From Pirellulales bacterium (GTDB lineage: Bacteria; Planctomycetota; Planctomycetia; Pirellulales; JALHPA01): a stretch of 64,000 nt of DNA. The first letter of the stretch is position 1; the number at the start of each line of letters is the position of its first letter. The stretch spans positions 1-64,000 of the forward strand of contig JANRLT010000067.1 of NCBI GenBank assembly GCA_033762255.1. Direction: 5' to 3'. The position numbers and the translations under genes are program-made. A model generated the notes under the pieces. The model was given only the letters and a program-made list of their open reading frames with translations, was not told the DNA's origin and ran no database searches. Shown here piece after piece: positions 1 to 64,000 of this stretch.

Positions 1-266
1 GGACGCTGACGCCGGGGCTATCCGGCGGATGGACGCTGGGGGATGGGGACTTTGACGGCGTCATCACCCCTGCCGACTATCTGCCCATTGACAGTAACAT
101 CGGCTCGGGCGTGGGGAATCCGCTGGGGGGAAATCACCCGGTGGTCACGGCAATTCCGGAACCGGGACTAGTCACGCTAATCCTAGTCCTGATGGCTGCT
201 GGCGTTTGCAATCCTTGGCATTTAGCCACGATGTGGCGTCTACAAAAGAGAGGATGTGTGACGTAA
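1..266 (+). CDS. C-terminal part of a PEP-CTERM surface protein with a dockerin-like repeat (truncated by window edge)
   Basis: The reading frame is open from the window edge (first complete codon at base 3) to a TAA at 264-266. The visible 87 residues contain a calcium-loop-like dockerin segment (GDGDFDGVITPADY) followed by IPEPG, a hydrophobic stretch and a basic end (MWRLQKRG). That order is the PEP-CTERM sorting signal recognised by the exosortase system, so the protein is probably exported and attached at or released from the envelope. The dockerin-like part closely resembles the one near the end of the 1669-residue protein at 13975-18984. Nothing can be said of the N-terminal part, which lies outside the window. 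Confidence 0.75.
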   Translation, partial: TLTPGLSGGWTLGDGDFDGVITPADYLPIDSNIGSGVGNPLGGNHPVVTAIPEPGLVTLILVLMAAGVCNPWHLATMWRLQKRGCVT

Positions 267-414
267 GTATTTGGTTGGTAATGAATTACGGCGGAATCAT
301 GCTTTTTGCTAAACTTTGGGTTATTTGGAAGACAAAAATGACATTTACCCCTAAAATCAAGGCGTCATTTCTGACCGGCAATTAATTCATTTTGAAATTT
401 AGGGGAGCGGAATC

Positions 415-1368
415 ATGGGCAAATTCAAACGCATCGACAGCGTGGTCCTGGCGGGATGGGTTTTGGCTGGATGGCTAGCGCTGGAAAATTCCCGAGCTTG
501 GGCGGTTAATCCGGGCGGGACACCGATCAACGGCGCGACGGGACAACAAGTGGTGGATGCCGGCACCACGCAAACCCACGACGGTTTGCGCAGAAACCAA
601 GTCATCGTACAGCCAGGCGATATCGAGGGGGGGACATTTTTGATCGTCAACCCAGCGGAGGGAGAAACCCAAAGCGCGGTCATCATCGATAATCGCACGA
701 TCAATGACGGGAGCGGAACACCGGGACTGACAATCGGTGAATACGGGTCGATGGATATCACAAACAACCATCTGATCCTGTTTTACATGGATGATTCCAC
801 GGATCCGAACCCCTGGGAGCAGATCATCGAACTATTAAATAATGAATATTTTGGCAACTCGCCGCAACCGCGGCTATTTAGCCAACAGTATTTGGATTCT
901 AGCGGTGAAAAAATCTTGGTCGCGGTGGACAACACCCGCACCATGTATGGGGATACCGTCAATTCCTACTTTGATCTATTCCTGGGTGACTCCGCCGAGG
1001 GGAACAATTATCGCCAAATTATCGTCAAGCTGGCGCTACCGGGAGATTACAATCTGGATGGGGTGGTTAACGCGGCGGATTACCAAATTGTAAATACTTA
1101 CCGTGGAAGCCTCTTTACAAATGGGATTGGCGGCTGGATCTTTGGCGATGGCAACCTGGATGGCGTGGTCAATGAAGAAGATGCCGCCCTTGTCACCCAA
1201 TTTTTGGACCGCGATATTCGGGAAAATGTCGTCCTGGGTGGCAGTCCCAATCCGCTGATTGGCGTGACTCCTATTCCGGAACCATCCTGGCTTATGGGAG
1301 CGTCGCTGGCGATGGTCGGCGGTTTGTGGATTTACGTAAAGAAGCGCCAAACCACACTGGTTAGCTAG
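415..1368 (+). CDS. PEP-CTERM protein with dockerin type I-like repeats
   Basis: A 317-residue exported protein of unknown ligand. The N-terminus is a signal peptide (MGKFKRID, a hydrophobic core, cleavage near the Ala-Trp-Ala around residue 30). The middle is a Ser/Thr/Asn-rich beta-type domain without a recognised family. Residues about 210-265 hold two EF-hand-like dockerin segments (GDYNLDGVVNAADY and GDGNLDGVVNEED). The end is a PEP-CTERM signal: IPEPS, about 18 hydrophobic residues, then KKRQ. The start is supported by AGGGGAG just upstream of the ATG. It follows another PEP-CTERM gene in the same direction with 148 bases between, so the two may be related surface proteins. Exosortase-dependent sorting is inferred from the motif. 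Confidence 0.85.
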   Translation: MGKFKRIDSVVLAGWVLAGWLALENSRAWAVNPGGTPINGATGQQVVDAGTTQTHDGLRRNQVIVQPGDIEGGTFLIVNPAEGETQSAVIIDNRTINDGSGTPGLTIGEYGSMDITNNHLILFYMDDSTDPNPWEQIIELLNNEYFGNSPQPRLFSQQYLDSSGEKILVAVDNTRTMYGDTVNSYFDLFLGDSAEGNNYRQIIVKLALPGDYNLDGVVNAADYQIVNTYRGSLFTNGIGGWIFGDGNLDGVVNEEDAALVTQFLDRDIRENVVLGGSPNPLIGVTPIPEPSWLMGASLAMVGGLWIYVKKRQTTLVS

Positions 1369-1406
1369 TAGAAGCCGTTTTTACAGCGCTGCGGATCGGT
1401 GAGCCG

Positions 1407-1419
1407 CACCCGGCGGGTG
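1407..1419. terminator. Short hairpin between convergent genes
   Basis: CACCC-ggc-GGGTG lies between the stop of the PEP-CTERM gene (1368) and the stop of pheS (1434). A T-rich stretch (about 1429-1437) follows on the plus strand after a gap. It is a weak candidate for a terminator because the stem is only five pairs. Confidence 0.3.
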
Positions 1420-1433
1420 AGTTATCTTGTTTT

Positions 1434-2492
1434 TTACAAAAACTGTTCCAAAAAACGCACGTCGTTTTTGTAAAATTCGCGGATGTCGGCTACCTGATGC
1501 CGCCGCGCGCAGACCCGTTCCACCCCCAAGCCAAAGGCAAAGCCGGTGAACTCGTCAGGGTCGTAACCGACCGCGCGAAAGACGTTGGGATCGACCATGC
1601 CCGCCCCCCCCATTTCGATCCAGCGGTCCCCCCAACTCATATCGACTTCGACGCTAGGTTCGGTAAAGGGAAAAAATGACGGGCGAAAGCGGATATGCAC
1701 ATCCCGCCCAAAAAAACTGGTGGCAAAGAGCCGCAGCGTGCTTTTAAGATCGGCCATCGTGACCTGCCGATCCACCAATAGCCCCTCGATCTGATGAAAC
1801 ATGGGATAATGCGTGGCGTCGGCGTCGTCCGGTCGGTATACCCGGCCCAGCGAAATAATCCGAATCGGCGGGCGGGTTTTTTCCATCACGCGGATTTGCA
1901 CGGTGCTGGTTTGGCTGCGCAGCAATAGGGGGCGAGAGCAGTCCGCGGGTGAAGTTGCTCCTTTTTCGCCTAAATTAGCCGCTAGTTTTTCCGCCGTGCG
2001 TAAATAAAAATTTTCCAGCGGATCACGCGCCGGATGGGATAACGGTATATTGAGTGCCTCAAAATTATGCCACTCGTCTTCGATTTCCGGGCCATCCACG
2101 GCTGTAAATCCTAGCCGTCCCATGATTTCCTTAAGGTCCTCGATGGTTTGGGTCAGGGGATGCAAATGGCCCAAGCGGGGAAGGGTGCCGGGAAGTGTGA
2201 CATCAAAGGGGGAGGATGTCACATCGGGAGCGGCCTCGAGCCGTGATTGCGCGGCGGTCCAGGCGGCCTCGATTCGTTCCTTGGCCGCGTTAAACTGTTT
2301 GCCTGCGGCGGGCTTATCGGCGGCGGGAACGCCTCCCAGCCCTTTTTGCGCGGTTTTTAACCGGCCACTTTTTGCGCCCAGAAAATCGACGCGGGCGGAT
2401 TCTAACTGGGCTGGCGTGGACGCGCGGGCAAACGCGGCTTCCGCCGCGCTGGCCAAGGTATCCAATTCCGCCAAGAAGTCAGCCAATGCCAT
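1434..2492 (-). CDS. pheS: Phenylalanine-tRNA ligase alpha subunit
   Basis: A 352-residue alpha chain of PheRS, which charges tRNA-Phe in the cytoplasm as an alpha2-beta2 enzyme. The N-terminal 90 residues are the coiled-coil tRNA-binding arm. The class II catalytic core follows, with [12 protein letters not shown], the motif 2 region ([13 protein letters not shown]), [16 protein letters not shown], and motif 3 near the end ([15 protein letters not shown]). Length is normal. It is the last gene of rpmI-rplT-pheS, 19 bases after rplT. The usual downstream pheT is absent: the next gene is a convergent PEP-CTERM gene, so the beta subunit must be encoded elsewhere. Confidence 0.97.
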
Positions 2493-2511
2493 ATCCGTAT
2501 CGGCTGAAAAA

Positions 2512-2868
2512 TTAGAGTTTTAACGCGCTTTTGACCAGCGCGGTCACCACGGCAAATCCCGCGGGATCATGGATGGCCATGTCGGACAAGATCTTGCGAT
2601 CAAGTTCGATATTGGCCAATTTTAATCCGTGGATGTATTGGCTATAGCGCAGACCGGCCATTTCGGCGGCGGCGCTCAGGCGAATAATCCATAACCGGCG
2701 AAAGTCGCGTTTGCGGCGGCGACGATCACGATAGGCATACACGCCCGAGCGAACCAAGGCTTCCTTGGCGGTACGCAGCAACTTGCGCCGCCCGCCAACA
2801 AAGCCTTTTACTTTTTGAAAGAGACGCTTTTTCCGTTTACTACGGGGAACTGCACTGGTAATACGCAT
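2512..2868 (-). CDS. rplT: 50S ribosomal protein L20
   Basis: A 118-residue, very basic protein with the L20 features: a long N-terminal basic helix ([20 protein letters not shown]), then [14 protein letters not shown], and the globular part ([19 protein letters not shown]). It is needed for early 50S assembly and binds 23S rRNA. In many bacteria L20 represses its own operon by binding the rpmI-rplT leader. A long leader with hairpins lies upstream of rpmI here, but L20 binding to it is inference. The gene lies 257 bases downstream of rpmI and 19 bases upstream of pheS. Confidence 0.97.
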
Positions 2869-3125
2869 GGCGTAGGGACTCCCTTATGAGGAATCAGGGG
2901 TAAGGCCAGGCCTGGCATACGATATGCCAAGTTCATGCCCGCTTACCTGGGGGGAATGCTGTTTCGCCATCTGGTTGACCAGACAACAATAAAATCAGCT
3001 TCCTGCGGCGTATTTTGTACACGCGGGCCGCACGCGCTTTCTATGGGGCGACTGGCAGGGTTGCTAGACCCCACAGGCACCTAAATACATTGCAGGCGTC
3101 TAAAACTGCCGACGTCCAAATAGGA

Positions 3126-3329
3126 CTAGTAACTGTGCTTGCCCAGGGCTTCGACGATGCGCGGGGTATCGGGCTGGGCCAGTACCGCCGTCCCCCGCAA
3201 GTTGCGGCGGCGCTTCTTGGACAGGCGGGTGTTCAAGTGGCTGGTTCCGGCCTGGCGATGTTTGACCTTGCCATTGGCCGTGACGCGAAACCGCTTTTTG
3301 GTTCCCTTGTGGGTTTTGAGCTTGGGCAT
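3126..3329 (-). CDS. rpmI: 50S ribosomal protein L35
   Basis: A 67-residue basic protein with the L35 pattern (MPKLKTHKGTKKRFRVT at the start, then KHRQAGTSHLN and LSKKRRRNLRG). It is a structural component of the large ribosomal subunit. The start has AGGA about seven bases upstream. It is first in rpmI-rplT-pheS. infC, which often precedes it, is not here: the upstream neighbour is a divergent membrane protein gene. Confidence 0.96.
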   Translation of the reverse strand: MPKLKTHKGTKKRFRVTANGKVKHRQAGTSHLNTRLSKKRRRNLRGTAVLAQPDTPRIVEALGKHSY

Positions 3330-3562
3330 GGCTATCCTAACAAATTTGGTAGTAGCAATTGGTAATCACACAGTGTAACATTTTTTCTGGTGCGGGGGCA
3401 ATCCCCGTATCGGCACTTTTTTTATACGGAAATGAGGCACGTGGTGGGCCTTTGACGACCGGGTTCCCCGCTTTACGCAAAGGCCCCACTGTGAAAACCA
3501 AGATTTTCCAGGTTTTGGCGAACTTGCCGGGTGGTAATGACTTTCTGACCGGTGAACCGGCT
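3330..3562 (-). promoter_or_regulatory. Long structured 5' leader of rpmI-rplT-pheS
   Basis: The minus-strand leader between the candidate promoter and rpmI is about 230 bases. It holds a strong hairpin (GTGGGCCTTTG at 3444-3454 against CAAAGGCCCCAC at 3478-3489) and a second stem (GTGC-GGGG/CCCC-GCAC, 3390-3416). The second stem has seven T on its plus-strand 3' side (3417-3423), so it would read as a terminator only in the wrong direction for rpmI. L20-type autoregulatory leaders are known for this operon in other phyla; assignment here is inference. No gene is seen in 3330-3645. Confidence 0.45.
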
Positions 3563-3590
3563 TATATAACGTTGACAGGCTAAATGCCAA
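3563..3590 (-). promoter_or_regulatory. Candidate sigma-70-type promoter for rpmI-rplT-pheS
   Basis: On the minus strand TTGGCA (plus-strand bases 3585-3590) and TATATA (3563-3568) are separated by 16 bases. A start near 3555 would give the long leader described for rpmI. Confidence 0.4.
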
Positions 3591-3645
3591 CATTTCTTTC
3601 CCCTTTGCAAACAATCCCCAGGCCGAGCCGCGTTTTTGGTAAATC

Positions 3646-4473
3646 ATGAGCACTTCCTCCCAGAATGATTATCCACTTCCCACGGCCACTCCCGAAGAAC
3701 CCCGCGGCTTGTTCGGCGGAATTTTTCAGGCCCTGGGGCAGTTTATTTATTGGGTGGTGCTTTTGCCCGTGCGGTTGTTTCAAGCGCGGCGGGAATTGCC
3801 TAACACGTTGACAATTTATTCCGTGCATCCCAGCTTTTTTTTGTGGCTGCTGGTGGCGGTGGGATTTAGTTTTGCGGCGGTCGTGCAACAGTGGCCGGAC
3901 ACGGCATCGATCCTCGGCTGGGCTTATGTGTGGGTTCTGCTCTATTTTCTATGCACGCTGTTGTATGATTTTAGCTTTAAAAAGCTGGCCCTATGGGTCG
4001 GCATTTTTTTGCTGATCTGGCTGATTGCCAAATATTTTGAGATGCTGCAATCGATTGTGATCGTGGGGCATTTGATCCGTTACTTGACCAGCTTGGATCC
4101 CCGGTTGGATCCCGGCACGGCGACTGTGCTAAGCTGGCTCTTATTATTACCTTGGGTGGCGGGTATTGCGCAAATGGTGCTCAATGGCCGCAAACGGATT
4201 ACGCCGAATGACATTAGCGAATTTCATTTTGGCGAAGGAACGGAAATGACCGACCGGACGGGGTTGCGCTTTCGCACCAATTACCGCGATATTTTGGAGA
4301 CGCTGCTGACTTTTGGGGGGGGGGATTTGATCGCGGTGGACAACCACCAAAAGGAGATCAAACGTTGGAATAACATCGTGGGACTTTATTTTTTGTGGGG
4401 GCATCTGGATCGGATCTTGCACCAGCGCGCGGTGGTGGAAACGACCGATGAAGAGCTGGGGGAAGAGCAATAA
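3646..4473 (+). CDS. Multi-pass membrane protein of unknown function
   Basis: A 275-residue protein I cannot assign to a named family. It has about five hydrophobic segments (residues about 27-45, 65-85, 92-112, 115-135 and 158-180) after a short polar N-terminus. A soluble C-terminal domain of about 95 residues contains an acidic tail (ETTDEELGEEQ). The C-terminal region (TPNDISEFHFGEG, then RFRTNYRDILETLLTFGGGDLIAV) looks folded and may bind a partner; that is inference. It is divergent from rpmI and upstream of an ECF sigma factor on the same strand, with 260 bases between, so there is no clear operon. Confidence 0.7.
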   Translation: MSTSSQNDYPLPTATPEEPRGLFGGIFQALGQFIYWVVLLPVRLFQARRELPNTLTIYSVHPSFFLWLLVAVGFSFAAVVQQWPDTASILGWAYVWVLLYFLCTLLYDFSFKKLALWVGIFLLIWLIAKYFEMLQSIVIVGHLIRYLTSLDPRLDPGTATVLSWLLLLPWVAGIAQMVLNGRKRITPNDISEFHFGEGTEMTDRTGLRFRTNYRDILETLLTFGGGDLIAVDNHQKEIKRWNNIVGLYFLWGHLDRILHQRAVVETTDEELGEEQ

Positions 4474-4479
4474 TCCCCC

Positions 4480-4494
4480 GCCCGGCGGGCTTTT
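4480..4494 (+). terminator. Short GC hairpin with T-run after the membrane protein gene
   Basis: GCCC-ggc-GGGC followed directly by TTTT, seven bases past the stop codon at 4473. The stem is short, so confidence is low. Confidence 0.35.
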
Positions 4495-4733
4495 CGGCAG
4501 GCGCCCCCTTTCATCATTGCGGTTTGTCCCGGGGGGGAATGCAAACCAAATTCTTTTTTGCCACTGCCGGGCAATCGTGGTAGGCTAAAGGCACTGGATC
4601 GTAACCTTTCCCTGGACCATCCTTTACTGAGTCCAGTCGCCACACGGGATGCGCCATGTTTCGCGGACCATGCCAGACAAAAGTGCCGCGCCGTTGGGAA
4701 TAATCCACTTGCTCTGTCTCCGGAGATACTCTC

Positions 4734-5354
4734 GTGGAAGAAGATAACACCGAACAACTCTTGATCGAGCGCGTGCGGTCCCATGAACCCGCGGCCATGA
4801 GCGAATATTTGATGTACAAGCGCTTGCCGCTCTTGGCGTTTATCGAGCGGCGGTTGGGGGGGGCTCTCAAACGCAAGCTAGAGCCGGAGGACATTTTTCA
4901 GGAAGTCAGCGCCGAAGCGATGCGCAGCCTGGAATCCTTGGATTTTAGCCAAAAAGAACCCTTTAGCTGGCTGTGCCAATTAGCCGAACGGCGGATTATT
5001 GACGCGCACCGCAGGCTGATATCCAGCCAAAAGCGCGCCGCGGGGCGCGAGGTGGGTATCCACGGCGACGCCGAAAGCAGCCGGGCCGGGCTGGTCAATT
5101 TATTGATTGCCAGCATGACCACGGCCAGTCAGGCGGTCTCGCGCGATGAAAAACAACTGCGGTTGTTAAACGCCATGGCCCACCTGCCGGAGGACCAGCA
5201 AACCGCCCTGCGACTGCGATATGTGGACGGCCTGCCATCCAAGGATATCGCCGAGCGGCTGGGAAAATCCGACGGCTCGGTGCGGGTCATGCTAACCCGT
5301 TCGCTAGCCAAATTGCAGCAGTTGCTGGGAGTGAATCCAGAAGAAGACAATTAA
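4734..5354 (+). CDS. ECF-type RNA polymerase sigma factor
   Basis: A 206-residue sigma-70 family factor. Region 2 spans roughly residues 20-100 (LEPEDIFQEVSAEAM, then FSWLCQLAERRIIDAHRR). Region 4 is at about 140-195 (LPEDQQTALRLRYVDGL, then a helix-turn-helix around SKDIAERLGKSDGSVRVML). A GTG start is chosen because GGAG at 4722-4725 sits eight bases upstream. No anti-sigma factor or Ser/Thr kinase is adjacent, and the downstream gene is convergent. Targets and signal are therefore unknown. Confidence 0.9.
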   Translation: MEEDNTEQLLIERVRSHEPAAMSEYLMYKRLPLLAFIERRLGGALKRKLEPEDIFQEVSAEAMRSLESLDFSQKEPFSWLCQLAERRIIDAHRRLISSQKRAAGREVGIHGDAESSRAGLVNLLIASMTTASQAVSRDEKQLRLLNAMAHLPEDQQTALRLRYVDGLPSKDIAERLGKSDGSVRVMLTRSLAKLQQLLGVNPEEDN

Positions 5355-5387
5355 AAATTGAAAATTAAAAATTGGCTATTCAAGACC

Positions 5388-7358
5388 TTACTTCTCCCCT
5401 TTGCCGCCCGTTGCTAGCGACACCGCCACCAATACCAAAAAGCTGAGCGGCAAGGTGACAATCGCCGGTTGATTAAAAGGAACCCAGGCATATTTGGGGT
5501 CCAGCTTGTAGACATTGGCAAATGCCTCGCCGCTGGACAAGACCCAACCCAGCGAACTGAGCAATCCCACCAAGATCGAGGCGGTGATCCCCTGGCGGGT
5601 GGTCCTGGGCCAAAATAACAGCATCACCAACGCGGGTAAATTCGCGCTGGCCGCGATGTTAAACGCCCAACCGACTAAAAACGTCACATTAAAATTTTCA
5701 AATAAAATCCCCAGGACAATACCAATCCCCCCCACCACAACCGCCGCGACCTTGCCCACCAGGACCTTCCCCACGTCGGTCAGATTTAACTTTAGCAATC
5801 CTGTGGCCAAATCATGGGCCACCGCGCCGCTGGCGGCCAAAATCAGTCCGCTGACCGTCCCTAGCACGGTGGTAAAGGCAATGGCGCTAATCAGCGCGAA
5901 TGGCAATTCGCCAAAACCGCGCGACAACAGCGGCGCGGCCATGTTACTGTCCGTGGGATCAAGCACGCCGCTGGTCATGGCCCCCAGGCCCAGATACAAG
6001 GTTAAGATATAAAAGCAGCCAATGCTGGCGATTCCCACGACAGTGCTTTTACGGGCGGAAGCTTGGTCTTTGACCGTGTAATAGCGAATCAAGATATGCG
6101 GCAGCGAGGCCGTCCCCGCAAACAGGGCCAGCATCAGCGATAAGAAGTTGAGTTTGGCATAAATATCATTGGTGCGAATTCCCGCAAAGGTGGGGCTGCC
6201 GCCGGGAGTTAATAGCTCCGCACCGCTCAGCACTTGTGGGTAATAAATTGTGGTGACAGCGCCGCTGGATTCTGTGATCGGCAGTTCCTTGCGCCAAGAG
6301 ACAATTTGGCTATGCTGTAAAACTGACAAATACGTGGCCGGGTCCAGGGGGCCGGTCGACTGTGGGGTTTCGGCGGTTGGGGGCGATGCCAGGCTGCTAT
6401 GCGGTAACTTTAAAATTTGACCCACGGGATAAAGCTCTGCTTTGCCTTCTCCCCGGCCCTGCGGCAGGCCATTGGCCAAGGTAGGTTGGCCCGGTTGTTT
6501 AGTGATAAACTGGGTTGCGGCGATTTGCGGCGCTGCTGGAGCGGGCTCGCCCGTTACGGACGGTATAACGCGCCAAATTTCCAGTCGGCCGGTACTGGCG
6601 CTTTTTAGTCTCACATACGGTTTGCCTTGCCAGGGGCTGGCGGTGGGCAATACCTCTAGGTCAGGATTTTTTTCGAGCAAAAGCGGTAAGCTAGTCGTTT
6701 GATAAGCTGCGAAAGCATTATTTCCGGGTTGGGGAGCGGTTGTTAATCCCCGCGCTAATATTCCATATGTTAAAACTCCACAAAATAAAACCAGCAATCC
6801 TCCCTTGATAAACTGCACCCAAGTGGTCGAGACCATTCCCGCCATGACCACAATGAGAATCACGATGGTACCCACTAACACCACGCCCCAGGAGGAATCA
6901 ATGCCCAAGAGGGGGCGAATGAGCGCGCCGGCCCCGACCATTTGGGGAATCAAATAAAAGATGCTGACCACCAACGTGCTAATCGCGGCGGTCAGGCGGA
7001 TGCCTTTGCTATGAAAGCGATTGTCCAAGGCGTCCGCGAACGTAAACTTTCCCAATCGTTTCAGTGGTTCGGCAATCACCAAGAGCGCGACAATCCACCC
7101 CGCGAGGTAACCGATCGAATATAAAAATCCATCATAGCCATAAAAGGCAATCATGCCGCAAATGCCCAAAAACGACGCCGCTGATAAGTAATCCCCGGCA
7201 AAGGCCACGCCATTCACAAACCAAGGTATCTGGCCATGCGCGGCATAATAACCCGCGGCGGATTTAGCCTTTGAGCCTAAATAAAAACTAATCCCCAGCA
7301 CGCCCAGCACGAACGTTACAAACACGCCCAGGGCCAAACCGGAAGCTTCATAGATCAT
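5388..7358 (-). CDS. Sodium/solute symporter (SSS family, ActP-like) with a large inserted loop
   Basis: A 656-residue transporter related to acetate/cation symporters. The SSS core is clear at the N-terminus (GYYAAHGQIPWFVNGVAFAG, then GDYLSAASFLG and GKFTFADALDNRF). It is clear again in the second half (RYYTVKDQASARKSTVVGI, NFNVTFLVGWAFNIAASANLPAL). Family members of this type are near 550 residues. The extra length is a hydrophilic Pro/Gly/Ser-rich insertion at about residues 205-380, between membrane segments and probably outside the membrane. It overlaps the upstream DUF485 gene by four bases (ATGA), the usual arrangement of actP with yjcH. Substrate is probably a small carboxylate (inference). 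Confidence 0.9.
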   Translation of the reverse strand: MIYEASGLALGVFVTFVLGVLGISFYLGSKAKSAAGYYAAHGQIPWFVNGVAFAGDYLSAASFLGICGMIAFYGYDGFLYSIGYLAGWIVALLVIAEPLKRLGKFTFADALDNRFHSKGIRLTAAISTLVVSIFYLIPQMVGAGALIRPLLGIDSSWGVVLVGTIVILIVVMAGMVSTTWVQFIKGGLLVLFCGVLTYGILARGLTTAPQPGNNAFAAYQTTSLPLLLEKNPDLEVLPTASPWQGKPYVRLKSASTGRLEIWRVIPSVTGEPAPAAPQIAATQFITKQPGQPTLANGLPQGRGEGKAELYPVGQILKLPHSSLASPPTAETPQSTGPLDPATYLSVLQHSQIVSWRKELPITESSGAVTTIYYPQVLSGAELLTPGGSPTFAGIRTNDIYAKLNFLSLMLALFAGTASLPHILIRYYTVKDQASARKSTVVGIASIGCFYILTLYLGLGAMTSGVLDPTDSNMAAPLLSRGFGELPFALISAIAFTTVLGTVSGLILAASGAVAHDLATGLLKLNLTDVGKVLVGKVAAVVVGGIGIVLGILFENFNVTFLVGWAFNIAASANLPALVMLLFWPRTTRQGITASILVGLLSSLGWVLSSGEAFANVYKLDPKYAWVPFNQPAIVTLPLSFLVLVAVSLATGGKGEK

Positions 7359-7699
7359 GGCTGGCCGTCCCTCGCGCGTGGGGAAGGGGACTGTGCCGCA
7401 GAGAGGGAGGGCTCCGTCATCTTTCGGTTACGACTAAGGAACATGTATAGGAACGCGATCACAATCGCCCCCACAATCAGCCCAATGCCATAACAAATGG
7501 CCAAATTCGGCCCCAATGGAGTTTCCCAGGCAAGACTATCCGGGGCAAAGCTGGCCCACAACATAAAGATGCCATAAAACAGGCAGTAACCGGCAAACAG
7601 TGCCAATCCGAGGCGGGTTTGTCGAGCACTAACAGCATCAAGCCGGAAAGCGTCCGGGCTGGCGGCGGTATTTGTGGTGGAAGGGGCGGGCTGGGACAT
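7355..7699 (-). CDS. DUF485 membrane protein (YjcH-like) partner of the symporter
   Basis: A 114-residue protein with two membrane segments (FAGYCLFYGIFMLWASFAP and ICYGIGLIVGAIVIAFLYMF) separated by a short loop, matching the DUF485 layout. The polar N-terminus and the Ser/Pro-rich C-terminus are probably cytoplasmic. Its stop overlaps the symporter start (ATGA), so the two are translationally coupled. Members of this family accompany SSS acetate transporters; their exact role is not settled. Confidence 0.85.
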   Translation of the reverse strand: MSQPAPSTTNTAASPDAFRLDAVSARQTRLGLALFAGYCLFYGIFMLWASFAPDSLAWETPLGPNLAICYGIGLIVGAIVIAFLYMFLSRNRKMTEPSLSAAQSPSPRARDGQP

Positions 7700-7879
7700 A
7701 AGGGGCCAAGATACCGCCCCCCGCGACCAACTTCAAGGGAAATTCTGTGATTCCCCGCCCGTACCGCATCTCAATATTACGAACTACTTGCACAATCCAT
7801 GACCAGACAACCCCTCTGGGGCGGGTCCATTTGCGTCGCGCGCTTGGAAAAACTATCGCTCAAGGATTGAATTATATTG

Positions 7880-9442
7880 TTAAAAAGCTTGCTGGACCTC
7901 GGCCTGAGTCGCGTCCGAATTCCCCGGAGAATTTACCTGGTCCGATAGCGGCTGGTGATCGCCGGGAGGCGTGGTGGGTGCTGGCCAGGAACCCAGGGGA
8001 GCAGTTTGTGCGACGATACCAGAGTTGCGGTTAGCGCCCATCCTGTCCGCCGCGCGGCGTCCCGTCCCCTGATGATCGCTCCAGCGGCGTCCCCAGGCTT
8101 GGCCAATGGGAACGGTAATAAATACCAAACCCAGGCCCAGTAACAATCCGCCTGCCGCGCCCCCCAAGACAATAATCGTGGGCGTGGGGCCAATGGGGGC
8201 CGTTCCCGCGTCCGGCTGGTCCTGCGGAATCAGAACGCTGGTATTAAATGCCGCGGCCAGGCTGGCTTGGGCATCGGATAAACCTTTTTGGGCTTTGAAC
8301 AAGAGTTCATTGCGTTGTTTCACTTCCGCCTGCAGATTAGCATACGGGGCGCGCATGCTGGCCAATTGTTGCAACCGTGATTCCACTCGATTTAGTTCAT
8401 CCTGCAAGTTATCAATTTCGTGCCCGCTGACTTGCAAGTCGGTCTCCAAGCCGGTCATGGTGGTGTCCAGTTCATTTGTCAGTTCCAAACGCACGGCCTG
8501 TTCAATCAACCGCGCGGAGGTTACCTCGGGATGATCGGGCGTCATCCGCCCCAACAGACTGGCGGTTTTGATCTGGGCGTCGACCAGTCCTTCCTTCATG
8601 CGTTTGAGCGCGGGGTTGAGTTCGAACAACCGCGTCGGGGCTTCGGCCAGGCGGTTGGGGTCGGCCTTGGCCCGTCCCAATAACAATAGCAACTGATTGT
8701 TTTGATCCCTTTTGCTCCGTTCGGTGCGAAGGCGTTCCTTGATATGATTGGAGGATTCGCGCAGGTTGCTATTGCCGGCGGCCCCATCAATGATGGTCCG
8801 CAATTCGCCGATATCCGCGCCCACGCCAATTTCCAATTGCTCCAGCTTGGCGGTTGCCAGTGTCAGTTCTTTTTGAGCTTGGGCGACGGATTGGGTGTAC
8901 TCGGTAATCAGGCTTTTGGCCCGCTCGGCGCGCAAGGTTTGCAGCCGTGATTGAATTTCGGCCAGGACGGCGGAATTTAACTGCTCGGCCCGCGAGGATG
9001 TTCGCGCCTCGGTCGCCAGATAGATCATGTCCGTTTTGCCAAATTCGCTCCCCTTGGGTGGACTGACGGTGATTTTAGCAATGGTTTCTTCTATCTCGGC
9101 TTTGCCGGGATACGCGGGATCAACGGAGCCATCCGCGGGACCCAGGGTCTTGAGCGCGGCCCCTACCACGGCGGGATTTTTTGCGATTTGCACGATGCTT
9201 TCTTGCGCCGCCTTCAAACTGTCCGGCGAGGCAAAACGTCCCAACGGTTGTTGCGGGTTGTCCGACCCCTCGTCCCGCAAGACGGCCGCCTGGGTTGCTT
9301 TCCATTTTTGGGATTTCACGCCCGCGTAAACAATCGCCAGCGCCGTTACGATAATAGTGGGTACCATCCACAGCAGATAATAGCGGCGCAGATTAGCGGC
9401 AATTGCGGCAAAATCCACCACGGGACGAACGGGAGCGGACAT
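7880..9442 (-). CDS. Wzz/GumC-like polysaccharide chain-length determinant protein
   Basis: About 520 residues with two membrane segments, one near residues 20-40 (YYLLWMVPTIIVTALAIVYAG) and one near 430-455, flanking a long periplasmic coiled-coil region. This is the topology of Wzz/GumC co-polymerases that set exopolysaccharide length. The coiled coil includes LTLATAKLEQLEIG and heptads around VSGHEIDNLQDELNRVESR. There is no C-terminal tyrosine kinase domain; a 70-residue Pro/Asn-rich tail follows the second membrane segment. The ATG at 9442 is preferred over an in-frame GTG nine bases upstream. No other polysaccharide assembly gene is adjacent except the CelD-like gene across a divergent gap. 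Confidence 0.8.
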   Translation of the reverse strand: MSAPVRPVVDFAAIAANLRRYYLLWMVPTIIVTALAIVYAGVKSQKWKATQAAVLRDEGSDNPQQPLGRFASPDSLKAAQESIVQIAKNPAVVGAALKTLGPADGSVDPAYPGKAEIEETIAKITVSPPKGSEFGKTDMIYLATEARTSSRAEQLNSAVLAEIQSRLQTLRAERAKSLITEYTQSVAQAQKELTLATAKLEQLEIGVGADIGELRTIIDGAAGNSNLRESSNHIKERLRTERSKRDQNNQLLLLLGRAKADPNRLAEAPTRLFELNPALKRMKEGLVDAQIKTASLLGRMTPDHPEVTSARLIEQAVRLELTNELDTTMTGLETDLQVSGHEIDNLQDELNRVESRLQQLASMRAPYANLQAEVKQRNELLFKAQKGLSDAQASLAAAFNTSVLIPQDQPDAGTAPIGPTPTIIVLGGAAGGLLLGLGLVFITVPIGQAWGRRWSDHQGTGRRAADRMGANRNSGIVAQTAPLGSWPAPTTPPGDHQPLSDQVNSPGNSDATQAEVQQAF

Positions 9443-9803
9443 ACAAGACACCTACGACAGGAAATGATTGCAAAATCCCAGGTCTTAAAATGTAGGTTGA
9501 ATTTTGCGGTTGGGGGCCAAGGACGCTTTGATGGAGTTCCAGTGTCCGCCAACCGGAAAATTCCAATTATTCCTGACGTATCAATTGTTGCGCAATTGAG
9601 GGGATATCCCGGTTTGGGTGGGAAGTAATCAGCAGCGAATACGTGTTTGCTAAGCTAAAGTTGTAGGCCCACCATTATTCCCGCACATGGCCGAAGCCGC
9701 TCAATGCGTCCCCAATGGCAGTCTCGATCTCGGCGCAATGCTCCGCTGGGGGTCGCGATCAACCATATTGCCAACTCATTTGTTTAACCTGACCCGCTGT
9801 TAA
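9443..9803. other. Divergent intergenic region, no gene seen
   Basis: About 360 bases between the Wzz-like gene (minus) and the CelD-like gene (plus). It must hold both promoters, but I could not pick out convincing -35/-10 pairs. A small inverted feature (CAATTG-ttgcg-CAATTG, near 9582-9598) is present. Confidence 0.4.
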
Positions 9804-11042
9804 ATGCCCACGCTCCTTGAAACTCCGCTTCCGCCAAACTCCCTGCATTTTGCGGACATGGGGGGGATGATCTCGACCGCGGATATCTTGGCCGAACAAG
9901 CGGCTCAAGGTTGGAGCGTGAATGAAATTCGCACATTGCCGGAACTACTGCAATTGCGCCCCGCGTGGAATCGCCTGGCGGGGCAAACTGCCGGTGCCAC
10001 GCACTTTTTGACATTGGATTGGCTGGCGACTTATTGGCGGCATTTTGGCCAGGATCAACAACTGCGTATCCTGGTGGTGGCCACGCAGCCCCAGCTTGAC
10101 GGCGGCGCAACCAAAGCTTCCTTGCCAGCCGCGGCGACCATCGTGGGTGTCCTGCCCATGGTGCTAAGGCATGAACAAACGGCCTTGGGATTGATCAGGG
10201 TGCTGACCTTCCCCCTGGACGGGTGGGGATGTTTTTATGGGCCGCTGGGGCCTTGTCCGGATTTAACCCTGAGTCATGGTTTGAAATACTTACGCGCTCA
10301 ATCCCGCGATTATGATTTGCTGGATTTGCGCTGGATTGATAATCGCCAGGGCTTGGGCGATTTATGCCAAACCATGCTACGCTCTCATGGGTTTTCCGCG
10401 GTCGAGCGGGTCTGGTTTCCCACCGCGCAAGTTGATCTAACGACCGGCTGGGACGAATATTGGGCCAGGCGGACATCGCATTGGCGAACAAATGTACGCA
10501 GCAATTTGAAAAAACTGGCAAAATTAGGCAGGCTAGGGTATCTGCGTTATCGCCCCCGGGGAGAGGAGTTCCATGAGCAGGATCCCCGTTGGGATTTATT
10601 TGAGCAATGCGTCGACTTGGCCGCGCATAGCTGGCAAGGGAGCCGCGCGGACGGCACCACGCTTTCGCATCCCCAAGTGCGGGAGTATCTTCGTGACGCC
10701 CACCAAACCGCGGCGCGCACGGGCGCGCTGGATTTGAATTTGCTGTACTGTGATGGACAACCGGTGGCGTTTGCCTACAATTACGCCCAATTTGGGCAAG
10801 TTTATGGCTTGCGGTCGGGCTATGATCCTAAATACAAGGCCCAGGGGGCGGGCACCTGCCTGATTTACCATATGCTGGAGGATAGCTGCCGGCGCGGTGA
10901 TAACGGGTTGGATTTGGGGCCGAATAACCTGACGAGCAAGCAACCTTGGCTGACCAGCGTGGTCCCCAGTTACCGCTACTCGCACTTTACAGGTAGGTCG
11001 CTGTATGGCTGGCTGCAATGGCTCCGTTGGCGAACTGGCTAA
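9804..11042 (+). CDS. CelD/FemAB-like GNAT acyltransferase
   Basis: A 412-residue protein of the CelD-type acyltransferase group, a double-GNAT fold found in polysaccharide and cell-envelope loci. Family-like features are an N-terminal WNRLA...TFLTLDWLATYWRHF pattern, a central helix with WRTNVRSNLKKL, and a C-terminal acetyltransferase half (YCDGQPVAFAYNYAQFGQVYGLRSGYDP, then LGPNNLTSKQPW). It may transfer an acyl group to a sugar; substrate unknown. It is divergent from the chain-length determinant gene, consistent with an exopolysaccharide role (inference). Confidence 0.8.
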   Translation: MPTLLETPLPPNSLHFADMGGMISTADILAEQAAQGWSVNEIRTLPELLQLRPAWNRLAGQTAGATHFLTLDWLATYWRHFGQDQQLRILVVATQPQLDGGATKASLPAAATIVGVLPMVLRHEQTALGLIRVLTFPLDGWGCFYGPLGPCPDLTLSHGLKYLRAQSRDYDLLDLRWIDNRQGLGDLCQTMLRSHGFSAVERVWFPTAQVDLTTGWDEYWARRTSHWRTNVRSNLKKLAKLGRLGYLRYRPRGEEFHEQDPRWDLFEQCVDLAAHSWQGSRADGTTLSHPQVREYLRDAHQTAARTGALDLNLLYCDGQPVAFAYNYAQFGQVYGLRSGYDPKYKAQGAGTCLIYHMLEDSCRRGDNGLDLGPNNLTSKQPWLTSVVPSYRYSHFTGRSLYGWLQWLRWRTG

Positions 11043-11225
11043 GAAAATTTTATTGTGGGTGGAATTCATCCCGCCACTATGGATTGCGCCGCCACGAAAA
11101 AATCGCCAGGAATACGCATTTTTTGCGACAAAGCGATATTTACGAATGGCCCTCTGTCGGCTTAATTGGAATGTGTGGTGCAAACATGAGTCTATCTGAT
11201 TTTTCCCCTGCAAAATGACAACACC

Positions 11226-11660
11226 GTGCCTCAACCAACCCAATTTAACGAATCGCACGAAGTCTCGCTTACCATCAATGGGATCATGCGAATTTTGGTG
11301 CAGGTTATCGGGATCGCGCTCATTTTAATTGGCTGTTATTTGGCGATCTCTGTCTGTCAAACGGTCCTGCAAATTGCCTTTGACCCCGCGGCTATCGAAC
11401 CCGCCGTGACCGCCATGGCCAAGACCCTGGGTGTGGATAACGCCCAGATAAAAATCGACCAAGAAACCATCCGCCTGGGGGGGCTATTAGGGGGAACAGC
11501 CCTCTTTGGGTGGTATTTTTTGGGGGCGTTATTAACGATCACCCTGGTGAACGCCGGTGCCAGACTGGTTTATGGCGCCCACAGCGAGCGGCGGGAAATG
11601 CTGGCCGCCATGCAAGAGTTTTTGGCGACGGTGCGCCAAGAAGGTGAGCGCCGAAGGTAA
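11226..11660 (+). CDS. Small two-segment membrane protein of unknown function
   Basis: A 144-residue protein with two hydrophobic segments (MRILVQVIGIALILIGCYLA and LLGGTALFGWYFLGALLTIT). Between them is a short polar loop (residues about 60-90), and a charged C-terminal helix rich in Arg and Glu ends the protein. The GTG start at 11226 is uncertain; an in-frame ATG at 11286 would remove 20 residues. I do not recognise a family. Confidence 0.6.
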   Translation: MPQPTQFNESHEVSLTINGIMRILVQVIGIALILIGCYLAISVCQTVLQIAFDPAAIEPAVTAMAKTLGVDNAQIKIDQETIRLGGLLGGTALFGWYFLGALLTITLVNAGARLVYGAHSERREMLAAMQEFLATVRQEGERRR

Positions 11661-11739
11661 AAGCCGACTCTTGCTATCAGAATAGTGTGGCGTGTGCGGT
11701 GCGGGAGAATCTATCCAGAATTGCGGTAAGTAACCACCG

Positions 11740-11982
11740 CTATCGACCCCGCCGCGGTTTACGCTTGCCGTGGCCGTTGCCAGACAGGGGTTCCAGCGAA
11801 ACGATTAAGAGGGGTTCAAATGTCCGAGTATTACTGTCATCGTCTGTGACGATCACAATCCGCTTATTCATGGCCACAAATTCCGGATGTTTGACAGGTA
11901 TTCGACGGCCATCGGCAAGACATAATTCAAATGGCTGAAACGGTTCGGCTTTGAGTGCGTAACGAATCGAGTTCAGGTCCAT
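11740..11982 (-). CDS. Small conserved-looking protein of unknown function
   Basis: An 80-residue protein with the pattern 'F.PFELCLADGRRIPVKHPEFVAMNKRIVIV', a short beta-rich fold often seen as an orphan gene in planctomycetes, ending in a basic tail (KRKPRRGR). Function unknown. It is transcribed against its neighbours and upstream of a T/A-rich stretch (about 11990-12040) that could carry its promoter. Confidence 0.6.
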   Translation of the reverse strand: MDLNSIRYALKAEPFQPFELCLADGRRIPVKHPEFVAMNKRIVIVTDDDSNTRTFEPLLIVSLEPLSGNGHGKRKPRRGR

Positions 11983-12229
11983 AATTCACCGTGTAAATAA
12001 ATTTGCTAAATGCAAAATAATACAATAATAAATTTTAGCAACTTATTCCATCCGTGTCACGGCAATCATTTCCCATTTTTAGTCCTCTTGACATGTCGTT
12101 GCAGGCCGCACGCAATTAGTTCCAGCGGCCATAACTCCCCGTCAGCCCCATTTCCCTGAGTGCATATTTACGGCATAATAGTTGACTGTTATTCCTTTAG
12201 CCTACCTACGTTTATCACCGTTTCGTACT

Positions 12230-13444
12230 ATGAAAAGTTGTGTTCTGGCTTATTCCGGTGGTTTGGACACCTCGGTCATTCTGGGTTGGCTCCAAGAGCA
12301 GGGTTACGCGGTGCACGCCGTCTATGTTGACTTGGGGCAACCGTGCGAGGACCGCCAGGCAATCCTAAATAAAGCCCGGCAATGCGGCGCGGCGTCCGCC
12401 CGGATTGTGGACGCACAAGAAGAACTCTGCCGCGACTTTGCTTTTCCTGTGATGCAATGGCAGGCCAAGTACGAAAATATCTACCTTTTGGGGACTTCTA
12501 TTGCCCGGCCCCTCATTTCCAAGGTTTGCCTGCAAGTCGCACGCGAAGTGGGTGCGTCCGCTTACGCCCACGGCGCGACGGGAAAGGGGAACGACCAGTG
12601 CCGGTTTCAACTGGCGGCAGAGGCCCTTGATCCGGGGATCAAGCTAATCGCGCCTTGGCGGATTCCCGAATTTCGGCAAAAATTTCCCGGTAGAACGGAA
12701 ATGATCGAGTTTTGCCGCGAGAAAAACATACCGGTCAAGGCCTCCCTGGCCAAGCCCTACTCGAGTGATGAAAATTGCCTGCACATCAGCTACGAAGCGG
12801 GCAAGCTGGAAGAGTTGGACGTCAACGGCGTGGAACTGGTCGAATTTGGGATGAGCGTCAGCCCGCAGGCAGCGCCTGATAAAATCGAATCCCTCACGCT
12901 GGAATTTGCCTCTGGTGTGCCGATCAAGCTGAATGGCCAACCACATAGCCCCCTGGCCATGGTTCAGGCACTGAACGCCATTGGCGGTCGCAATGGCGTG
13001 GGCCGGATTGATATTGTGGAAAATCGCTTTGTCGGGATGAAAAGCCGCGGCGTGTACGAGGCCCCCGGCATGACGATATTGTACGCCGCGCACCAGGCAA
13101 TCGAGCAACTGACTCTGGACCGCGACCTGACGCATTTGCGGGATCGATTGGCTCCGGAAGTGGCTGAAATGGTGTATTACGGCTTTTGGTATTGTGCCAA
13201 GATGGACGCGCTGTTGGCGTTTATCCGCCAGGCCCAGCAATCGGTCACCGGCACGGTAAAGTTGAATCTGTATAAGGGGAATATTATGCTGGCCGGGCGT
13301 TCCAGTCCCGTCAGCCTGTATGATGCGGGGATCGCCAGCATGGAGGGGGGTGGTTCTTACGACCAGACCGACGCCGAGGGATTTTTGCGCATTCAGGGGT
13401 TGCCGCTGCGCGTGCAGGGACGCGTCCGCCCGCGGGAGTACTAG
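12230..13444 (+). CDS. argG: Argininosuccinate synthase
   Basis: About 404 residues. The enzyme joins citrulline and aspartate with ATP to form argininosuccinate, in arginine synthesis. The N-terminus has the ATP-pyrophosphatase loop (LAYSGGLDTSVILGWL), then GNDQCRFQL, KPYSSDENCLHISYEAGKLE and GVYEAPGMTIL, all typical of the family. The ATG at 12230 is chosen because family proteins begin a few residues before AYSGGLDTS; an upstream TTG would add 16 unlike residues. TTGACA at 12088-12093 could be a -35 element, but its matching -10 is poor. No other arg gene is adjacent. Confidence 0.97.
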   Translation: MKSCVLAYSGGLDTSVILGWLQEQGYAVHAVYVDLGQPCEDRQAILNKARQCGAASARIVDAQEELCRDFAFPVMQWQAKYENIYLLGTSIARPLISKVCLQVAREVGASAYAHGATGKGNDQCRFQLAAEALDPGIKLIAPWRIPEFRQKFPGRTEMIEFCREKNIPVKASLAKPYSSDENCLHISYEAGKLEELDVNGVELVEFGMSVSPQAAPDKIESLTLEFASGVPIKLNGQPHSPLAMVQALNAIGGRNGVGRIDIVENRFVGMKSRGVYEAPGMTILYAAHQAIEQLTLDRDLTHLRDRLAPEVAEMVYYGFWYCAKMDALLAFIRQAQQSVTGTVKLNLYKGNIMLAGRSSPVSLYDAGIASMEGGGSYDQTDAEGFLRIQGLPLRVQGRVRPREY

Positions 13445-13974
13445 GCTCGTAGTGGTGACGTTCCGTCGCCGTTCTGGTTTTTGGTTGCTGGTTTTTGGAT
13501 ACCCCCGACGCGCACAAACCCGCCGCTGGCAGCGGCGGAAAGTGGGTGGCGGGGGCAACATCTCCGCCAAAAAAATCCCCTGGTCCATTTTTCTAAATTT
13601 GCTTGACGCCCCGCGGGCAACGCGCTACAATGCAACAGTTCCTTAGCGAGTGATCGCGTCTAGGGTCATGGGCGATCATCCGGATGGCAGCGTGGGGTGG
13701 CTATGTGTAACAAAGGACTTAACTTTGTGACATGGCCTGGAACAGCCCACGTTTCTTTCTACGCAAGGGAAGAGGCAGAAATCTTTGCGAAATTCACTTG
13801 TCGGCTGCCGCTGCGGCACAGTATGCGCGGTTTTTCCATTTGTTTGGCGAACCAGCCCATGCGGTTACTTGCGTGGTAACGGTGCTTGCTTTGGCGGAAG
13901 ACGAGTCGTTTGCGCGTTAGCGCTCGCTTGAATTGTGATCGACCCACACACTTAATATTTCAGGGAGAGCCGTC
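13445..13974 (+). other. Long intergenic region with promoter and leader, no gene supported
   Basis: 530 bases between argG and the large surface protein. It contains a GC hairpin (CCGCCGCT-ggc-AGCGGCGG, 13520-13538), a promoter (separate entry) and a leader of about 335 bases. The leader has an inverted repeat near its start (TGATCGC at 13651 against GCGATCA at 13672). Short open frames in it show no family resemblance. Confidence 0.5.
13603..13631 (+). promoter_or_regulatory. Sigma-70-type promoter upstream of the large surface protein
   Basis: TTGACG (13603-13608), a 17-base spacer and TACAAT (13626-13631) are a near-consensus pair. A start near 13638 gives a leader of about 335 bases before the ATG at 13975. 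Confidence 0.6.
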
Positions 13975-16900
13975 ATGCCCTCATTTTGGCGTTTGCCCCG
14001 CTTTTTGCGTTCGTTGGTGACAGGAAATGGCGATTTATCGGCGGACTTTGTGTCAAGCGGAACCCAGGGGCCAGTTGGTCCCGCACGCGGTGCTAAGCGC
14101 GCATTCCGTGGCTCGCACCGCCGCCAGCGACAGCGGGGCTATGAAGCGCTCGAACGGCGGGAACTGATGGCGATAGAGCTGGTGAGTAGTGTGGTTCTGC
14201 CAGTTGCGGAAGGTATACGGTATGTCCATCTTAAGCCTACCACCATTACAGATAGTGGCTTTGTAGGATTCTATAGTACGGATAACAATCTTGTTCCAGG
14301 AGACACCAACCGACGGATGGATGTCTTTGTGAAAGGTCCACAGGGGATTAAAATCGCTAGTGTGGACAGTCAAGGGAATTCGGCAAATAATAGTACTACC
14401 AATTCTGTACCGCTGTTGAGCTCTAATGGACGATTTGCGGAATTTTTCAGTTCCGCCACAAATCTGCTTCCCTCACCCCACCCTGCCAACAAAACATTTA
14501 TCAAGGACTTGCAAACAGGCACAATCGACTATCCGATCAATAGCCCGTTGGCAGAAACTGTCTATGTTGGGGTGCAACATATAAGTGATGATGGCCGCTA
14601 TCTGATTGTCAATTCGTCTGAGCAATTTGTCCCAGAAGATACAAATAACCTGCTGGATATCTACCTACACAACCGTGTTACAGGAGAATTCACACTCATT
14701 AGTGCCAATGAAAATGGTCTGGCAGTAGGTGTTAATTTGCAGGATACTCGAGTCGGTTTAACGGCTGATTATAGGTATTTTGCCTTTTATAGCGATGCGC
14801 TCAATCTTGCTCCCGGCGATACCCCAAAAACCACCGAATTGTATTTAAAAGATATGCAAACCGGGCAAATTGAGCTGGCAAAGAATAATACCGTGGGCAT
14901 TATGTTGGCCACAAATCCCGCCGCGCCGCAACTAGATAAACAACTCCGTTTTCAGTTGATCCACCAGCCTAAGCCATTGCCAGACGATCAAAATAGCATA
15001 TCAGATTTTTTTGTGCTGGACACATTTTCCCAAAATATGATCCGGGTCACTATTAATGCGGCGGGGGAGGAGGCCAATGGTACCGCAAATTTGGAGGGGA
15101 GTTCCATTTCCCTGGACGGACGTTATGTGGTGTTTGTCAGTGCCGCTAACAACCTGGTTACGGGCGATACCAACGGCTTTCGCGATATATTTGTCAAGGA
15201 AATCCATTCCGGCCGGATCGCACGGGTGAATGTCAGTGACAATGGTGTTCAGGCGAATCACCACTCGCGCTTTCCCGTGATTTCTCCCGATGGCCGTTCG
15301 ATCTATTTTTCCAGCCTAGCTGCGAATCTCGTTCCTGGCACAATTACTCCAATTGCTCAAGGGAGTTATGTGTATCGCGCGGATAATCCATTGTGGTACG
15401 TTGGGACCTCTCCTGCCGCGCTGGCCATTCCCGACCAATATGTGGCAGAGGACACTCCAGGATCAGTGCATATCGCCAGTTTTTTCACGGACGAAATCGA
15501 TCCGGTGGGCGGGTTAACTTATTCTTTGTTACGGAATACAAATCCGTCCCTGGTTACGGTAACCCATGTGGCTGGCACGGATCAACTGCAATTGATGCCC
15601 CTGCCGAATTTGTCTGGTACGTCTCGAATCATGGTGCGTGCCGTCAACTCCCGCGGTTACGCCGCCGAACGGGAATTTGTATTGCATGTTACGCCGGTCA
15701 ATGATTCGCCCACCAGTGTGGGGCAGGCATTTGCCACGGAAGTGAATCAGCGGTATCAGGGCATTTTAGGGGGTTCGGATATTGATTCGAGCACGCTGAC
15801 TTATCGGATAACCACGCCCCCGCTGCGCGGCAGCGTCATAATCACCAATCCGGCCACGGGAGCGTTTGAGTATACGCCGCTCGCCAACCACTATGTGCCG
15901 GATCAGTTTGCGTTTGAAGTGGTCGATAGTGACGGCGCGGTGTCCAATGTCAGTCAAGTATTGGTAACGATGAACGTACCATCGGTTGATCTGGATTTGC
16001 AAATTATCAGCGGCACAAGTCTCAGTCAACTAGGAAACAACAGAACTGATTTAAGTTCCCACTTGCTTCCCTGGAGCGCAAATAGCCGGTTTATTACGTT
16101 TAACAGCCATTCAAGTAATCTTGTCACGGGGGACACCAATCTCCAGCAAGACGCATTTGTCAAGGATACCCAAACGGGTGCGATCCGACGCATTGGCACT
16201 GACAGACTGGGAAATCAGTTTATCGCTAGTGCGATAGCAATTAGTAGTGATGGCAATCAAGCTATTTTCTCTAGTATACAGGACAACCTAACCCCCAATG
16301 ATAACAACGGCCAAGCGGATTACTTTCTCCAGAATCTTTCTACCAACGAAATCTGGCTAATACCCCTGGATGGCATAACGGCACTTCCCCAGGTTAGCCC
16401 TGAATTACGTTACTTGACTTATACCCAAGCTAGGACCGTGCAAATCAATGGTAAAACCACAACAATCAACGATGGTTTTGTCAAGGATTTGCTGACAGGC
16501 GCCTTGAAGCAAGTCAATACCGATGCCACGGGGATCCTGACCGCAAGTATAGAAGCTAATAATGGCACAAGTTTAAGTTCAATAAGCCTTTCCGCCGACG
16601 GTACTTTGGCCGTATACGTTACCCGCAGCAGGGATTTTATGCCACCACCAATTGCTGCGTATCGTTCCGATGTGATCCTGAAAAACTTGCTTACGGGAGA
16701 AGTGAGCGTTGTAAATACGAATCAGAATGGCGAAGCCGCAAATGGGCAAACGTATGGCGCGCAAATCAGTGCGAATGGCCGATATGTGTCTTTCATCAGT
16801 ATGGCAACTAATTTGGTAGGCAATAATAATGGACAACAGCAATTATATCGCAAAGATCTCTGGACCAATGAGGTGTTGCGGCTTAGCGAAAACATGGCGG

Positions 16901-18984
16901 ATTTGCCAGGCAATGGTCCCACGCAAAGTTATTCCCTTTCGGACGATGGACGGTATGCCGTCATTGACGCGGTGGGGTCCAACATTACCCCTGATAGCCC
17001 GATATTTGCCCGTCGCTACTATGTGCGGGACATTATCAAGGATCGGATCGTATTACTTGATATCGAGGGGGAAATACCAAATTCAACAAGTTTTTTTCTA
17101 ACGGGTGCGAAGATCAGTCCGAATAGCGAATCGATTGCGGTATGGTTATCTTATACAGATACCATCAGTCGTGCTAATCAGAGGCAACTGTATACTGTTC
17201 GTAACCCGCTCTGGTTTACTGAAACGCCACCCTTTACACCAGGGACAGACGATGTAAGGGCCCGTTATGATGCCTATTCCTATGCGATCGATCTATGGCA
17301 GGCCTTTTCCGACAATAATGACAACGATGACGAGTTAGTGTTTACCGTCACGGGCAACACCAACCCGGCAATATTCAGTAATGTCCAGGTGGAGCCATCC
17401 ACCGGTAAGTTGCATTTGGATTTTGCGCCTGGCGCATTGGGGACGAGCCGCATTACGGTCCGCGCAACTGACACGGCGGGCCTCTTTGCCGAGACCACAT
17501 TTGACGCAATCGCGACACTTGATCCTGGCTCTGCACAGACTCCGAATTTGGACGTGCTGCAAGGGGAATTAATCTTTACCGCCAGTGACGGGGTAGCCAA
17601 TCGCCTCAGTCTCTTCAAGCGGAATGGAGAGTATGTACTGGAAGACACCGCGCAACCAATCATACCCAGCGCGGCCGCAATTGCCGCCGGTTGGCGCGAA
17701 AGCGGATTGGGTTATGTGACGGGTCCGCTCGCTGGCTTAGCGGGTATTATTTTGAATACCGGCGACCAGTCCGACCAAATTGCGATCCATTCAGTGGGTA
17801 CAAGTTTGCTAGTGGATGGTGGGGGGCAAACCGCTGACAGCTTGACGATCAAGGGTGTTAATGGTAAAGCGGATGGAACTTTAGTTGTGCGGGGGATGGG
17901 GACAATTGAGCAATTGAATGACAAACTCATTCCCAATAGTTTTGCATACGGCAGTACGGGTATAGTGGATTTGTCTGCCGCGCAATCAATTACACTTCGC
18001 AGTAGTATAACCGCGGGAAGAATCATCTTTCGCGATAGCGCGCTCGTGCAAACAGTGGAGACGTTACAGATTAAGGGTCAACTGGAATTTGTAGATGCAC
18101 GGCAATTTTCGGTCACAAATTATTTGTATACTAACGGCTTTAAAGTTGAACAATTAAATTTGTCGCGAGGTATTCTCATCCTCCACCCCCACGGCGGGGC
18201 TGCGGGTGCGCTGGAAATCACCGGCCAGTTGACGATGGGCACCAATAGCGTCATTGATCTAGCCGATAATGACCTCATATTGCATTATGATCCGGCGGGC
18301 ACAAATCCCACTCCCGCAATCACTGAGTATGTTCAGAATTTTTATAATGCTAATAACAATGCCCCGAGAATTTCGACCGGTATGCATTCGCAGTTTGCGG
18401 GGACCGGCATTATTATCCCCGTCGATAACCGCCAGGCGCGGTTGGGGGATACGAACACGCCCTTCCTGGGCCGGGTCCTGGGGGACGCGGCCAGTCAGAC
18501 CGGCTTTCACCAGGTGCTGGTCCGCTATACCCATCCAGGGGATTTAAATCTGGATGGCCAGGTTACCACGGCGGATTACCTGCCCATTGACACCAACCTG
18601 GGCCGGACGACCACCGGGGGAATCGCTGGGTATCTGCTGGGGGACACGGACTTTAATGGCGTCGTCGATGGGGGGGACTACCTGGCGATCGACAGCTATC
18701 TGGGCCAGGGGGTCGGCGCGCCGTTGGCTGCGGAAAAAGTGGCCTTATTGCAGTCGGCCGCACTCGAACGCGACGGAGCACTGTCAACATTAGCAGAGCG
18801 GGAATGGGCGGAATCGGCGCCCGTTCGCGCTATTCCCGCGACGGACGCGCGCGGGGAACTCTTTTCCCAAACGGCGGCCTGGTCCTCGCTAGCGTGGGAG
18901 GAGGATTGGCTGGGCGAGGGGGAACAGGATGCGTACCGCGGCCAGCGCGGCCCGGCCAGATCCGTGGGTGTGATGAGGAGATAG
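13975..18984 (+). CDS. Giant surface protein: PD40-like propeller repeats, Ig/cadherin-like domains, dockerin
   Basis: A 1669-residue, probably exported protein. Near residue 55 is the planctomycete N-terminal motif (YEALERRELMAIELVSS) seen on many large envelope proteins of this phylum. Residues about 65-460 and again 670-1080 are TolB/PD40-like repeats built on 'S...NLVPGDTN...D.F.KD..TG.I'. Between them (about 480-665) are cadherin/Ig-like domains (AEDTPGSVHIASFF, VNDSPTSVGQAF, and a VVDSDGAVSN end). Another Ig-like domain lies near 1090-1190. The end (about 1525-1585) has two dockerin-like calcium loops (GDLNLDGQVTTADY and GDTDFNGVVDGGDY). There is no PEP-CTERM signal. GGGAGAG precedes the ATG. 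Function is unknown; adhesion or surface structure is inference. Confidence 0.85.
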   Translation: MPSFWRLPRFLRSLVTGNGDLSADFVSSGTQGPVGPARGAKRAFRGSHRRQRQRGYEALERRELMAIELVSSVVLPVAEGIRYVHLKPTTITDSGFVGFYSTDNNLVPGDTNRRMDVFVKGPQGIKIASVDSQGNSANNSTTNSVPLLSSNGRFAEFFSSATNLLPSPHPANKTFIKDLQTGTIDYPINSPLAETVYVGVQHISDDGRYLIVNSSEQFVPEDTNNLLDIYLHNRVTGEFTLISANENGLAVGVNLQDTRVGLTADYRYFAFYSDALNLAPGDTPKTTELYLKDMQTGQIELAKNNTVGIMLATNPAAPQLDKQLRFQLIHQPKPLPDDQNSISDFFVLDTFSQNMIRVTINAAGEEANGTANLEGSSISLDGRYVVFVSAANNLVTGDTNGFRDIFVKEIHSGRIARVNVSDNGVQANHHSRFPVISPDGRSIYFSSLAANLVPGTITPIAQGSYVYRADNPLWYVGTSPAALAIPDQYVAEDTPGSVHIASFFTDEIDPVGGLTYSLLRNTNPSLVTVTHVAGTDQLQLMPLPNLSGTSRIMVRAVNSRGYAAEREFVLHVTPVNDSPTSVGQAFATEVNQRYQGILGGSDIDSSTLTYRITTPPLRGSVIITNPATGAFEYTPLANHYVPDQFAFEVVDSDGAVSNVSQVLVTMNVPSVDLDLQIISGTSLSQLGNNRTDLSSHLLPWSANSRFITFNSHSSNLVTGDTNLQQDAFVKDTQTGAIRRIGTDRLGNQFIASAIAISSDGNQAIFSSIQDNLTPNDNNGQADYFLQNLSTNEIWLIPLDGITALPQVSPELRYLTYTQARTVQINGKTTTINDGFVKDLLTGALKQVNTDATGILTASIEANNGTSLSSISLSADGTLAVYVTRSRDFMPPPIAAYRSDVILKNLLTGEVSVVNTNQNGEAANGQTYGAQISANGRYVSFISMATNLVGNNNGQQQLYRKDLWTNEVLRLSENMADLPGNGPTQSYSLSDDGRYAVIDAVGSNITPDSPIFARRYYVRDIIKDRIVLLDIEGEIPNSTSFFLTGAKISPNSESIAVWLSYTDTISRANQRQLYTVRNPLWFTETPPFTPGTDDVRARYDAYSYAIDLWQAFSDNNDNDDELVFTVTGNTNPAIFSNVQVEPSTGKLHLDFAPGALGTSRITVRATDTAGLFAETTFDAIATLDPGSAQTPNLDVLQGELIFTASDGVANRLSLFKRNGEYVLEDTAQPIIPSAAAIAAGWRESGLGYVTGPLAGLAGIILNTGDQSDQIAIHSVGTSLLVDGGGQTADSLTIKGVNGKADGTLVVRGMGTIEQLNDKLIPNSFAYGSTGIVDLSAAQSITLRSSITAGRIIFRDSALVQTVETLQIKGQLEFVDARQFSVTNYLYTNGFKVEQLNLSRGILILHPHGGAAGALEITGQLTMGTNSVIDLADNDLILHYDPAGTNPTPAITEYVQNFYNANNNAPRISTGMHSQFAGTGIIIPVDNRQARLGDTNTPFLGRVLGDAASQTGFHQVLVRYTHPGDLNLDGQVTTADYLPIDTNLGRTTTGGIAGYLLGDTDFNGVVDGGDYLAIDSYLGQGVGAPLAAEKVALLQSAALERDGALSTLAEREWAESAPVRAIPATDARGELFSQTAAWSSLAWEEDWLGEGEQDAYRGQRGPARSVGVMRR

Positions 18985-19226
18985 AATACACCCTGCTCTT
19001 TTACCGCCAATTCCATCGGCGGCTTTGTTCCTCTCACGGAGTGATAGGAGGACACTGTAGCCCGCAGAATGTAGCCCGCACACTCCGTGTGCGGAAAAGC
19101 TAGTGGTGGCGTAGGATCATTGATGCGCGTGTTTATTTTTCAACACCCTCTCAACACGCTTGCATCCTCGTCCGCCGATGCCATCGGCGGCTTTGTTTCT
19201 CTCACGGAGTGAGAGGAGCACAATTT
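18985..19226. repeat. Composite palindromic repeat, two units, filling a convergent gene gap
   Basis: Two head-to-tail copies. The parts are: (1) a CCGCCGAT-n3-ATCGGCGG hairpin followed by CTTTGT (complete at 19172-19190, degenerate near 19004-19022); (2) CTCTCACGGAGTGAGAG-type hairpins (near 19031 and 19200); (3) CGCACAC-tcc-GTGTGCG (19077-19093), preceded by TGTAGCC. The gap lies between the stops of two convergent genes. See also 25508-25901. Confidence 0.85.
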
Positions 19227-20795
19227 TCAATTACCGTACTTCAATCGCAACTCCCGTAGGACCGAGAGGATGGCCTTCGCCCGCAGGTTTTGATCGTACA
19301 GACCCAACGGTAAAATCGGCGGTCCGCTGGCCGTGGCCGCGGGCGTGTCACCGACCGGAGGTTGTGAACCGCGGATCTGTCCAGAAAAATCGAGTTTGGT
19401 CGTATCGCCCGGCGCCGGGCCGGTGGTGTCCACGCTTTTACTCGACGCGGCGGGGGCGGTTTGCGGCCCGTCCACTAGCGTGTTCCAAAACAGACCCTGC
19501 ACCGCTTGTTTGCCTAAAATCACCGGCCCAACATCTTGCAGCCAGCGGCTTTGGGCTTGTTCAGGATGGGGCAGTTGGGGGGCATATTGCAAAAATAGGA
19601 GGAGCGGCAGGTTGAGCATGCTCCACAAGTCCAATTGTTGACAGATGGCCAGCGGATCGCGGGGCAAGCTTTCTCCCGTGGCAAAACCCAGGCGATATTC
19701 CAGGCCCAGGCCCGCCAGGCCCAGTTCCGCCCGGCAGAGGGCATCGACAAAATGCCAGGGGGTAAGTTCGCCGGCGGATTCGGCCAGGCATTCGCCGGTG
19801 GGCTGGTCGATGGTCAGGATGAGCGGCGTGCGGGGATCAACTTCGCGGATGGTTTCCAAGATTTTGACCGCCAGCCGCAGGCGCTGTTCATCGCTAAGCA
19901 CCCAGACGGGCGTGGTGTTGATCTTGGACGCGGCGTTCCACAGTTGGACGCGGCCTTTATAACGGGTGACCACGCGACGGACAAAATCCGTTGTGACCGT
20001 GAGCAAGTTGTCAAAATCATCCTCCCACAGCGTCAACCAATCGGGAAAGGCCCCCGCCCCCCAATCTAAGATCGGCCCTAGGCAGACGCGCAAATTTTGG
20101 GATTGGCTCCAAGCCAGGCTGCGGTCGAGCGCCGTCCAAGAATACTCTCCCTCGGCGATTTCGATCTCCTTCCAACTGACGGACAGGCCAATCGTATTGC
20201 ACGCCGTTTCCAGCGACGCGGGCCAACCCGTGGGAGGGGTCGCCAAGGGGACTTGCGCGCCAATCAAAACGATTTGCTTGGGCGTTTGGCGGGCGCGGGC
20301 GACCGCCGTTTGCCGGGCATAGCTTTGCGTTAGGCTGTGAATCGCCTGCAGGGACAAATCCAGGCTAAGCTGGGCAAAGGTTTTTAGCTGTTGGGGGTCT
20401 TCCTCGCTAGTCACGGCGCGGGCGAGCCATTGAATAGCCGCCTTGGTGAGCGGCTGCAGGTCGTCGGGCATGGACATGCCGGCGATCTGCCACATGGCGG
20501 TTTGATTTCGCACGCGGTTGAGCGTGCCGCGGGCCAGCTCTGTCCCCAGGTGATAGGGCGCGGCCCGTTCAATCAGCGTGCCCGTGGTCAGCGCAATCTG
20601 CCCATGCTGCGCGGTTTGCCAGGCGCAAAGCAGATGCCCGGAATCGGTTTCCCCTCGATCCAGGATTAAATACGGAGGTTCCCAGCGAACGCGCCGCAAA
20701 TAGGGGAGCCCCTCGATATTTATAAACTGGGTCTTTTCCCAGGCGGGAGGGGCGTGCGCGGAATCCGCATCAACAAAAAACCGCATTTGGCCCAT
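19227..20795 (-). CDS. GH10-like TIM-barrel protein, apparently lacking xylanase catalytic residues
   Basis: About 522 residues when read from the ATG at 20795. The N-terminal 150 residues (MGQMRFFVDAD, HLGTELARGTLNRVRNQTAMWQ) match a pattern I know from planctomycete proteins annotated as endo-1,4-beta-xylanase-like. The central part (about 200-460) has barrel features (VSWKEIEIAEGEYSWTALDRS, then VTRYKGRVQLWNAASKIN and PLILTIDQPTGE). Where GH10 enzymes have WDVVNE with the acid/base Glu, this protein reads LWNAASK. The C-terminal 100 residues are Pro/Thr-rich and then end in a helix. No signal peptide is visible. Function unknown; carbohydrate binding is a guess. Confidence 0.7.
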   Translation of the reverse strand: MGQMRFFVDADSAHAPPAWEKTQFINIEGLPYLRRVRWEPPYLILDRGETDSGHLLCAWQTAQHGQIALTTGTLIERAAPYHLGTELARGTLNRVRNQTAMWQIAGMSMPDDLQPLTKAAIQWLARAVTSEEDPQQLKTFAQLSLDLSLQAIHSLTQSYARQTAVARARQTPKQIVLIGAQVPLATPPTGWPASLETACNTIGLSVSWKEIEIAEGEYSWTALDRSLAWSQSQNLRVCLGPILDWGAGAFPDWLTLWEDDFDNLLTVTTDFVRRVVTRYKGRVQLWNAASKINTTPVWVLSDEQRLRLAVKILETIREVDPRTPLILTIDQPTGECLAESAGELTPWHFVDALCRAELGLAGLGLEYRLGFATGESLPRDPLAICQQLDLWSMLNLPLLLFLQYAPQLPHPEQAQSRWLQDVGPVILGKQAVQGLFWNTLVDGPQTAPAASSKSVDTTGPAPGDTTKLDFSGQIRGSQPPVGDTPAATASGPPILPLGLYDQNLRAKAILSVLRELRLKYGN

Positions 20796-21025
20796 GTCAG
20801 CGTCAACACCTTTGACTACACCCGCGCTTGATCGCCCGTGCGGCTCGTGAAAAAAAGGGGGGCCAATCCCGGCCACCGCAAAATAGTATCATACACGGGC
20901 GTTGTTTTTTTTGCTAAGCGAAAAAATGGAGCCGGGGCGGAAATCGGGGACTCCGAGCCGCTTCTTCCGGTTATTCGGGCAAATGTGAGACCCCCTGGCC
21001 CAACAAGATGATCCCGTCTGGGACG

Positions 21026-21042
21026 CCCCCTTTCAGGGGGGC
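21026..21042 (-). terminator. GC hairpin directly after the subtilase stop codon
   Basis: GCCCCC and GGGGGC arms separated by a short CTGAAAG-type loop begin one base after the TAA at 21043-21045 on the minus strand. There is no T-run, so a rho-independent terminator is only possible; it could also protect the 3' end. Confidence 0.4.
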
Positions 21043-23940
21043 TTAGCCCTGCCACTGACCGATTTGTTCAAAGACAAATTCCGCCGCGGTCCGTCGGGCA
21101 ATGGTGTTGGTGCCCCCGCCGGTGCCGTAGACATTGACCTGATCGTATTTATTTACCCAAGAGTAATAGCCGAAACCGCTGAATTTACCCCATTCGCCAT
21201 CAACTTCAAAACTGTCGTTGTTGGGGCTGTCGTATAAATTGGCGGTATCCAGACCCCCCGTGGCGTAAGAAACCACAAAGTCAAATTTATGGGCGACATT
21301 CCAAAAGTTGTTCCCCTGGAGGGTCGCGCTGGTCGAGGTGAGCGTGAAAATGTCATTTCCCGCTGAATCAATCATATAGGCGATGTCATACCCCCCGTTG
21401 CGTCCGTCGGCGGTGACTTTGTCAAAATTGCTGGTGTAGTTATAAAATCCGTCCCCCATCAACACGGAAAAAGTGGGTAATGACGAAAACAGATCGCTCC
21501 CCGAGGAATCAATCAAGGTCGCGGTGTCGTTACCGCCATTCACACTAAATGTTTGGGTGGCGTCAAACCCGCTGGCGGTGATGCTATAGTTGGCACCGGA
21601 CAGGGTGATCGCGCCTGGGTATGCCGTCAGGGTGTCATTGCCGGCGGAATCGTGCAAGTTGGCCAGATCTTTGCCCGTGCTGGCGGAAAAAGCCACCCGG
21701 CTAAATCCGTTGGTGGTGTTGGCGAATCCCGTGCCGCTGGCGGTGGCGTAGAGGGAATTGGCGTAAAACGTGTCATCGCCGCTGGAGTCAAAAAAGTTGG
21801 CCGTGTCGGTGCCGCCATTGCCGTTGGCGGTGATGGATTCCGCATTGGCCACATTTGCCGTGTAGCCGCTCCCCTGCAGGGTCGCGACCCCGGGTCGCAG
21901 GGTGACGGTGTCATTGCCGCCGGTCCCCAGCAAAATCACGGTGTCCGCACCTCCCGCCGCATCAATAGTAAAACTATTAACCTGGCTGGAATTAAAAGTG
22001 TACAGCACACCGTTCACATTTACTGCCGCAACCGTTCCCGATTGAAATAAAATCGAGTCGGCGGCGCTGGTGCCAACCACATTTAGGGTACTACCGGATT
22101 GGCTGACCAAATTTGTCAGTCGCAAGGTCAAGTTAGCCGCGGTACCCGACAACCGTACGTAATATTGTTGTCCCGCCTGCGCCGTAAAATCCCAGCGATC
22201 CGTGACCGCGGCGTTATTGTCGGCGATCGAACGCGTTTGCAAGAGCTGCCCGCTGGCGGAGTAATAGTTGATTTGCAAATTTGTCCCCGCCGCGGCCAGG
22301 GCTTCGGCGGTAAAAATCCCTCCGCGGGAGGTGGTTAGGCCGTACCAAGCCTCGCCGTTGACATTGATGCCAGTTTGATTTTTAAAATCGACGGTTCCCA
22401 GGTTCGTCAGTGAGGGGGGGGGACTGAAGCTCGTTCCTCCCCCGCTGGAACCGCCGCCGCCGTTGTTTGTGCCCCCGCCGGAGCCGGACATGGCGGCCGT
22501 GATGGAATAAATGCCAATGCCATCCGTGGTGCTCAGGCCGATCGTGTAGGTTTGGCCCGCCACGACACTCAAGCTGGCGGAATTGCCCGTATGGGTGCTG
22601 GTCGAACCATTGATGATCAACTCCCACCGCAAGGCCAATTCTTGTTGAACAGAGGCGCTCAACTGCAGAGTGCCGGTCGCGGCGGCGGTAAATGTAAAGT
22701 AGTCCTTGTCATTGAGGCGCGTGATGCGTCCGGTAAATGTGGAACCCGTCCCTATTGTTCCCAGACCATGCGCCGCTCCCGCCGTCGAGCCAAAATCATC
22801 CGCGGCCAGGACGGTATCAATTGCCCGCTGTAAATTCAGACGCTTGTAGTTGGCCTGTGTCGCCGAATCGTAGTACGAATCGGCGGTGTTCATCATCAGG
22901 TTATAAATGGTGCTTTGGGTGATACCCGTGTAACCTTGGACCAGCATCGCCTCGCGAATCAAGGTGGCAGCGCCCGCCACATACGGGCTAGCCATGCTGG
23001 TGCCGGAAAAAGTGGCAAAATCATCGTTGCGGCCATTGGCGTTACCCATGTAGTCTGGCACGGTGCTGCGGATTCCCGCGCCGGGGGCGGCTATGGCCCG
23101 TTGGTGCCGCTGGCTAAAGTTGCTCATATTTCCGTCGCTATTGACGGACATCACCGGCACGACATAACTGCTGACCGCGGGATAGCTAAGCCCCGGTGTG
23201 TTATAACTGCCAAAGGAATTTCCGGCAGCCACCGCGACAAAGATGCCAGCCTGGTTTAAGAGGCGAAATTCGTCCTCTAAATTGGCCCAACTGGGGATCG
23301 TGCTGGAGTTCCAATCCGCCCCCAACGAGAGATTGACCGTGGTAATGGGATTGCGGTAGGCGTTGCGATTTTGATACACCCACTGGAGCGCGCTTTCGAC
23401 CCAACTAAAGTAGCCGTTGCCATCGTCGTCAAAAACTCGCAAGGACACCAGATCGACATTATCCGCCACGCCGGGAGAGTTGGCGTCGGAACTGCCGACG
23501 ATACCGGCGACATGCGTTCCGTGGGATCCCGCCGGGCCGTCATCATACGGATTGGCGTCATTTTCGGCAAAGTCCCAGCCCCCCACCACGCGAAAATTCG
23601 TGCCGTATCCACCCCCCAGGGCCGGATGATCGGCGGCGATGCCGCTATCGATAACGGCGACAGTCTGACCGCGCCCCGATAGTCCGTAGTTGGTTTGGAC
23701 GGCGCTCCAACCGGTGAGATTGTGGGCGGCGGTCGTGGCCTGGGGGTTGAGCGTGATTTGCGGCGCTGGGGCGGGGGTGGTGCCGGTGGAATTGCCGACG
23801 ACCGTGGAATTTTGCGAGATAAAGTGATTGAGCTGAAAATCGGGCTTGCCAAACGCGTAATACGCCATCATTTGGCGATCTTCGCAGCGTTCGATCATCG
23901 TATGGCGAAAGGGAATCTTTCGCGCGTTTGTGCGACGCAT
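21043..23940 (-). CDS. Secreted subtilisin-like serine protease (S8) with C-terminal repeats
   Basis: A 965-residue protease. The catalytic triad is visible: Asp98 (AVIDSG), His143 (HGTHVAG) and Ser315 (FSGTSMASP), with the oxyanion Asn in VAAGNS (about 241). The N-terminus carries IERCEDRQMMA, the 'LE.R.LM'-type motif shared with other large planctomycete surface proteins, rather than a classical signal peptide. Residues about 375-480 are a pre-peptidase-like beta domain (DYFTFTAAATGTLQLS). A Gly/Ser-rich linker follows. The last 350 residues are about 50-residue repeats built on 'GGNDTATLIDSSGSDLF'. These resemble calcium-binding repeats but lack the strict RTX nonapeptide. Substrate unknown. 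Confidence 0.92.
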   Translation of the reverse strand: MRRTNARKIPFRHTMIERCEDRQMMAYYAFGKPDFQLNHFISQNSTVVGNSTGTTPAPAPQITLNPQATTAAHNLTGWSAVQTNYGLSGRGQTVAVIDSGIAADHPALGGGYGTNFRVVGGWDFAENDANPYDDGPAGSHGTHVAGIVGSSDANSPGVADNVDLVSLRVFDDDGNGYFSWVESALQWVYQNRNAYRNPITTVNLSLGADWNSSTIPSWANLEDEFRLLNQAGIFVAVAAGNSFGSYNTPGLSYPAVSSYVVPVMSVNSDGNMSNFSQRHQRAIAAPGAGIRSTVPDYMGNANGRNDDFATFSGTSMASPYVAGAATLIREAMLVQGYTGITQSTIYNLMMNTADSYYDSATQANYKRLNLQRAIDTVLAADDFGSTAGAAHGLGTIGTGSTFTGRITRLNDKDYFTFTAAATGTLQLSASVQQELALRWELIINGSTSTHTGNSASLSVVAGQTYTIGLSTTDGIGIYSITAAMSGSGGGTNNGGGGSSGGGTSFSPPPSLTNLGTVDFKNQTGINVNGEAWYGLTTSRGGIFTAEALAAAGTNLQINYYSASGQLLQTRSIADNNAAVTDRWDFTAQAGQQYYVRLSGTAANLTLRLTNLVSQSGSTLNVVGTSAADSILFQSGTVAAVNVNGVLYTFNSSQVNSFTIDAAGGADTVILLGTGGNDTVTLRPGVATLQGSGYTANVANAESITANGNGGTDTANFFDSSGDDTFYANSLYATASGTGFANTTNGFSRVAFSASTGKDLANLHDSAGNDTLTAYPGAITLSGANYSITASGFDATQTFSVNGGNDTATLIDSSGSDLFSSLPTFSVLMGDGFYNYTSNFDKVTADGRNGGYDIAYMIDSAGNDIFTLTSTSATLQGNNFWNVAHKFDFVVSYATGGLDTANLYDSPNNDSFEVDGEWGKFSGFGYYSWVNKYDQVNVYGTGGGTNTIARRTAAEFVFEQIGQWQG

Positions 23941-24562
23941 AGTGACGTTACCCGGGAATCGTCCCGTGCGGGGCCAAAGCGCCGCACCAAGCAGGGGGTA
24001 AAAACCAGCGATAATGCCGATCTGCCCCGGTGACAGTTAATCAGTAACTGTGACGATCTCGATAAAAAAGGACGAGTCAATAATCCCTGGTCGTTCGAGA
24101 GGGTAACGACCGCATTTGGGAAAGCAAAAATCCAGAACACAGGGGATGCGTCACGGAAATCGCTTTTGGGAAAGAACTTTCCCTTCCACAATACAACCTA
24201 GATTATTTTTTCACGCCTAGCTACGGGGAAGGAGGAAAGTTTTTCGTAAACCGCAGCTTGCGAACAATCGAAATAATCCCATCCGTGGGGGGATGGCCAG
24301 TCCGATATGCCTGAACAACCCGTTTTTGTCCCCAAAAACAGAGGTTTTCAGGACAAATTGTTAGTTCCTACCCGACTATTCCCGGTTTAGTCGCGCCCCC
24401 GAATATCAGGGGGCATTTTTGTGCTAAACTTGCGGACACCCTCTCGGACCGACGGGACGGGGCTAACTCATTACAACCCCTACGATTGATACCATTTAAC
24501 AGTTCAGTCCCAGTTTTTGTTTTTAGGGCTCTGGGCCGTTTTATCAAAAGGATAAGATTCTG
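23941..24562. other. Divergent intergenic region, 620 bases, no gene supported
   Basis: Lies between the subtilase (minus) and the epimerase (plus). The only clear structure is a plus-oriented terminator-like hairpin at 24395-24420 (separate entry). No reading frame in it resembles a protein family. Confidence 0.5.
24395..24420 (+). terminator. Rho-independent terminator-like hairpin with no plus-strand gene upstream
   Basis: GCCCCC (24395-24400), an 8-base loop, GGGGGC (24409-24414), then ATTTTT. It is oriented to stop plus-strand transcription, yet the gene to its left runs the other way. It may end a short RNA or attenuate the epimerase transcript. Confidence 0.55.
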
Positions 24563-25507
24563 ATGCGTTTTAGCCTTGTGACCGGGGGGGCGGGATTTAT
24601 TGGTTCGCACTTGGTAGAGGCGCTGGTTCGGCGTGGTGACCGGGTCCGCGTGCTTGACAATCTTTCCACCGGCAAGCTGGAAAACCTACGACACTTGCAG
24701 GCCGAAATCGAACTGATCGAAGGGGATTTGTGCGATCCCACGGCGGTCCAACGGGCTGTAACTGGTGTGGAAACAATCTTTCATCAGGCGGCCCTGGCCA
24801 GCGTACAGCGAAGCGTGGAAAAACCGCTGGACACCCATGCCGCCTGTGTCACCGGGACGGTGCAATTGATCGACTCTGCCCGGCGCGCGGGGGTGCGGCG
24901 GATCGTGTATGCCGCGTCGAGTAGCGCTTATGGCAATCTGCCGGCGGCTTCCAAGCGGGAAACCGATCTCCCCGCCCCTATTTCTCCCTATGGAGCGGCA
25001 AAATACGCGGCGGAGCAGTATTTAATGGCGTTTGCCGCTATGGGCGAGATAGAAGCCGTGGCGCTACGCTATTTTAACGTGTTTGGCCCCCGGCAGGATC
25101 CGCATAGCGAGTATTCGGCGGTTATCCCCCGCTTTATCACCGCCATGCTCAATCAGATCCCCCCAACCGTTTACGGCGACGGCGAGCAGTCGCGGGATTT
25201 TACCTTTGTGGAAAATGTCGTCCGGGGAAATTTGCTGGCCGCGGACGCACCGGCGGCCAATGGCAAAGTGCTGAATTTGGCCGCAGGACACAAAGTAAGC
25301 TTGCTGGAGCTTATTGCTCATCTTAATACACTGTTGGGGACGAATATTCAACCCCGGCATGAACCGGCCCGGGTGGGCGATGTGCGTGAAAGCATGGCGG
25401 ATATCACCCTCGCCCGGCAAATCTTGGAGTACGCTCCCACGGTGGGGTTTTTGGAGGGCTTGCGCCGGTCAATAGAATATTATGTGGGCCTGGTGCGAAT
25501 AGGATAG
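24563..25507 (+). CDS. NAD-dependent sugar-nucleotide epimerase/dehydratase (extended SDR, UDP-glucose 4-epimerase-like)
   Basis: A 314-residue cytoplasmic enzyme. Residues 7-13 are the NAD-binding GGAGFIG, and the acidic residue after beta-2 is in VLDNLS. The catalytic Ser is in AASSSAYG (about 119-122) and the Tyr-x3-Lys pair is Y143/K147 in SPYGAAKYAAEQY. A C-terminal YFNVFGPRQDP and VYGDGEQSRDFTFVENVV complete the family signature. It probably interconverts UDP- or GDP-sugars for envelope glycans; the exact substrate cannot be read. AAAGGATAAG supports the ATG. It is monocistronic: a repeat-filled gap follows and then a convergent gene. Confidence 0.93.
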   Translation: MRFSLVTGGAGFIGSHLVEALVRRGDRVRVLDNLSTGKLENLRHLQAEIELIEGDLCDPTAVQRAVTGVETIFHQAALASVQRSVEKPLDTHAACVTGTVQLIDSARRAGVRRIVYAASSSAYGNLPAASKRETDLPAPISPYGAAKYAAEQYLMAFAAMGEIEAVALRYFNVFGPRQDPHSEYSAVIPRFITAMLNQIPPTVYGDGEQSRDFTFVENVVRGNLLAADAPAANGKVLNLAAGHKVSLLELIAHLNTLLGTNIQPRHEPARVGDVRESMADITLARQILEYAPTVGFLEGLRRSIEYYVGLVRIG

Positions 25508-25901
25508 CCCGCCGAATGTAGCCCGCACACTCCGTGTGCGGAAAGGCAAGCGATGCTGTGGGATCATCGATCCGTGTGTCCGCTGTATTAATTGTATCCT
25601 CTCTCGGAGTGAGACGAGGACAATGTAGCCCGCCGAATGTAGCCCGCACACTCCGTGTGCGGAAAAGCAAGCGATGCCGTAGGATCATTGATCCGTGTGC
25701 TCATTTTCCAGCACACTCTCAACACACTTGCATCCTCGTCCGCCGATATCATCGGCGGCTTTGTATCCTCTCACGGAGTGAAAGGAGGACAATGTAGCCC
25801 GCCGAATGTAGCCCGCACACTCCGTGTGAGGAAAAGCTAGAGGTGCCGTGGGATCATCGAGCCGCGTGCTCACCATCCACCATCCACTCTCCATCACCCA
25901 C
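25508..25901. repeat. Composite palindromic repeat, three tandem units, filling a convergent gene gap
   Basis: Same element as at 18985-19226. The CGCACAC-tcc-GTGTGCG hairpin occurs at 25524-25540, 25645-25661 and, with one mismatch, 25814-25830. The CTCTCACGGAGTGAAAGGAG type is near 25769 and a variant near 25598. The CCGCCGAT-n3-ATCGGCGG hairpin plus CTTTGT is at about 25740-25764. Between units is the recurring phrase 'GATCATTGATCCGTGTG'. A short CCATCCACC microsatellite ends the block near 25873-25895. The arrangement suggests duplication of a unit of about 100-150 bases. Confidence 0.85.
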
Positions 25902-27143
25902 TTACCGCTGATACAGACCCGAGAGAATCTGGCCGGGGCTAGGGGGAGCCACGCCCTGGCTCAACTTTTGGGCGGATAACGCCCGGTTCTTGGCCGCGTC
26001 GGCGTTTTTAGGGTCCAGCCGCAAGGCGGTGTCAAACGAAGCGATCGCCTGGGCATGGCGGTCTTGGCGAGCCAGGGCCACTCCGCGTAAAAAGTAAATC
26101 CGGGCATCGGCGGGATTCAACCGAATCGCCCCATGAAAGTCCAGCACGGCCGGAGTGAACTCATCCAGGGATAAATAAGCCAAACCGCGGTTCACATGCG
26201 CGGGGATGTACTTATTGTTGAATTTGATCGATTGGGAATACGATTGAATGGCCAACCGTGGCAGGCCTAACTCCATATAGCTGAGGCCCTTCCACAATTC
26301 GGGGCGCGGATCGGCATAAATCAGCCCCGCCGCCTCTTCAAAATCCAAAATCGCCACAGCGTATTCTTTATTGTGATACCAAGCCACCCCGCGATTCAAA
26401 TACAAGTCGCCATTCTCCGGGGCCAGTTCGATCCCTTTAGTATAGGCGGCAATTGCTTCGTTATACTGCTGCAGCATGCGGTGGCTTAGCCCTTTGACCA
26501 GCCAGTATCCCGGATCAGCCTTTTGCGCATCATCCACTTTATCCAACGTGTCCAGGACTTCTTGATACTTTTCCGCCCGGTAAAGTTCCATCACACGCTG
26601 TGCCTCGGCTTGAAGTTGATCGGCATTGCCTGTTCCTGGCAGGGTTTCGGTACCGGGCGAGGTGTCTTGAATCGACTCCGGCAGGCCGGGCAATGTCCCT
26701 ATGCCACTCGCGGGAGCCGCCGACTCCGCCGCGGGAGCTGAATCCAGGGGATTTGTCAGGGGGTTGGTAACCGTGCTATTTGCAGGATTTCCCGGACCGG
26801 CGGATTCCAGGGGATTGGTGGCGGGGTTGGTGTTATTGGGGTTTGTTGCCGGATTGCTGGTCTGAGAACCAAGATTTCCCGAGGGAACGCCGTTGTTGGT
26901 GGTTGTTTTGCCGGATACCCCCGTTTGAGGAGGTGCCGCCTGTTGAGATGTGGCCCCCGGCACGTCGCCCGGCCTGGCGGTTGACAAATTATTTTGAGTA
27001 TTTCCCGCGGGGCCAGCCTCCGAGTTTTCAAAGGGATTGTTCATCGGCTGCAACGCCAATACCGTCCCACTGACCCATAGCCCCGCCAACATCGCCAAAA
27101 ATAAACGATTCCCCACGGAATTCTTTCGCGTCAACCAAGCCAT
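25902..27143 (-). CDS. Secreted TPR-repeat protein
   Basis: A 413-residue protein with an N-terminal signal sequence (NRLFLAMLAGLWVSGTVLAL). A low-complexity Asn/Pro/Thr/Ala-rich region follows at about residues 35-165, with NPATNPLES-type repeats. At least five tetratricopeptide repeats lie between about 175 and 400 (for example YNEAIAAYTKGIELAPENGDLYLNRG, TPAVLDFHGAIRLNPADARIYFLRG, AQAIASFDTALRLDPKNADAAKNR). TPR arrays bind other proteins; the partner is unknown. The low-complexity stretch probably acts as a flexible spacer on the outside of the membrane. It is monocistronic by position. Confidence 0.85.
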   Translation of the reverse strand: MAWLTRKNSVGNRLFLAMLAGLWVSGTVLALQPMNNPFENSEAGPAGNTQNNLSTARPGDVPGATSQQAAPPQTGVSGKTTTNNGVPSGNLGSQTSNPATNPNNTNPATNPLESAGPGNPANSTVTNPLTNPLDSAPAAESAAPASGIGTLPGLPESIQDTSPGTETLPGTGNADQLQAEAQRVMELYRAEKYQEVLDTLDKVDDAQKADPGYWLVKGLSHRMLQQYNEAIAAYTKGIELAPENGDLYLNRGVAWYHNKEYAVAILDFEEAAGLIYADPRPELWKGLSYMELGLPRLAIQSYSQSIKFNNKYIPAHVNRGLAYLSLDEFTPAVLDFHGAIRLNPADARIYFLRGVALARQDRHAQAIASFDTALRLDPKNADAAKNRALSAQKLSQGVAPPSPGQILSGLYQR

Positions 27144-27369
27144 GGAAGTGTTCCTTGTGCCCTATGCGTTGAATTTGCCCACGTTGCGCAGCACTATTTC
27201 CCCAAATGAGCGGGAAATCGCACCATCAAGCGACTGCAAGTAATTATGGGTTGAATTTTTCCACGAAATGCCACTGTGGGGCATTGCGGCGGACAAACTC
27301 AACCGTTCCCAAGGTGGCATAATCCCTAAGGGCGGCATCATCCCCATAACTCCTATCCTACGCGATGAA

Positions 27370-27690
27370 CTAAACCGTGGTTTGCGCTGGGGTGAGAGCC
27401 CGTTGAAGCTGTTGGCGGATTTCCCCTTCAATCTGGCTCTGAAAGAAATAGGCGGCTAGGGGAATCTGACCGGTCACATGGACCTCTTTTGGTTCCACCT
27501 GGAGCTGGCCGGAAATATCAAAACCCATCGCTTTAAACGAGATTTCTAATAGATTGCCAACCCAGGTGTGTTGAACGCCGCTCAATCTGTCCGACGAGCG
27601 AGCCAACGTTTGAGTTACCAGGTTTTGCATGGAGCGGAGGGCCGCAGGTTGATCCAACGTGTGGGGGACAGTTACCGAGATTTTTGGCAT
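27370..27690 (-). CDS. Polyhydroxyalkanoic acid system family protein (PHA_gran_rgn-like)
   Basis: About 106 residues from the ATG at 27690; an alternative ATG at 27720 adds ten. It follows the small-family pattern: MPKISVTVPHTLDQPAALRSMQNLV at the start, then a beta region (WVGNLLEISFKAMGFDISGQLQVEPKEV) and a helix (SQIEGEIRQQLQRAL). Proteins of this family occur with PHA granule genes but also alone, and their biochemical role is not known. No PHA synthase is near, so a storage-polymer role here is doubtful. Confidence 0.7.
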   Translation of the reverse strand: MPKISVTVPHTLDQPAALRSMQNLVTQTLARSSDRLSGVQHTWVGNLLEISFKAMGFDISGQLQVEPKEVHVTGQIPLAAYFFQSQIEGEIRQQLQRALTPAQTTV

Positions 27691-27893
27691 GGTAGGGGAG
27701 AATTGCGAGGGAATTGGCAAATAGTCGGTTTTTCAAAGTTTTGGATCAGAAATAGCATTTCATGGGCCAAAAACAATCATTTGTGATAATGTAACAAAAA
27801 CCGCTGGCTGAAACATGGATTTTGGGTCAAAGGTATTATTGCCTAGAAAATAACTACCAGATTTTAACCCCGCTACGGACAATCACCCCACGA

Positions 27894-28670
27894 ATGTTTG
27901 CCCATTTTAACATTTTCCATGCTGTACTCCCCCGCACGCGCAGAAGTTGGCTGGGGACCTGGCTGGTGGCCGGGCTGTCCAGTTTGCTGGGAAGTGCCTG
28001 GATGGCTTGGTCCGTATGGTGGGTGCCGCTGGACCCGGCGACGGCCACTCCTCCGCAGTTGGTACGCTGGCTTTGCACTCATTTGGCGGTGGAGCAACCA
28101 ACCAACTGGCAAGAATCGCTTTATCTTCGTTGCGAACGGGAAGTCTTGTCCCCAGATTCCAGCATTGATTGGCAGGAATTGGCCGCCGCCCTGCAAGCCC
28201 TCACGCCAGCACAGAAAAAATGCTGGACAGAAAACTTGGATTGGTTGGGGGGGACTTGGTTTCGCCGTGAAGGGGCGGAATATTTGGCCCTTCCCGCACA
28301 AGAAAAAGGAGCAAATTTACGCCAGCAAATTAGCGGCTGGTGTGACTGTGAGCTGAAATATTTGACAAAGGTTTATCAGATAAGCCAACCCGCCCAGCCG
28401 TCAGTCCCCCCGGCAGAGCCGTCCCCAGCCAGTAATAAACGGGCAGGGCTATCGTTTCCTTTGGCAAGTCTGGAAAAATCCCCTCCAGCGGGGCCTCCCT
28501 CGGCACTGTTGCTCATTCAACAAGTGATCGAACGTTGGATCAAGTCCGCGCCGCCGGGGGAGCAAAAGGGATTGCGCGAATTTTGGGGGGCGGTCCAATG
28601 GCAGTTTCTTACCCAGCCCCAATTGTGGAACAAACTGCCAATTTCCCCCATCAACCCCGCAAAAAGTTAG
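27894..28670 (+). CDS. Single-pass membrane protein of unknown function
   Basis: About 258 residues from the ATG at 27894; a TTG start 72 bases earlier is possible but less likely. A membrane segment lies near residues 20-45 (WLVAGLSSLLGSAWMAWSVWW). The rest is a helical soluble region with several Cys and Trp, a Pro/Ala-rich linker (SQPAQPSVPPAEPSPAS) and a helical end. I recognise no domain. The neighbours on both sides run in the other direction. Confidence 0.55.
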   Translation: MFAHFNIFHAVLPRTRRSWLGTWLVAGLSSLLGSAWMAWSVWWVPLDPATATPPQLVRWLCTHLAVEQPTNWQESLYLRCEREVLSPDSSIDWQELAAALQALTPAQKKCWTENLDWLGGTWFRREGAEYLALPAQEKGANLRQQISGWCDCELKYLTKVYQISQPAQPSVPPAEPSPASNKRAGLSFPLASLEKSPPAGPPSALLLIQQVIERWIKSAPPGEQKGLREFWGAVQWQFLTQPQLWNKLPISPINPAKS

Positions 28671-28867
28671 TTATCTTCCGATTGATAATGCAAACGGTCT
28701 GCTGGATGCCAGAGAGGGAGTCCGCTTTCCAATCGCTCGGCCAGAATGGCCAGTTTTTCGTCTGATCCGGGTAAAGCACGGGTTGCCGCATAATCATTGG
28801 CCTGCACCGCTTGAGGCTCATAATCCCAATAACCCATCTGAATGGCTTCTAGCACCGACAACGGCAT
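28667..28867 (-). CDS. Short conserved-type planctomycete protein
   Basis: A 66-residue protein beginning MPLSVLEAIQMGYWDYEP and ending LPGSDEKLAILAERLESG with LPLWHPADR. I recall this pattern as a short conserved planctomycete protein with no assigned role. The frame stays open further upstream to 29047, but the Shine-Dalgarno-like GCAGCC and the family start favour 28867, and a candidate promoter lies inside the longer version. It overlaps the end of the convergent membrane protein gene by four bases. Confidence 0.7.
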   Translation of the reverse strand: MPLSVLEAIQMGYWDYEPQAVQANDYAATRALPGSDEKLAILAERLESGLPLWHPADRLHYQSEDN

Positions 28868-29219
28868 GGCTGCCTCCCACCGCAGGAAAAGAACTATGAA
28901 AAAAGCATGGAACAGAGATCGTCGCAGGAGTAGAGAAAATCCAGGAAGAGCAGTACGAGCAATCTCAACCGATGTAGTTGGCAGTATTGGAATTTTTTTG
29001 GTGTGCGTCAAGAATTGGGAAACATAATTTTCACATAATCTAAACAACTCTTGATGAGCAGCGAAAAACTTTTTTTAGTGAATTCTTACAGTAATTCACT
29101 GCATGTTTATCATGTGTAGAATTACTACTGAAAAATACCCGCGAAAAATGACTAAATCGAATTCCAGTTTGTACCGCTGCCTAATTCTTTAGCAGAGGTG
29201 CTTATTTTTAGAGGTTGTT
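28868..29219. other. AT-rich intergenic region, no gene supported
   Basis: 352 bases between the short protein gene and the end of the mfnB-like gene. It contains a candidate minus-strand promoter (28983-29011) and AT-rich sequence with nothing else I can name. Confidence 0.5.
28983..29011 (-). promoter_or_regulatory. Candidate promoter for the short gene at 28667-28867
   Basis: On the minus strand TTGACG (29006-29011), a 17-base spacer and AATACT (28983-28988). A start near 28977 gives a leader of about 110 bases. Confidence 0.4.
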
Positions 29220-30068
29220 TTAAGATTTGTTGATACAATTAACACTTTCTAGAAAATTTATAAAACTTTTTTCATCGGTGGATAAACTGTTGATTGAATT
29301 CTCTGCCCCGGTTCCCTCGCATTCAATTCGCCAATCCATCACCGCCCGCCATTCCAGAAGGCCCGTTCTTGGTGATCTGTTTCCCGACCCTACTGTTTTG
29401 CAAACTCCACCCCGTACCGCCGCGACATCGAATCCACATAATTGGAGGGTTCTTAGGTCTTGAAATTGTAATTTACCCGCCGCGACGCTCAGTATTCCCG
29501 ACTGCTTTAGCTTTGCGGCCCAGGTCTGTAACTGATGATGGCTCCAAATTTGACACAATCCGGGACCGTTTTTATTAAAAGTGTCAATGGTGAGGGCGGG
29601 GACCTGGGTTTCTAGGGCAAATTGGAGCAACTCCGCAGGTTGGGGGGCGAGACAATCCCTGGCGTCCGCGTAACAGACCAGCACCCCCCGCGTCATCTGG
29701 GGCAAGGTTGCCTGCCAACGCAACCATGCGCTCCGCCAATCAATCTCTCTGCATCTTGCCAAGCCGATTTTGGCCCAGGAATAACCGTTCCAAGGGGTAG
29801 CTTTGGTTGTTTCCGGGGATAATTCCACCGAATGAGATCGCATGTTCGGAGCGGAATTTTGCTCGGACTCCCAATCGAATAACTCTCCCGCCGCCGCGCT
29901 TAAGGGGATTTTACCGGCATATTTAGAGGCAATCGCGCGGCGCACCTCCTCGGGGGCCGCTCCCAACGAGCCTAATGTGGGTTCCTTGATGTCTAAATAA
30001 TTCACTCGGCAGGCAAACGCCAGTTCCGCCTCGGCCATATCCCTTACACTGACCAAAAGCTGTGTCAT
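29220..30068 (-). CDS. MfnB-like (5-formylfuran-3-yl)methyl phosphate synthase
   Basis: A 282-residue TIM-barrel protein matching MfnB (formerly DUF556). MfnB makes the furan phosphate from two glyceraldehyde-3-phosphates at the start of methanofuran synthesis. The N-terminus has the signature LLVSVRDMAEA, then DIKEPTLGSLGA, where the Lys is the expected catalytic residue. A second Lys lies in LTIDTFNKNGPGL, matching the other essential Lys. The C-terminal glycine-rich part (CGFDVAAVRGGVC) would hold the phosphate. Planctomycetes carry methanopterin-linked C1 genes, so this gene fits; no other C1 gene is in the window. It overlaps the upstream membrane protein gene by four bases, so the two are coupled. 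Confidence 0.8.
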   Translation of the reverse strand: MTQLLVSVRDMAEAELAFACRVNYLDIKEPTLGSLGAAPEEVRRAIASKYAGKIPLSAAAGELFDWESEQNSAPNMRSHSVELSPETTKATPWNGYSWAKIGLARCREIDWRSAWLRWQATLPQMTRGVLVCYADARDCLAPQPAELLQFALETQVPALTIDTFNKNGPGLCQIWSHHQLQTWAAKLKQSGILSVAAGKLQFQDLRTLQLCGFDVAAVRGGVCKTVGSGNRSPRTGLLEWRAVMDWRIECEGTGAENSINSLSTDEKSFINFLESVNCINKS

Positions 30069-30598
30069 TTGGCCCCCTGTTGCGCGTCGTAAAGGGTTTG
30101 ATTAATCCGCTGAATTAATTCCAAATTCAACGGTTCGCAATACAGACCCCGGATGGTGACTTCCCCCATGCACCACTTTCCCAGCGCGAGGGGCATGTCC
30201 CGGTGGGCGTATTCCTCGGCACTTTCGGCGAGTTTGAATACGATATTCCGGGTTTGCACATCTTTGCGGGGAGCGCCGGGTAGCTCCGTCACCCCGGTCC
30301 CCAATAAAGCGCATTCGGCAACTTCCAACGGAACCTCAATCGGCTGCGGTCCGGGCAAATAAAATTGCAAGCGATCCTGTTTTAGAACTACAACGGGTTG
30401 CCGCAGTTGCAGCCAGACTAGCCCCCCCCAAGCGAGTGCCAAGAGCAGGCCCAGAATTCCCAGACCCACGACTAGGGTGCCATTGGTGGTAATTCCCCAC
30501 CCGCAAGTGACCGCCGCGATCAGAAACAGCAGCAGGGGAAAGACCAAGGCTCCCCATGCCAGGCGATGATTTGCGCGTAATAAAATTTGATCGGGCAC
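30065..30598 (-). CDS. Two-segment membrane protein coupled to the mfnB-like gene
   Basis: A 177-residue protein with two adjacent membrane helices near residues 14-34 and 42-64 (WGALVFPLLLFLIAAVTCG; VVGLGILGLLLALAWGGLVWL). A beta-rich cytoplasmic or periplasmic domain follows (QDRLQFYLPGPQPIEVPLE, VTIRGLYCEPLNLELIQRI). The layout resembles small PH-like membrane domains, but I cannot assign a family. Its stop overlaps the start of the mfnB-like gene (ATGA), which suggests co-expression rather than a shared reaction. Confidence 0.65.
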   Translation of the reverse strand: MPDQILLRANHRLAWGALVFPLLLFLIAAVTCGWGITTNGTLVVGLGILGLLLALAWGGLVWLQLRQPVVVLKQDRLQFYLPGPQPIEVPLEVAECALLGTGVTELPGAPRKDVQTRNIVFKLAESAEEYAHRDMPLALGKWCMGEVTIRGLYCEPLNLELIQRINQTLYDAQQGAK

Positions 30599-30741
30599 TG
30601 TGCCAAAAATTAAAAAAGGGTACAGAAACGGGTAAAGCCAGTGCGGGAGGCCTGTTGCTAGGACGCACGGCGGGGGGAATTTGCCTTTTGTAAATCAGGG
30701 AATCACGATAAATTAACACTTTTGACTTAAAATTCCCACAC

Positions 30742-31959
30742 TTGAGCGACCGCGTGACCCATCAGTTTATCACCAGCGCAGCGCATCTGCAGCGATTTTG
30801 TCAAGAAATATTGACAGAACCGTACATTGCGTTTGATACCGAGTTTGTCTCGGAACATACGTATCGGTCGGAACTCTGCTTGATTCAAGTCGCGGCGGGG
30901 GAACATCTGGCCGTGATCGACCCTTTGGCGGTGCGCGACATCAAACCCTTCTGGGACGCCATAGTCGCTCCGGGGCACCAGACGATCGTGCATGCCGGGC
31001 GGGAAGAGCTAAATTTTTGCCTGCAAGCCACGGGGGAGCGTCCCGCGGACCTGTTTGACGTGCAACTGGCCGCGGGTCTGGTGGGGAATGAATATCCCGC
31101 TGGATACGGCGCGCTGTTGCAACGGCTGTTGGGAATATCCCTGGAAAAAGGGGAAACCCGCACTGATTGGCGGCGGCGGCCTCTTTCCCGTTCGCAGCTG
31201 GAATATGCCCTGGACGATGTCCGGCATTTACGAGCCATACGCGATATCTTGACCGAAAAATTAACCTCCCGCGGACGCCTGGGCTGGCTCACGGCCGAGA
31301 TGGAAGAATGGCAAGCGGAAGTGACAGAGTACCGCACGCGCGAGCACTGGTACAAAATCTCGGGAAATACCGGCCTTAGCCGTCGTTCGCTGGCGATCCT
31401 GCGCGAGTTATGGCACTGGCGCGAGGGACAGGCCAAAATGCTTAATCAACCCGCGCGCCGCGTGTTGCGGGACGACTTTTTGATAGAGCTAGCCAAACGC
31501 CGCAGCGCGGACATCAAGCAAATCCAGGCCATTCGCGGGTTGGAACGCTCGGACTACAAGCGTGTATTGCCGGAAATTGCCGACGCCATCGAGCGGGCCA
31601 ATTCCTTGCCCGAGGGACAGCTTCCCGTTAGTCAAAAACGCGATTTGCCACAACAATTTACGCTGCTCGGCCAGTTCTTGTCCGCCGCGCTCAGTAGTAT
31701 TTGCCGCTCGCAAAATGTGGCCATGGCCCTGGTGGGAACCGCCACCGACGTCCGCGACCTGATCGCCTATAGGTTGGGATACGACAGTGGCGAGCCGCCA
31801 CTCCTAGCCCAGGGTTGGCGGGCCGAGGTTGTCGGCCAAATTATCGAGGATTTGCTGTCGGGCGAGCGCTGCATCCGGATCGTCGATCCGCAGTCAGATG
31901 ATCCGCTGCGGTTCGATTTGCTCAATAAATCTCCAGAAGAAGATTCTCCCCCGAAATAA
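30742..31959 (+). CDS. rnd: Ribonuclease D-like 3'-5' exonuclease
   Basis: About 405 residues. The DEDD exonuclease domain covers residues 5-190: DTEF (first acidic pair), VHAGREEL (second motif), LFDVQLAAGLVG (third) and LEYALDDVRHL (fourth, with Tyr and Asp). An HRDC-type helical domain follows at about 220-300 (WREGQAKMLNQPARRVLRDDFLIELAKRR). Members trim 3' ends of tRNA precursors and other stable RNAs. In the second motif the usual Asp of 'AG..DL' is Glu. The start is uncertain: TTG at 30742 or GTG at 30754. Confidence 0.88.
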   Translation: MSDRVTHQFITSAAHLQRFCQEILTEPYIAFDTEFVSEHTYRSELCLIQVAAGEHLAVIDPLAVRDIKPFWDAIVAPGHQTIVHAGREELNFCLQATGERPADLFDVQLAAGLVGNEYPAGYGALLQRLLGISLEKGETRTDWRRRPLSRSQLEYALDDVRHLRAIRDILTEKLTSRGRLGWLTAEMEEWQAEVTEYRTREHWYKISGNTGLSRRSLAILRELWHWREGQAKMLNQPARRVLRDDFLIELAKRRSADIKQIQAIRGLERSDYKRVLPEIADAIERANSLPEGQLPVSQKRDLPQQFTLLGQFLSAALSSICRSQNVAMALVGTATDVRDLIAYRLGYDSGEPPLLAQGWRAEVVGQIIEDLLSGERCIRIVDPQSDDPLRFDLLNKSPEEDSPPK

Positions 31960-32197
31960 CTTGGCGTGGAGGCTGTCGTCTGACGCTGATTTTTCTAGTA
32001 ATTTGAGCAAAATAAATGCGTGCCAAGTAGTCCCTTTTGGGTTATGATAAAAAAGTTTGCGGGGGGGGAGGGTTCGACGCGCACGGGGAGAGGTGGACCC
32101 TTCTCCCGGCTTGCTCATGGTCAGCGTTGCCGCATCATCCCTGTCGCTGATTTTGCACTTCTTTTAATTTTTAAACATTCCAATTTTGGTTGATTTT

Positions 32198-35100
32198 ATG
32201 ACGCACAGTAGCTTCAGCAAAATTTGGATTTGTGTCAGTTTGTGCCTGTTGATCATTAGGCCGATTCAGGCGGAAAATCCCGTTCCAGAAACTAAATTAG
32301 GCGATACAAAGCTGGACGAAACTCGGCTTCCCCCTCCCAGCAAGGGGTTTGACTTTCATAAGGATATCCGCCCGATTCTGGAATCTTCTTGTTTGGCGTG
32401 CCACGGCGCGACCAAGCAAAACGGAGCATTCCGCCTGGATACCCGCGAGCATCTGCTCAAAGGGGGGGATAACGGCATCGCGCTGCATCTGGGGAAAAGC
32501 GCCGCCAGCCCCTTGATTGCCCGCGTCGCCCGGCTGGACAAAGAGACCGCCATGCCCCCTAAGGACGAATACGCCCTCAAGCCAGAGCAAATCTCGCTGT
32601 TACGGGCCTGGATCGACGCTGGCTTACCCTGGCCCGAAGGTTTTGTCATACGGGGCGAAGTGACCGCCGAGATCGAACTCGAGCCTGAACAACTGGCCAA
32701 ACTTCCCCCCGCAGCCAATCGGCAAATTGATTTTATCAAGGATGTCCAGCCCATCTTTGCCGAAAACTGCTTTAGCTGTCATGGGCCGCATCGCCAGGAA
32801 GCCGGCTTTCGTCTGGATCACAAACCGACCGTCTTAGCCGGGGGAGAATTGGGCGTGGCATTGGCCCCGGGAAAGAGCGACAAATCGCTGTTGATTCACT
32901 TTGTGGCCGGGTTGCGTCCCGAAGGAACCATGCCCAAGAAAGGCGCTCCGCTGACCGCAGAACAAATCGGGATCCTCCGCGCCTGGATTGACCAAGGGGC
33001 GGATTACCCCGATTCCGCCAGCGTGGTGCTAAAAAATGCCCTGGATCATTGGGCGTTTAAGGCGCCCGTGCGACCACCAGTGCCGCAAAATGGCCACCCC
33101 CATCCTATTGACGCGTTTGTGTCGGAAAAACATGGCACGGCCGATTTGCGGTTCTCGCCACCAGCGGAAAAAGCCCAATTGTTGCGACGGGTGCATTTGG
33201 ATTTGATCGGACTCCCCCCTACGGTGGCGGAGTTGGACGCGTTTTTGGCGGATAATAGCCCGGACGCCTTTATCAAGGTGGTGGATAAACTCTTGGCCTC
33301 TCCGCATTATGGCGAGCGTTGGGCCCGGCATTGGTTGGACGCCTCGCGGTATGCGGACTCTGACGGCTACGAAAAAGACAAACCGCGCATCGCCCACTTT
33401 TACCGGGATTGGGTGATTAACGCTTATAACCGGGACTTGCCGTATAACCAGTTCATTATCGAGCAACTGGCGGGGGACCTATTGCCCAATGCCACGCAGG
33501 ACCAGCATGTGGCGACGGGCTTTTTGCGAAATTCGATGCTCAACGAAGAAGGGGGCGTCGATCCCGAACAGTTCCGCATGGAGGCGATGTTTGACCGGAT
33601 GGACGCCATGGGGAAGGCAATGCTGGGGATCGGCCTGAATTGTGCGCAATGCCACACCCACAAGTATGATCCGATTCAGCACGAGGAATATTATCGTCTG
33701 TTTGCGTATTTAAATAACGATCACGAGGCCCAACCGCGGGTCTATGCGGCGGATGAGTTGATGCAGCGGGCTAGCGTTCTGCAGCAGATTGGCGAAATTG
33801 AAAAACATCTGCAAGAACTCGATCCCGCCTGGGCCTACAAAATGGCCGTGTGGGAAGACTCCTGGCGCGCGGTGTCCCGTCCCGCCTGGACGGTGGTTAC
33901 GCCCGACATTGATAAAAACTCCACCGGCGGGCAGCGTTATTACCTATTGCCGGACGGCAGTTTTTTGGCGCAGGGCTACCAACCGACAAAGTCCACGGCC
34001 CACATGACATTCCAGACCGACTTGCAGGGGATTACAGCGTTTCAACTGGAAACCCTGCATGATGACAATCTTCCCGCACGCGGTCCGGGTCGGTCATTTA
34101 TGGGAACGTTTGGCCTGTCGGAATTCAAAGTCGAAGCCAAAAAGGAGGATGGCGGGCGCGAAGGGGTCAAGGTAGCCTCCGCCGCGGCCGACTTGCAGGC
34201 CCAACCCGAAACAGCCGTGCATCCCAACTTTAACGAAGACCCCCCCGTCAAGCGGTTCTTTGGCCCTGCTAGCTACGCGCTCGATGGCAATAGCGACACC
34301 GGCTGGTCCAGCGACCTGGGCCCAGGCCGACGCAACTTTGAAAGCACGATTGTGTTTAACCTGGAAAAACCGCTCACTAGCAAAGAAATTTATGTCCAAC
34401 TGATGCAGAACATTGGCGGGTGGAATAGTGACGATCTGCAAGCGGCGCAATTGGGCCGGTTTCGGCTATCGGTGACCACCGCGCCAAACGCTACGGTTGA
34501 TCCCGTGCCGCCGCATGTCCGCCGGGCGCTGGCCGTGCCGCGCGACCAGCGCAATCCGGCCCAAGTCGCCACGATTTTTGCTTATTGGCGCACGACCGTC
34601 CCGGAATGGAAAGAACACAACGACCGCATTGAGGCACTCTGGGCCACCCATCCCGAAGGGACCACCCAGATGACGCTGGCCCAGCGTGATGATCCGCGTT
34701 TGACCAGCATCCTCAAACGGGGGGATTGGCTAAAACCGGGCAAAGCGGTCACGGCAGGCGTACCTAAATTTTTGCACCAAGTCCCCCCCGACGCCCCCCC
34801 CACGCGGTTGACCCTGGCGCATTGGGTTGCCGACCGCAATTCCCCCACGACCGCTCGGGTCTTTGTAAATCGGGTGTGGCAAGCGTACTTTGGCGTGGGA
34901 ATTGTGTCGACGAGCGAGGACTTTGGCACCCAGTCCGAGGCCCCCTCCCATCAAGAATTGTTAGATTGGCTGGCGGTAGAGTTCATGGACAACGGCTGGA
35001 GTGTCAAACAACTCCACAAGCTGATCGTCACCAGCCAGACATATCAACAATCCAGCGCGGTGACGCCGGAACAACTGGAAAAAGACCCTTACAATCGGCT

Positions 35101-35755
35101 GCTGGCCCGTGGACCACGCTTTCGCGTGGAGGGAGAAATTGTTCGCGATATTCAGTTGGCGACATCCGGCCTGTTAAATCCCAAGCTGGGTGGCCGCGCG
35201 GTCATGCCTCCGGCCCCGGCGTTTTTGTTTGTGGCCCCCGCCAGCTATGCCCCGTTCCCCTGGAAGGAAGAAACCGGCGAGGACCGCTATCGACGGGCGG
35301 TTTATACCTGGCGACGGCGGACCACCCCTTATCCATTTTTGCAGACGTTTGACACTCCCGACGCCAACGTTGCCTGTGTGCGCCGCACGCGGGCCAACAC
35401 TCCGCTGCAAGCGTTAATGACACTGAATGAAACCGTCTCGATGGAGGCGGCCCGGGCCTTGGCCAGGCGGATCTTGCAGTCCGGGGGCCCGACTGATCTT
35501 GATCGGATCAATTTTGCCTTTCGCACGGTGCTCAGCCGCAGCCCGTCGGATAAAGAAATCGCCGCCATCCTGCAACTTTTGGAAAAGCAAGAAGCCCGCA
35601 TTGCCGCCGGTTGGGTCAATCCGTGGGAAATTGCGACGGGTAAAAAGGAATTTCCTACCGATCTGCCCAAAGACACTAACCCCACGCAGTTGGCGGCGTA
35701 CACCATCGCCTCCCGCGTACTACTCAACCTGGACGAAACAGTGACCAAGGAGTAA
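32198..35755 (+). CDS. DUF1549/DUF1553 planctomycete cytochrome-like protein (PSCyt1-PSCyt1-PSCyt2-PSD1)
   Basis: About 1185 residues, exported by a signal peptide ([17 protein letters not shown]). Two PSCyt1-type CxxCH sites are present (CLACHG near residue 66, CFSCHG near 190). A third, [12 protein letters not shown] near 482, lies in the DUF1549 (PSCyt2) region with [19 protein letters not shown]. The DUF1553 (PSD1) region at about 845-1160 is clear ([29 protein letters not shown], ending [17 protein letters not shown]). Between them (about 540-760) is a discoidin-like segment. The ATG at 32198 starts a good signal peptide. The family is common in planctomycetes, paired with DUF1501 as here; it is proposed to act in polysaccharide or sulfated-glycan use, not proven. 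Confidence 0.93.
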   Translation: [1185 protein letters not shown]

Positions 35756-36169
35756 TGCAGGGTAATGCGGGGCTACGTGGCAGGGGCTTTAACAAACCAC
35801 AAAGCCGCCGATGGCATCGGCGGTCTGGGCCGCGAGAGGTGGGGACGGCCACGTGCCACTGCTTTAGCCCATAACAATTTACCCTTAAATTTCCAACTGA
35901 CCGAAGTCCGTGCCACAAACCGCAGTGGCATTGACATCGTCAGAGTTCGCCTTTTTTCGCTAACTAATCGCGTTTTTATACTTGCGGGCCAACGGCCCGA
36001 CCGATCCCAGCCTAGGGCAAGCGCAGTAAATGATAAAACCAATTTGATAGGGCCAACGGCCCGATTCATCTTCGTTTTTCAAAATTTGAGCTGTGACTGT
36101 TTAGCCTAACATTGATTTATCACTTTCAATTTTGCATTACACTATTCCGCCTGTTCACAGGACCACGTT
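35756..36169. repeat. Intergenic region with palindromic repeats
   Basis: At 35799-35823 is a 25-base exact reverse-complement match to the hairpin at 19172-19196 (CCGCCGAT-n3-ATCGGCGG plus CTTTGT). Nearby are the ACGTGGCA and TGCCAC phrases. Two copies of GGGCC-aac-GGCCC lie at 35986-35998 and 36050-36062, flanking the common phrase CAGCCTAGGGCAAGCGCAG. No gene is seen in these 414 bases. Confidence 0.75.
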
Positions 36170-37630
36170 ATGAACCTTGCCACCGAACTCCAAGCCGAAA
36201 TTCAAAAATACCTCACCCGTCGCTGGTTCTTGCGCGATTGCGGGGTTAAGCTGGGCGCGCTGGGTCTGGCGTCAATGTTGGGAAACACACTCGGCAATGG
36301 TCCTAACGGGGCCATTGCGGCTGGTGGTAATGACGCAAAGACGGGACCAATGGCCCCCAAGCAGCCGCATTTCCCCCCCAAGGCCAAGCGCGTGGTCTAC
36401 CTTTTTCAGGCGGGAGCGCCGAGCCATCTTGAACTGTTCGATAACAAGCCTGAACTGGCCAAATGGGATGGCAAATTGCCCCCTGCGGAACTACTTAAAG
36501 GCTACCGCGCGGCCTTTATTACGCCCAATAGCTCGCTCCTCGGACCAAAATTCAAATTTGCCAAGTATGGCCAGTCGGGGGCCGAACTGTCGGAGCTGTT
36601 GCCCCATACGGCTAAAATCGCCGACGAACTGTGCATTGTCAAATCGCTGGCCACGGACGCCTTTAACCATGCTCCCGCCCAGATCATGATGAACACCGGT
36701 TCCATGCAATTTGGGCGGCCCAGCATGGGATCGTGGGTGACGTATGGGTTAGGGACGGAAAACCAGGATTTGCCGGGGTTTGTGGTCTTTTCCACCGGTC
36801 AAAAAGGGACCAGCGGCGGGGCCAGCAATTATGGCTGCGGCTTTTTGCCCACCGTGTACCAGGGGGTGCCGTTCCGCGGGGTAGGGGACCCAGTTTTGTT
36901 TCTGTCCAATCCGGCGGGGATTGATCAGCAGACCCAGCGCGAGACGCTGGATGCGATAAAGCTACTCAACGAGGAACACCTGGCTAAACAGGGTGACCCT
37001 GAAATCGCCACGCGGATCAATTCGTATGAATTGGCCTACCGCATGCAGGGAATCGCGCCCGAGATCATGGACCTCAATCAAGAATCCAAGGAAACGCTCG
37101 AAATGTACGGCGCGGAGCCGGGCAAAATGTCGTATGCAAATTCGTGCCTGTTGGCGCGGCGACTGCTAGAACGGGGCGTGCGCTTTGTGCAGGTCTTTCA
37201 TGAGGCCTGGGACCACCACGGTGGGTTGGTGGGGGGGCTTAAGGAACAGTGCGGCAACACCGATAAAGCGAGCGCCGCCCTGGTGGCCGACCTGAAACAG
37301 CGGGGACTACTGGATGACACGCTGGTGATTTGGGGAGGGGAATTTGGCCGCACGCCGATGAACCAAGGGGGGGCCGACGGCCGCGACCATCATCCCAACG
37401 CCTTTACCATGTGGTTTGCGGGGGGCGGCGTAAAAAAGGGGCACACCATCGGCGCGAGCGACGAATTTGGCTTTAACGCCGTCGAGGACCGCCTGCACGT
37501 GAATGACCTGCACGCGACGTTACTACACCTCTTGGGCTTTGACCACGAAAAACTGACGGTGCGCTTTCAGGGGTTGGACTTCCGCTTGACCGGCGTGCAG
37601 GGGGAAGTCATGAAAAAGATGATCGCGTAG
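36170..37630 (+). CDS. DUF1501 (sulfatase-like fold) protein
   Basis: A 486-residue protein of the DUF1501 family, the usual partner of DUF1553 proteins. Near residues 15-45 is a twin-arginine-like, poorly hydrophobic leader ([24 protein letters not shown]). The body holds the family landmarks: [66 protein letters not shown] and [14 protein letters not shown]...[12 protein letters not shown]. The last is the metal-site-like motif shared with alkaline-phosphatase-fold enzymes. Substrate unknown. It follows the DUF1553 gene in the same direction across a 414-base repeat-containing gap. A clear terminator follows. Confidence 0.93.
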
Positions 37631-37660
37631 GGTTTTTGAGTCGTAGGGATTAACAAAATT

Positions 37661-37685
37661 CGCCGCTCATAGCGGCGGTTTTTTT
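37661..37685 (+). terminator. Rho-independent terminator after the DUF1501 gene
   Basis: CGCCGCT-cat-AGCGGCG (37661-37677) followed by seven T from 37679. It lies 30 bases past the stop codon. Confidence 0.85.
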
Positions 37686-37724
37686 GTCTTATTTATCGCT
37701 CAGGAGCAAGCCTCGCTCGGTGGT

Positions 37725-38705
37725 CTAATGTTTAATATGGGTATTTGGCAATTTGCTTCTTAGTTGTGCCACGGCAGCCGCGGAGGTATTGGTATTTTCC
37801 AAGTAAAGAAATCTTAATGATTGCAAATTTGACAATTGGGCCAACCCCGTGTCTGTGATTTGCGTGCCGGAAAGGTCTAAGTCGCGCAATGTTGTTAAAC
37901 GAGCAATTACGGCCAGTCCGGTGTCGTTAACGAGAGTATCGCGGAGTCTGAGGCTATCTAATGGCTGTTGAGTTAAATACGAAAAACCTGTCCCATTGAT
38001 TGGATTCTCCGTCAAGTTTAAACCTTTAAGTTTTAGTAACTTCCTAAAGTTGATTAGCCCGTCATCTGTAATCTGGTTGCCAGTTAGATCCAAGTAATCG
38101 ATTTTTGAGTTTTCGTTAATAAGCGTGAGATCAGTATCTACTAATTCAACATCAGCAATATAGTGAGTGTCATGGGAGATGAAATATTTCTCATCCAATA
38201 ATTTATTGCGGCGTGCAAGCCGGGGATGCTCAGCCTCGATGCGCTTTCTTAATAAAATCTCAGTGCCAAAATTTATTTTATGCGGTGTGGCTCCAGAATA
38301 GCGACCATCAGCATGCGGCCAGCTATCTCCCGAGCTGAAGTCGTGGATTATGCAGAATTCATAAGGTTGTTTGGTATCAATGATCGCCATCAAATTCCCC
38401 TGCTCCGCCGTAATCAACTCAAAGTCTTGTTCATAAGGGCCAATTCCACGTGCGCCAATCGAACATAGGGGGATCACCACCTGATCATTAACAGTAACTT
38501 CATAACAAAAAGATTCGATAAAGTCGGGAAATCGCTCTCCGTAGATTGTAATACGGCGGCCCTGCCCACAGTCGAATTCCTTAAACACATACTCATTTGG
38601 AATATCATAAATGATTTTTCCTAGCCATAAACCTACGGCAACGACGACGAAAGCCAGTAGTAAGCTCAGTAACCGAAAACGAGGTAATTTATAAAGTGGC
38701 TTCAT
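37725..38705 (-). CDS. Membrane-anchored leucine-rich-repeat protein
   Basis: A 326-residue protein with an N-terminal membrane anchor (RLLSLLLAFVVVAVGLWLGKIIY). A region of about 150 residues without a recognised fold follows. Then come at least four leucine-rich repeats of the ribonuclease-inhibitor-like type (IDYLDLTGNQITDDGLINFRKL, LRDLDLSGTQITDTGLAQL, LRFLYLENTNTSAAAVAQLR). Such repeats bind proteins; the partner is unknown. AT content in this gene is higher than in its neighbours. Confidence 0.85.
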   Translation of the reverse strand: MKPLYKLPRFRLLSLLLAFVVVAVGLWLGKIIYDIPNEYVFKEFDCGQGRRITIYGERFPDFIESFCYEVTVNDQVVIPLCSIGARGIGPYEQDFELITAEQGNLMAIIDTKQPYEFCIIHDFSSGDSWPHADGRYSGATPHKINFGTEILLRKRIEAEHPRLARRNKLLDEKYFISHDTHYIADVELVDTDLTLINENSKIDYLDLTGNQITDDGLINFRKLLKLKGLNLTENPINGTGFSYLTQQPLDSLRLRDTLVNDTGLAVIARLTTLRDLDLSGTQITDTGLAQLSNLQSLRFLYLENTNTSAAAVAQLRSKLPNTHIKH

Positions 38706-38990
38706 GACGGTTCATGTTAAGGATCGCTCGAAAAATAAGGACCCGGATTATTATACTCCGAATGCCTGCTAGCACGATATTTGGCGTGTTTTCACCGGGA
38801 AGTTATTTGTCGTGCGCCCCTAAGGCGTAACATGTGGAATTGTGGATATCCATTTACTTGTGGCATATGTTGGATTTTACAGCAACTCTTTCAATCGGCG
38901 ATAGGTCGAGTACTCAATTCGATCTAGTTGATTTGGACAATACCATGCCTCTAACCAGCTTTAACCACGTTCTTTTGTTATACTTGCTGT

Positions 38991-39614
38991 ATGCCCCCAA
39001 TCTTGCACCTCGAAAAAATTTTAAACTCGCCACCGGAAGATGCTTTCGCAATATCGCGAGAACACTCTGCTGGATTTACCCCGCGCCACTACCGCGACTC
39101 AGCCGACATCCTTCCTTGGCTGCGTCTGCGCACACTCGCCTTTGCGAAGGAGCGTCCCGGACTGGCCCAATGGACCGAACGGGACTTTGAACGCGAGTTT
39201 TTGGCCAAGCCCTGGTGGTCGCCCACGCGAATGTGGCTAGTTGAGGATTTTACCCCGGGGGGCGGCGCGCCGGTCCTGGTCGGGGCGGTCTGCCTGGCTG
39301 AGCGCGGGGCAACCACCCATGATCCGCTACCGGGGCAGTCTATATCCGGCGGCGGTATGATACCGGATGCGCGTTCTGCCCCCGGCGGGGGTGATGCCGT
39401 TTTGCCGCTTTCCGTCATCCATTGGCTGATGGTCCATCCCGGTTATCGCCGCCGGGGGCTGGGCGAATGGCTCATCCACGTGCTGGAACAGGCTGTTTGG
39501 GATTCCGGCGGCAGGACGATCCACTTGGAAACCCATGCTGGCTGGTCCGCCGCCGTCCGGCTCTATACACGGCTGGGTTATAGCCCTGTGGCATCAACCA
39601 GCGGTGCCGGATAG
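38991..39614 (+). CDS. GNAT-family N-acetyltransferase
   Basis: A 207-residue protein. The acetyl-CoA site is visible near residue 150: VIHWLMVHPGYRRRGLGEWLIHVLEQA, containing the R-R-x-x-G pattern of the family. It is followed by GGRTIHLETHAGWSAAVRLYTRLGY, where the terminal YxxLGY is typical. The N-terminal 60 residues look like an added domain. A Pro/Gly-rich loop (about 105-130) interrupts the fold. Substrate unknown. Confidence 0.85.
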   Translation: MPPILHLEKILNSPPEDAFAISREHSAGFTPRHYRDSADILPWLRLRTLAFAKERPGLAQWTERDFEREFLAKPWWSPTRMWLVEDFTPGGGAPVLVGAVCLAERGATTHDPLPGQSISGGGMIPDARSAPGGGDAVLPLSVIHWLMVHPGYRRRGLGEWLIHVLEQAVWDSGGRTIHLETHAGWSAAVRLYTRLGYSPVASTSGAG

Positions 39615-39634
39615 AACTCCATGAGCGCCTGCGC

Positions 39635-40261
39635 TCAGATCACTTCCACGCGATTATCGCGCAGCCTCACCCGCCCTTCCGCTAGCCAGCGAATGACCCG
39701 CGGGTAAAGCTCGCATTCAGCGGCAAACACCCGCGCCGCTAGCGAAACTGGCGTATCTCCCGCCAGTACCGGGACAGCGCTCTGAGCGATAATCGGCCCC
39801 TGATCGTATTGATTATCCACGAAATGGACCGTACACCCGCTTAGTTTGACCCCCGCGGCCAAGGCCGCCGCATGCACCCGCAGGCCGTACATCCCCGCCC
39901 CCCCAAAAGCGGGAAGAAGCGAAGGGTGAATATTGATAGATTTCAGCCAAAAGTCATCAGGAATGATCAGTTTCTTTAAAAATCCAGCACAAACTATCAA
40001 ATCCGACTGCTCTTTTCGGCAATGCTTAAAGATTTCCTGGCTAAATGCGGCTAATCCAGCGGTGGGATCGGAATGATGATAATCCCGCGGATTGAGGGAG
40101 ATCGCGGCAATCCCTGCCCCACGAGCCAGGGCTAGGCCGGGAGATTGAGAGTTGCTGGATATGACTTGAATGATTTGACTGCCCGACGGAAGGGCTTGCT
40201 GGTGATCCAGCAAATTCCGAAGCGTGGTCCCCCCACCCGAGATTAAGACAGTGATACGCAT
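39635..40261 (-). CDS. purN: Phosphoribosylglycinamide formyltransferase
   Basis: About 208 residues. The enzyme transfers a formyl group from 10-formyl-tetrahydrofolate to GAR in purine synthesis. The N-terminal RITVLISGGGTTLRNLLDH is a PurN opening, slightly divergent from the usual GSGSNL. The catalytic set is present: Asn and His in SINIHPSLLPAFGG, and Asp in FVDNQYDQGPIIAQ. The ATG at 40261 is chosen over an upstream ATG at 40285 because the fold starts directly at MRITV. It is divergent from the deoR-type regulator. Confidence 0.93.
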   Translation of the reverse strand: MRITVLISGGGTTLRNLLDHQQALPSGSQIIQVISSNSQSPGLALARGAGIAAISLNPRDYHHSDPTAGLAAFSQEIFKHCRKEQSDLIVCAGFLKKLIIPDDFWLKSINIHPSLLPAFGGAGMYGLRVHAAALAAGVKLSGCTVHFVDNQYDQGPIIAQSAVPVLAGDTPVSLAARVFAAECELYPRVIRWLAEGRVRLRDNRVEVI

Positions 40262-40456
40262 GGTAAAGCCCTGAAAAGCTGGCATTATGCCGCTAATGCA
40301 CCCCCCTGGCTAGCGTCAAAAGTAAATAACCACAAAACTGCTTAGGGAGACGAAAGGGAAACCGGGCAAAAGAAGGAAAAAAGTGAAAAATGCGAGAAAA
40401 ATAGAGCAGGAACGATCAGAAGGATCTGCGGATATGGAGCAATTGCACCAAGATAG

Positions 40457-40472
40457 TGATTGAAAATAATCA
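40457..40472. promoter_or_regulatory. Palindromic candidate operator in the purN-deoR divergent gap
   Basis: TGATTGAAAATAATCA has perfect TGATT/AATCA arms and lies upstream of the deoR-type gene and the whole microcompartment locus. It is a candidate site for DeoR autoregulation (inference). Confidence 0.35.
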
Positions 40473-40490
40473 AAATCTAATACAAAATGC

Positions 40491-40519
40491 TTGCAATCTA
40501 CCAAAAATGAAGGAATAAT
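40491..40519 (+). promoter_or_regulatory. Candidate promoter for deoR and the microcompartment locus
   Basis: TTGCAA (40491-40496), a 17-base spacer and AATAAT (40514-40519), 36 bases before the regulator's start codon and just downstream of the palindrome at 40457. Confidence 0.35.
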
Positions 40520-40554
40520 CTCATTAATTGTTAGAGTTAGCCGGGGGAGGTTGT

Positions 40555-41439
40555 GTGCTAGCCGAGGAGCGCCGAAATCGATTGATCGAACTGGTCCGCC
40601 AGCGGGGATTTGCCTCGTTGCCGGCGCTAGTGGAGGCATTGGCGGTGTCGGAATCGACCATCCGCCGCGATCTGGATTATTTGGAAGAGTTCGGCACGAT
40701 GCGGCGGACGCATGGGGGAGTCTTTTATACCGGCCAGGCGCCATTGCTGCCCCACTTTATTGAAAGCCAACCCGCCAATTGGGACCAAAAGCAGGCAATC
40801 GCCCGGCGGGCGGTGGAACTGGTGCAGGAGGGGGACTCCGTCCTCTTGGACGGGGGGACCACCACGTACGAGGTGGCGCGATTATTAGTTGGGCGGAATT
40901 TGCAGATTGTGACCAACTCCTTGCCCGTGGCAAATTTATTTACCGCCAGCGCCAGCACGGAACTGATTTTTTTGGGGGGGTACATCGATCACCGTTCCGG
41001 CGTGGCGATGGGGCCATATACCAATGAAATGCTCGGCCAGTTGAATGTCAGTAAAACAATCATGAGCGTCGCCGCGGTCCATGACCGGGGATTTTATAAC
41101 AGCAATGTCCTGTTGGTGGAAACCGAACGGACGATGATGCGGGCCGCGGACCAGGTGATTATTGTCGCGGATAGCAGCAAGTTTGGCCGCCGCAGTTTGC
41201 AGTTACTGGGGCCGTTGGCGGATGCGGATCATTTGGTGGTCGATGCCGAATTGTCCCCCAAGTGGCGGGAAAAATTGGCCGCCGCGCAGGTGCGGGTTAG
41301 TCTGGCGGCCAGTGCGGGCAAAAATCAGACCGCGGAGGGTAACTCCGCCCACCAGGAAACTGGCGGCTCGGCGGGCCTTACTCTATCGCAAAACACATCA
41401 AGCATACCGGGTGGTAACGCGACAACTTTGTCGGAATAG
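40555..41439 (+). CDS. DeoR-family transcriptional regulator of the microcompartment locus
   Basis: About 294 residues from GTG at 40555, chosen because GGGGGAGG sits four bases upstream. An N-terminal helix-turn-helix (residues about 5-50: RRNRLIELVRQRG, then VSESTIRRDLDYLEEFG) matches DeoR. The sugar-phosphate-binding ISOCOT/DeoR C-domain follows, with LLDGGTTTYEVARLL, VTNSLPV and VHDRGFYNSNVLLVETERTMM. DeoR proteins usually bind a phosphorylated sugar and repress a sugar operon. It precedes pduL by 41 bases, and its homologues head PVM-type microcompartment loci. The inducer is probably a deoxysugar phosphate (inference). Confidence 0.92.
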   Translation: MLAEERRNRLIELVRQRGFASLPALVEALAVSESTIRRDLDYLEEFGTMRRTHGGVFYTGQAPLLPHFIESQPANWDQKQAIARRAVELVQEGDSVLLDGGTTTYEVARLLVGRNLQIVTNSLPVANLFTASASTELIFLGGYIDHRSGVAMGPYTNEMLGQLNVSKTIMSVAAVHDRGFYNSNVLLVETERTMMRAADQVIIVADSSKFGRRSLQLLGPLADADHLVVDAELSPKWREKLAAAQVRVSLAASAGKNQTAEGNSAHQETGGSAGLTLSQNTSSIPGGNATTLSE

Positions 41440-41480
41440 CAAATTGGCAATTACTTTGATCAACCTATAGCTACTTTTCC

Positions 41481-42209
41481 ATGTCCACAACCACGATCCA
41501 ACCTGCCATCGACCGTACTTGGGTGGAACGCATCGTTCGTGATGTGGTGCGCGGCCAGACGGGGGCGAAGGCCTCAAATCAGCAACATAACGCCGCAATT
41601 CATTTGCAATCCGCAAGTTCCGGGCAGCCGAATTTGGTCGTCAGCATTTCCGCCCGGCATTGCCATTTAACAGATGAACATGTGGAGATTTTGTTTGGCC
41701 GCGGGGCAAAATTGACCCCGCATAAAATGCTATATCAGGATGGCTTTTTTGCCGCGGAGCAAACCGTCATGCTGGTCGGCCCGAATAAGCGCAAGATGCT
41801 TCCCACGGTGCGGGTATTGGGACCGACCCGTCCCGCCAGCCAGGTCGAGCTGGCCTTTACCGACGCGATCTCCCTGGGGATTGAAATTCCTGTGCGGGCC
41901 AGCGGCAAAATTACCGGCACCCCAGGCTGCATCCTGGTCGGTCCCGCCGGGGTGGTGGAACTGCATGAAGGCGTCATCCGCGCTGAACGGCATGTGCATA
42001 TGAATCTGCAACACGCCGCGTACTACGGCGTAAAAAACGGAGATCGCATGCATTTGCGGATCACATCCGGCAGTTGCTCGGCGGTGCTGGAGGATCTGTT
42101 GGTTCGCGCCGACCAGACCAGCAAGCTAGAGGTGCACATTGATACCGACGAAGGAAACGCGGTCGATCTGGATCACGCGACCAAAGTGGAGCTATTTCGC
42201 CGAAATTAA
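41481..42209 (+). CDS. pduL: PduL-type phosphate acyltransferase
   Basis: A 242-residue phosphotransacylase that converts an acyl-CoA and phosphate to acyl-phosphate and CoA inside the compartment. Metal-binding histidines are visible in [13 protein letters not shown] and [14 protein letters not shown]. Other landmarks are [19 protein letters not shown] and [18 protein letters not shown]. The N-terminal helix ([15 protein letters not shown]) followed by a flexible stretch has the character of an encapsulation peptide. No Shine-Dalgarno site is apparent before the ATG. In the pathway it follows the aldehyde dehydrogenase and recycles CoA in the lumen. Confidence 0.95.
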
Positions 42210-42321
42210 TTCAACCAAGAATAAACCTTGAACTGATCGCCGCGCAACGTGATAGTTTGACGCGGCCAAGCAGACCGAATGTGTGGGATTGTTGTCACTT
42301 TTTTACTTTTGGGAGAGTGCT

Positions 42322-42627
42322 ATGGCAATGGTGATGGAAGCGATCGGCATGATCGAGACCAAAGGGTTTATCGCCCTGGTGGAAGCGAGCGATGCCATGA
42401 TGAAGGCGGCCAACGTCAAGTTCCTGGGTTGGGACAAGGTTGGCAGCGGGTTGGTGACGGCGTTTGTGACGGGGGATGTCGCCGCGGTCAAGGCCGCCAC
42501 CGACGCGGGAGCAACCGCCGCCGGTCGGATTGGCGATGTCGTTAGTGTGCAGGTGATTCCCCGCCCCCATGAAGACCTGGAAGTGGTGCTCCCCGTGAAA
42601 GTGGCCCGCAGTGGTGGCGTCGAGTAG
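42322..42627 (+). CDS. BMC-H hexameric shell protein (first copy)
   Basis: A 101-residue single-BMC-domain protein. The fold's sequence is clear: [24 protein letters not shown], then [35 protein letters not shown] and [13 protein letters not shown]. These form hexameric tiles of the compartment facets, with a central pore from the loop near KVGSG. The ATG at 42322 has GGGAGAG upstream. The C-terminus extends about ten residues past the domain ([13 protein letters not shown]). It is adjacent to a second BMC-H gene, as is usual in PVM loci. Confidence 0.96.
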
Positions 42628-42761
42628 TTTTGCTGTAAATCAGCAATACGGCTGAAAACATTCACCGGCATGCGCGAAAATGGCGTAAAACCGTCATGCT
42701 TTTGAGATGCATGCTAACTTTTGACTTGAATTTGCCTCATTTTTTCCTAGGAATGTGACCC

Positions 42762-43031
42762 ATGAATACAGCGATTGGACTGATTGAAACCAAAGGCCTG
42801 GTGGCCTTGGTGGAAGCGACCGATGCGATGGCCAAGGCGGCCAACGTGCAAATTGTGAAACGTGTTTCCATCGGCGGCGCGTATGTCACGACCGTGGTGA
42901 CCGGCGATGTCGGCAGCGTGCGAGCGGCGGTGGAAGCGGGGGCTGCGGCCGCCTCGCAGGTGGGAGATCTAGTGGGGAGCCATATTATTCCCCGTCCGGC
43001 CGAAGGCCTAGCCGCGGCTTACTTTAGCTAA
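42762..43031 (+). CDS. BMC-H hexameric shell protein (second copy)
   Basis: An 89-residue BMC-domain protein, shorter at both ends than the first copy. It reads IGLIETKGLVALVEATDAMAKAANVQIVKR, with VSIGGAYVTTVVTGDVGSVRAAVEAG and HIIPRPAEG. The two copies share the fold but differ in the pore loop (IGGAY against VGSGL), so they may allow different metabolites through the facets (inference). AGGA sits upstream at moderate spacing. It begins 134 bases after the first copy. Confidence 0.96.
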   Translation: MNTAIGLIETKGLVALVEATDAMAKAANVQIVKRVSIGGAYVTTVVTGDVGSVRAAVEAGAAAASQVGDLVGSHIIPRPAEGLAAAYFS

Positions 43032-43065
43032 GTTCGGTTAAACCACTCACGGAGGAAGCCTTACC

Positions 43066-44268
43066 ATGAAAATCCTGGTGGCAAACCTGGGCTCGACCAG
43101 CTTTAAGTATCGCCTGTTTGACATGGCGGACGAACGGCAATTGGCCCGGGGGGGGGTGGAGCGGATCGGCAGCGCCAGCAGCCGCTGCTTTGTGGAGATC
43201 AACGGCCAAAAGCGCGAGCTGACGGCGGTGGTTCCCGATCATGCGGTGGCGGTCAAGGCCTGTTTAGAGCAATTGACGGATCCCGACGGTGGATGTTTAC
43301 AGTCCGCCGACCAAGTCGCGGCGATTGGCTTTAAGGCCGTGCATGGCGGAAAGTATAGCGGTGTGCAGCGGGTCAATCCCGGAGTACTGGCGGCGATGGA
43401 ACAGATGAATCCCGTCGCCCCCGCACATAACCCTCCCTACATTGCGGCCATGCGGCTACTGAGCGAGAAACTGCCGGGATTACCCCTGGTGGCGGCGTTT
43501 GAGACTGGCTTTCACCAGACAATTCCCGATCGATTGCGGTTGTACCAGGTCCCCCATGCTTGGGCCACCGACTATCACGTGCGACGTTGGGGATTTCATG
43601 GCGCTAGTCACCGCTATATTGCGGGGCGGGTGGCGAAATTGCTGGGCAGGACGGATTTGCGGGTGATTTCGTGCCACTTGGGTGGGTCCAACTCGCTTTG
43701 TGCGATCCGGGCTGGCCATAGCGTGGCGACCAGTATGGGAATGAGTCCGCAGACCGGGCTGCCGCACAATAACCGCACGGGTGATTTTGATCCGTTTGCC
43801 TTGCCAGTGGTAATGGCGGCATCGGGAAAAACGCTGGAGCAGGTCTTGGATGATCTGGCCGAGCGGAGCGGACTGTTGGGACTGAGCGGGGTGAGCGGTG
43901 ACGTGCGCGACCTAGAAAGTGCCGCCGCGGCGGGGAACGCGCGGGCGCAATTGGCGCTGGACGCGTTTGTTACCGCTATTCGCCAGTACCTGGGGGCGTA
44001 TTTGGTGGAACTGGGGGGGGCGGATGCGATTGTGTTTACCGGGGGCATCGGTGAAAACAGCGCGGCGATCCGCGCGGGCGTGTGCGCGAATTTGTCAGAG
44101 CTAGGCATCGAGTTGGATGCGGCGGCCAATAACGCCGCCACGGGTGAAGTTTGCGTTAGCACGTCCAGCTCGCGCACACAGATTTGGATCATGCCAACGA
44201 ATGAAGAACTGGTTGTCGCGCGGCAGGCGTACGCCCTGCTGACTGAACAATCCACTACAGCGGATTAG
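43066..44268 (+). CDS. ackA: Acetate/propionate-type kinase of the microcompartment locus
   Basis: A 400-residue ASKHA-fold kinase that makes ATP and a carboxylate from an acyl-phosphate. The N-terminal loop is [12 protein letters not shown]. The active-site segments follow: [55 protein letters not shown] and [13 protein letters not shown]. The last differs from the MGTRSGDIDP of common AckA, perhaps reflecting a lactyl or propionyl substrate (inference). GGAGGAA precedes the ATG. No targeting helix is apparent, so it probably acts outside the shell. It follows the second BMC-H gene by 34 bases and runs into the first BMC-P gene. Confidence 0.95.
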
Positions 44269-44272
44269 AACC

Positions 44273-44587
44273 ATGTTTGTCGCTAAAGTTACCGGATCCG
44301 TGGTTTCCACGCACAAGGTTGAGTCGATGACCGGCCGCAAGTTGCTGGTGGTCGAGCCGTACCGCATCGATCCCGACACCCGCGGCAGCCTGAAAACGAC
44401 GGGCCGCACGTTTATCGCCATCGATACGGTGGGGGCGGGTGAGGGAGAGTTTGTCCTGATTACCCAGGGGTCGAGCGCGCGGCTGACGCCCGAGACCAAA
44501 AATCTGCCCATCGACACGGTCATCATTGGGATTGTTGATCAAGTGCAAGTCGATAATCAAACGGTTTTTCGACGGGAAGATAGTTGA
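44273..44587 (+). CDS. BMC-P (EutN/CcmL) pentameric vertex protein, first of three
   Basis: A 104-residue pentamer-forming protein that caps the vertices of the shell. The EutN/CcmL signature is clear: MFVAKVTGSVVSTHKVESMTGRKLLVVEPY at the start, then FIAIDTVGAGEGEFVLITQGSSAR and IDTVIIGIVDQVQV. It starts four bases after the ackA stop, so translation is probably coupled. Three different BMC-P genes occur in this locus, the number I recall for PVM-type loci. Confidence 0.95.
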   Translation: MFVAKVTGSVVSTHKVESMTGRKLLVVEPYRIDPDTRGSLKTTGRTFIAIDTVGAGEGEFVLITQGSSARLTPETKNLPIDTVIIGIVDQVQVDNQTVFRREDS

Positions 44588-44701
44588 GCGAAGATCGCGA
44601 TTTGAGATTTCATATTTGAGATTTGTGATTTGAGATCTCCTTCCCACTATCCACTCCTCACTATCCACCCCCCACCATCCACTCCACACTACCACCCACC
44701 C
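44588..44701 (+). repeat. Low-complexity leader before the aldehyde dehydrogenase
   Basis: Tandem GATTTGAGAT-type repeats (about 44598-44635) are followed by a run of about 60 bases with no G (44641-44701), made of CCACT/ATCC/CCACC phrases that ends at the ATG. No Shine-Dalgarno site is present. Confidence 0.7.
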
Positions 44702-46159
44702 ATGCAAGCCACCGAAACACTCATTCGCAGCGTTGTCCAGCAGGTATTGGCGGAGCTAAAGGGTTCGCCGCTGGCGAATGGCGCGCACGCCACGGCGGGT
44801 CGGGGGTATACGGGTCGTTTTGGCATCTTTCAGTCCGTGGACGAGGCGACCACGGCCGCGACCGAGGCTTTTGAGCGACTCAGCGAACGCACCCTGGCCG
44901 ACCGCAAGCGGATCATTGATCATATCCGGCGGATTTCCATCGACCAGTGCGTGGAACTGGGGACGCTGGAAATGCAAGAAACCAAAATTGGCCGCCTGGC
45001 CCATAAGATCGAAAAGCTCAAAACGCTGGGCGAGCGGACGCCGGGGGTGGAGTTTTTGCGGAGCGAAGTCTTTAGCGGCGATCACGGTTTGGCCGTGATA
45101 GAGCACGCTCCCTTTGGCGTGATTGGCTGTATCACGCCGGTGACGCACTCTCTACCCACCATTACCGGCAACGCCGTTAGCATGTTGGCGGGAGGAAACA
45201 CGCTGGTGGTCAATCCGCATCCCAGCGGCAAAAAAGTCGCGGTCGAAGGGGTGCGGCGCTTTAATCAGGCCATCTATGCCGATTTGGGAATCGATAATCT
45301 GATTTGCGTCCTGGCCGAACCGACGCTAGAGACCGCCAGCGCGCTCTTTGCCCATCGCGATGTCAAGCTAATCTGCGTGACCGGCGGGCCCGCGGTCGCG
45401 CGGGCGGCCATGCAATCGAGCAAGCGGGCCATCGTGGCCGGGCCGGGAAATCCCCCGGTGGTCGTGGACGAAACAGCCGATCTGGACCGGGCCGCCCGCG
45501 CGATCATCCAGGGGGGCGCCTATGACAACAACCTGCTCTGCATCGCCGAAAAAGAAGTTTTCGTCGTGGCGAGTGTCATGGATCAATTGCTGGTCGCCAT
45601 GGAACGGGCGGGAGCCATCCGCCTGAATAGCGTGGAAATCGAAAAGCTGACCGCCCAAGCGATCACCAGCACGGGGGAGGGGAGCCACAAGCATGACGTG
45701 GCGGCCAAGGAATTCATCGGCCAAGATGCCGCCGTCCTAGCGCGGGCGATTGGCAAAACAGTCCCGCCCCAAACCGAACTGCTCTTTGGCGAAACGACCG
45801 TGGCCAACCCCTTTGTGCCGGTTGAACAAATGATGCCCTTTATCCCATTTGTCCGCTGCCGCGATGTGGATGAATGCATCGCCCTGGCCAAGCATTATGA
45901 GCACGGATTTCGCCATACGGCCATCATTCACAGTAATAATGTGCGCAACATGACCAAAATGGGCCGCGCGCTGGATACCACGCTCTTTGTCAAAAATGGC
46001 CCCTGCATGGCCGCCTTGGGCCTTGGGGGAGAGGGCTACTTAAGTTTTTCCATCGCGACGCCCACCGGTGAAGGAGTGACCACGCCGCTGACGTTTACCC
46101 GCGAACGCCGCTGCTCATTGATTGATGATCTGCGGATTCTGGGAGGGAAATCAAATTAA
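44702..46159 (+). CDS. CoA-acylating aldehyde dehydrogenase (PduP-like) with N-terminal encapsulation peptide
   Basis: About 485 residues. It oxidises an aldehyde to an acyl-CoA using NAD, in the lumen. Residues 1-19 ([19 protein letters not shown]) form the amphipathic targeting helix, followed by a flexible linker. The catalytic Cys is in [13 protein letters not shown] (near residue 279). NAD-binding landmarks such as [17 protein letters not shown] and [13 protein letters not shown] are present. The ATG at 44702 is chosen because the targeting helix begins there; an upstream frame extension would be Pro/His-rich low complexity. It is expected to act on lactaldehyde made by the aldolase of the same locus. 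Confidence 0.94.
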
Positions 46160-46253
46160 GAATTAAAAATTAAGAATTAAGAATGACAGACCAGGTGATC
46201 ATTCCTTCCAACTCCAGACTCCACTACTCCAAACTCCATTCCACCACTCCCCC
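46160..46253 (+). repeat. Low-complexity leader before the second BMC-P gene
   Basis: An AATTAAGAATTAAAAATTAAG-type tandem (about 46158-46182) followed by a C/T/A-rich stretch that is nearly G-free (46202-46253) directly abutting the ATG. No Shine-Dalgarno site. Confidence 0.65.
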
Positions 46254-46529
46254 ATGCAACTGGCCACGGTTATCGGACACGCGACAGCCACCCTCAAGCA
46301 TCCTTCGATGCATGGGTGGAAGCTATTGCTGGTCCAACCTTTTATGAAGGATGGCCAGACACCGGATGGAGATGTACTCTTGGCGGTGGACCATTTGGGA
46401 GCGGGGCGCGGGGAACGAGTGATTATTACCAGCGACGGGGCGGGGACCCGAGCCTTGATGAAATCCGACACCACTCCCGTCCGGTGGAGTGTCACGGGGA
46501 TCGCCGATCAAGCAAGCGGCGAAAATTAA
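46254..46529 (+). CDS. BMC-P (EutN/CcmL) vertex protein, second of three
   Basis: A 91-residue EutN/CcmL-fold protein: MQLATVIGHATATLKHPSMHGWKLLLVQPF, then LLAVDHLGAGRGERVIITSDG and VRWSVTGIADQ. The AV-D-LGAG-GE core is the family's. It is divergent from the other two copies, with no Shine-Dalgarno site and a low-complexity leader. The next gene starts 22 bases after its stop. It may form vertices alone or mix with the others (inference). Confidence 0.92.
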   Translation: MQLATVIGHATATLKHPSMHGWKLLLVQPFMKDGQTPDGDVLLAVDHLGAGRGERVIITSDGAGTRALMKSDTTPVRWSVTGIADQASGEN

Positions 46530-46551
46530 AGAACAACATATTGTGCCGTGC

Positions 46552-47226
46552 ATGAATCCAACCGAGAGTCAAATCGATGCGATTGTCGCCGAAGTGCTGC
46601 GACGGCTGCGCGTCGACACGTCCGGAGTGGCGTCGGGCGGTATGACCGGGGAAGTACAACTCACGGCCAAGGTCATTGGGCTGGCGGATGTGGCGGTATT
46701 TGCCGGTAAAGCCGTCACCCTGCGGGTGGCAACCGGGGCCATTGTCACGCCCGCCGCGCGCGATTGGCTGCGGGAAAAAGAGATTTTGCTGATCAAGGAA
46801 CCAGCGAAGTTAAACAATAAAAACGAGCCAACCGCAAACCAGCGTCGCATCGCCGTGCCCAAACCAAGCACCATCGTTTGGGCGGATGTCCGGCCAACCA
46901 CGGCTAGCGCGGCGGTGCTGCGAAAGTTGCGCGACAGCGGGTCCACCGTGCAGCAAATTGCCCGCACGGGTCAGTCGACCATGGTGGCGGAGGTGGCGGA
47001 ACAAGTGGCGGGGCATGGTTTCAGGGGGGTGGTGCTGACCGGTGAACCGTGGAGTGCGGTAATCGGGGCTAATCGCCGCCAGAGTGTGCAGGCCGTGTGG
47101 TGTCGAGATCAAAGGGAAATACACGACGCCCAACGGACGGTGGAGGTCAACTGTTTGATCATTGACCACGCGCGGCAAACGCAGTTTGGATTGTGGAATA
47201 TTCTGCGTCCGTTTGTCGAGCGCTAG
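46552..47226 (+). CDS. RpiB-like luminal protein of unknown role, with encapsulation peptide
   Basis: About 224 residues from the ATG at 46552. Residues 3-22 (PTESQIDAIVAEVLRRLRV) form an amphipathic helix like the targeting peptides of the aldehyde dehydrogenase and the aldolase; a flexible stretch follows. The C-terminal 110 residues align in pattern with the second half of ribose-5-phosphate isomerase B: VAEVAEQVAGHGFRGVVLTGEP, then SAVIGANRRQSVQAVWCRD and NCLIIDHAR. The Cys of RpiB's CGTG loop is replaced by TGEP and the catalytic-pocket EHN by VEV, so isomerase activity looks lost. It lies between two BMC-P genes. Function is unknown; a luminal scaffold or ligand-binding cargo is inference. 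Confidence 0.7.
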   Translation: MNPTESQIDAIVAEVLRRLRVDTSGVASGGMTGEVQLTAKVIGLADVAVFAGKAVTLRVATGAIVTPAARDWLREKEILLIKEPAKLNNKNEPTANQRRIAVPKPSTIVWADVRPTTASAAVLRKLRDSGSTVQQIARTGQSTMVAEVAEQVAGHGFRGVVLTGEPWSAVIGANRRQSVQAVWCRDQREIHDAQRTVEVNCLIIDHARQTQFGLWNILRPFVER

Positions 47227-47420
47227 GTAAATGCAGAATGATGAATGTGAAATGCGGAATGATGAATACAGAATGCAGTATGCAGAATAACACCAAACTT
47301 CATTCCTCCAAACACCTTCCTCACACGGAGTGTGAGGAGTACATTTTGCCAAAAACCAAAAACCAAAAACCAAAAACCATTACTCCATAACTCCACTCCT
47401 CCAAACTCCAACCACCCCCC
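47227..47420 (+). repeat. Low-complexity and palindromic spacer before the third BMC-P gene
   Basis: Tandem GAATGATGAATG/AATGCAG phrases (about 47232-47290), then the palindrome CCTCACAC-gga-GTGTGAGG (47319-47337) related to the composite element, then CCAAAAA repeats (47348-47380), then a G-free C/A/T-rich run to the ATG. Confidence 0.7.
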
Positions 47421-47711
47421 ATGCGTATCGGCAAAGTTATCGGCACCGTCACGCTTAATCGCCAGCATCCGGCGATGACCGGGGCGCGGTACAAACTTGT
47501 TGTGCCGCAGTCGCTGGCGAATTTAGCGGGGGATAACATGTCCCCGGCGGAGGAATTGACCGTGTATGACGATTTGGGGGCGGGGGAGGGGAGTATGATC
47601 GCCTTTAGCGAAGGGGGAGAGGCGGCCCAGCCGTTTCGGCCCGTTTTTAAGCCCGTCGATGCGTACTGCGCGGCGCTGTTAGATCAAATTGTAATTTATC
47701 CCGCGACCTGA
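47421..47711 (+). CDS. BMC-P (EutN/CcmL) vertex protein, third of three
   Basis: A 96-residue EutN/CcmL-fold protein with MRIGKVIGTVTLNRQHPAMTGARYKLVVPQ, then LTVYDDLGAGEGSMIAFSEGG and VDAYCAALLDQI. It keeps the DLGAGEGS core and ends in a short beta strand. A G-poor leader of about 40 bases with no Shine-Dalgarno site precedes the ATG. The aldolase gene follows 77 bases later. Confidence 0.93.
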   Translation: MRIGKVIGTVTLNRQHPAMTGARYKLVVPQSLANLAGDNMSPAEELTVYDDLGAGEGSMIAFSEGGEAAQPFRPVFKPVDAYCAALLDQIVIYPAT

Positions 47712-47788
47712 TTGACCGGAAATTTTGCTAACCCAGACAAACAGAGTTTTTCACAACCCACCTTCCTGATTACTTGTCGGCGGCGAAC

Positions 47789-48775
47789 ATGGCGAATTTG
47801 CAACAACTCAAAGAAGAAATCTGCGACATCGGACGGCGCATTTACAACAAGGGCTTTGCCGCGGGGAATGACGGGAACATCAGCTTCCGTCTCAGCGAAA
47901 AGGAGGTCCTGTGCACGCCCACGATGATTTCCAAGGGATTCATGAAGCCGGCGGATTTATGCATTGTGGACCTGGAAGGGAACCAGATCTCGGGCCAGCG
48001 CAAGCGTTCCAGCGAAATCCGGCTGCACCTGACGATCATGAAGGCCCGCCCCGAGATCAAAAGCGTGGTTCACTGCCACCCGCCGCATGCCACGGCGTTT
48101 GCCGTCGCCCGCGAGCCGATTCCCCAATGCGTCCTGCCCGAGGTCGAGGTCTTCTTGGGCGATGTGCCGATCACCAAATACGAGACCCCCGGCGATCAAA
48201 AATTCGCCGACACTGTGCTCCCTTATGTTCATAAATCCAACGTGATGATCCTGGCCAACCACGGCACGGTCAGCTTTGGCGAATCGGTCGAACGGGCCTA
48301 TTGGTGGACGGAAATTCTCGACGCTTATTGCCGGATTTTGCTGCTGAGCAAGGACCTGGGGCATGTGAATTACCTGGGTGAGCAAAAGTCGCGGGAATTG
48401 ATCGAGCTGAAGACCAAGTGGGGATTCAAAGACGCGCGGCTAACCGATGGCGTGGAAAACTGCGATATCTGCGCGAATGACGTGTTTCGCGGCAGCTGGG
48501 CGGAGACGGGCGTTAGCCGCAAGGCGTTTCCCGCCCCCGAGCCAATCTCCACCCGCGCGGCCATCGGTGATGGCAGCCAGCCGAGTAAAGTTGCCGCCGT
48601 GGCGAATGCGAACGCGGGAATTCCCGTGGTTTCCGGTCCCACCGGTGAGCAGGTCGCGGCGGCGGTGGCCGCGGCAACCCAAAATTTGGGCAACGCGCGT
48701 GCCGGCGAAACACCCGATCAGGAACGATTGATCCAGTTGATTACCGATCGGGTGATGGCGGCGTTAGGGAAGTAG
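47789..48775 (+). CDS. Class II aldolase (fuculose/rhamnulose-phosphate aldolase-like) with C-terminal encapsulation peptide
   Basis: About 328 residues from the ATG at 47789. The aldolase domain (1-215) has GFAAGNDGNISFR near the start, then KGFMKPADLCIVD. The zinc-ligand segment is VVHCHPPHATAFA, with another His in ILANHGTVSFGE. The family cleaves fuculose-1-phosphate or rhamnulose-1-phosphate to DHAP and lactaldehyde. The C-terminal extension holds a Pro/Ala-rich linker and ends in TPDQERLIQLITDRVMAALGK, a helix of the kind that targets cargo to the shell. This pattern is known from PVM loci. It supplies the aldehyde for the dehydrogenase. Confidence 0.94.
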   Translation: MANLQQLKEEICDIGRRIYNKGFAAGNDGNISFRLSEKEVLCTPTMISKGFMKPADLCIVDLEGNQISGQRKRSSEIRLHLTIMKARPEIKSVVHCHPPHATAFAVAREPIPQCVLPEVEVFLGDVPITKYETPGDQKFADTVLPYVHKSNVMILANHGTVSFGESVERAYWWTEILDAYCRILLLSKDLGHVNYLGEQKSRELIELKTKWGFKDARLTDGVENCDICANDVFRGSWAETGVSRKAFPAPEPISTRAAIGDGSQPSKVAAVANANAGIPVVSGPTGEQVAAAVAAATQNLGNARAGETPDQERLIQLITDRVMAALGK

Positions 48776-48863
48776 AGTTTGTGGGGGAGTAGAGTTTGGA
48801 GTAATGGAGAGAAAGAGGAAATCATATCTCTAAAACTCCCTCATCCGGCTCGCAAGCTCGCCA

Positions 48864-48892
48864 CCTTCTCCCACGGGGAGAAGGGTTTTTAA
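48864..48892 (+). terminator. Hairpin with T-run after the aldolase gene
   Basis: CCTTCTCCC-acg-GGGAGAAGG with a nine-pair perfect stem, followed by GTTTTT. It is also part of a dispersed 'CATCCGGCTCG...' phrase, so it may be a repeat acting as a terminator. It could end or weaken transcription before the dehydrogenase. Confidence 0.55.
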
Positions 48893-48925
48893 AACCCCCA
48901 CTATCCTCCCCACACACCATCTCCC

Positions 48926-48990
48926 CACCATCCACCATCCACCATCCACCATCCACCATCCACCACCCACCACCCACCATCCACCACCCA
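48926..48990 (+). repeat. CCACCAT heptamer microsatellite
   Basis: About nine copies of a seven-base CCACCAT unit with drift to CCACCAC. The stretch is C/A/T only and runs on to within 20 bases of the dehydrogenase ATG. Similar but shorter phrases occur at 25873-25895 and 44655-44700. Confidence 0.9.
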
Positions 48991-49010
48991 CTAACCACTA
49001 TTCCCTCACC

Positions 49011-49952
49011 ATGAAAGTCAGCATTATTGGCGGCGGCGGCTTGGTCGGCTCTTGCACGGGATTTGCGCTGCAGGCGGGGGGAATCGTGCGCGAAGTGGCG
49101 CTCTTGGACGCGAATGCCGACGCGGCGGACGGCCAGGCACTCGACCTGTTGCACGGGTCCTCCAGTATGGCTGATCAGGCGTTTTACGCCGGTGGATACG
49201 AGCAGATTCCCACCAGCGATTTGATTTGCATTACCGCCGGATTGCGGCGCAAGCCGGATGAAAGCCGGTTGGATCTCATTAACCGCAACGTCGATCTCTT
49301 TACCGGAATCCTTGCGGAGATTTTAAAAGTGGGGCTCAAACCGGGCGCGATCGTGCTAGTGGTCTCGAACCCCGTCGATGTGCTGACACATTTGGCCGCG
49401 CAGCGCCTCAAACTGCCGCCGCATCAGGTGCTGGGCCTGGGAACACAGCTCGACACGCTACGTTTTCGCGGGTTATTAGCCGCCAAACTCAACGCCGCAC
49501 CCACCCAGGTGCAGGCGCTGATCCTAGGCGAGCATGGCGATAGCATGGTTCCGATCTGGTCCGCCGCCACGATCGGCGGCCTGCCGCTGGATAAATTTCC
49601 CCATTGGACGCCACAACTGGGCCAGCAGATCTTTGAACGGGCCAAAACCAGCGGCGCGGAAATGATTAAAAAGAAGGGCGGGGCGGGCTTTGCCGTGGGC
49701 GTGGCGATCAAGGATGTGATCGAAGCGGTCGCGCTGGATCGCCGTTGCGTGTTGCCTGTTTCCAGCGTGCAGAACGGCTGTTATGGACTAAAAGACGTGG
49801 CAATCTCGGTTCCGACGGTCGTGGGTCGGACGGGTGTCCAGAGCCATTACGAGATCGACCTCTGGCCCAAGGAGCTGCAAGCGCTCAAGCAGAGCGCGAG
49901 CGTCCTGCGCGAGACCTTGGACGCGGTTACGAAACGCCTGGCGGGAAAGTAA
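49011..49952 (+). CDS. Lactate/malate dehydrogenase family enzyme of the microcompartment locus
   Basis: A 313-residue NAD-dependent 2-hydroxyacid dehydrogenase. The dinucleotide loop is GGGGLVGS, with the adenosine-binding Asp in ALLDAN. Catalytic His is in GEHGDSM (near residue 174), and SNPVDVLTHLAAQ is the family's. At the specificity position in 'TAGLRRKPDESRLDL' the residue is Arg, as in malate dehydrogenase, rather than the Gln of lactate dehydrogenase. The likely role is NADH recycling for the aldehyde dehydrogenase (inference). The C-terminal helix resembles a targeting peptide but is part of the fold. A G-free leader precedes it with no Shine-Dalgarno site. Confidence 0.92.
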   Translation: MKVSIIGGGGLVGSCTGFALQAGGIVREVALLDANADAADGQALDLLHGSSSMADQAFYAGGYEQIPTSDLICITAGLRRKPDESRLDLINRNVDLFTGILAEILKVGLKPGAIVLVVSNPVDVLTHLAAQRLKLPPHQVLGLGTQLDTLRFRGLLAAKLNAAPTQVQALILGEHGDSMVPIWSAATIGGLPLDKFPHWTPQLGQQIFERAKTSGAEMIKKKGGAGFAVGVAIKDVIEAVALDRRCVLPVSSVQNGCYGLKDVAISVPTVVGRTGVQSHYEIDLWPKELQALKQSASVLRETLDAVTKRLAGK

Positions 49953-49979
49953 AATTTCATTGCTAGGGAAATGCAAAAT

Positions 49980-50213
49980 CACGGAGCCACGGAGGAAAAC
50001 ACCGAGCGGCACGGAGAACAGATTTGGAACATAGATACAACAGATGGGACTGATTTACGCGGATCAGTAAAGAGAATTCAACCGGACGCTAGCGCGTGTC
50101 GGCTGATGGTTGATGCAGTCACGGTGACGAAATCAGCCGCCGGGCGCTAGCCCACGGTTCATTTTCCTTTGGATTGCCCCTCCGTGCAACTCGTTAGACT
50201 CCGTGCCTTTGTG
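49980..50213. repeat. Nested inverted-repeat element (MITE-like)
   Basis: Outer arms carry CACGGAG...CACGGAGG (49981-49997) and its complement (50177-50203). Inside are GCTAGC at 50088 and 50146, CGGCTGAT (50100-50107) against ATCAGCCG (50132-50139), and GTCAC-g-GTGAC (50118-50128) at the centre. The phrase AGCCGCCGGGCGCTAGCCCA resembles a dispersed planctomycete repeat. Confidence 0.75.
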
Positions 50214-50241
50214 CTAAATCTTTCCTTCTTGGTTTAACCAC

Positions 50242-51555
50242 ATGCAAAAAACCCTTGACGCCAAATTGGCTGAAATTCACGCCGATCCGCACGGTTCGCG
50301 GGCGTTCATTTTGGCCGACGCCAAGGACGCCGACATGGCCTTTGGCATGGGGGCGCCGGGCCTCTCGCCCGAGCAGCACGCCGGGGAGGTCCGGTTTCGC
50401 ACGTTGGCGCAGTATCGCGACCAAATCCGCCAGATTATTCAGCAGGGGCTAGTGGATATCATGCTGATGTCGGCTAGCACCAGCGCGCAGCTCACGTTGA
50501 TCGAAGGGTTATTCGACCATAGTCCCATCACGCCCGCTGGTCGGGCCAATGATGCCACCGATGTCTTTGTGGTGCGGGGACAAAACTACCTGGCACAGCC
50601 CGCCCGGCCGTTCCGCTCGGCCGCGCTCGATCATTTGCAGTGCGGGCACCTGGACTGCGAGCCCCAAGAGCGCGTGCGCGGGGCAAACCTGGGCCTGTAT
50701 AGCGTCACTTTTAATAACCGCCTCGAGGAGGATTTGCACACGCTTGAGCAATACAAGCTGTTCCGCGAAGAGGCGGAACGCAAGGGCTTTCGGCATTTTC
50801 TGGAGGTCTTTGATCCCAATGCCCCGACCGCATTAACAGCCGATACAATACCCCCATTTATTAATGACCACATCGCCCGCACGCTGGCGGGGGTCGCGCC
50901 AGCGGGTCGGCCCGTGTTTCTCAAGATTGTGTATCATGGTCCCCGCGCAATGGAGGAACTCGTCGCTTATGATCCGCACTTGGTCGTGGGCATCCTGGGG
51001 GGAAGCGCGGGGACGACCTATGACGCGTTTAAAATGCTGGCCGAGGCTAAGAAATACGGCGCGCGGGCGGCGCTGTACGGGCGTAAAATCAACCAAGCCG
51101 AGAACCAGTTAGCCTTTATTGAGTTTCTAAAGCTGCTGGCCGACGGACTGATCACCGCGGAAGAGGCGGTAAAAGCCTATCATGCGGTCTTAGCCAAATT
51201 GGGCATTCAGCCACACCGTAAATTAGCGGATGACTTGACTCTGCAAACCGCGGCGATGAGTTACGGCGGCATCCCCCAGGTAAGCGTACCTGCTTTGCCG
51301 TCGGCCATGCAATCAGCCTCCCCCCCGGATAAAAAACAGGCATCCCCGGGGGATTGCGGCTGTGGCGGGACAGTCCCCGCGGCATGTGCCTGCTCCGGGC
51401 ACGCCCATGATGATGCCCCACAGACAAAAGGGCAAAAACCGGCCAGCCAAAAAGCCGCGGCGTCCGCGGGCCAATCATCCCCGCGACCGCTAACAACCGC
51501 TGAGAAACTGGCCGCGAATCAGGCGAAACGGGACCGCATTTGGGGACGTATATAG
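50242..51555 (+). CDS. Class I aldolase-fold protein with a Cys/His-rich C-terminal tail
   Basis: A 437-residue protein without a named family that I recognise. Residues about 20-340 look like a TIM barrel of the FBA-I/DhnA/DeoC group. FILADAKDADMAFG lies near the start, a Lys sits in VFLKIVYHGP at the position expected for a Schiff-base strand, and GILGGSAGTTYDAF and YGRKINQAEN match the phosphate-binding end. After residue 360 comes a Pro/Ala-rich stretch with two Cys clusters (DCGCGG and CACSGHAHDD), then a basic helix ([20 protein letters not shown]). It is the last plus-strand gene of the locus, after a repeat-filled gap. Aldolase activity is inference. Confidence 0.7.
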   Translation: MQKTLDAKLAEIHADPHGSRAFILADAKDADMAFGMGAPGLSPEQHAGEVRFRTLAQYRDQIRQIIQQGLVDIMLMSASTSAQLTLIEGLFDHSPITPAGRANDATDVFVVRGQNYLAQPARPFRSAALDHLQCGHLDCEPQERVRGANLGLYSVTFNNRLEEDLHTLEQYKLFREEAERKGFRHFLEVFDPNAPTALTADTIPPFINDHIARTLAGVAPAGRPVFLKIVYHGPRAMEELVAYDPHLVVGILGGSAGTTYDAFKMLAEAKKYGARAALYGRKINQAENQLAFIEFLKLLADGLITAEEAVKAYHAVLAKLGIQPHRKLADDLTLQTAAMSYGGIPQVSVPALPSAMQSASPPDKKQASPGDCGCGGTVPAACACSGHAHDDAPQTKGQKPASQKAAASAGQSSPRPLTTAEKLAANQAKRDRIWGRI

Positions 51556-51568
51556 CTTTTACGCGCTA

Positions 51569-52867
51569 TTAATAAACCCGCTCGGGCCGCGACCGCAGGC
51601 TGTTGGCCTCGGCGTCGTTGACAAATTCCACCGTCTCCGGGTTGATCGTAAGCTCTCGCTGCAGCATCCACGCCAGCGCGGCGGCATGGCAGGCCACATG
51701 CGAATGTTTCATCACCGAGGGATTGGCCGCCGTGGTCCCGCGGGATTTGACAGCGTCAAAAAAATTCCGCGCGTGCGCCGACACATCTAATCCCACGACT
51801 TTACCTTCCCGGGCGGGCAAATTCGCCCGCAGTGCGTCATCGCTGACTTCGATATCGCCGCTATCCCCCGTTTCCACCCAGCCACTTTCACCCACGAATC
51901 GGACGGGGCAGGTTCCCAGCTTTTGGATCCAACCGGGGCGCTGGCCAAAGGGCGTTTGCAAAAAGTCCAGGACCAGCTTGACGCCGTTGGCATACGCGCA
52001 GGTGATGGACTTTTCCGTCGGCGTGTAGGTTAAAGGCAAGGTGTTATCCACTTGATTGGCCCATTGGCACTGGTCAACGGTGTGCGCGCCCCAGTCGAGC
52101 AGTTTGGCCCCCGAGTCAAAATCATGGATGCCCCGCCAGCCTCCCGCCACGTAGCGGCTGTTATAGGGCCGCCACGGAGCCGGACCCAGCCACAAATTCC
52201 AGTCGCACACATCCGCCGGAGGTGATGGTTCGGCGGGGAGCCAGTTATTGTCGAGCGCGGGTTGATAGACTGACGCATAAAGTGTTTGCAGTTTCCCCAA
52301 TTTTCCCCCGTGCGCCAGTTGGACCGCCGCTTGAAAGTTGGGGACGCTGCGCCTTTGGGTGCCGGCCTGAAACACTCGCTTTTCACGCTGAAAGACAGCT
52401 TCGATTTCCTGACAGTCGGATATGGTGATTCCGCAGGGCTTTTCGGAATACACGTCTTTGCCCGCTTTGGCCGCTAAAATTGACGCCCGCGCGTGCCAGC
52501 GGTCCCCCGTGGCGATCAGCACGGCGTGAATGTCCTTACGATCCAGGACTTCGCGAAAGTCGCGGTAAATTTGGCATTCGCTGTCGCCATAGTGGCCATC
52601 CACGAGTTTCTTGCCCGCTTCGCGGCGGCTGGCCTGCACATCGGCAATGGCCACGCAGCGGACATCCGGCTGCTTCAGCATGGCAGCCAAGTCATAAGTT
52701 CCCCGCGGGCCAATGCCGATCACGCCCAAGTTGATCGTGTCGCTAGGGGGAATGATTCCCTCCCGGCCCAGCGCGCGGGTGGAAACAAATAACGGGGCCG
52801 CAATCATCGTCGCGGCGCTGGCGGCCAAGGAAGTGGTCAGAAACTGTCGGCGGGAAGAGTTGGGCAT
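51569..52867 (-). CDS. Gfo/Idh/MocA-family oxidoreductase with Tat signal
   Basis: A 432-residue secreted NAD(P)-dependent sugar-type oxidoreductase. The N-terminus is a twin-arginine signal (SSRRQFLTTSLAASAATMIAAP). The Rossmann part has LGVIGIGPRGTYDLA, AIADVQ and ATGDRWHARASILAAKAGKDVYSEKPCG, where EKP carries the family's catalytic Lys. The C-terminal domain has WLGPAPWRPYNSRY and LDWGAHTVDQCQWA, typical of planctomycete members. Substrate unknown. It is convergent with the microcompartment locus, 13 bases from its last gene. Confidence 0.93.
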   Translation of the reverse strand: MPNSSRRQFLTTSLAASAATMIAAPLFVSTRALGREGIIPPSDTINLGVIGIGPRGTYDLAAMLKQPDVRCVAIADVQASRREAGKKLVDGHYGDSECQIYRDFREVLDRKDIHAVLIATGDRWHARASILAAKAGKDVYSEKPCGITISDCQEIEAVFQREKRVFQAGTQRRSVPNFQAAVQLAHGGKLGKLQTLYASVYQPALDNNWLPAEPSPPADVCDWNLWLGPAPWRPYNSRYVAGGWRGIHDFDSGAKLLDWGAHTVDQCQWANQVDNTLPLTYTPTEKSITCAYANGVKLVLDFLQTPFGQRPGWIQKLGTCPVRFVGESGWVETGDSGDIEVSDDALRANLPAREGKVVGLDVSAHARNFFDAVKSRGTTAANPSVMKHSHVACHAAALAWMLQRELTINPETVEFVNDAEANSLRSRPERVY

Positions 52868-53025
52868 AAAAAATCCACTTTCTAGTTACAGCAAGGGCAA
52901 GGGTGATGGATACAGCTGAGAAATTTAATCCCCTCGGAGATACGTTAAAATTTTTAGCCATACCGGGACAATACGCAAGTGATTTTTGCAATTCCACCAA
53001 ATTGCTAGTCTCGGGGCGGCAGTTT

Positions 53026-53068
53026 GCCAATTTCACGCTGAACCCTGTCTGAGTCAGGGACAATTGGC
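53026..53068. terminator. Long hairpin between the tolC-like and oxidoreductase genes
   Basis: Outer arms GCCAATT (53026-53032) and AATTGGC (53062-53068) with inner CCCTG (53043-53047) and CAGGG (53055-53059). No T-run, so it may be a processing or cruciform site as well as a terminator. Confidence 0.45.
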
Positions 53069-53111
53069 AGTTGGGTGGCGGAGTGGCCATTAGCCCGCTA
53101 GAGCTGGCAAA

Positions 53112-54677
53112 TTATTCGCCAGGATGATTGGCCAGAACACGCAATCCCCGGCCTAAAAATAATTCCAGTTGAGCGACCTGCAAGTGATACAAATACAATA
53201 ACCGTAAATGGTCATTTTTTAACTTTAAGATGCGAATGCGTGCCTCGATAATTTGCCACGCCTCGATGGCTTGTTGTTCGGTCGCGGTTTCCAAGTCCGC
53301 TTCCGCCGCTTGGATCGCGGGAACGACTAGTTCCTCGTATTCCCGCAAATTTTCAGCCAAGATGCGGGCTTGCGCGTAGGCCGACAGCACATCGTTGACG
53401 CTTTCCAATTCCGCCAGATCCAATCGGGCCGCGGCTGCCTGGGTATTGGCCACCGCGGCGGCGATGCCCCCTTCGTTGCGATTAAAAATTGGCAAATCCA
53501 GTTGTACCCGCGCTCCCAGGGAATCACCGTTGTCATGTGTGTCCCCCCGAAAGCGTGGACCAACCTGCAAATCGGGTATTCCCCTGGCCCAGGCGACAGA
53601 AACTTCCCGTTGGCGTGTTTGCCAGGCGGCTCGCGCGGCGGCGATTCGTGGCAGGCTGCGTCGCGCTAGCTCGGCAAGTGTCCCATGGTCCATTTCTATT
53701 AACGAAAAAAATTCCAGCGAGTCCGCCAGGGTGACAGGTTCCAGCTGCTGTTGACCGATAGCGCGCGCTAAACGTAGTTTGGCTAATTCATATTTGGATG
53801 CCGCTTCCGTGCTTTCAACATGCGCCGACCACGCATTCAGTCGAATAAGGGAAATTGTGCCCAGTCGGGCATCAACGCGTTTTTGCTGTAACTTGGCCGC
53901 GGAATCGGCGTACTCGCGCAGTTTTAGCAGATTGTCGGATAATTCTTGATAGTAACGGGTTTCATAGGCGGCGGCGGTGGTTTCCAACAGAAGCACCTGC
54001 GCGTCGGCATCTCTTTGCTGGCAAGCTTGTGCAATTTCCGCCTGGGCGGCTGATTGGGCTCGGGGGATTTTTTTACCCAAGGGAAACGTAAACATCAACC
54101 GGCTGGTAATATCCGTGGATTCCGCATCTGAACGCAATTCATTTTCGGTATCTAGGACCAACGTGGGATTGGGCCACAAACCAGCCTGCAACAACCGCCC
54201 ACGGGCCGAGTTAATTTCATGATCGCGGGCGAAAAGTAGGGGATGCTGGTCTAAGGTGGCCTGCCACAACTGCTCAAGGGTCAACGTTCGCGGGGTAATA
54301 CTCTCCGCGACGATTGTTCCCGACACGGTTGATTGAGCCGAAGTTTGGACAACTTTGGAAGGATTTTCTACCTCCTCTTCGATCCAGGATTGCAGCAACT
54401 GGCGATTGGCGCGGCTTGGTGCGGGGTTAGTAGCAAAATTGTCGGGGGGAGACGCATGCTTGGGCTGAGGACTCGCAACCACGGACTTTTCCACAGACCC
54501 CACCCGGCGGGGAAGTTCGTTAGATAACAAAGAGAAATTTGACCGGGGTGTGGGGGGAATCTCGGTCGAAGGTGAATTCCACACCGCGAGGCAGCCCCCC
54601 TGGCAAAGCATCAGCCAGCAACCCCACCAGCAGCCGAGTGTCCAAGACCAGCTCGTTTTTAACCGAGGTTGATTCAA
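53112..54677 (-). CDS. TolC-family outer-membrane efflux protein
   Basis: A 521-residue outer-membrane channel protein. A signal sequence (SWSWTLGCWWGCWLMLCQGG) precedes a 110-residue low-complexity region. Two OEP repeats follow (about 135-320 and 330-510), with LTLEQLWQATLDQHPLL at the first start, and long helices such as VQLDLPIFNRNEGGIAAAVANTQAAAARLDLAELES typical of TolC. A TTG start is used: it is the only in-frame start before an upstream stop, and AAAGGA lies at good spacing. Its partners are probably elsewhere; an HlyD-like gene lies 2 kb away on the other strand. Confidence 0.88.
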   Translation of the reverse strand: MNQPRLKTSWSWTLGCWWGCWLMLCQGGCLAVWNSPSTEIPPTPRSNFSLLSNELPRRVGSVEKSVVASPQPKHASPPDNFATNPAPSRANRQLLQSWIEEEVENPSKVVQTSAQSTVSGTIVAESITPRTLTLEQLWQATLDQHPLLFARDHEINSARGRLLQAGLWPNPTLVLDTENELRSDAESTDITSRLMFTFPLGKKIPRAQSAAQAEIAQACQQRDADAQVLLLETTAAAYETRYYQELSDNLLKLREYADSAAKLQQKRVDARLGTISLIRLNAWSAHVESTEAASKYELAKLRLARAIGQQQLEPVTLADSLEFFSLIEMDHGTLAELARRSLPRIAAARAAWQTRQREVSVAWARGIPDLQVGPRFRGDTHDNGDSLGARVQLDLPIFNRNEGGIAAAVANTQAAAARLDLAELESVNDVLSAYAQARILAENLREYEELVVPAIQAAEADLETATEQQAIEAWQIIEARIRILKLKNDHLRLLYLYHLQVAQLELFLGRGLRVLANHPGE

Positions 54678-55201
54678 AAAAAGCGATCCTTTATCACAAA
54701 AAACCTAAAAAGCCGCTTACTTGGAACAAAAATAGTTAGCGCGGAGGAGTATATCGGTGCCAGCAGTTGGGTCAAGCTCAGTCTTTAACGCCCTCTCACA
54801 GGCTGGTTCATTGTGGCAGAGTGGGCAAGTTGGGTTGAGAGGTGAGTTTGTATTTTGGATGGAATCGAGAATCTAGGAATAAACTGCGGAATTGTGAGCG
54901 AATTGTTAATTTTGGATAAATGTGCCTAGTAAAGATTAGAAATTGTTTTTGAATATTTTTATAAAAAACTAGTAACTCTAGGCAGGTTAAGACTATATAA
55001 CGATTGCAAGATATTAAGATTTGGTTACAATAGTGTTAGGGGAATTTGTGGGGAGTGGGCGTGAGTAGGTTGCCGCCAAGGTAAAAATTGCGTGGACAGG
55101 CTGCCATTTTAGGTAACGCGGATTTGGCTTTGGACTTTTTTTCGACCGCCACGATTAACGGATTGACCTGAATATACGGAGCTGATGGGGGAATAGGCAA
55201 A
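54678..55201. other. AT-rich divergent intergenic region
   Basis: 524 bases between tolC (minus) and the VTC-domain gene (plus). No gene is apparent. A candidate plus-strand promoter is at 55004-55031; T/A-rich sequence lies around 54880-54990. Confidence 0.5.
55004..55031 (+). promoter_or_regulatory. Candidate promoter for the VTC/DUF4956/HlyD group
   Basis: TTGCAA (55004-55009), a 16-base spacer and TACAAT (55026-55031). A start near 55038 gives a leader of about 165 bases. Confidence 0.45.
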
Positions 55202-55978
55202 ATGGGAGCTTCTGCATTGCAGTCCAGTCGGTACGAGCTGAAATATTGGATTACCGAAGCCCAGGCCACGACAATGCGCGCTTATGTGCGGCAATTTCTA
55301 GTGCCGGATGAGCATTCACGCGTGGAAAATAATTTTCGGTACTCAGTGCACAGCCTGTATTGCGACTCACGGCGCCTGCAAACCTATCATGCCACCTGCC
55401 AAGGTTTAAAAAACCGCTTTAAGCTGCGGTTGCGGTATTACGATGATCAGCCGACCAGCCCGGTTTTTTTAGAAATCAAACGGCGCGTCGGAGGAGTCAT
55501 TTTTAAGCAACGGGCCGCGACCAGCAAGCCCGCTGCCGCGCAGTTTTTGTGCGGACACCCATTGGTCAAGGAACATTTAATCGCGGGAGAGTCCGCTCCC
55601 GCGTGGGCCGCCTTGAACGAGTTTTGTGATTTATATCACGAAATTCGCGCGGTTCCCTGTGTATATGTCACGTATAGCCGCGAAGCGTACGTTTCTCCCC
55701 AAAGCAACGACGTCCGACTGACCTTTGATCGCGACTTGTATGCCCATGCCTACCGTCCGTCGAATGGCTTGACTGTGCCCCCCCGGATACATCCGGCCCA
55801 AAATTCGCAAGTGTTGTTGGAGCTTAAGTTCACGGATCGGTACCCGCAGTGGATGCGGCATATGGTGGCCGCACTCAATTTGCTGCGAGTTTCTTTTGCC
55901 AAGTATGTGCGTTGTCTGGACACCGTGGGTTGTCCCTGGCAGGGGCAGTTCTCGCCGGGAGTGGGATTGGCTTCATGA
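55202..55978 (+). CDS. VTC-domain protein (polyphosphate polymerase-like, triphosphate tunnel fold)
   Basis: A 258-residue protein matching the VTC domain, the triphosphate-tunnel-metalloenzyme fold that makes polyphosphate in yeast VTC. Tunnel-lining charged motifs are visible: RYELKYWI near the start, SLYCDS, NRFKLRLRYYDD, VFLEIKRRV and VLLELKFTDRYPQWM. There is no membrane segment. The stop overlaps the start of a DUF4956 gene (ATGA). The VTC-DUF4956 pairing recurs in bacteria, so the two probably act together at the membrane. Whether the product is polyphosphate is not shown. Confidence 0.88.
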   Translation: MGASALQSSRYELKYWITEAQATTMRAYVRQFLVPDEHSRVENNFRYSVHSLYCDSRRLQTYHATCQGLKNRFKLRLRYYDDQPTSPVFLEIKRRVGGVIFKQRAATSKPAAAQFLCGHPLVKEHLIAGESAPAWAALNEFCDLYHEIRAVPCVYVTYSREAYVSPQSNDVRLTFDRDLYAHAYRPSNGLTVPPRIHPAQNSQVLLELKFTDRYPQWMRHMVAALNLLRVSFAKYVRCLDTVGCPWQGQFSPGVGLAS

Positions 55979-56673
55979 ACGGGGAATTATTGCAAAATCT
56001 GTTGCCCGCGGATAGCGCCGCGGGGGCCATCGCCCCGCTGACGGTCGCCTTTATGCTGTTATTGGCCTTTTTTATCGGCCAAATTATCGGCTGGGTTTAT
56101 ATCTGGACGCACTCGGGTTTATCCTATTCACAAACTTTTGTGGCGTCGTTGGTCATTATGCCGGTGATTATCGCCATGATGATGGGCATGATGGCCGGCA
56201 GTCTAGCCGTGGCTTTTGGGTTGCTGGCGGTCTTTGCCGTGGTACGCTTTCGCAGCGCGCTCAAGGATACCCGCGACACGATTTTTGTCATGTGGGCCAT
56301 TCTGGCCGGGATGGGCGTGGGGACGGGTCGGTTTTCGATGTCGGTGGTTTCAGCGGTGGGGATCGGGCTGGTGATCATTTATGTGCATTTAATCTCGTTT
56401 GGCAGCCGACATCGTTATGACGCCGTCATGGGCGTGCAGTTGTCAGGCGATGTCCGTGATTTGCAGTCAAAATTGCGGGGGATACTGGATCTGCATTGCG
56501 CGCGGGTTCATTTGACTAGCCAGCAGCATTTGGGGCCGGGGGCGGTGGGAATGTCTTTTCGGGTGTTAATGCGCGACCCGGCCCGCGGTGACGAATTTCG
56601 CCAGGAGCTAGAGCAAACGCCCGGGATTGGCGATGTAACGCTGTTCATGCGCGAGGATGAATCCGAAATTTAA
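55975..56673 (+). CDS. DUF4956 membrane protein
   Basis: A 232-residue protein. Four membrane segments are visible (about 22-45 and three within 58-150: AFMLLLAFFIGQIIGWVYIW, SLVIMPVIIAMMMGMMAGSLA, FGLLAVFAVVRFRSAL, VVSAVGIGLVIIYVHLI). The FRSALKDTRDT motif is typical of DUF4956. A cytoplasmic ACT-like tail of about 85 residues follows. The ATG at 55975 overlaps the stop of the VTC gene, giving a coupled pair. Function is unknown; it may form the membrane part of a polymer synthesis complex with the VTC protein (inference). Confidence 0.88.
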   Translation: MNGELLQNLLPADSAAGAIAPLTVAFMLLLAFFIGQIIGWVYIWTHSGLSYSQTFVASLVIMPVIIAMMMGMMAGSLAVAFGLLAVFAVVRFRSALKDTRDTIFVMWAILAGMGVGTGRFSMSVVSAVGIGLVIIYVHLISFGSRHRYDAVMGVQLSGDVRDLQSKLRGILDLHCARVHLTSQQHLGPGAVGMSFRVLMRDPARGDEFRQELEQTPGIGDVTLFMREDESEI

Positions 56674-56678
56674 TTCAT

Positions 56679-57818
56679 ATGCCCACCTCTCGCCGCATCC
56701 CAACGCCGTTTTGGTTGCGTCTTCGCCGCTGGCGAACGAGCGTGGGCCCGTTGTTGACATTTTTAGTGACAATGACGGGAACGTTCTATTTGTGGAGCCG
56801 GCAGGCCGTAATCCCTCCGGCGATGGGCGAAGCGCTGAGCGTGCGATTGGATGTGGTTGCCGCGGCCGAGGGACAACTTACAAATTTTCGCGGACCTTGG
56901 AAACTATTTGATACGGTGACCGCGAATCAGGTCATCGCGCGGATCGATGATCGTCCCGTCCTGGCTAAACTTGAAACGTTGCAAAAGCAATTGGCCATGC
57001 TGCGGTCCAAACTACGGGCCGAACAGGCGGCCTGGCTAATCGCCGAGAATGACCGCCACGACCGGCGGGAGTTGGAATTGCAACGGCTGCAATGGGAAGT
57101 GGATGCCAGTCGACTGGAGGCGATTTATCAAAAGGTCGAACTAGAAGGCGCAAAAATCGAACTGCAACGACGGACGGAGCGGTTGTCCATGTTAGAGCCA
57201 TTGGTTCCGACGGGGGCGGTGACGCGGCTACAATACAGCGAAGAGAAACTGCTGCATGATCGCTTGGCGGCCCAGTTAAAAGAGCGGCAAGTGGCCCAGG
57301 AACAAGCTCAAATCGCGCAGACGCGGGCGACGGAGCGGCTGCAAAATTTATCCAAGTTGGACGCGGCGGATATGGCGGCCGCGCTCGAGCCGTTGCACGC
57401 GGAGATTGCCGTGCAAGAATCACTCATGGCGGAACTGCAATTTTTGGTGGCTGGACTGGAGATTCGAGCCCCTATGAGCGGCGTGATCGCGGTCATTCAT
57501 CGTTGGCCGGGCCAGCATGTGCGAATGGGCGATCCCCTGATCACTATTGCCAACGCCCACAGTGAGGCGGTGATTAGCTATTTACGCCCCGAAAATCAAG
57601 ATTTGCCGGCGGCGGGAGATACTGTGTCGTTACGGCCACGACGCCCGGGAACGAGTGCTATTCCAGCGATAGTCGAGCATGTCGGTCCCCAAGTCGAGCT
57701 GGTCCCGGAACACCAGCGTCGCGATCCAAAGCTCATGGAATGGGGCCTCCCCGTGCGGATTGCCCTCCCCGCCGATGCGCGGGTGATTCCCGGCGAACTG
57801 TTGGATGTGCTCTTTTAA
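56679..57818 (+). CDS. HlyD-like membrane-fusion/secretion protein
   Basis: A 379-residue periplasmic adaptor. A membrane anchor lies near residues 25-45 (RTSVGPLLTFLVTMTGTFYLW). A split lipoyl-like domain (near ANQVIARIDDRPVLAKLE, and again LEIRAPMSGVIAVIHRWPGQHVRMGDPL) flanks a long coiled coil (about 95-245). A beta-barrel end follows (GDTVSLRPRRPGTSAIPAIVEHVGPQ). It starts five bases after the DUF4956 stop, so the three genes form an operon. No ABC transporter is adjacent, unlike type I secretion loci. Confidence 0.88.
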   Translation: MPTSRRIPTPFWLRLRRWRTSVGPLLTFLVTMTGTFYLWSRQAVIPPAMGEALSVRLDVVAAAEGQLTNFRGPWKLFDTVTANQVIARIDDRPVLAKLETLQKQLAMLRSKLRAEQAAWLIAENDRHDRRELELQRLQWEVDASRLEAIYQKVELEGAKIELQRRTERLSMLEPLVPTGAVTRLQYSEEKLLHDRLAAQLKERQVAQEQAQIAQTRATERLQNLSKLDAADMAAALEPLHAEIAVQESLMAELQFLVAGLEIRAPMSGVIAVIHRWPGQHVRMGDPLITIANAHSEAVISYLRPENQDLPAAGDTVSLRPRRPGTSAIPAIVEHVGPQVELVPEHQRRDPKLMEWGLPVRIALPADARVIPGELLDVLF

Positions 57819-57845
57819 GGGAATCTCATTCGATAATCCCGCTGC

Positions 57846-60800
57846 TTACTTGGGCTTAATCTCATAGATGGTCCGGCGGGGTTCCTTGTCGCCACCTTGG
57901 CCAAAGGCCCACCAGCGGTTATTGCCTAAAAAGATAATGGGTCCCAGGTTGGGTTTGTCGTGCAAATAATCGGGAAAGGAAATAGCTTTACCGATGACGC
58001 CGGTGGCTGGATCAAATCCTACCAGTTCCACCCGTTTTTCGTTACGATCTTTTTCCTTGACCGCGCGGGTGAACCAGCAGTTGCCACTGGCGGATAATTG
58101 CACGCCCGCCAGCATTTGGGGGATGGCAAGCGACCAAAGATACTTTCCCCCGGCGGCGGTATAAGCGGTAATTCCCGTTTCGTCCTGGATTAACAGTCGG
58201 TCCCCCACACAGCCTAGTATTGCCCGCACATCGGGCAGGACGATCCTCCACAAGAGCAAACCCGAATCGGGGTCCAGGGCCTCGACGGCGGGAACGCCCG
58301 GTTGTTGGATGAGCAATTTTCCGCCGCAAAGATACGGGGACTGCATCGCCTGGCGGCCCCAATCCCGCTTTTCGCGTTGACCCAGCCATAATTGTTTGCG
58401 CACCCAGCGCAATTCTCCTTGCCAATCCAGGCAAAAGACAAATCCGGTGCAAACGCCATAAATTCGCTCCCCCGTGGATATCCATTCCGCCGTGTGCTGG
58501 TCATCCCAACACGGATTGACGGTAAACAAAGGAGTCTGGCGGAGGACTTGGCCGGTTTGCGCGCTCAGCGCGCAGAGGTAAATTTGGGATTCGGTTTCTC
58601 CCCGCGCAATTGTTAGGACTTGAATGCCGCGCGGGGTGATCAGGGGATCGCTTATGGGGGTCAGGCTGGCATGCGTCTGCCACTGGACCTGGCCATCGGT
58701 CTTGACGCAGGCCAATTCCGGGCCGGTGCGGCGCAATCTGCGGACATAGATTTTATCTCCCTGTATCACTGGCCGCATCGGTACCAGCGGCCAATCATGG
58801 ACCCGCGGACGGTCATTGCCATTCTCGGATATCCAGCGCATTTTGCCGGTGGGTTGTTCATACGCGGTAATTTGAAAACGATTAGCCAAGACGACATCAT
58901 TCCCCGCGGGCAAACCATGAAAGATTCGTGGCACCCAGTCAAACAACCGCTCGCCGTCGCTGGCGTCATTCATAACGGCCGGAAAATCATGCAGATTATC
59001 CCCGGCCGCTGCTTCGATACTGCCGATGGGTTTAATTTCCACTTGGTCACAATCCGGCAACGCGACGGGAAGCGGGGCCGGGTGGATCGCGCCCGGCGCG
59101 GCGGATTGGCCGTCTAACAGATTTTGGATCAATTTTTCAAAGTCCGCCGCGGGGAGCAACTGATCAGCCAATTGCACGGCCTGGGCGGGGGCTTGGCCGA
59201 TGCGTTCTCCGGCCAAGGCCGCGACATAACGAATTTTGGCGGATAATTGCGATTGGGCCGCCCCGTCGCTCGTCCCCAGGGCCGCTTGATAATGTGCCTG
59301 TGCGGCGGCAAAGTCCCCGCCAGAAAGTTCACGATCGCCCAACCAGTGATGCGCCGCCGCCGCGGCGGGAGTCCCGCCATACTGCACTGTCAGGGCCAAC
59401 ATTGCGCGGGGATCGGCCGCTTGTTCGGCTTGGTGGTACTTGAGCATGCCCAAGGGTGCAAATTCGGAGCTTAAGACGCGATGAAGCTCGGGATCTTCGC
59501 GGACCGCCACCGTGACCGCGACCGGGACGGAATAATAAAGTTGCGGGTCGCGCTGACTGGGTAGCAAACCTAGTTTATCATCATAGTGAGCATTGGTGAT
59601 GAGTTGGCACGCATCGCGATAGGCTTTGCTACCGATGGCGGACTGCAATTCGGCGATAAAGTTATAGCCCTCTTTGTTGATTTCCTCGCGGTAGGGATGG
59701 CGCAAATCCACCCGGCGGTATAGATCGTTCTGGGGGGCGTGTGTGTCATCGCGACGTTGGGCGGGGGGGAGTTGCGAGGCAAGCCAGGCGTCTCCCCAAC
59801 TGAGCAACTCCAGGCGTGGATACAGACCGCGTCCCGCCCCCAACAGCACCCCGCTAGCGGGCAAATCCACCCGATAGATCGCCTCGAGCAGTTCTTGCAG
59901 ATATAACGACGACCATTGGCGTTGCCGCACGTCCCAGGTGTTAAAATCGGCCATGACATAATGGGGCCAGACGCGCGACCAGGCGCGGGGTTCGCCGCGC
60001 AGGGCCAATTGCCGGGTGATACGTTCATAATACGGTAAAAACCGCTCTTCGGCGGGATAATCGTGCACGGCCATCCAGGTGTGCGCAAGAGCCGCGATTG
60101 TATCCAGCAGTAAAAGTTGTTGATCGAGTTGTTCACCCGGCGGAAGCTGCGCCAGCTCGGCATACAAATCCGCAAATAGCGACAATAATTGCGGGTTGGC
60201 ATATTCACGGTGTTTTCCCAGGCGGACGGTTTCAACCAGGCAGGCCCGTTGCCAGGTTTTTTCGTCCAGATCGGCTGGTTTTGTTTTCTGCACCAGTTCT
60301 TTCCAGCCCGCCTCGTTTTGGACATTCTTAAAATCCTCGAGCGGCTGCAGCTTGGTTCGGTCGGCCAGGGCGTATTTTTCCAGGTAAGGGAACGCCCGGA
60401 TGCGCACCTGGTGCAAAATGATCCCCCGCGGTCGGTCGGACTGCGGAATCATGATGCCAAAACGTGTGCAGCCCCCGTCCGTCCCTTGCATGGGGTCAAA
60501 GGGACTCCCCCAGTTTTCTCCATCCTGGCTCAGCCACATTCGTAACATTCCGGGAGATTGCAACACCCGCACCCAGGTGCGCGTCCCCGCCGAAGCGGCA
60601 ACCCGGTCCCGCACGTTGTGGTCGACTTCGTAACGGTTGTCATAGGGGCTGACAAACTCCCAGGCTTGACGTTGGCTGTGGTTATCCCGAAAGTTGCCGA
60701 TTCCGTATTTGGGTTGGCCGTCGCTGGTGGCCAGAATCAGCCGCGCGCCTGGCTGCGGTGTTTCCACGTCAAATTCCAAGATCGCTGGCACGGACATGTC

Positions 60801-62591
60801 CCAGTCCACCGTCGCCCAGGTATGCTTTTCGGTTCGTTCGCGGGCGGATAATTCCACCGCGCCCGTGGGGTGCTTGATCCACTCGACGCCTTTATTCGGT
60901 TCAAACTCCAACTTCCAATTCAATTGGTCGAGCCGCTTTAGTTCCTTGGTGACTGGGGGAGGTTGGTCCAAGCGGGCGATTTCCACTTGCCAGGGGTCCT
61001 TGTCCCGCGGCAGAACCGGCACCAGGCTGATTCCCTGAACCAAGGCCCGGCCATCCAGAATGATTTCCGGAGCAGTGGTAAAAGGAACCTGAAGCAGCGG
61101 GATGCCCATCCGGCTGAGGACGAGATGCTGGCCCGTCCAAAGGAGATCGATTCGCTGGGGCAGGTCGCCATTGTGCAAACGTAAATTTCGCTCGCCATCG
61201 GAGCCGGCAAATAAAAACTCAGCGGGGCGCGGTTCGTTGGCGGCTTTGCGCGTCGTGCGATACGCGACCCAGGTGTTGCGTTGATGTTCGTACAAGCGCA
61301 GGGTATAGCCCCGGTCCCCTTCCCATAAATGCAGGCAAAACCGGTTGTCGGTGTCGCTAAACGCCAAGCGGAGCGCTTGATTGGGTTGTAACTTGGCCCG
61401 CAGTCGCGCCGCTCCGTCATAAATGCAATAGTTGAATTGCCAGCGCTGGGTCATATCGATCCGAAAATCTTGGACCGGCTCGAGCCAGGATTCGAGATCG
61501 GATTTCCCCGGGGGCTTTCCCCAACTGGCTACCGGTTCGCAGGCACATTCCCACAGAGAACGCGGGGCGCGGTCTAAATGTGTAACTCTCGTCCAAGGCG
61601 GGCGGTTCTCTGGTCGAGAGGCGACGGTATTTGCCGCCGCGACAGGTTGCAAGGCCAGCGCGTCCAGATCGGGAAAAAGCTGTAATTCCGGCTGTTTCCG
61701 GCTGCGGGACTCCAGCCGGAGGGTGTTCTCGCCGGCGGTTAAGTTAATTTTTAGGCTAGGGGTCCAGCCTTCGGCGAAATCTCCGGAAAAGCCCGGCATC
61801 GTGGCACCGGCTAAATCGTTTTCGACTAACTTTTCATTCACCCAGAGCCGGAGCGGGGCGGGTTGCAAATTGCGATACCGCAATTGCAGGCGGTAGTCGC
61901 CGGCGACGGGGGCTTGGATCTTGTATTCAACGGTCGATTTATCACGTGTCGGACGCAAAAAAGAAGTATCACCTTCGTTGATGGGGGCCAAGCCCGTGGC
62001 GGCATGATATTTTTCCGCTTCGTACAACACCCAGCCATCCCGTTGGCGGGGGGGTTGGGCGCCGATTTGATTTTGGGCGGGGGGCATGGTCCCACCCGCG
62101 GTATCCGGCTGAGTCGCATGGGCCGGGTTATCTTGATGAGCGTTATTGTTGGCGGGGGGGGCTTGGCTAACAAGCGGGTTGGCCGGGGCTGGGTTAGCTT
62201 GATTATTGTTGGCAGGCGGGGGGGCCAGGGCCGGGTCTGCCGCGGGGGCGGTAACCGGTTGGACTTTCAGGGCTAAATCTGCCTCGGCCTGATCGAGCCA
62301 GACTTTGATCCAAATTCCACATAATAGCAACAAGGCCAACGCCATTCCCCACAACACCCAGGGATTGCCGCGGGGACTGGCACGGTTGGCCCGGGCCAGG
62401 ATTTGCTCTGGTCGCAGATCGATATACCCCAAAATCTGCGCTAGCGATTGGTCCATGCGCAACCGATCCCGCAAGACCGTCTGCAATTTGCCAGAACTGT
62501 CCAGGTGGCTGCGCAATTGGGCGATTTCGGCGGCGCTCAACTCCTGGGGCAGCTTATTTTCGAGCAACTCGATTAACTCGGCGTCGGTCAT
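57846..62591 (-). CDS. Giant membrane-anchored sensor-like protein with beta-propeller repeats, coupled to an ECF sigma factor
   Basis: A 1581-residue protein. The N-terminal 75 residues are cytoplasmic helices (LIELLENKLPQELSAAEIAQLRSHL) resembling the short anti-sigma region of planctomycete proteins; the zinc HxxxCxxC motif is absent. One membrane segment follows (VLWGMALALLLLCGIWIKVW). The rest is outside: a Pro/Asn-rich linker (110-180), a CBM-like beta domain (about 185-320), jelly-roll-like segments to about 740, helical repeats, and a PQQ-type beta-propeller at about 1240-1570 (QIYLCALSAQTGQVLRQTPLF, VEALDPDSGLLLWRIVLP). It overlaps the sigma factor gene by four bases, so it probably senses an outside signal and controls that sigma factor (inference). 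Confidence 0.82.
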   Translation of the reverse strand: MTDAELIELLENKLPQELSAAEIAQLRSHLDSSGKLQTVLRDRLRMDQSLAQILGYIDLRPEQILARANRASPRGNPWVLWGMALALLLLCGIWIKVWLDQAEADLALKVQPVTAPAADPALAPPPANNNQANPAPANPLVSQAPPANNNAHQDNPAHATQPDTAGGTMPPAQNQIGAQPPRQRDGWVLYEAEKYHAATGLAPINEGDTSFLRPTRDKSTVEYKIQAPVAGDYRLQLRYRNLQPAPLRLWVNEKLVENDLAGATMPGFSGDFAEGWTPSLKINLTAGENTLRLESRSRKQPELQLFPDLDALALQPVAAANTVASRPENRPPWTRVTHLDRAPRSLWECACEPVASWGKPPGKSDLESWLEPVQDFRIDMTQRWQFNYCIYDGAARLRAKLQPNQALRLAFSDTDNRFCLHLWEGDRGYTLRLYEHQRNTWVAYRTTRKAANEPRPAEFLFAGSDGERNLRLHNGDLPQRIDLLWTGQHLVLSRMGIPLLQVPFTTAPEIILDGRALVQGISLVPVLPRDKDPWQVEIARLDQPPPVTKELKRLDQLNWKLEFEPNKGVEWIKHPTGAVELSARERTEKHTWATVDWDMSVPAILEFDVETPQPGARLILATSDGQPKYGIGNFRDNHSQRQAWEFVSPYDNRYEVDHNVRDRVAASAGTRTWVRVLQSPGMLRMWLSQDGENWGSPFDPMQGTDGGCTRFGIMIPQSDRPRGIILHQVRIRAFPYLEKYALADRTKLQPLEDFKNVQNEAGWKELVQKTKPADLDEKTWQRACLVETVRLGKHREYANPQLLSLFADLYAELAQLPPGEQLDQQLLLLDTIAALAHTWMAVHDYPAEERFLPYYERITRQLALRGEPRAWSRVWPHYVMADFNTWDVRQRQWSSLYLQELLEAIYRVDLPASGVLLGAGRGLYPRLELLSWGDAWLASQLPPAQRRDDTHAPQNDLYRRVDLRHPYREEINKEGYNFIAELQSAIGSKAYRDACQLITNAHYDDKLGLLPSQRDPQLYYSVPVAVTVAVREDPELHRVLSSEFAPLGMLKYHQAEQAADPRAMLALTVQYGGTPAAAAAHHWLGDRELSGGDFAAAQAHYQAALGTSDGAAQSQLSAKIRYVAALAGERIGQAPAQAVQLADQLLPAADFEKLIQNLLDGQSAAPGAIHPAPLPVALPDCDQVEIKPIGSIEAAAGDNLHDFPAVMNDASDGERLFDWVPRIFHGLPAGNDVVLANRFQITAYEQPTGKMRWISENGNDRPRVHDWPLVPMRPVIQGDKIYVRRLRRTGPELACVKTDGQVQWQTHASLTPISDPLITPRGIQVLTIARGETESQIYLCALSAQTGQVLRQTPLFTVNPCWDDQHTAEWISTGERIYGVCTGFVFCLDWQGELRWVRKQLWLGQREKRDWGRQAMQSPYLCGGKLLIQQPGVPAVEALDPDSGLLLWRIVLPDVRAILGCVGDRLLIQDETGITAYTAAGGKYLWSLAIPQMLAGVQLSASGNCWFTRAVKEKDRNEKRVELVGFDPATGVIGKAISFPDYLHDKPNLGPIIFLGNNRWWAFGQGGDKEPRRTIYEIKPK

Positions 62592-63136
62592 TGCTGGTCA
62601 CTTTTTAATTTGCCACTGAGACACATTTTAAGGGCTTGCCGGGCGCGAAACATGAGCAATTTTACCGCCCCTTCGCTGCGGCGCAGTAAATTGCCAATTT
62701 CTAGCAGGCGTTTATGCTGGCGATAGTACAGGTTCAGCGCGTCCCGCGCGCTCGGTCCTAGGCCATCCAGGCATTCCGGCAAATGCTGGGTGTAATCGTC
62801 CATGATCCCCAGATCCTCCCCCACCCGCGTTTCCAAATCAAGGCACAATTCCGTCCAGGCGACTTCTTTGCGGCGCTGATAGCGGCGAATATGTTCCCGC
62901 AATAAATTACGGGCGATGCCATACAACCACGGACGGACCATGTGGGGAGAATCAAACTTGGCCCGGGCGGTATAACAGCGCAAAAAGACTTCTTGGGTTA
63001 GATCCTCGGCATCGGCCGGTTCCAAGAGCCTGGCCCGCAAAAAAGCGTAGACCGCCTGCTGATGTCGCTGGATCAGGGAGGCAAATGCGGCATTGTCCCC
63101 CCGCTGCGCTGCGATGACCAGTTCGTGATCTTGCAT
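62588..63136 (-). CDS. ECF-type RNA polymerase sigma factor
   Basis: A 182-residue factor. Region 2 covers about residues 8-80: AFASLIQRHQQAVYAFLRARL, DAEDLTQEVFLRCY and RPWLYGIARNLLREHIRRYQRRK. Region 4 covers about 125-175, with LGPSARDALNLYYRQHK and EIGNLLRRSEGAVKLLMFRARQALK. The stop overlaps the start of the giant sensor-like gene (ATGA), so the pair is co-translated. The sigma factor is probably held by that protein's cytoplasmic N-terminus (inference). Confidence 0.92.
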   Translation of the reverse strand: MQDHELVIAAQRGDNAAFASLIQRHQQAVYAFLRARLLEPADAEDLTQEVFLRCYTARAKFDSPHMVRPWLYGIARNLLREHIRRYQRRKEVAWTELCLDLETRVGEDLGIMDDYTQHLPECLDGLGPSARDALNLYYRQHKRLLEIGNLLRRSEGAVKLLMFRARQALKMCLSGKLKSDQQ

Positions 63137-63354
63137 GACAAAGCGTCGCAGGCGCGGGGGATGTGAAAGGAAAGGCGGGGCCGTTCACCGCAAAGGGTGA
63201 ACCGCAAATAAGTGGCAAACAGGCGCTTCATGGCATGCGGTTTTGCCAATACAGCGTATCTAGGCAGGTAACCTCATTTTTACCGACCTGCCCCGCGCAC
63301 GCAAGAAAAATTTTAACCGGGCGATTTTTCCATTTAAAAAAAATCTCCCTTGAT

Positions 63355-64000
63355 TTACAATTCCGGCAACATCTTGACGATTATTGGCCGCACCAATTTT
63401 TTATTATCTGATAACTTTTCATATTTTACGCGGCAAGTAAGTTTTGGTTCGAGCCATTTAACGCCACTCATGCTTAACGGCAAAAAAGGCTCGGGGCGCA
63501 AAATTTGCGGCATACGCTCGGTCAAAAAGCTGCTGGCTGCCGGGGGAATCCCCACGGAAATTGTCCCCACATAGGTCAGTTCTCCCTGCACATCCATGCC
63601 CAACACCAAGCCGTCAAAGCCGCTTTCTCCCGCGGGATAATAGCCCAAGATCACGCAATCAGCGGAAAAGGGACGGTTTTCGGCGGCGGCTTTTTGTTTG
63701 GCCCGCACCAGGGCATTATTGTTTAGTGCGGCGGCCGTATCGCCGATGTCCCCGCTGGCACGCTTTTTCTGGGCGGAGATAGCCTTGGAGAGGCTCCAAT
63801 CCGCTTGTTCCTCACCCCAATCGATACGCAGGGTCAGCCCCGCGAATGCCACGGCCGCCACGGCTAGCGACATTCCCCATAACCCCATTGCGGCGCAGTA
63901 CCAGCGGCGTGGCAATTCACGCAAGGTGTACGACCATATGGCAATCGGACGGGTAAAAAAGTCCAAGAGCGCGAAATTTCCGCCCCCCATTAATGCCCGA
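63355..64000 (-). CDS. Membrane protein with a DNA-ligase-type OB domain (5' end not in window)
   Basis: At least 211 residues from the ATG at 63990; the frame remains open to the window edge, so the true start may lie outside. A membrane segment is at about 35-55 (MGLWGMSLAVAAVAFAGLTL). After a polar linker the last 100 residues read like the C-terminal OB domain of ATP-dependent DNA ligases: DCVILGYYPAGESGFDGLVLG, then GELTYVGTISVGI and VKWLEPKLTCRVKYEKLSDNKKLVRPI. The nucleotidyl-transfer domain with KxDG is not present in the visible part. A ligase role is therefore unlikely; the domain may be reused for binding (inference). Confidence 0.65.
   Translation of the reverse strand, partial: RALMGGGNFALLDFFTRPIAIWSYTLRELPRRWYCAAMGLWGMSLAVAAVAFAGLTLRIDWGEEQADWSLSKAISAQKKRASGDIGDTAAALNNNALVRAKQKAAAENRPFSADCVILGYYPAGESGFDGLVLGMDVQGELTYVGTISVGIPPAASSFLTERMPQILRPEPFLPLSMSGVKWLEPKLTCRVKYEKLSDNKKLVRPIIVKMLPEL

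Follow-up and report, generated by a model that had tools for sequence, protein, structure and literature searches.

PvmL, a candidate shell-cargo linker derived from an RpiB-like enzyme in planctomycete microcompartment loci

Introduction

How the shell of a metabolosome is joined to its enzyme core is an open question outside the Eut and Pdu systems. In Salmonella, EutQ lacking residues 9-41 is found off the shell and still with the cargo, whereas deletion of residues 62-99, which bind the cargo helices, has the reverse effect, and the C-terminal cupin domain of EutQ is dispensable for assembly (PMC12487888). PduM, which carries an N-terminal targeting helix, connects core and shell, and its loss partly separates the two (PMC9132943, PMC12108088); no sequence homologue of PduM is said to be known from compartments other than Pdu (PMC12108088).

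The window analyzed here, a 64,000-nucleotide stretch of contig JANRLT010000067.1 from a Pirellulales bacterium, contains a microcompartment locus in which an open reading frame (ORF) lies between two genes for BMC-P vertex proteins. The original prediction described its product as an RpiB-like cargo with a targeting helix and an apparently lost active site. What would such a protein do at this place?

Results

The ORF (positions 46552-47226 of the forward strand, ATG at 46552, stop codon TAG at 47224-47226) encodes 224 amino acids and is separated from the stop codon of the upstream BMC-P gene by 22 bp (Table 1). The genes of the locus are arranged in the order DeoR, PduL, two BMC-H, acetate kinase, BMC-P, aldehyde dehydrogenase, BMC-P, the ORF, BMC-P, class II aldolase, and lactate/malate dehydrogenase. 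With DeoR, PduL, BMC-H, AckA, BMC-P, AldDH, class II aldolase, and LDH in a single cluster, this is, judged by gene content, a complete planctomycete fucose/rhamnose (PVM) microcompartment locus. Both BMC-H genes of the genome lie within it, there being no others in the genome, and the locus showed no BMC-T gene. From the published cluster order pvmABDEGHIJKLMNO (PMC11958385) and the names of PvmB, G, J, and O, which were identified in PMC6620236, we infer that the ORF is pvmL, a gene position that is already known. In Planctopirus limnophila, a laboratory strain for which there are genetic tools, rhamnose induces the pvm locus.

Table 1. Features of the pvmL region in the window (residue numbers are those of the 224-amino-acid protein)
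Feature	Position	Strand	Remarks
Aldehyde dehydrogenase with N-terminal targeting helix	44702..46159	+	
Upstream BMC-P vertex gene	46254..46529	+	PF03319, E = 2.6e-23
pvmL-position gene: helix, ITP module, and apparently inactive RpiB-like domain	46552..47226	+	224 aa; orthologue at the same place in 83/84 readable PVM loci
Encapsulation-peptide-like amphipathic helix, residues 4-21, containing ESQIDAIVAEVLRRL	46561..46614	+	AlphaFold helix 5-23; conserved columns
ITP module, residues 34-83	46651..46800	+	beta-alpha-beta-alpha-beta; T66-P67 invariant; matches EutQ/EutT N-termini and PduM C-terminus
Apparently inactive RpiB-like domain, residues 107-224, without C-terminal phosphate-binding tail	46870..47223	+	
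T163, at the place of catalytic Cys66 of RpiB	47038..47040	+	Column alignment
A173-N174-R175, RpiB fold residues retained in PvmL (A-N-K/R)	47068..47076	+	86-94% conserved in PvmL; A and N at least 95% in RpiB
T196-V197, aligned with His99-Asn100 (EHN motif)	47137..47142	+	Column alignment
Downstream BMC-P vertex gene	47421..47711	+	PF03319, E = 3.7e-15
Class II aldolase with C-terminal targeting helix	47774..48775	+	

Farther downstream, after the dehydrogenase, the window encodes a 437-amino-acid protein (50242-51552) that has no Pfam match and contains a Cys/His-rich stretch (CGCGGTVPAACACSGHAH). Since the corresponding gene of another PVM locus, L085, is also followed by a homologue (phmmer, 2e-183), this protein looks like an uncharacterized member of the PVM cluster.

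Orthologues of PvmL were collected from 80 named planctomycete loci retrieved with an aldolase query, to which whole-genome searches added more. Among the 84 PVM loci in which both flanking BMC-P genes were readable, 83 carry a PvmL orthologue between them. Identity to the window protein is 19-30% over 73 members; T66 and P67 are invariant, V12, V15, A169, R175, A181, and N200 are at least 90% conserved, and further conserved motifs lie around residues 140-141, 163-175, and 205-206. For close pairs, the mean dN/dS was approximately 0.23 over the whole gene and approximately 0.17 over the C-terminal domain, and the RpiB-like domain (mean dN of 0.129 versus dS of 0.76) is the most constrained part of PvmL among close relatives. 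Such purifying selection indicates that pvmL is a working gene, and together with its retention across PVM loci it led us to reject a pseudogene.

Several loci deserve separate mention. PvmL is present in L070, L075, and L084, where in the last of these it runs on into BMC-P3. A complete PVM locus without pvmL, in which 57 bp separate the two BMC-P genes, was found in a metagenome assembly (L085:5602-5659). Another metagenome assembly encodes the targeting helix and the last third of the RpiB-like domain without the module that we call ITP below (L066:4814-5152), which may be an artefact. The orthologues of L024, L044, L054, and others end in a Cys/His tail (e.g., SGCGCKSHAH), possibly a metal site, which the window protein lacks.

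The RpiB likeness of the C-terminal half is weak in the single sequence and solid once the family is used. The Pfam model LacAB_rpiB (PF02502) scored 19.4 bits (E = 0.0011), below its gathering threshold of 24.7, and a phmmer search of the single PvmL protein against the PDB gave no match; a profile of the 73 orthologues, on the other hand, finds solved RpiBs with a best E value of 7.5e-8. The AlphaFold model computed from the 73-member alignment (mean pLDDT of 88) has an alpha/beta domain at residues 107-224 (pLDDT of about 96), with flexible stretches between the helix and the ITP module and between the ITP module and this domain. The leading Foldseek matches of the model are all RpiB/LacA-B structures (best, 2vvr; E = 4.5e-7, rmsd of 2.0), which bears out the fold named by the original prediction.

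We then compared the active-site columns of PvmL with those of 22 canonical and 19 microcompartment RpiBs. In RpiB numbering, PvmL has lost Asp-His (8-9), Asp-Tyr-Pro (42-44), the catalytic Cys with the glycine loop (66-71), His99-Asn100, and the Arg133/Arg137 tail; the replacement of the Cys loop and of the EHN motif had been predicted, and the loss of the arginine tail comes in addition. These catalytic and phosphate-binding residues are absent from the window protein and essentially absent across the 73 orthologues. What PvmL keeps, Ala76, Asn77, Lys/Arg78, Ala84, and Asn103, are taken to be fold residues. PvmL thus shares with RpiB the predicted fold and the residues of that fold; it differs in lacking the active-site and phosphate-binding residues and in falling below the Pfam cut-off. 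PvmL is almost certainly an RpiB-derived, non-catalytic cargo. An isomerase that the genome needs was rejected as an explanation, two intact RpiBs being encoded elsewhere in it.

A changed active site, with which an encapsulated PvmL would act on L-rhamnulose/L-fuculose or a lactaldehyde intermediate, was considered as well, given that the domain is constrained and that relatives of RpiB act on several sugars. It is, however, very unlikely. The orthologue alignment contains no conserved acid/base set in place of the lost residues (the T163 position is occupied by T, A, or S and the T196 position by E, Q, D, or A), the N, R, and A that are conserved occur in RpiB too, as residues of the fold, and there are loci without the RpiB-like domain altogether.

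These are the PVM loci L165 and L078, which encode a helix and an ITP module only (118 and 87 amino acids, respectively); in both, the next BMC-P gene follows directly, leaving no space for an RpiB domain. The inactive domain can therefore be lost, and, because these two loci keep only the helix and the ITP module, those would be the working part of PvmL. The same variants bear on a sensor role, one of the two main rivals of the linker reading given below, in which the RpiB fold of the encapsulated protein would still bind a sugar phosphate or CoA metabolite and regulate an enzyme, the helix and the ITP module merely delivering it. The strong constraint on the domain and its new conserved motifs speak for such a sensor; yet His99, Arg133, Arg137, and the glycine loop, which hold phosphate in RpiB, are gone, and two loci manage without the domain, so that we consider this role improbable. 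Of the functions first proposed for the pseudoenzyme (scaffold, ligand binding, or control), the non-catalytic nature stands, ligand binding of the RpiB type is unlikely because both phosphate-binding arginines and the loop are lost, and the tie to the RpiB half gives way to evidence that points to the helix and the ITP module.

At the N-terminus, AlphaFold predicts a helix at residues 5-23 followed by a low-confidence linker (residues 25-31), the hydrophobic moment of the helix lies in the top 2% of internal 15-mers, and its conserved columns are I8, I11, V12, V15, L16, and L19. The pattern of this helix matches the N-termini of AldDH and PduL and the C-terminus of the aldolase, and its family profile matches the N-terminus of EutC. 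It thus resembles an encapsulation peptide, a terminal amphipathic helix of approximately 15 to 20 residues on a flexible linker. These features agree with the predicted likeness to the peptides on the aldehyde dehydrogenase and the aldolase and support the further suggestion that PvmL is probably a cargo in the lumen of the shell. The helix profile found no encapsulation-type helix in residues 62-99 of EutQ, which leaves room for analogy at most between the cargo-binding segment of EutQ and its counterpart in PvmL.

Between the helix and the RpiB-like domain lies a separate conserved module of 50 residues (34-83), which the original prediction had overlooked and which we named ITP after its I-T-P motif. 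It matches the N-termini of EutQ and EutT (hhalign E = 4.8e-8, probability of 95%; an HMM match to EutT and EutQ of E. coli was also obtained), aligning with residues 3-45 of EutQ, and the shell-binding segment of EutQ (residues 9-41) falls inside this match. The module also matches the C-terminal ends of the PduM and TIGR02536 models; PduM models match PvmL orthologues with E values down to 2.6e-5, and a small Cys-rich ITP protein (L160) bridges the EutQ N-terminus and the PduM C-terminus. By analogy with EutQ, the ITP-type module of PvmL may have a shell-binding role. We found no report of a module common to EutQ, PduM, EutT, and PVM/SPU proteins in the openly accessible literature searched. 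With the ITP module alone, Foldseek matched no solved structure (nothing at E below 0.1); a slight similarity to the domain of pyruvate dehydrogenase E2 that binds E3/E1 did not reach significance and was set aside. As an observation apart, residues 6-92 of E. coli EutQ (L151:18306-19004) match the N-terminus of the EutA model NF007991 (NCBIfam; 1.6e-9), and some EutA entries may thus carry the EutQ linker region.

The module is found almost solely in genomes that have BMC-P genes. In a census of 246 planctomycete genomes, ITP was present in 64, and BMC-P genes in 63 of these 64 versus 20 of the 182 genomes without it. About 18 of the 64 are, by their hits, PVM genomes, the type from which the profile was built; with these excluded, 45 of 46 ITP genomes still have BMC-P genes. 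PvmL is the sole clear ITP protein of the window's genome. Elsewhere, matches confined to the module led to proteins in which its partner is triosephosphate isomerase, an ACT domain, or a Cys-rich tail, and 11 of 14 stretches examined had shell genes within at most about 5 kb. Triosephosphate isomerases with an N-terminal ITP module are encoded at L159:2116-3027 and L164:495-1394, and small proteins made of ITP and an ACT domain at L152-L156, L158, and L161-L163, most of them adjoining BMC-P/BMC-H genes.

That BMC loci also encode enzymes and small proteins (Cys-rich or ACT) with the module, and that one locus lacks the gene, would fit the other main rival as well, a mere docking tag: the helix and the ITP module would hold a leftover protein in the shell, where it would add bulk or mild stability and link nothing in particular. 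Near-universal retention at a single place and purifying selection argue against this reading, which we likewise regard as unlikely.

The order of helix, ITP module, and RpiB is not peculiar to PvmL. It recurs in 19 non-PVM loci with an RpiB whose active site is largely intact, and in 14 of them BMC-P genes directly adjoin the gene. Intact RpiBs of other BMC loci thus sit just as PvmL does, and the place between two vertex genes, which had been read as a hint of a non-catalytic role, is not reserved for pseudoenzymes. In annotated non-PVM examples, the next genes encode a DeoC aldolase with an N-terminal helix and a nucleoside phosphorylase, a setting that fits the SPU type (PMC4207490, PMC8217296). 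"SPU-like" loci of Latescibacteria combine a class II aldolase with an RpiB-like protein (PMC4207490). SPU-type RpiBs share with PvmL the same three parts in the same order and the neighborhood of BMC-P genes; unlike PvmL, they retain DH, DYPD, the glycine loop, HN, and the Arg tail. All 19 microcompartment RpiBs (L129-L150, e.g., L143:6644-7396) carry Asp in place of the catalytic Cys66 and keep the other active-site residues; the isomerase reaction may use another base in these proteins.

The shared order and position suggest that PvmL is an SPU-type isomerase after loss of catalysis. In the RpiB-domain tree, PvmL forms a single clade (100/99) on long branches, and for this reason the tree does not fix its exact origin; grouping PvmL with the SPU RpiBs is allowed (p-AU of 0.35), which does not make them its nearest relatives. 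Position alone would also be compatible with descent in the reverse direction, and that PvmL came from the SPU type is what we infer.

Discussion

Our preferred reading, which we hold to be probable, is that PvmL is an enzyme-derived linker between shell and cargo, the linking function being argued from analogy with EutQ and PduM. Its ancestor would have been an RpiB-type isomerase that already carried the targeting helix and the ITP module, as in SPU-type loci, and that after losing catalysis came to serve as a linker. The helix of PvmL would join those of AldDH, PduL, and the aldolase in the enzyme core, and the ITP module would grip the shell from inside, like the matching segment of EutQ. 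The dead RpiB fold would be a constrained body, probably for dimerization or spacing (compare the EutQ cupin, which serves dimerization), that can be lost.

The parallel with EutQ is close and has limits. EutQ also has an ITP module (residues 3-45), ties shell to cargo without being a shell protein, and bears an extra C-terminal domain that assembly does not need (PMC12487888), and the helix-plus-ITP proteins of L165 and L078 are a parallel to this dispensable cupin. The C-terminal domain of EutQ, however, is a cupin acetate kinase and that of PvmL an inactive RpiB; neither Pfam nor Foldseek matched a cupin domain in PvmL, the RpiB fold being found instead. The cargo-binding helices of EutQ follow the module, whereas the targeting helix of PvmL precedes it, and EutQ binds EutM and EutL, that is, BMC-H and BMC-T. 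Judged from sequence, PvmL belongs neither to the EutQ cupin family nor to the RpiB enzymes. PduM likewise combines an N-terminal targeting helix with an ITP-like module at the opposite end and is a non-enzymatic link between core and shell (PMC9132943, PMC12108088); it differs in having no RpiB domain and the order helix-middle-ITP, and its likeness to PvmL is confined to the module.

Several observations weigh against this reading. Proteins that look active carry ITP as well (SPU RpiB, triosephosphate isomerase, and EutT), so the module may be an all-purpose tag for docking, which alone would not make a linker. The RpiB-like domain, as the most constrained part among close relatives, does something where it is kept. 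L085 lacks the gene and L066 the ITP module. The domain tree does not place PvmL nearest to the SPU RpiBs, and the shell partners of EutQ include a BMC-T protein, a class not seen in the window's locus.

More tentatively, ITP may be a shell-docking domain common to metabolosome proteins (EutQ, EutT, PduM, SPU enzymes, and PvmL), and a PVM enzyme that lost its active site, and in two lineages its whole catalytic fold, may have become a dedicated assembly linker, possibly at the vertices whose genes adjoin it. What appears to be new here is a probable metabolosome linker made from a dead enzyme. PvmL is a candidate for the PVM linker, tied by sequence to EutQ and PduM, and the linker idea can be put directly to the test with the minimal forms of 87 and 118 residues that occur in nature. 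Carried by many unrelated proteins, such a docking module would, moreover, be a new handle for loading microcompartments.
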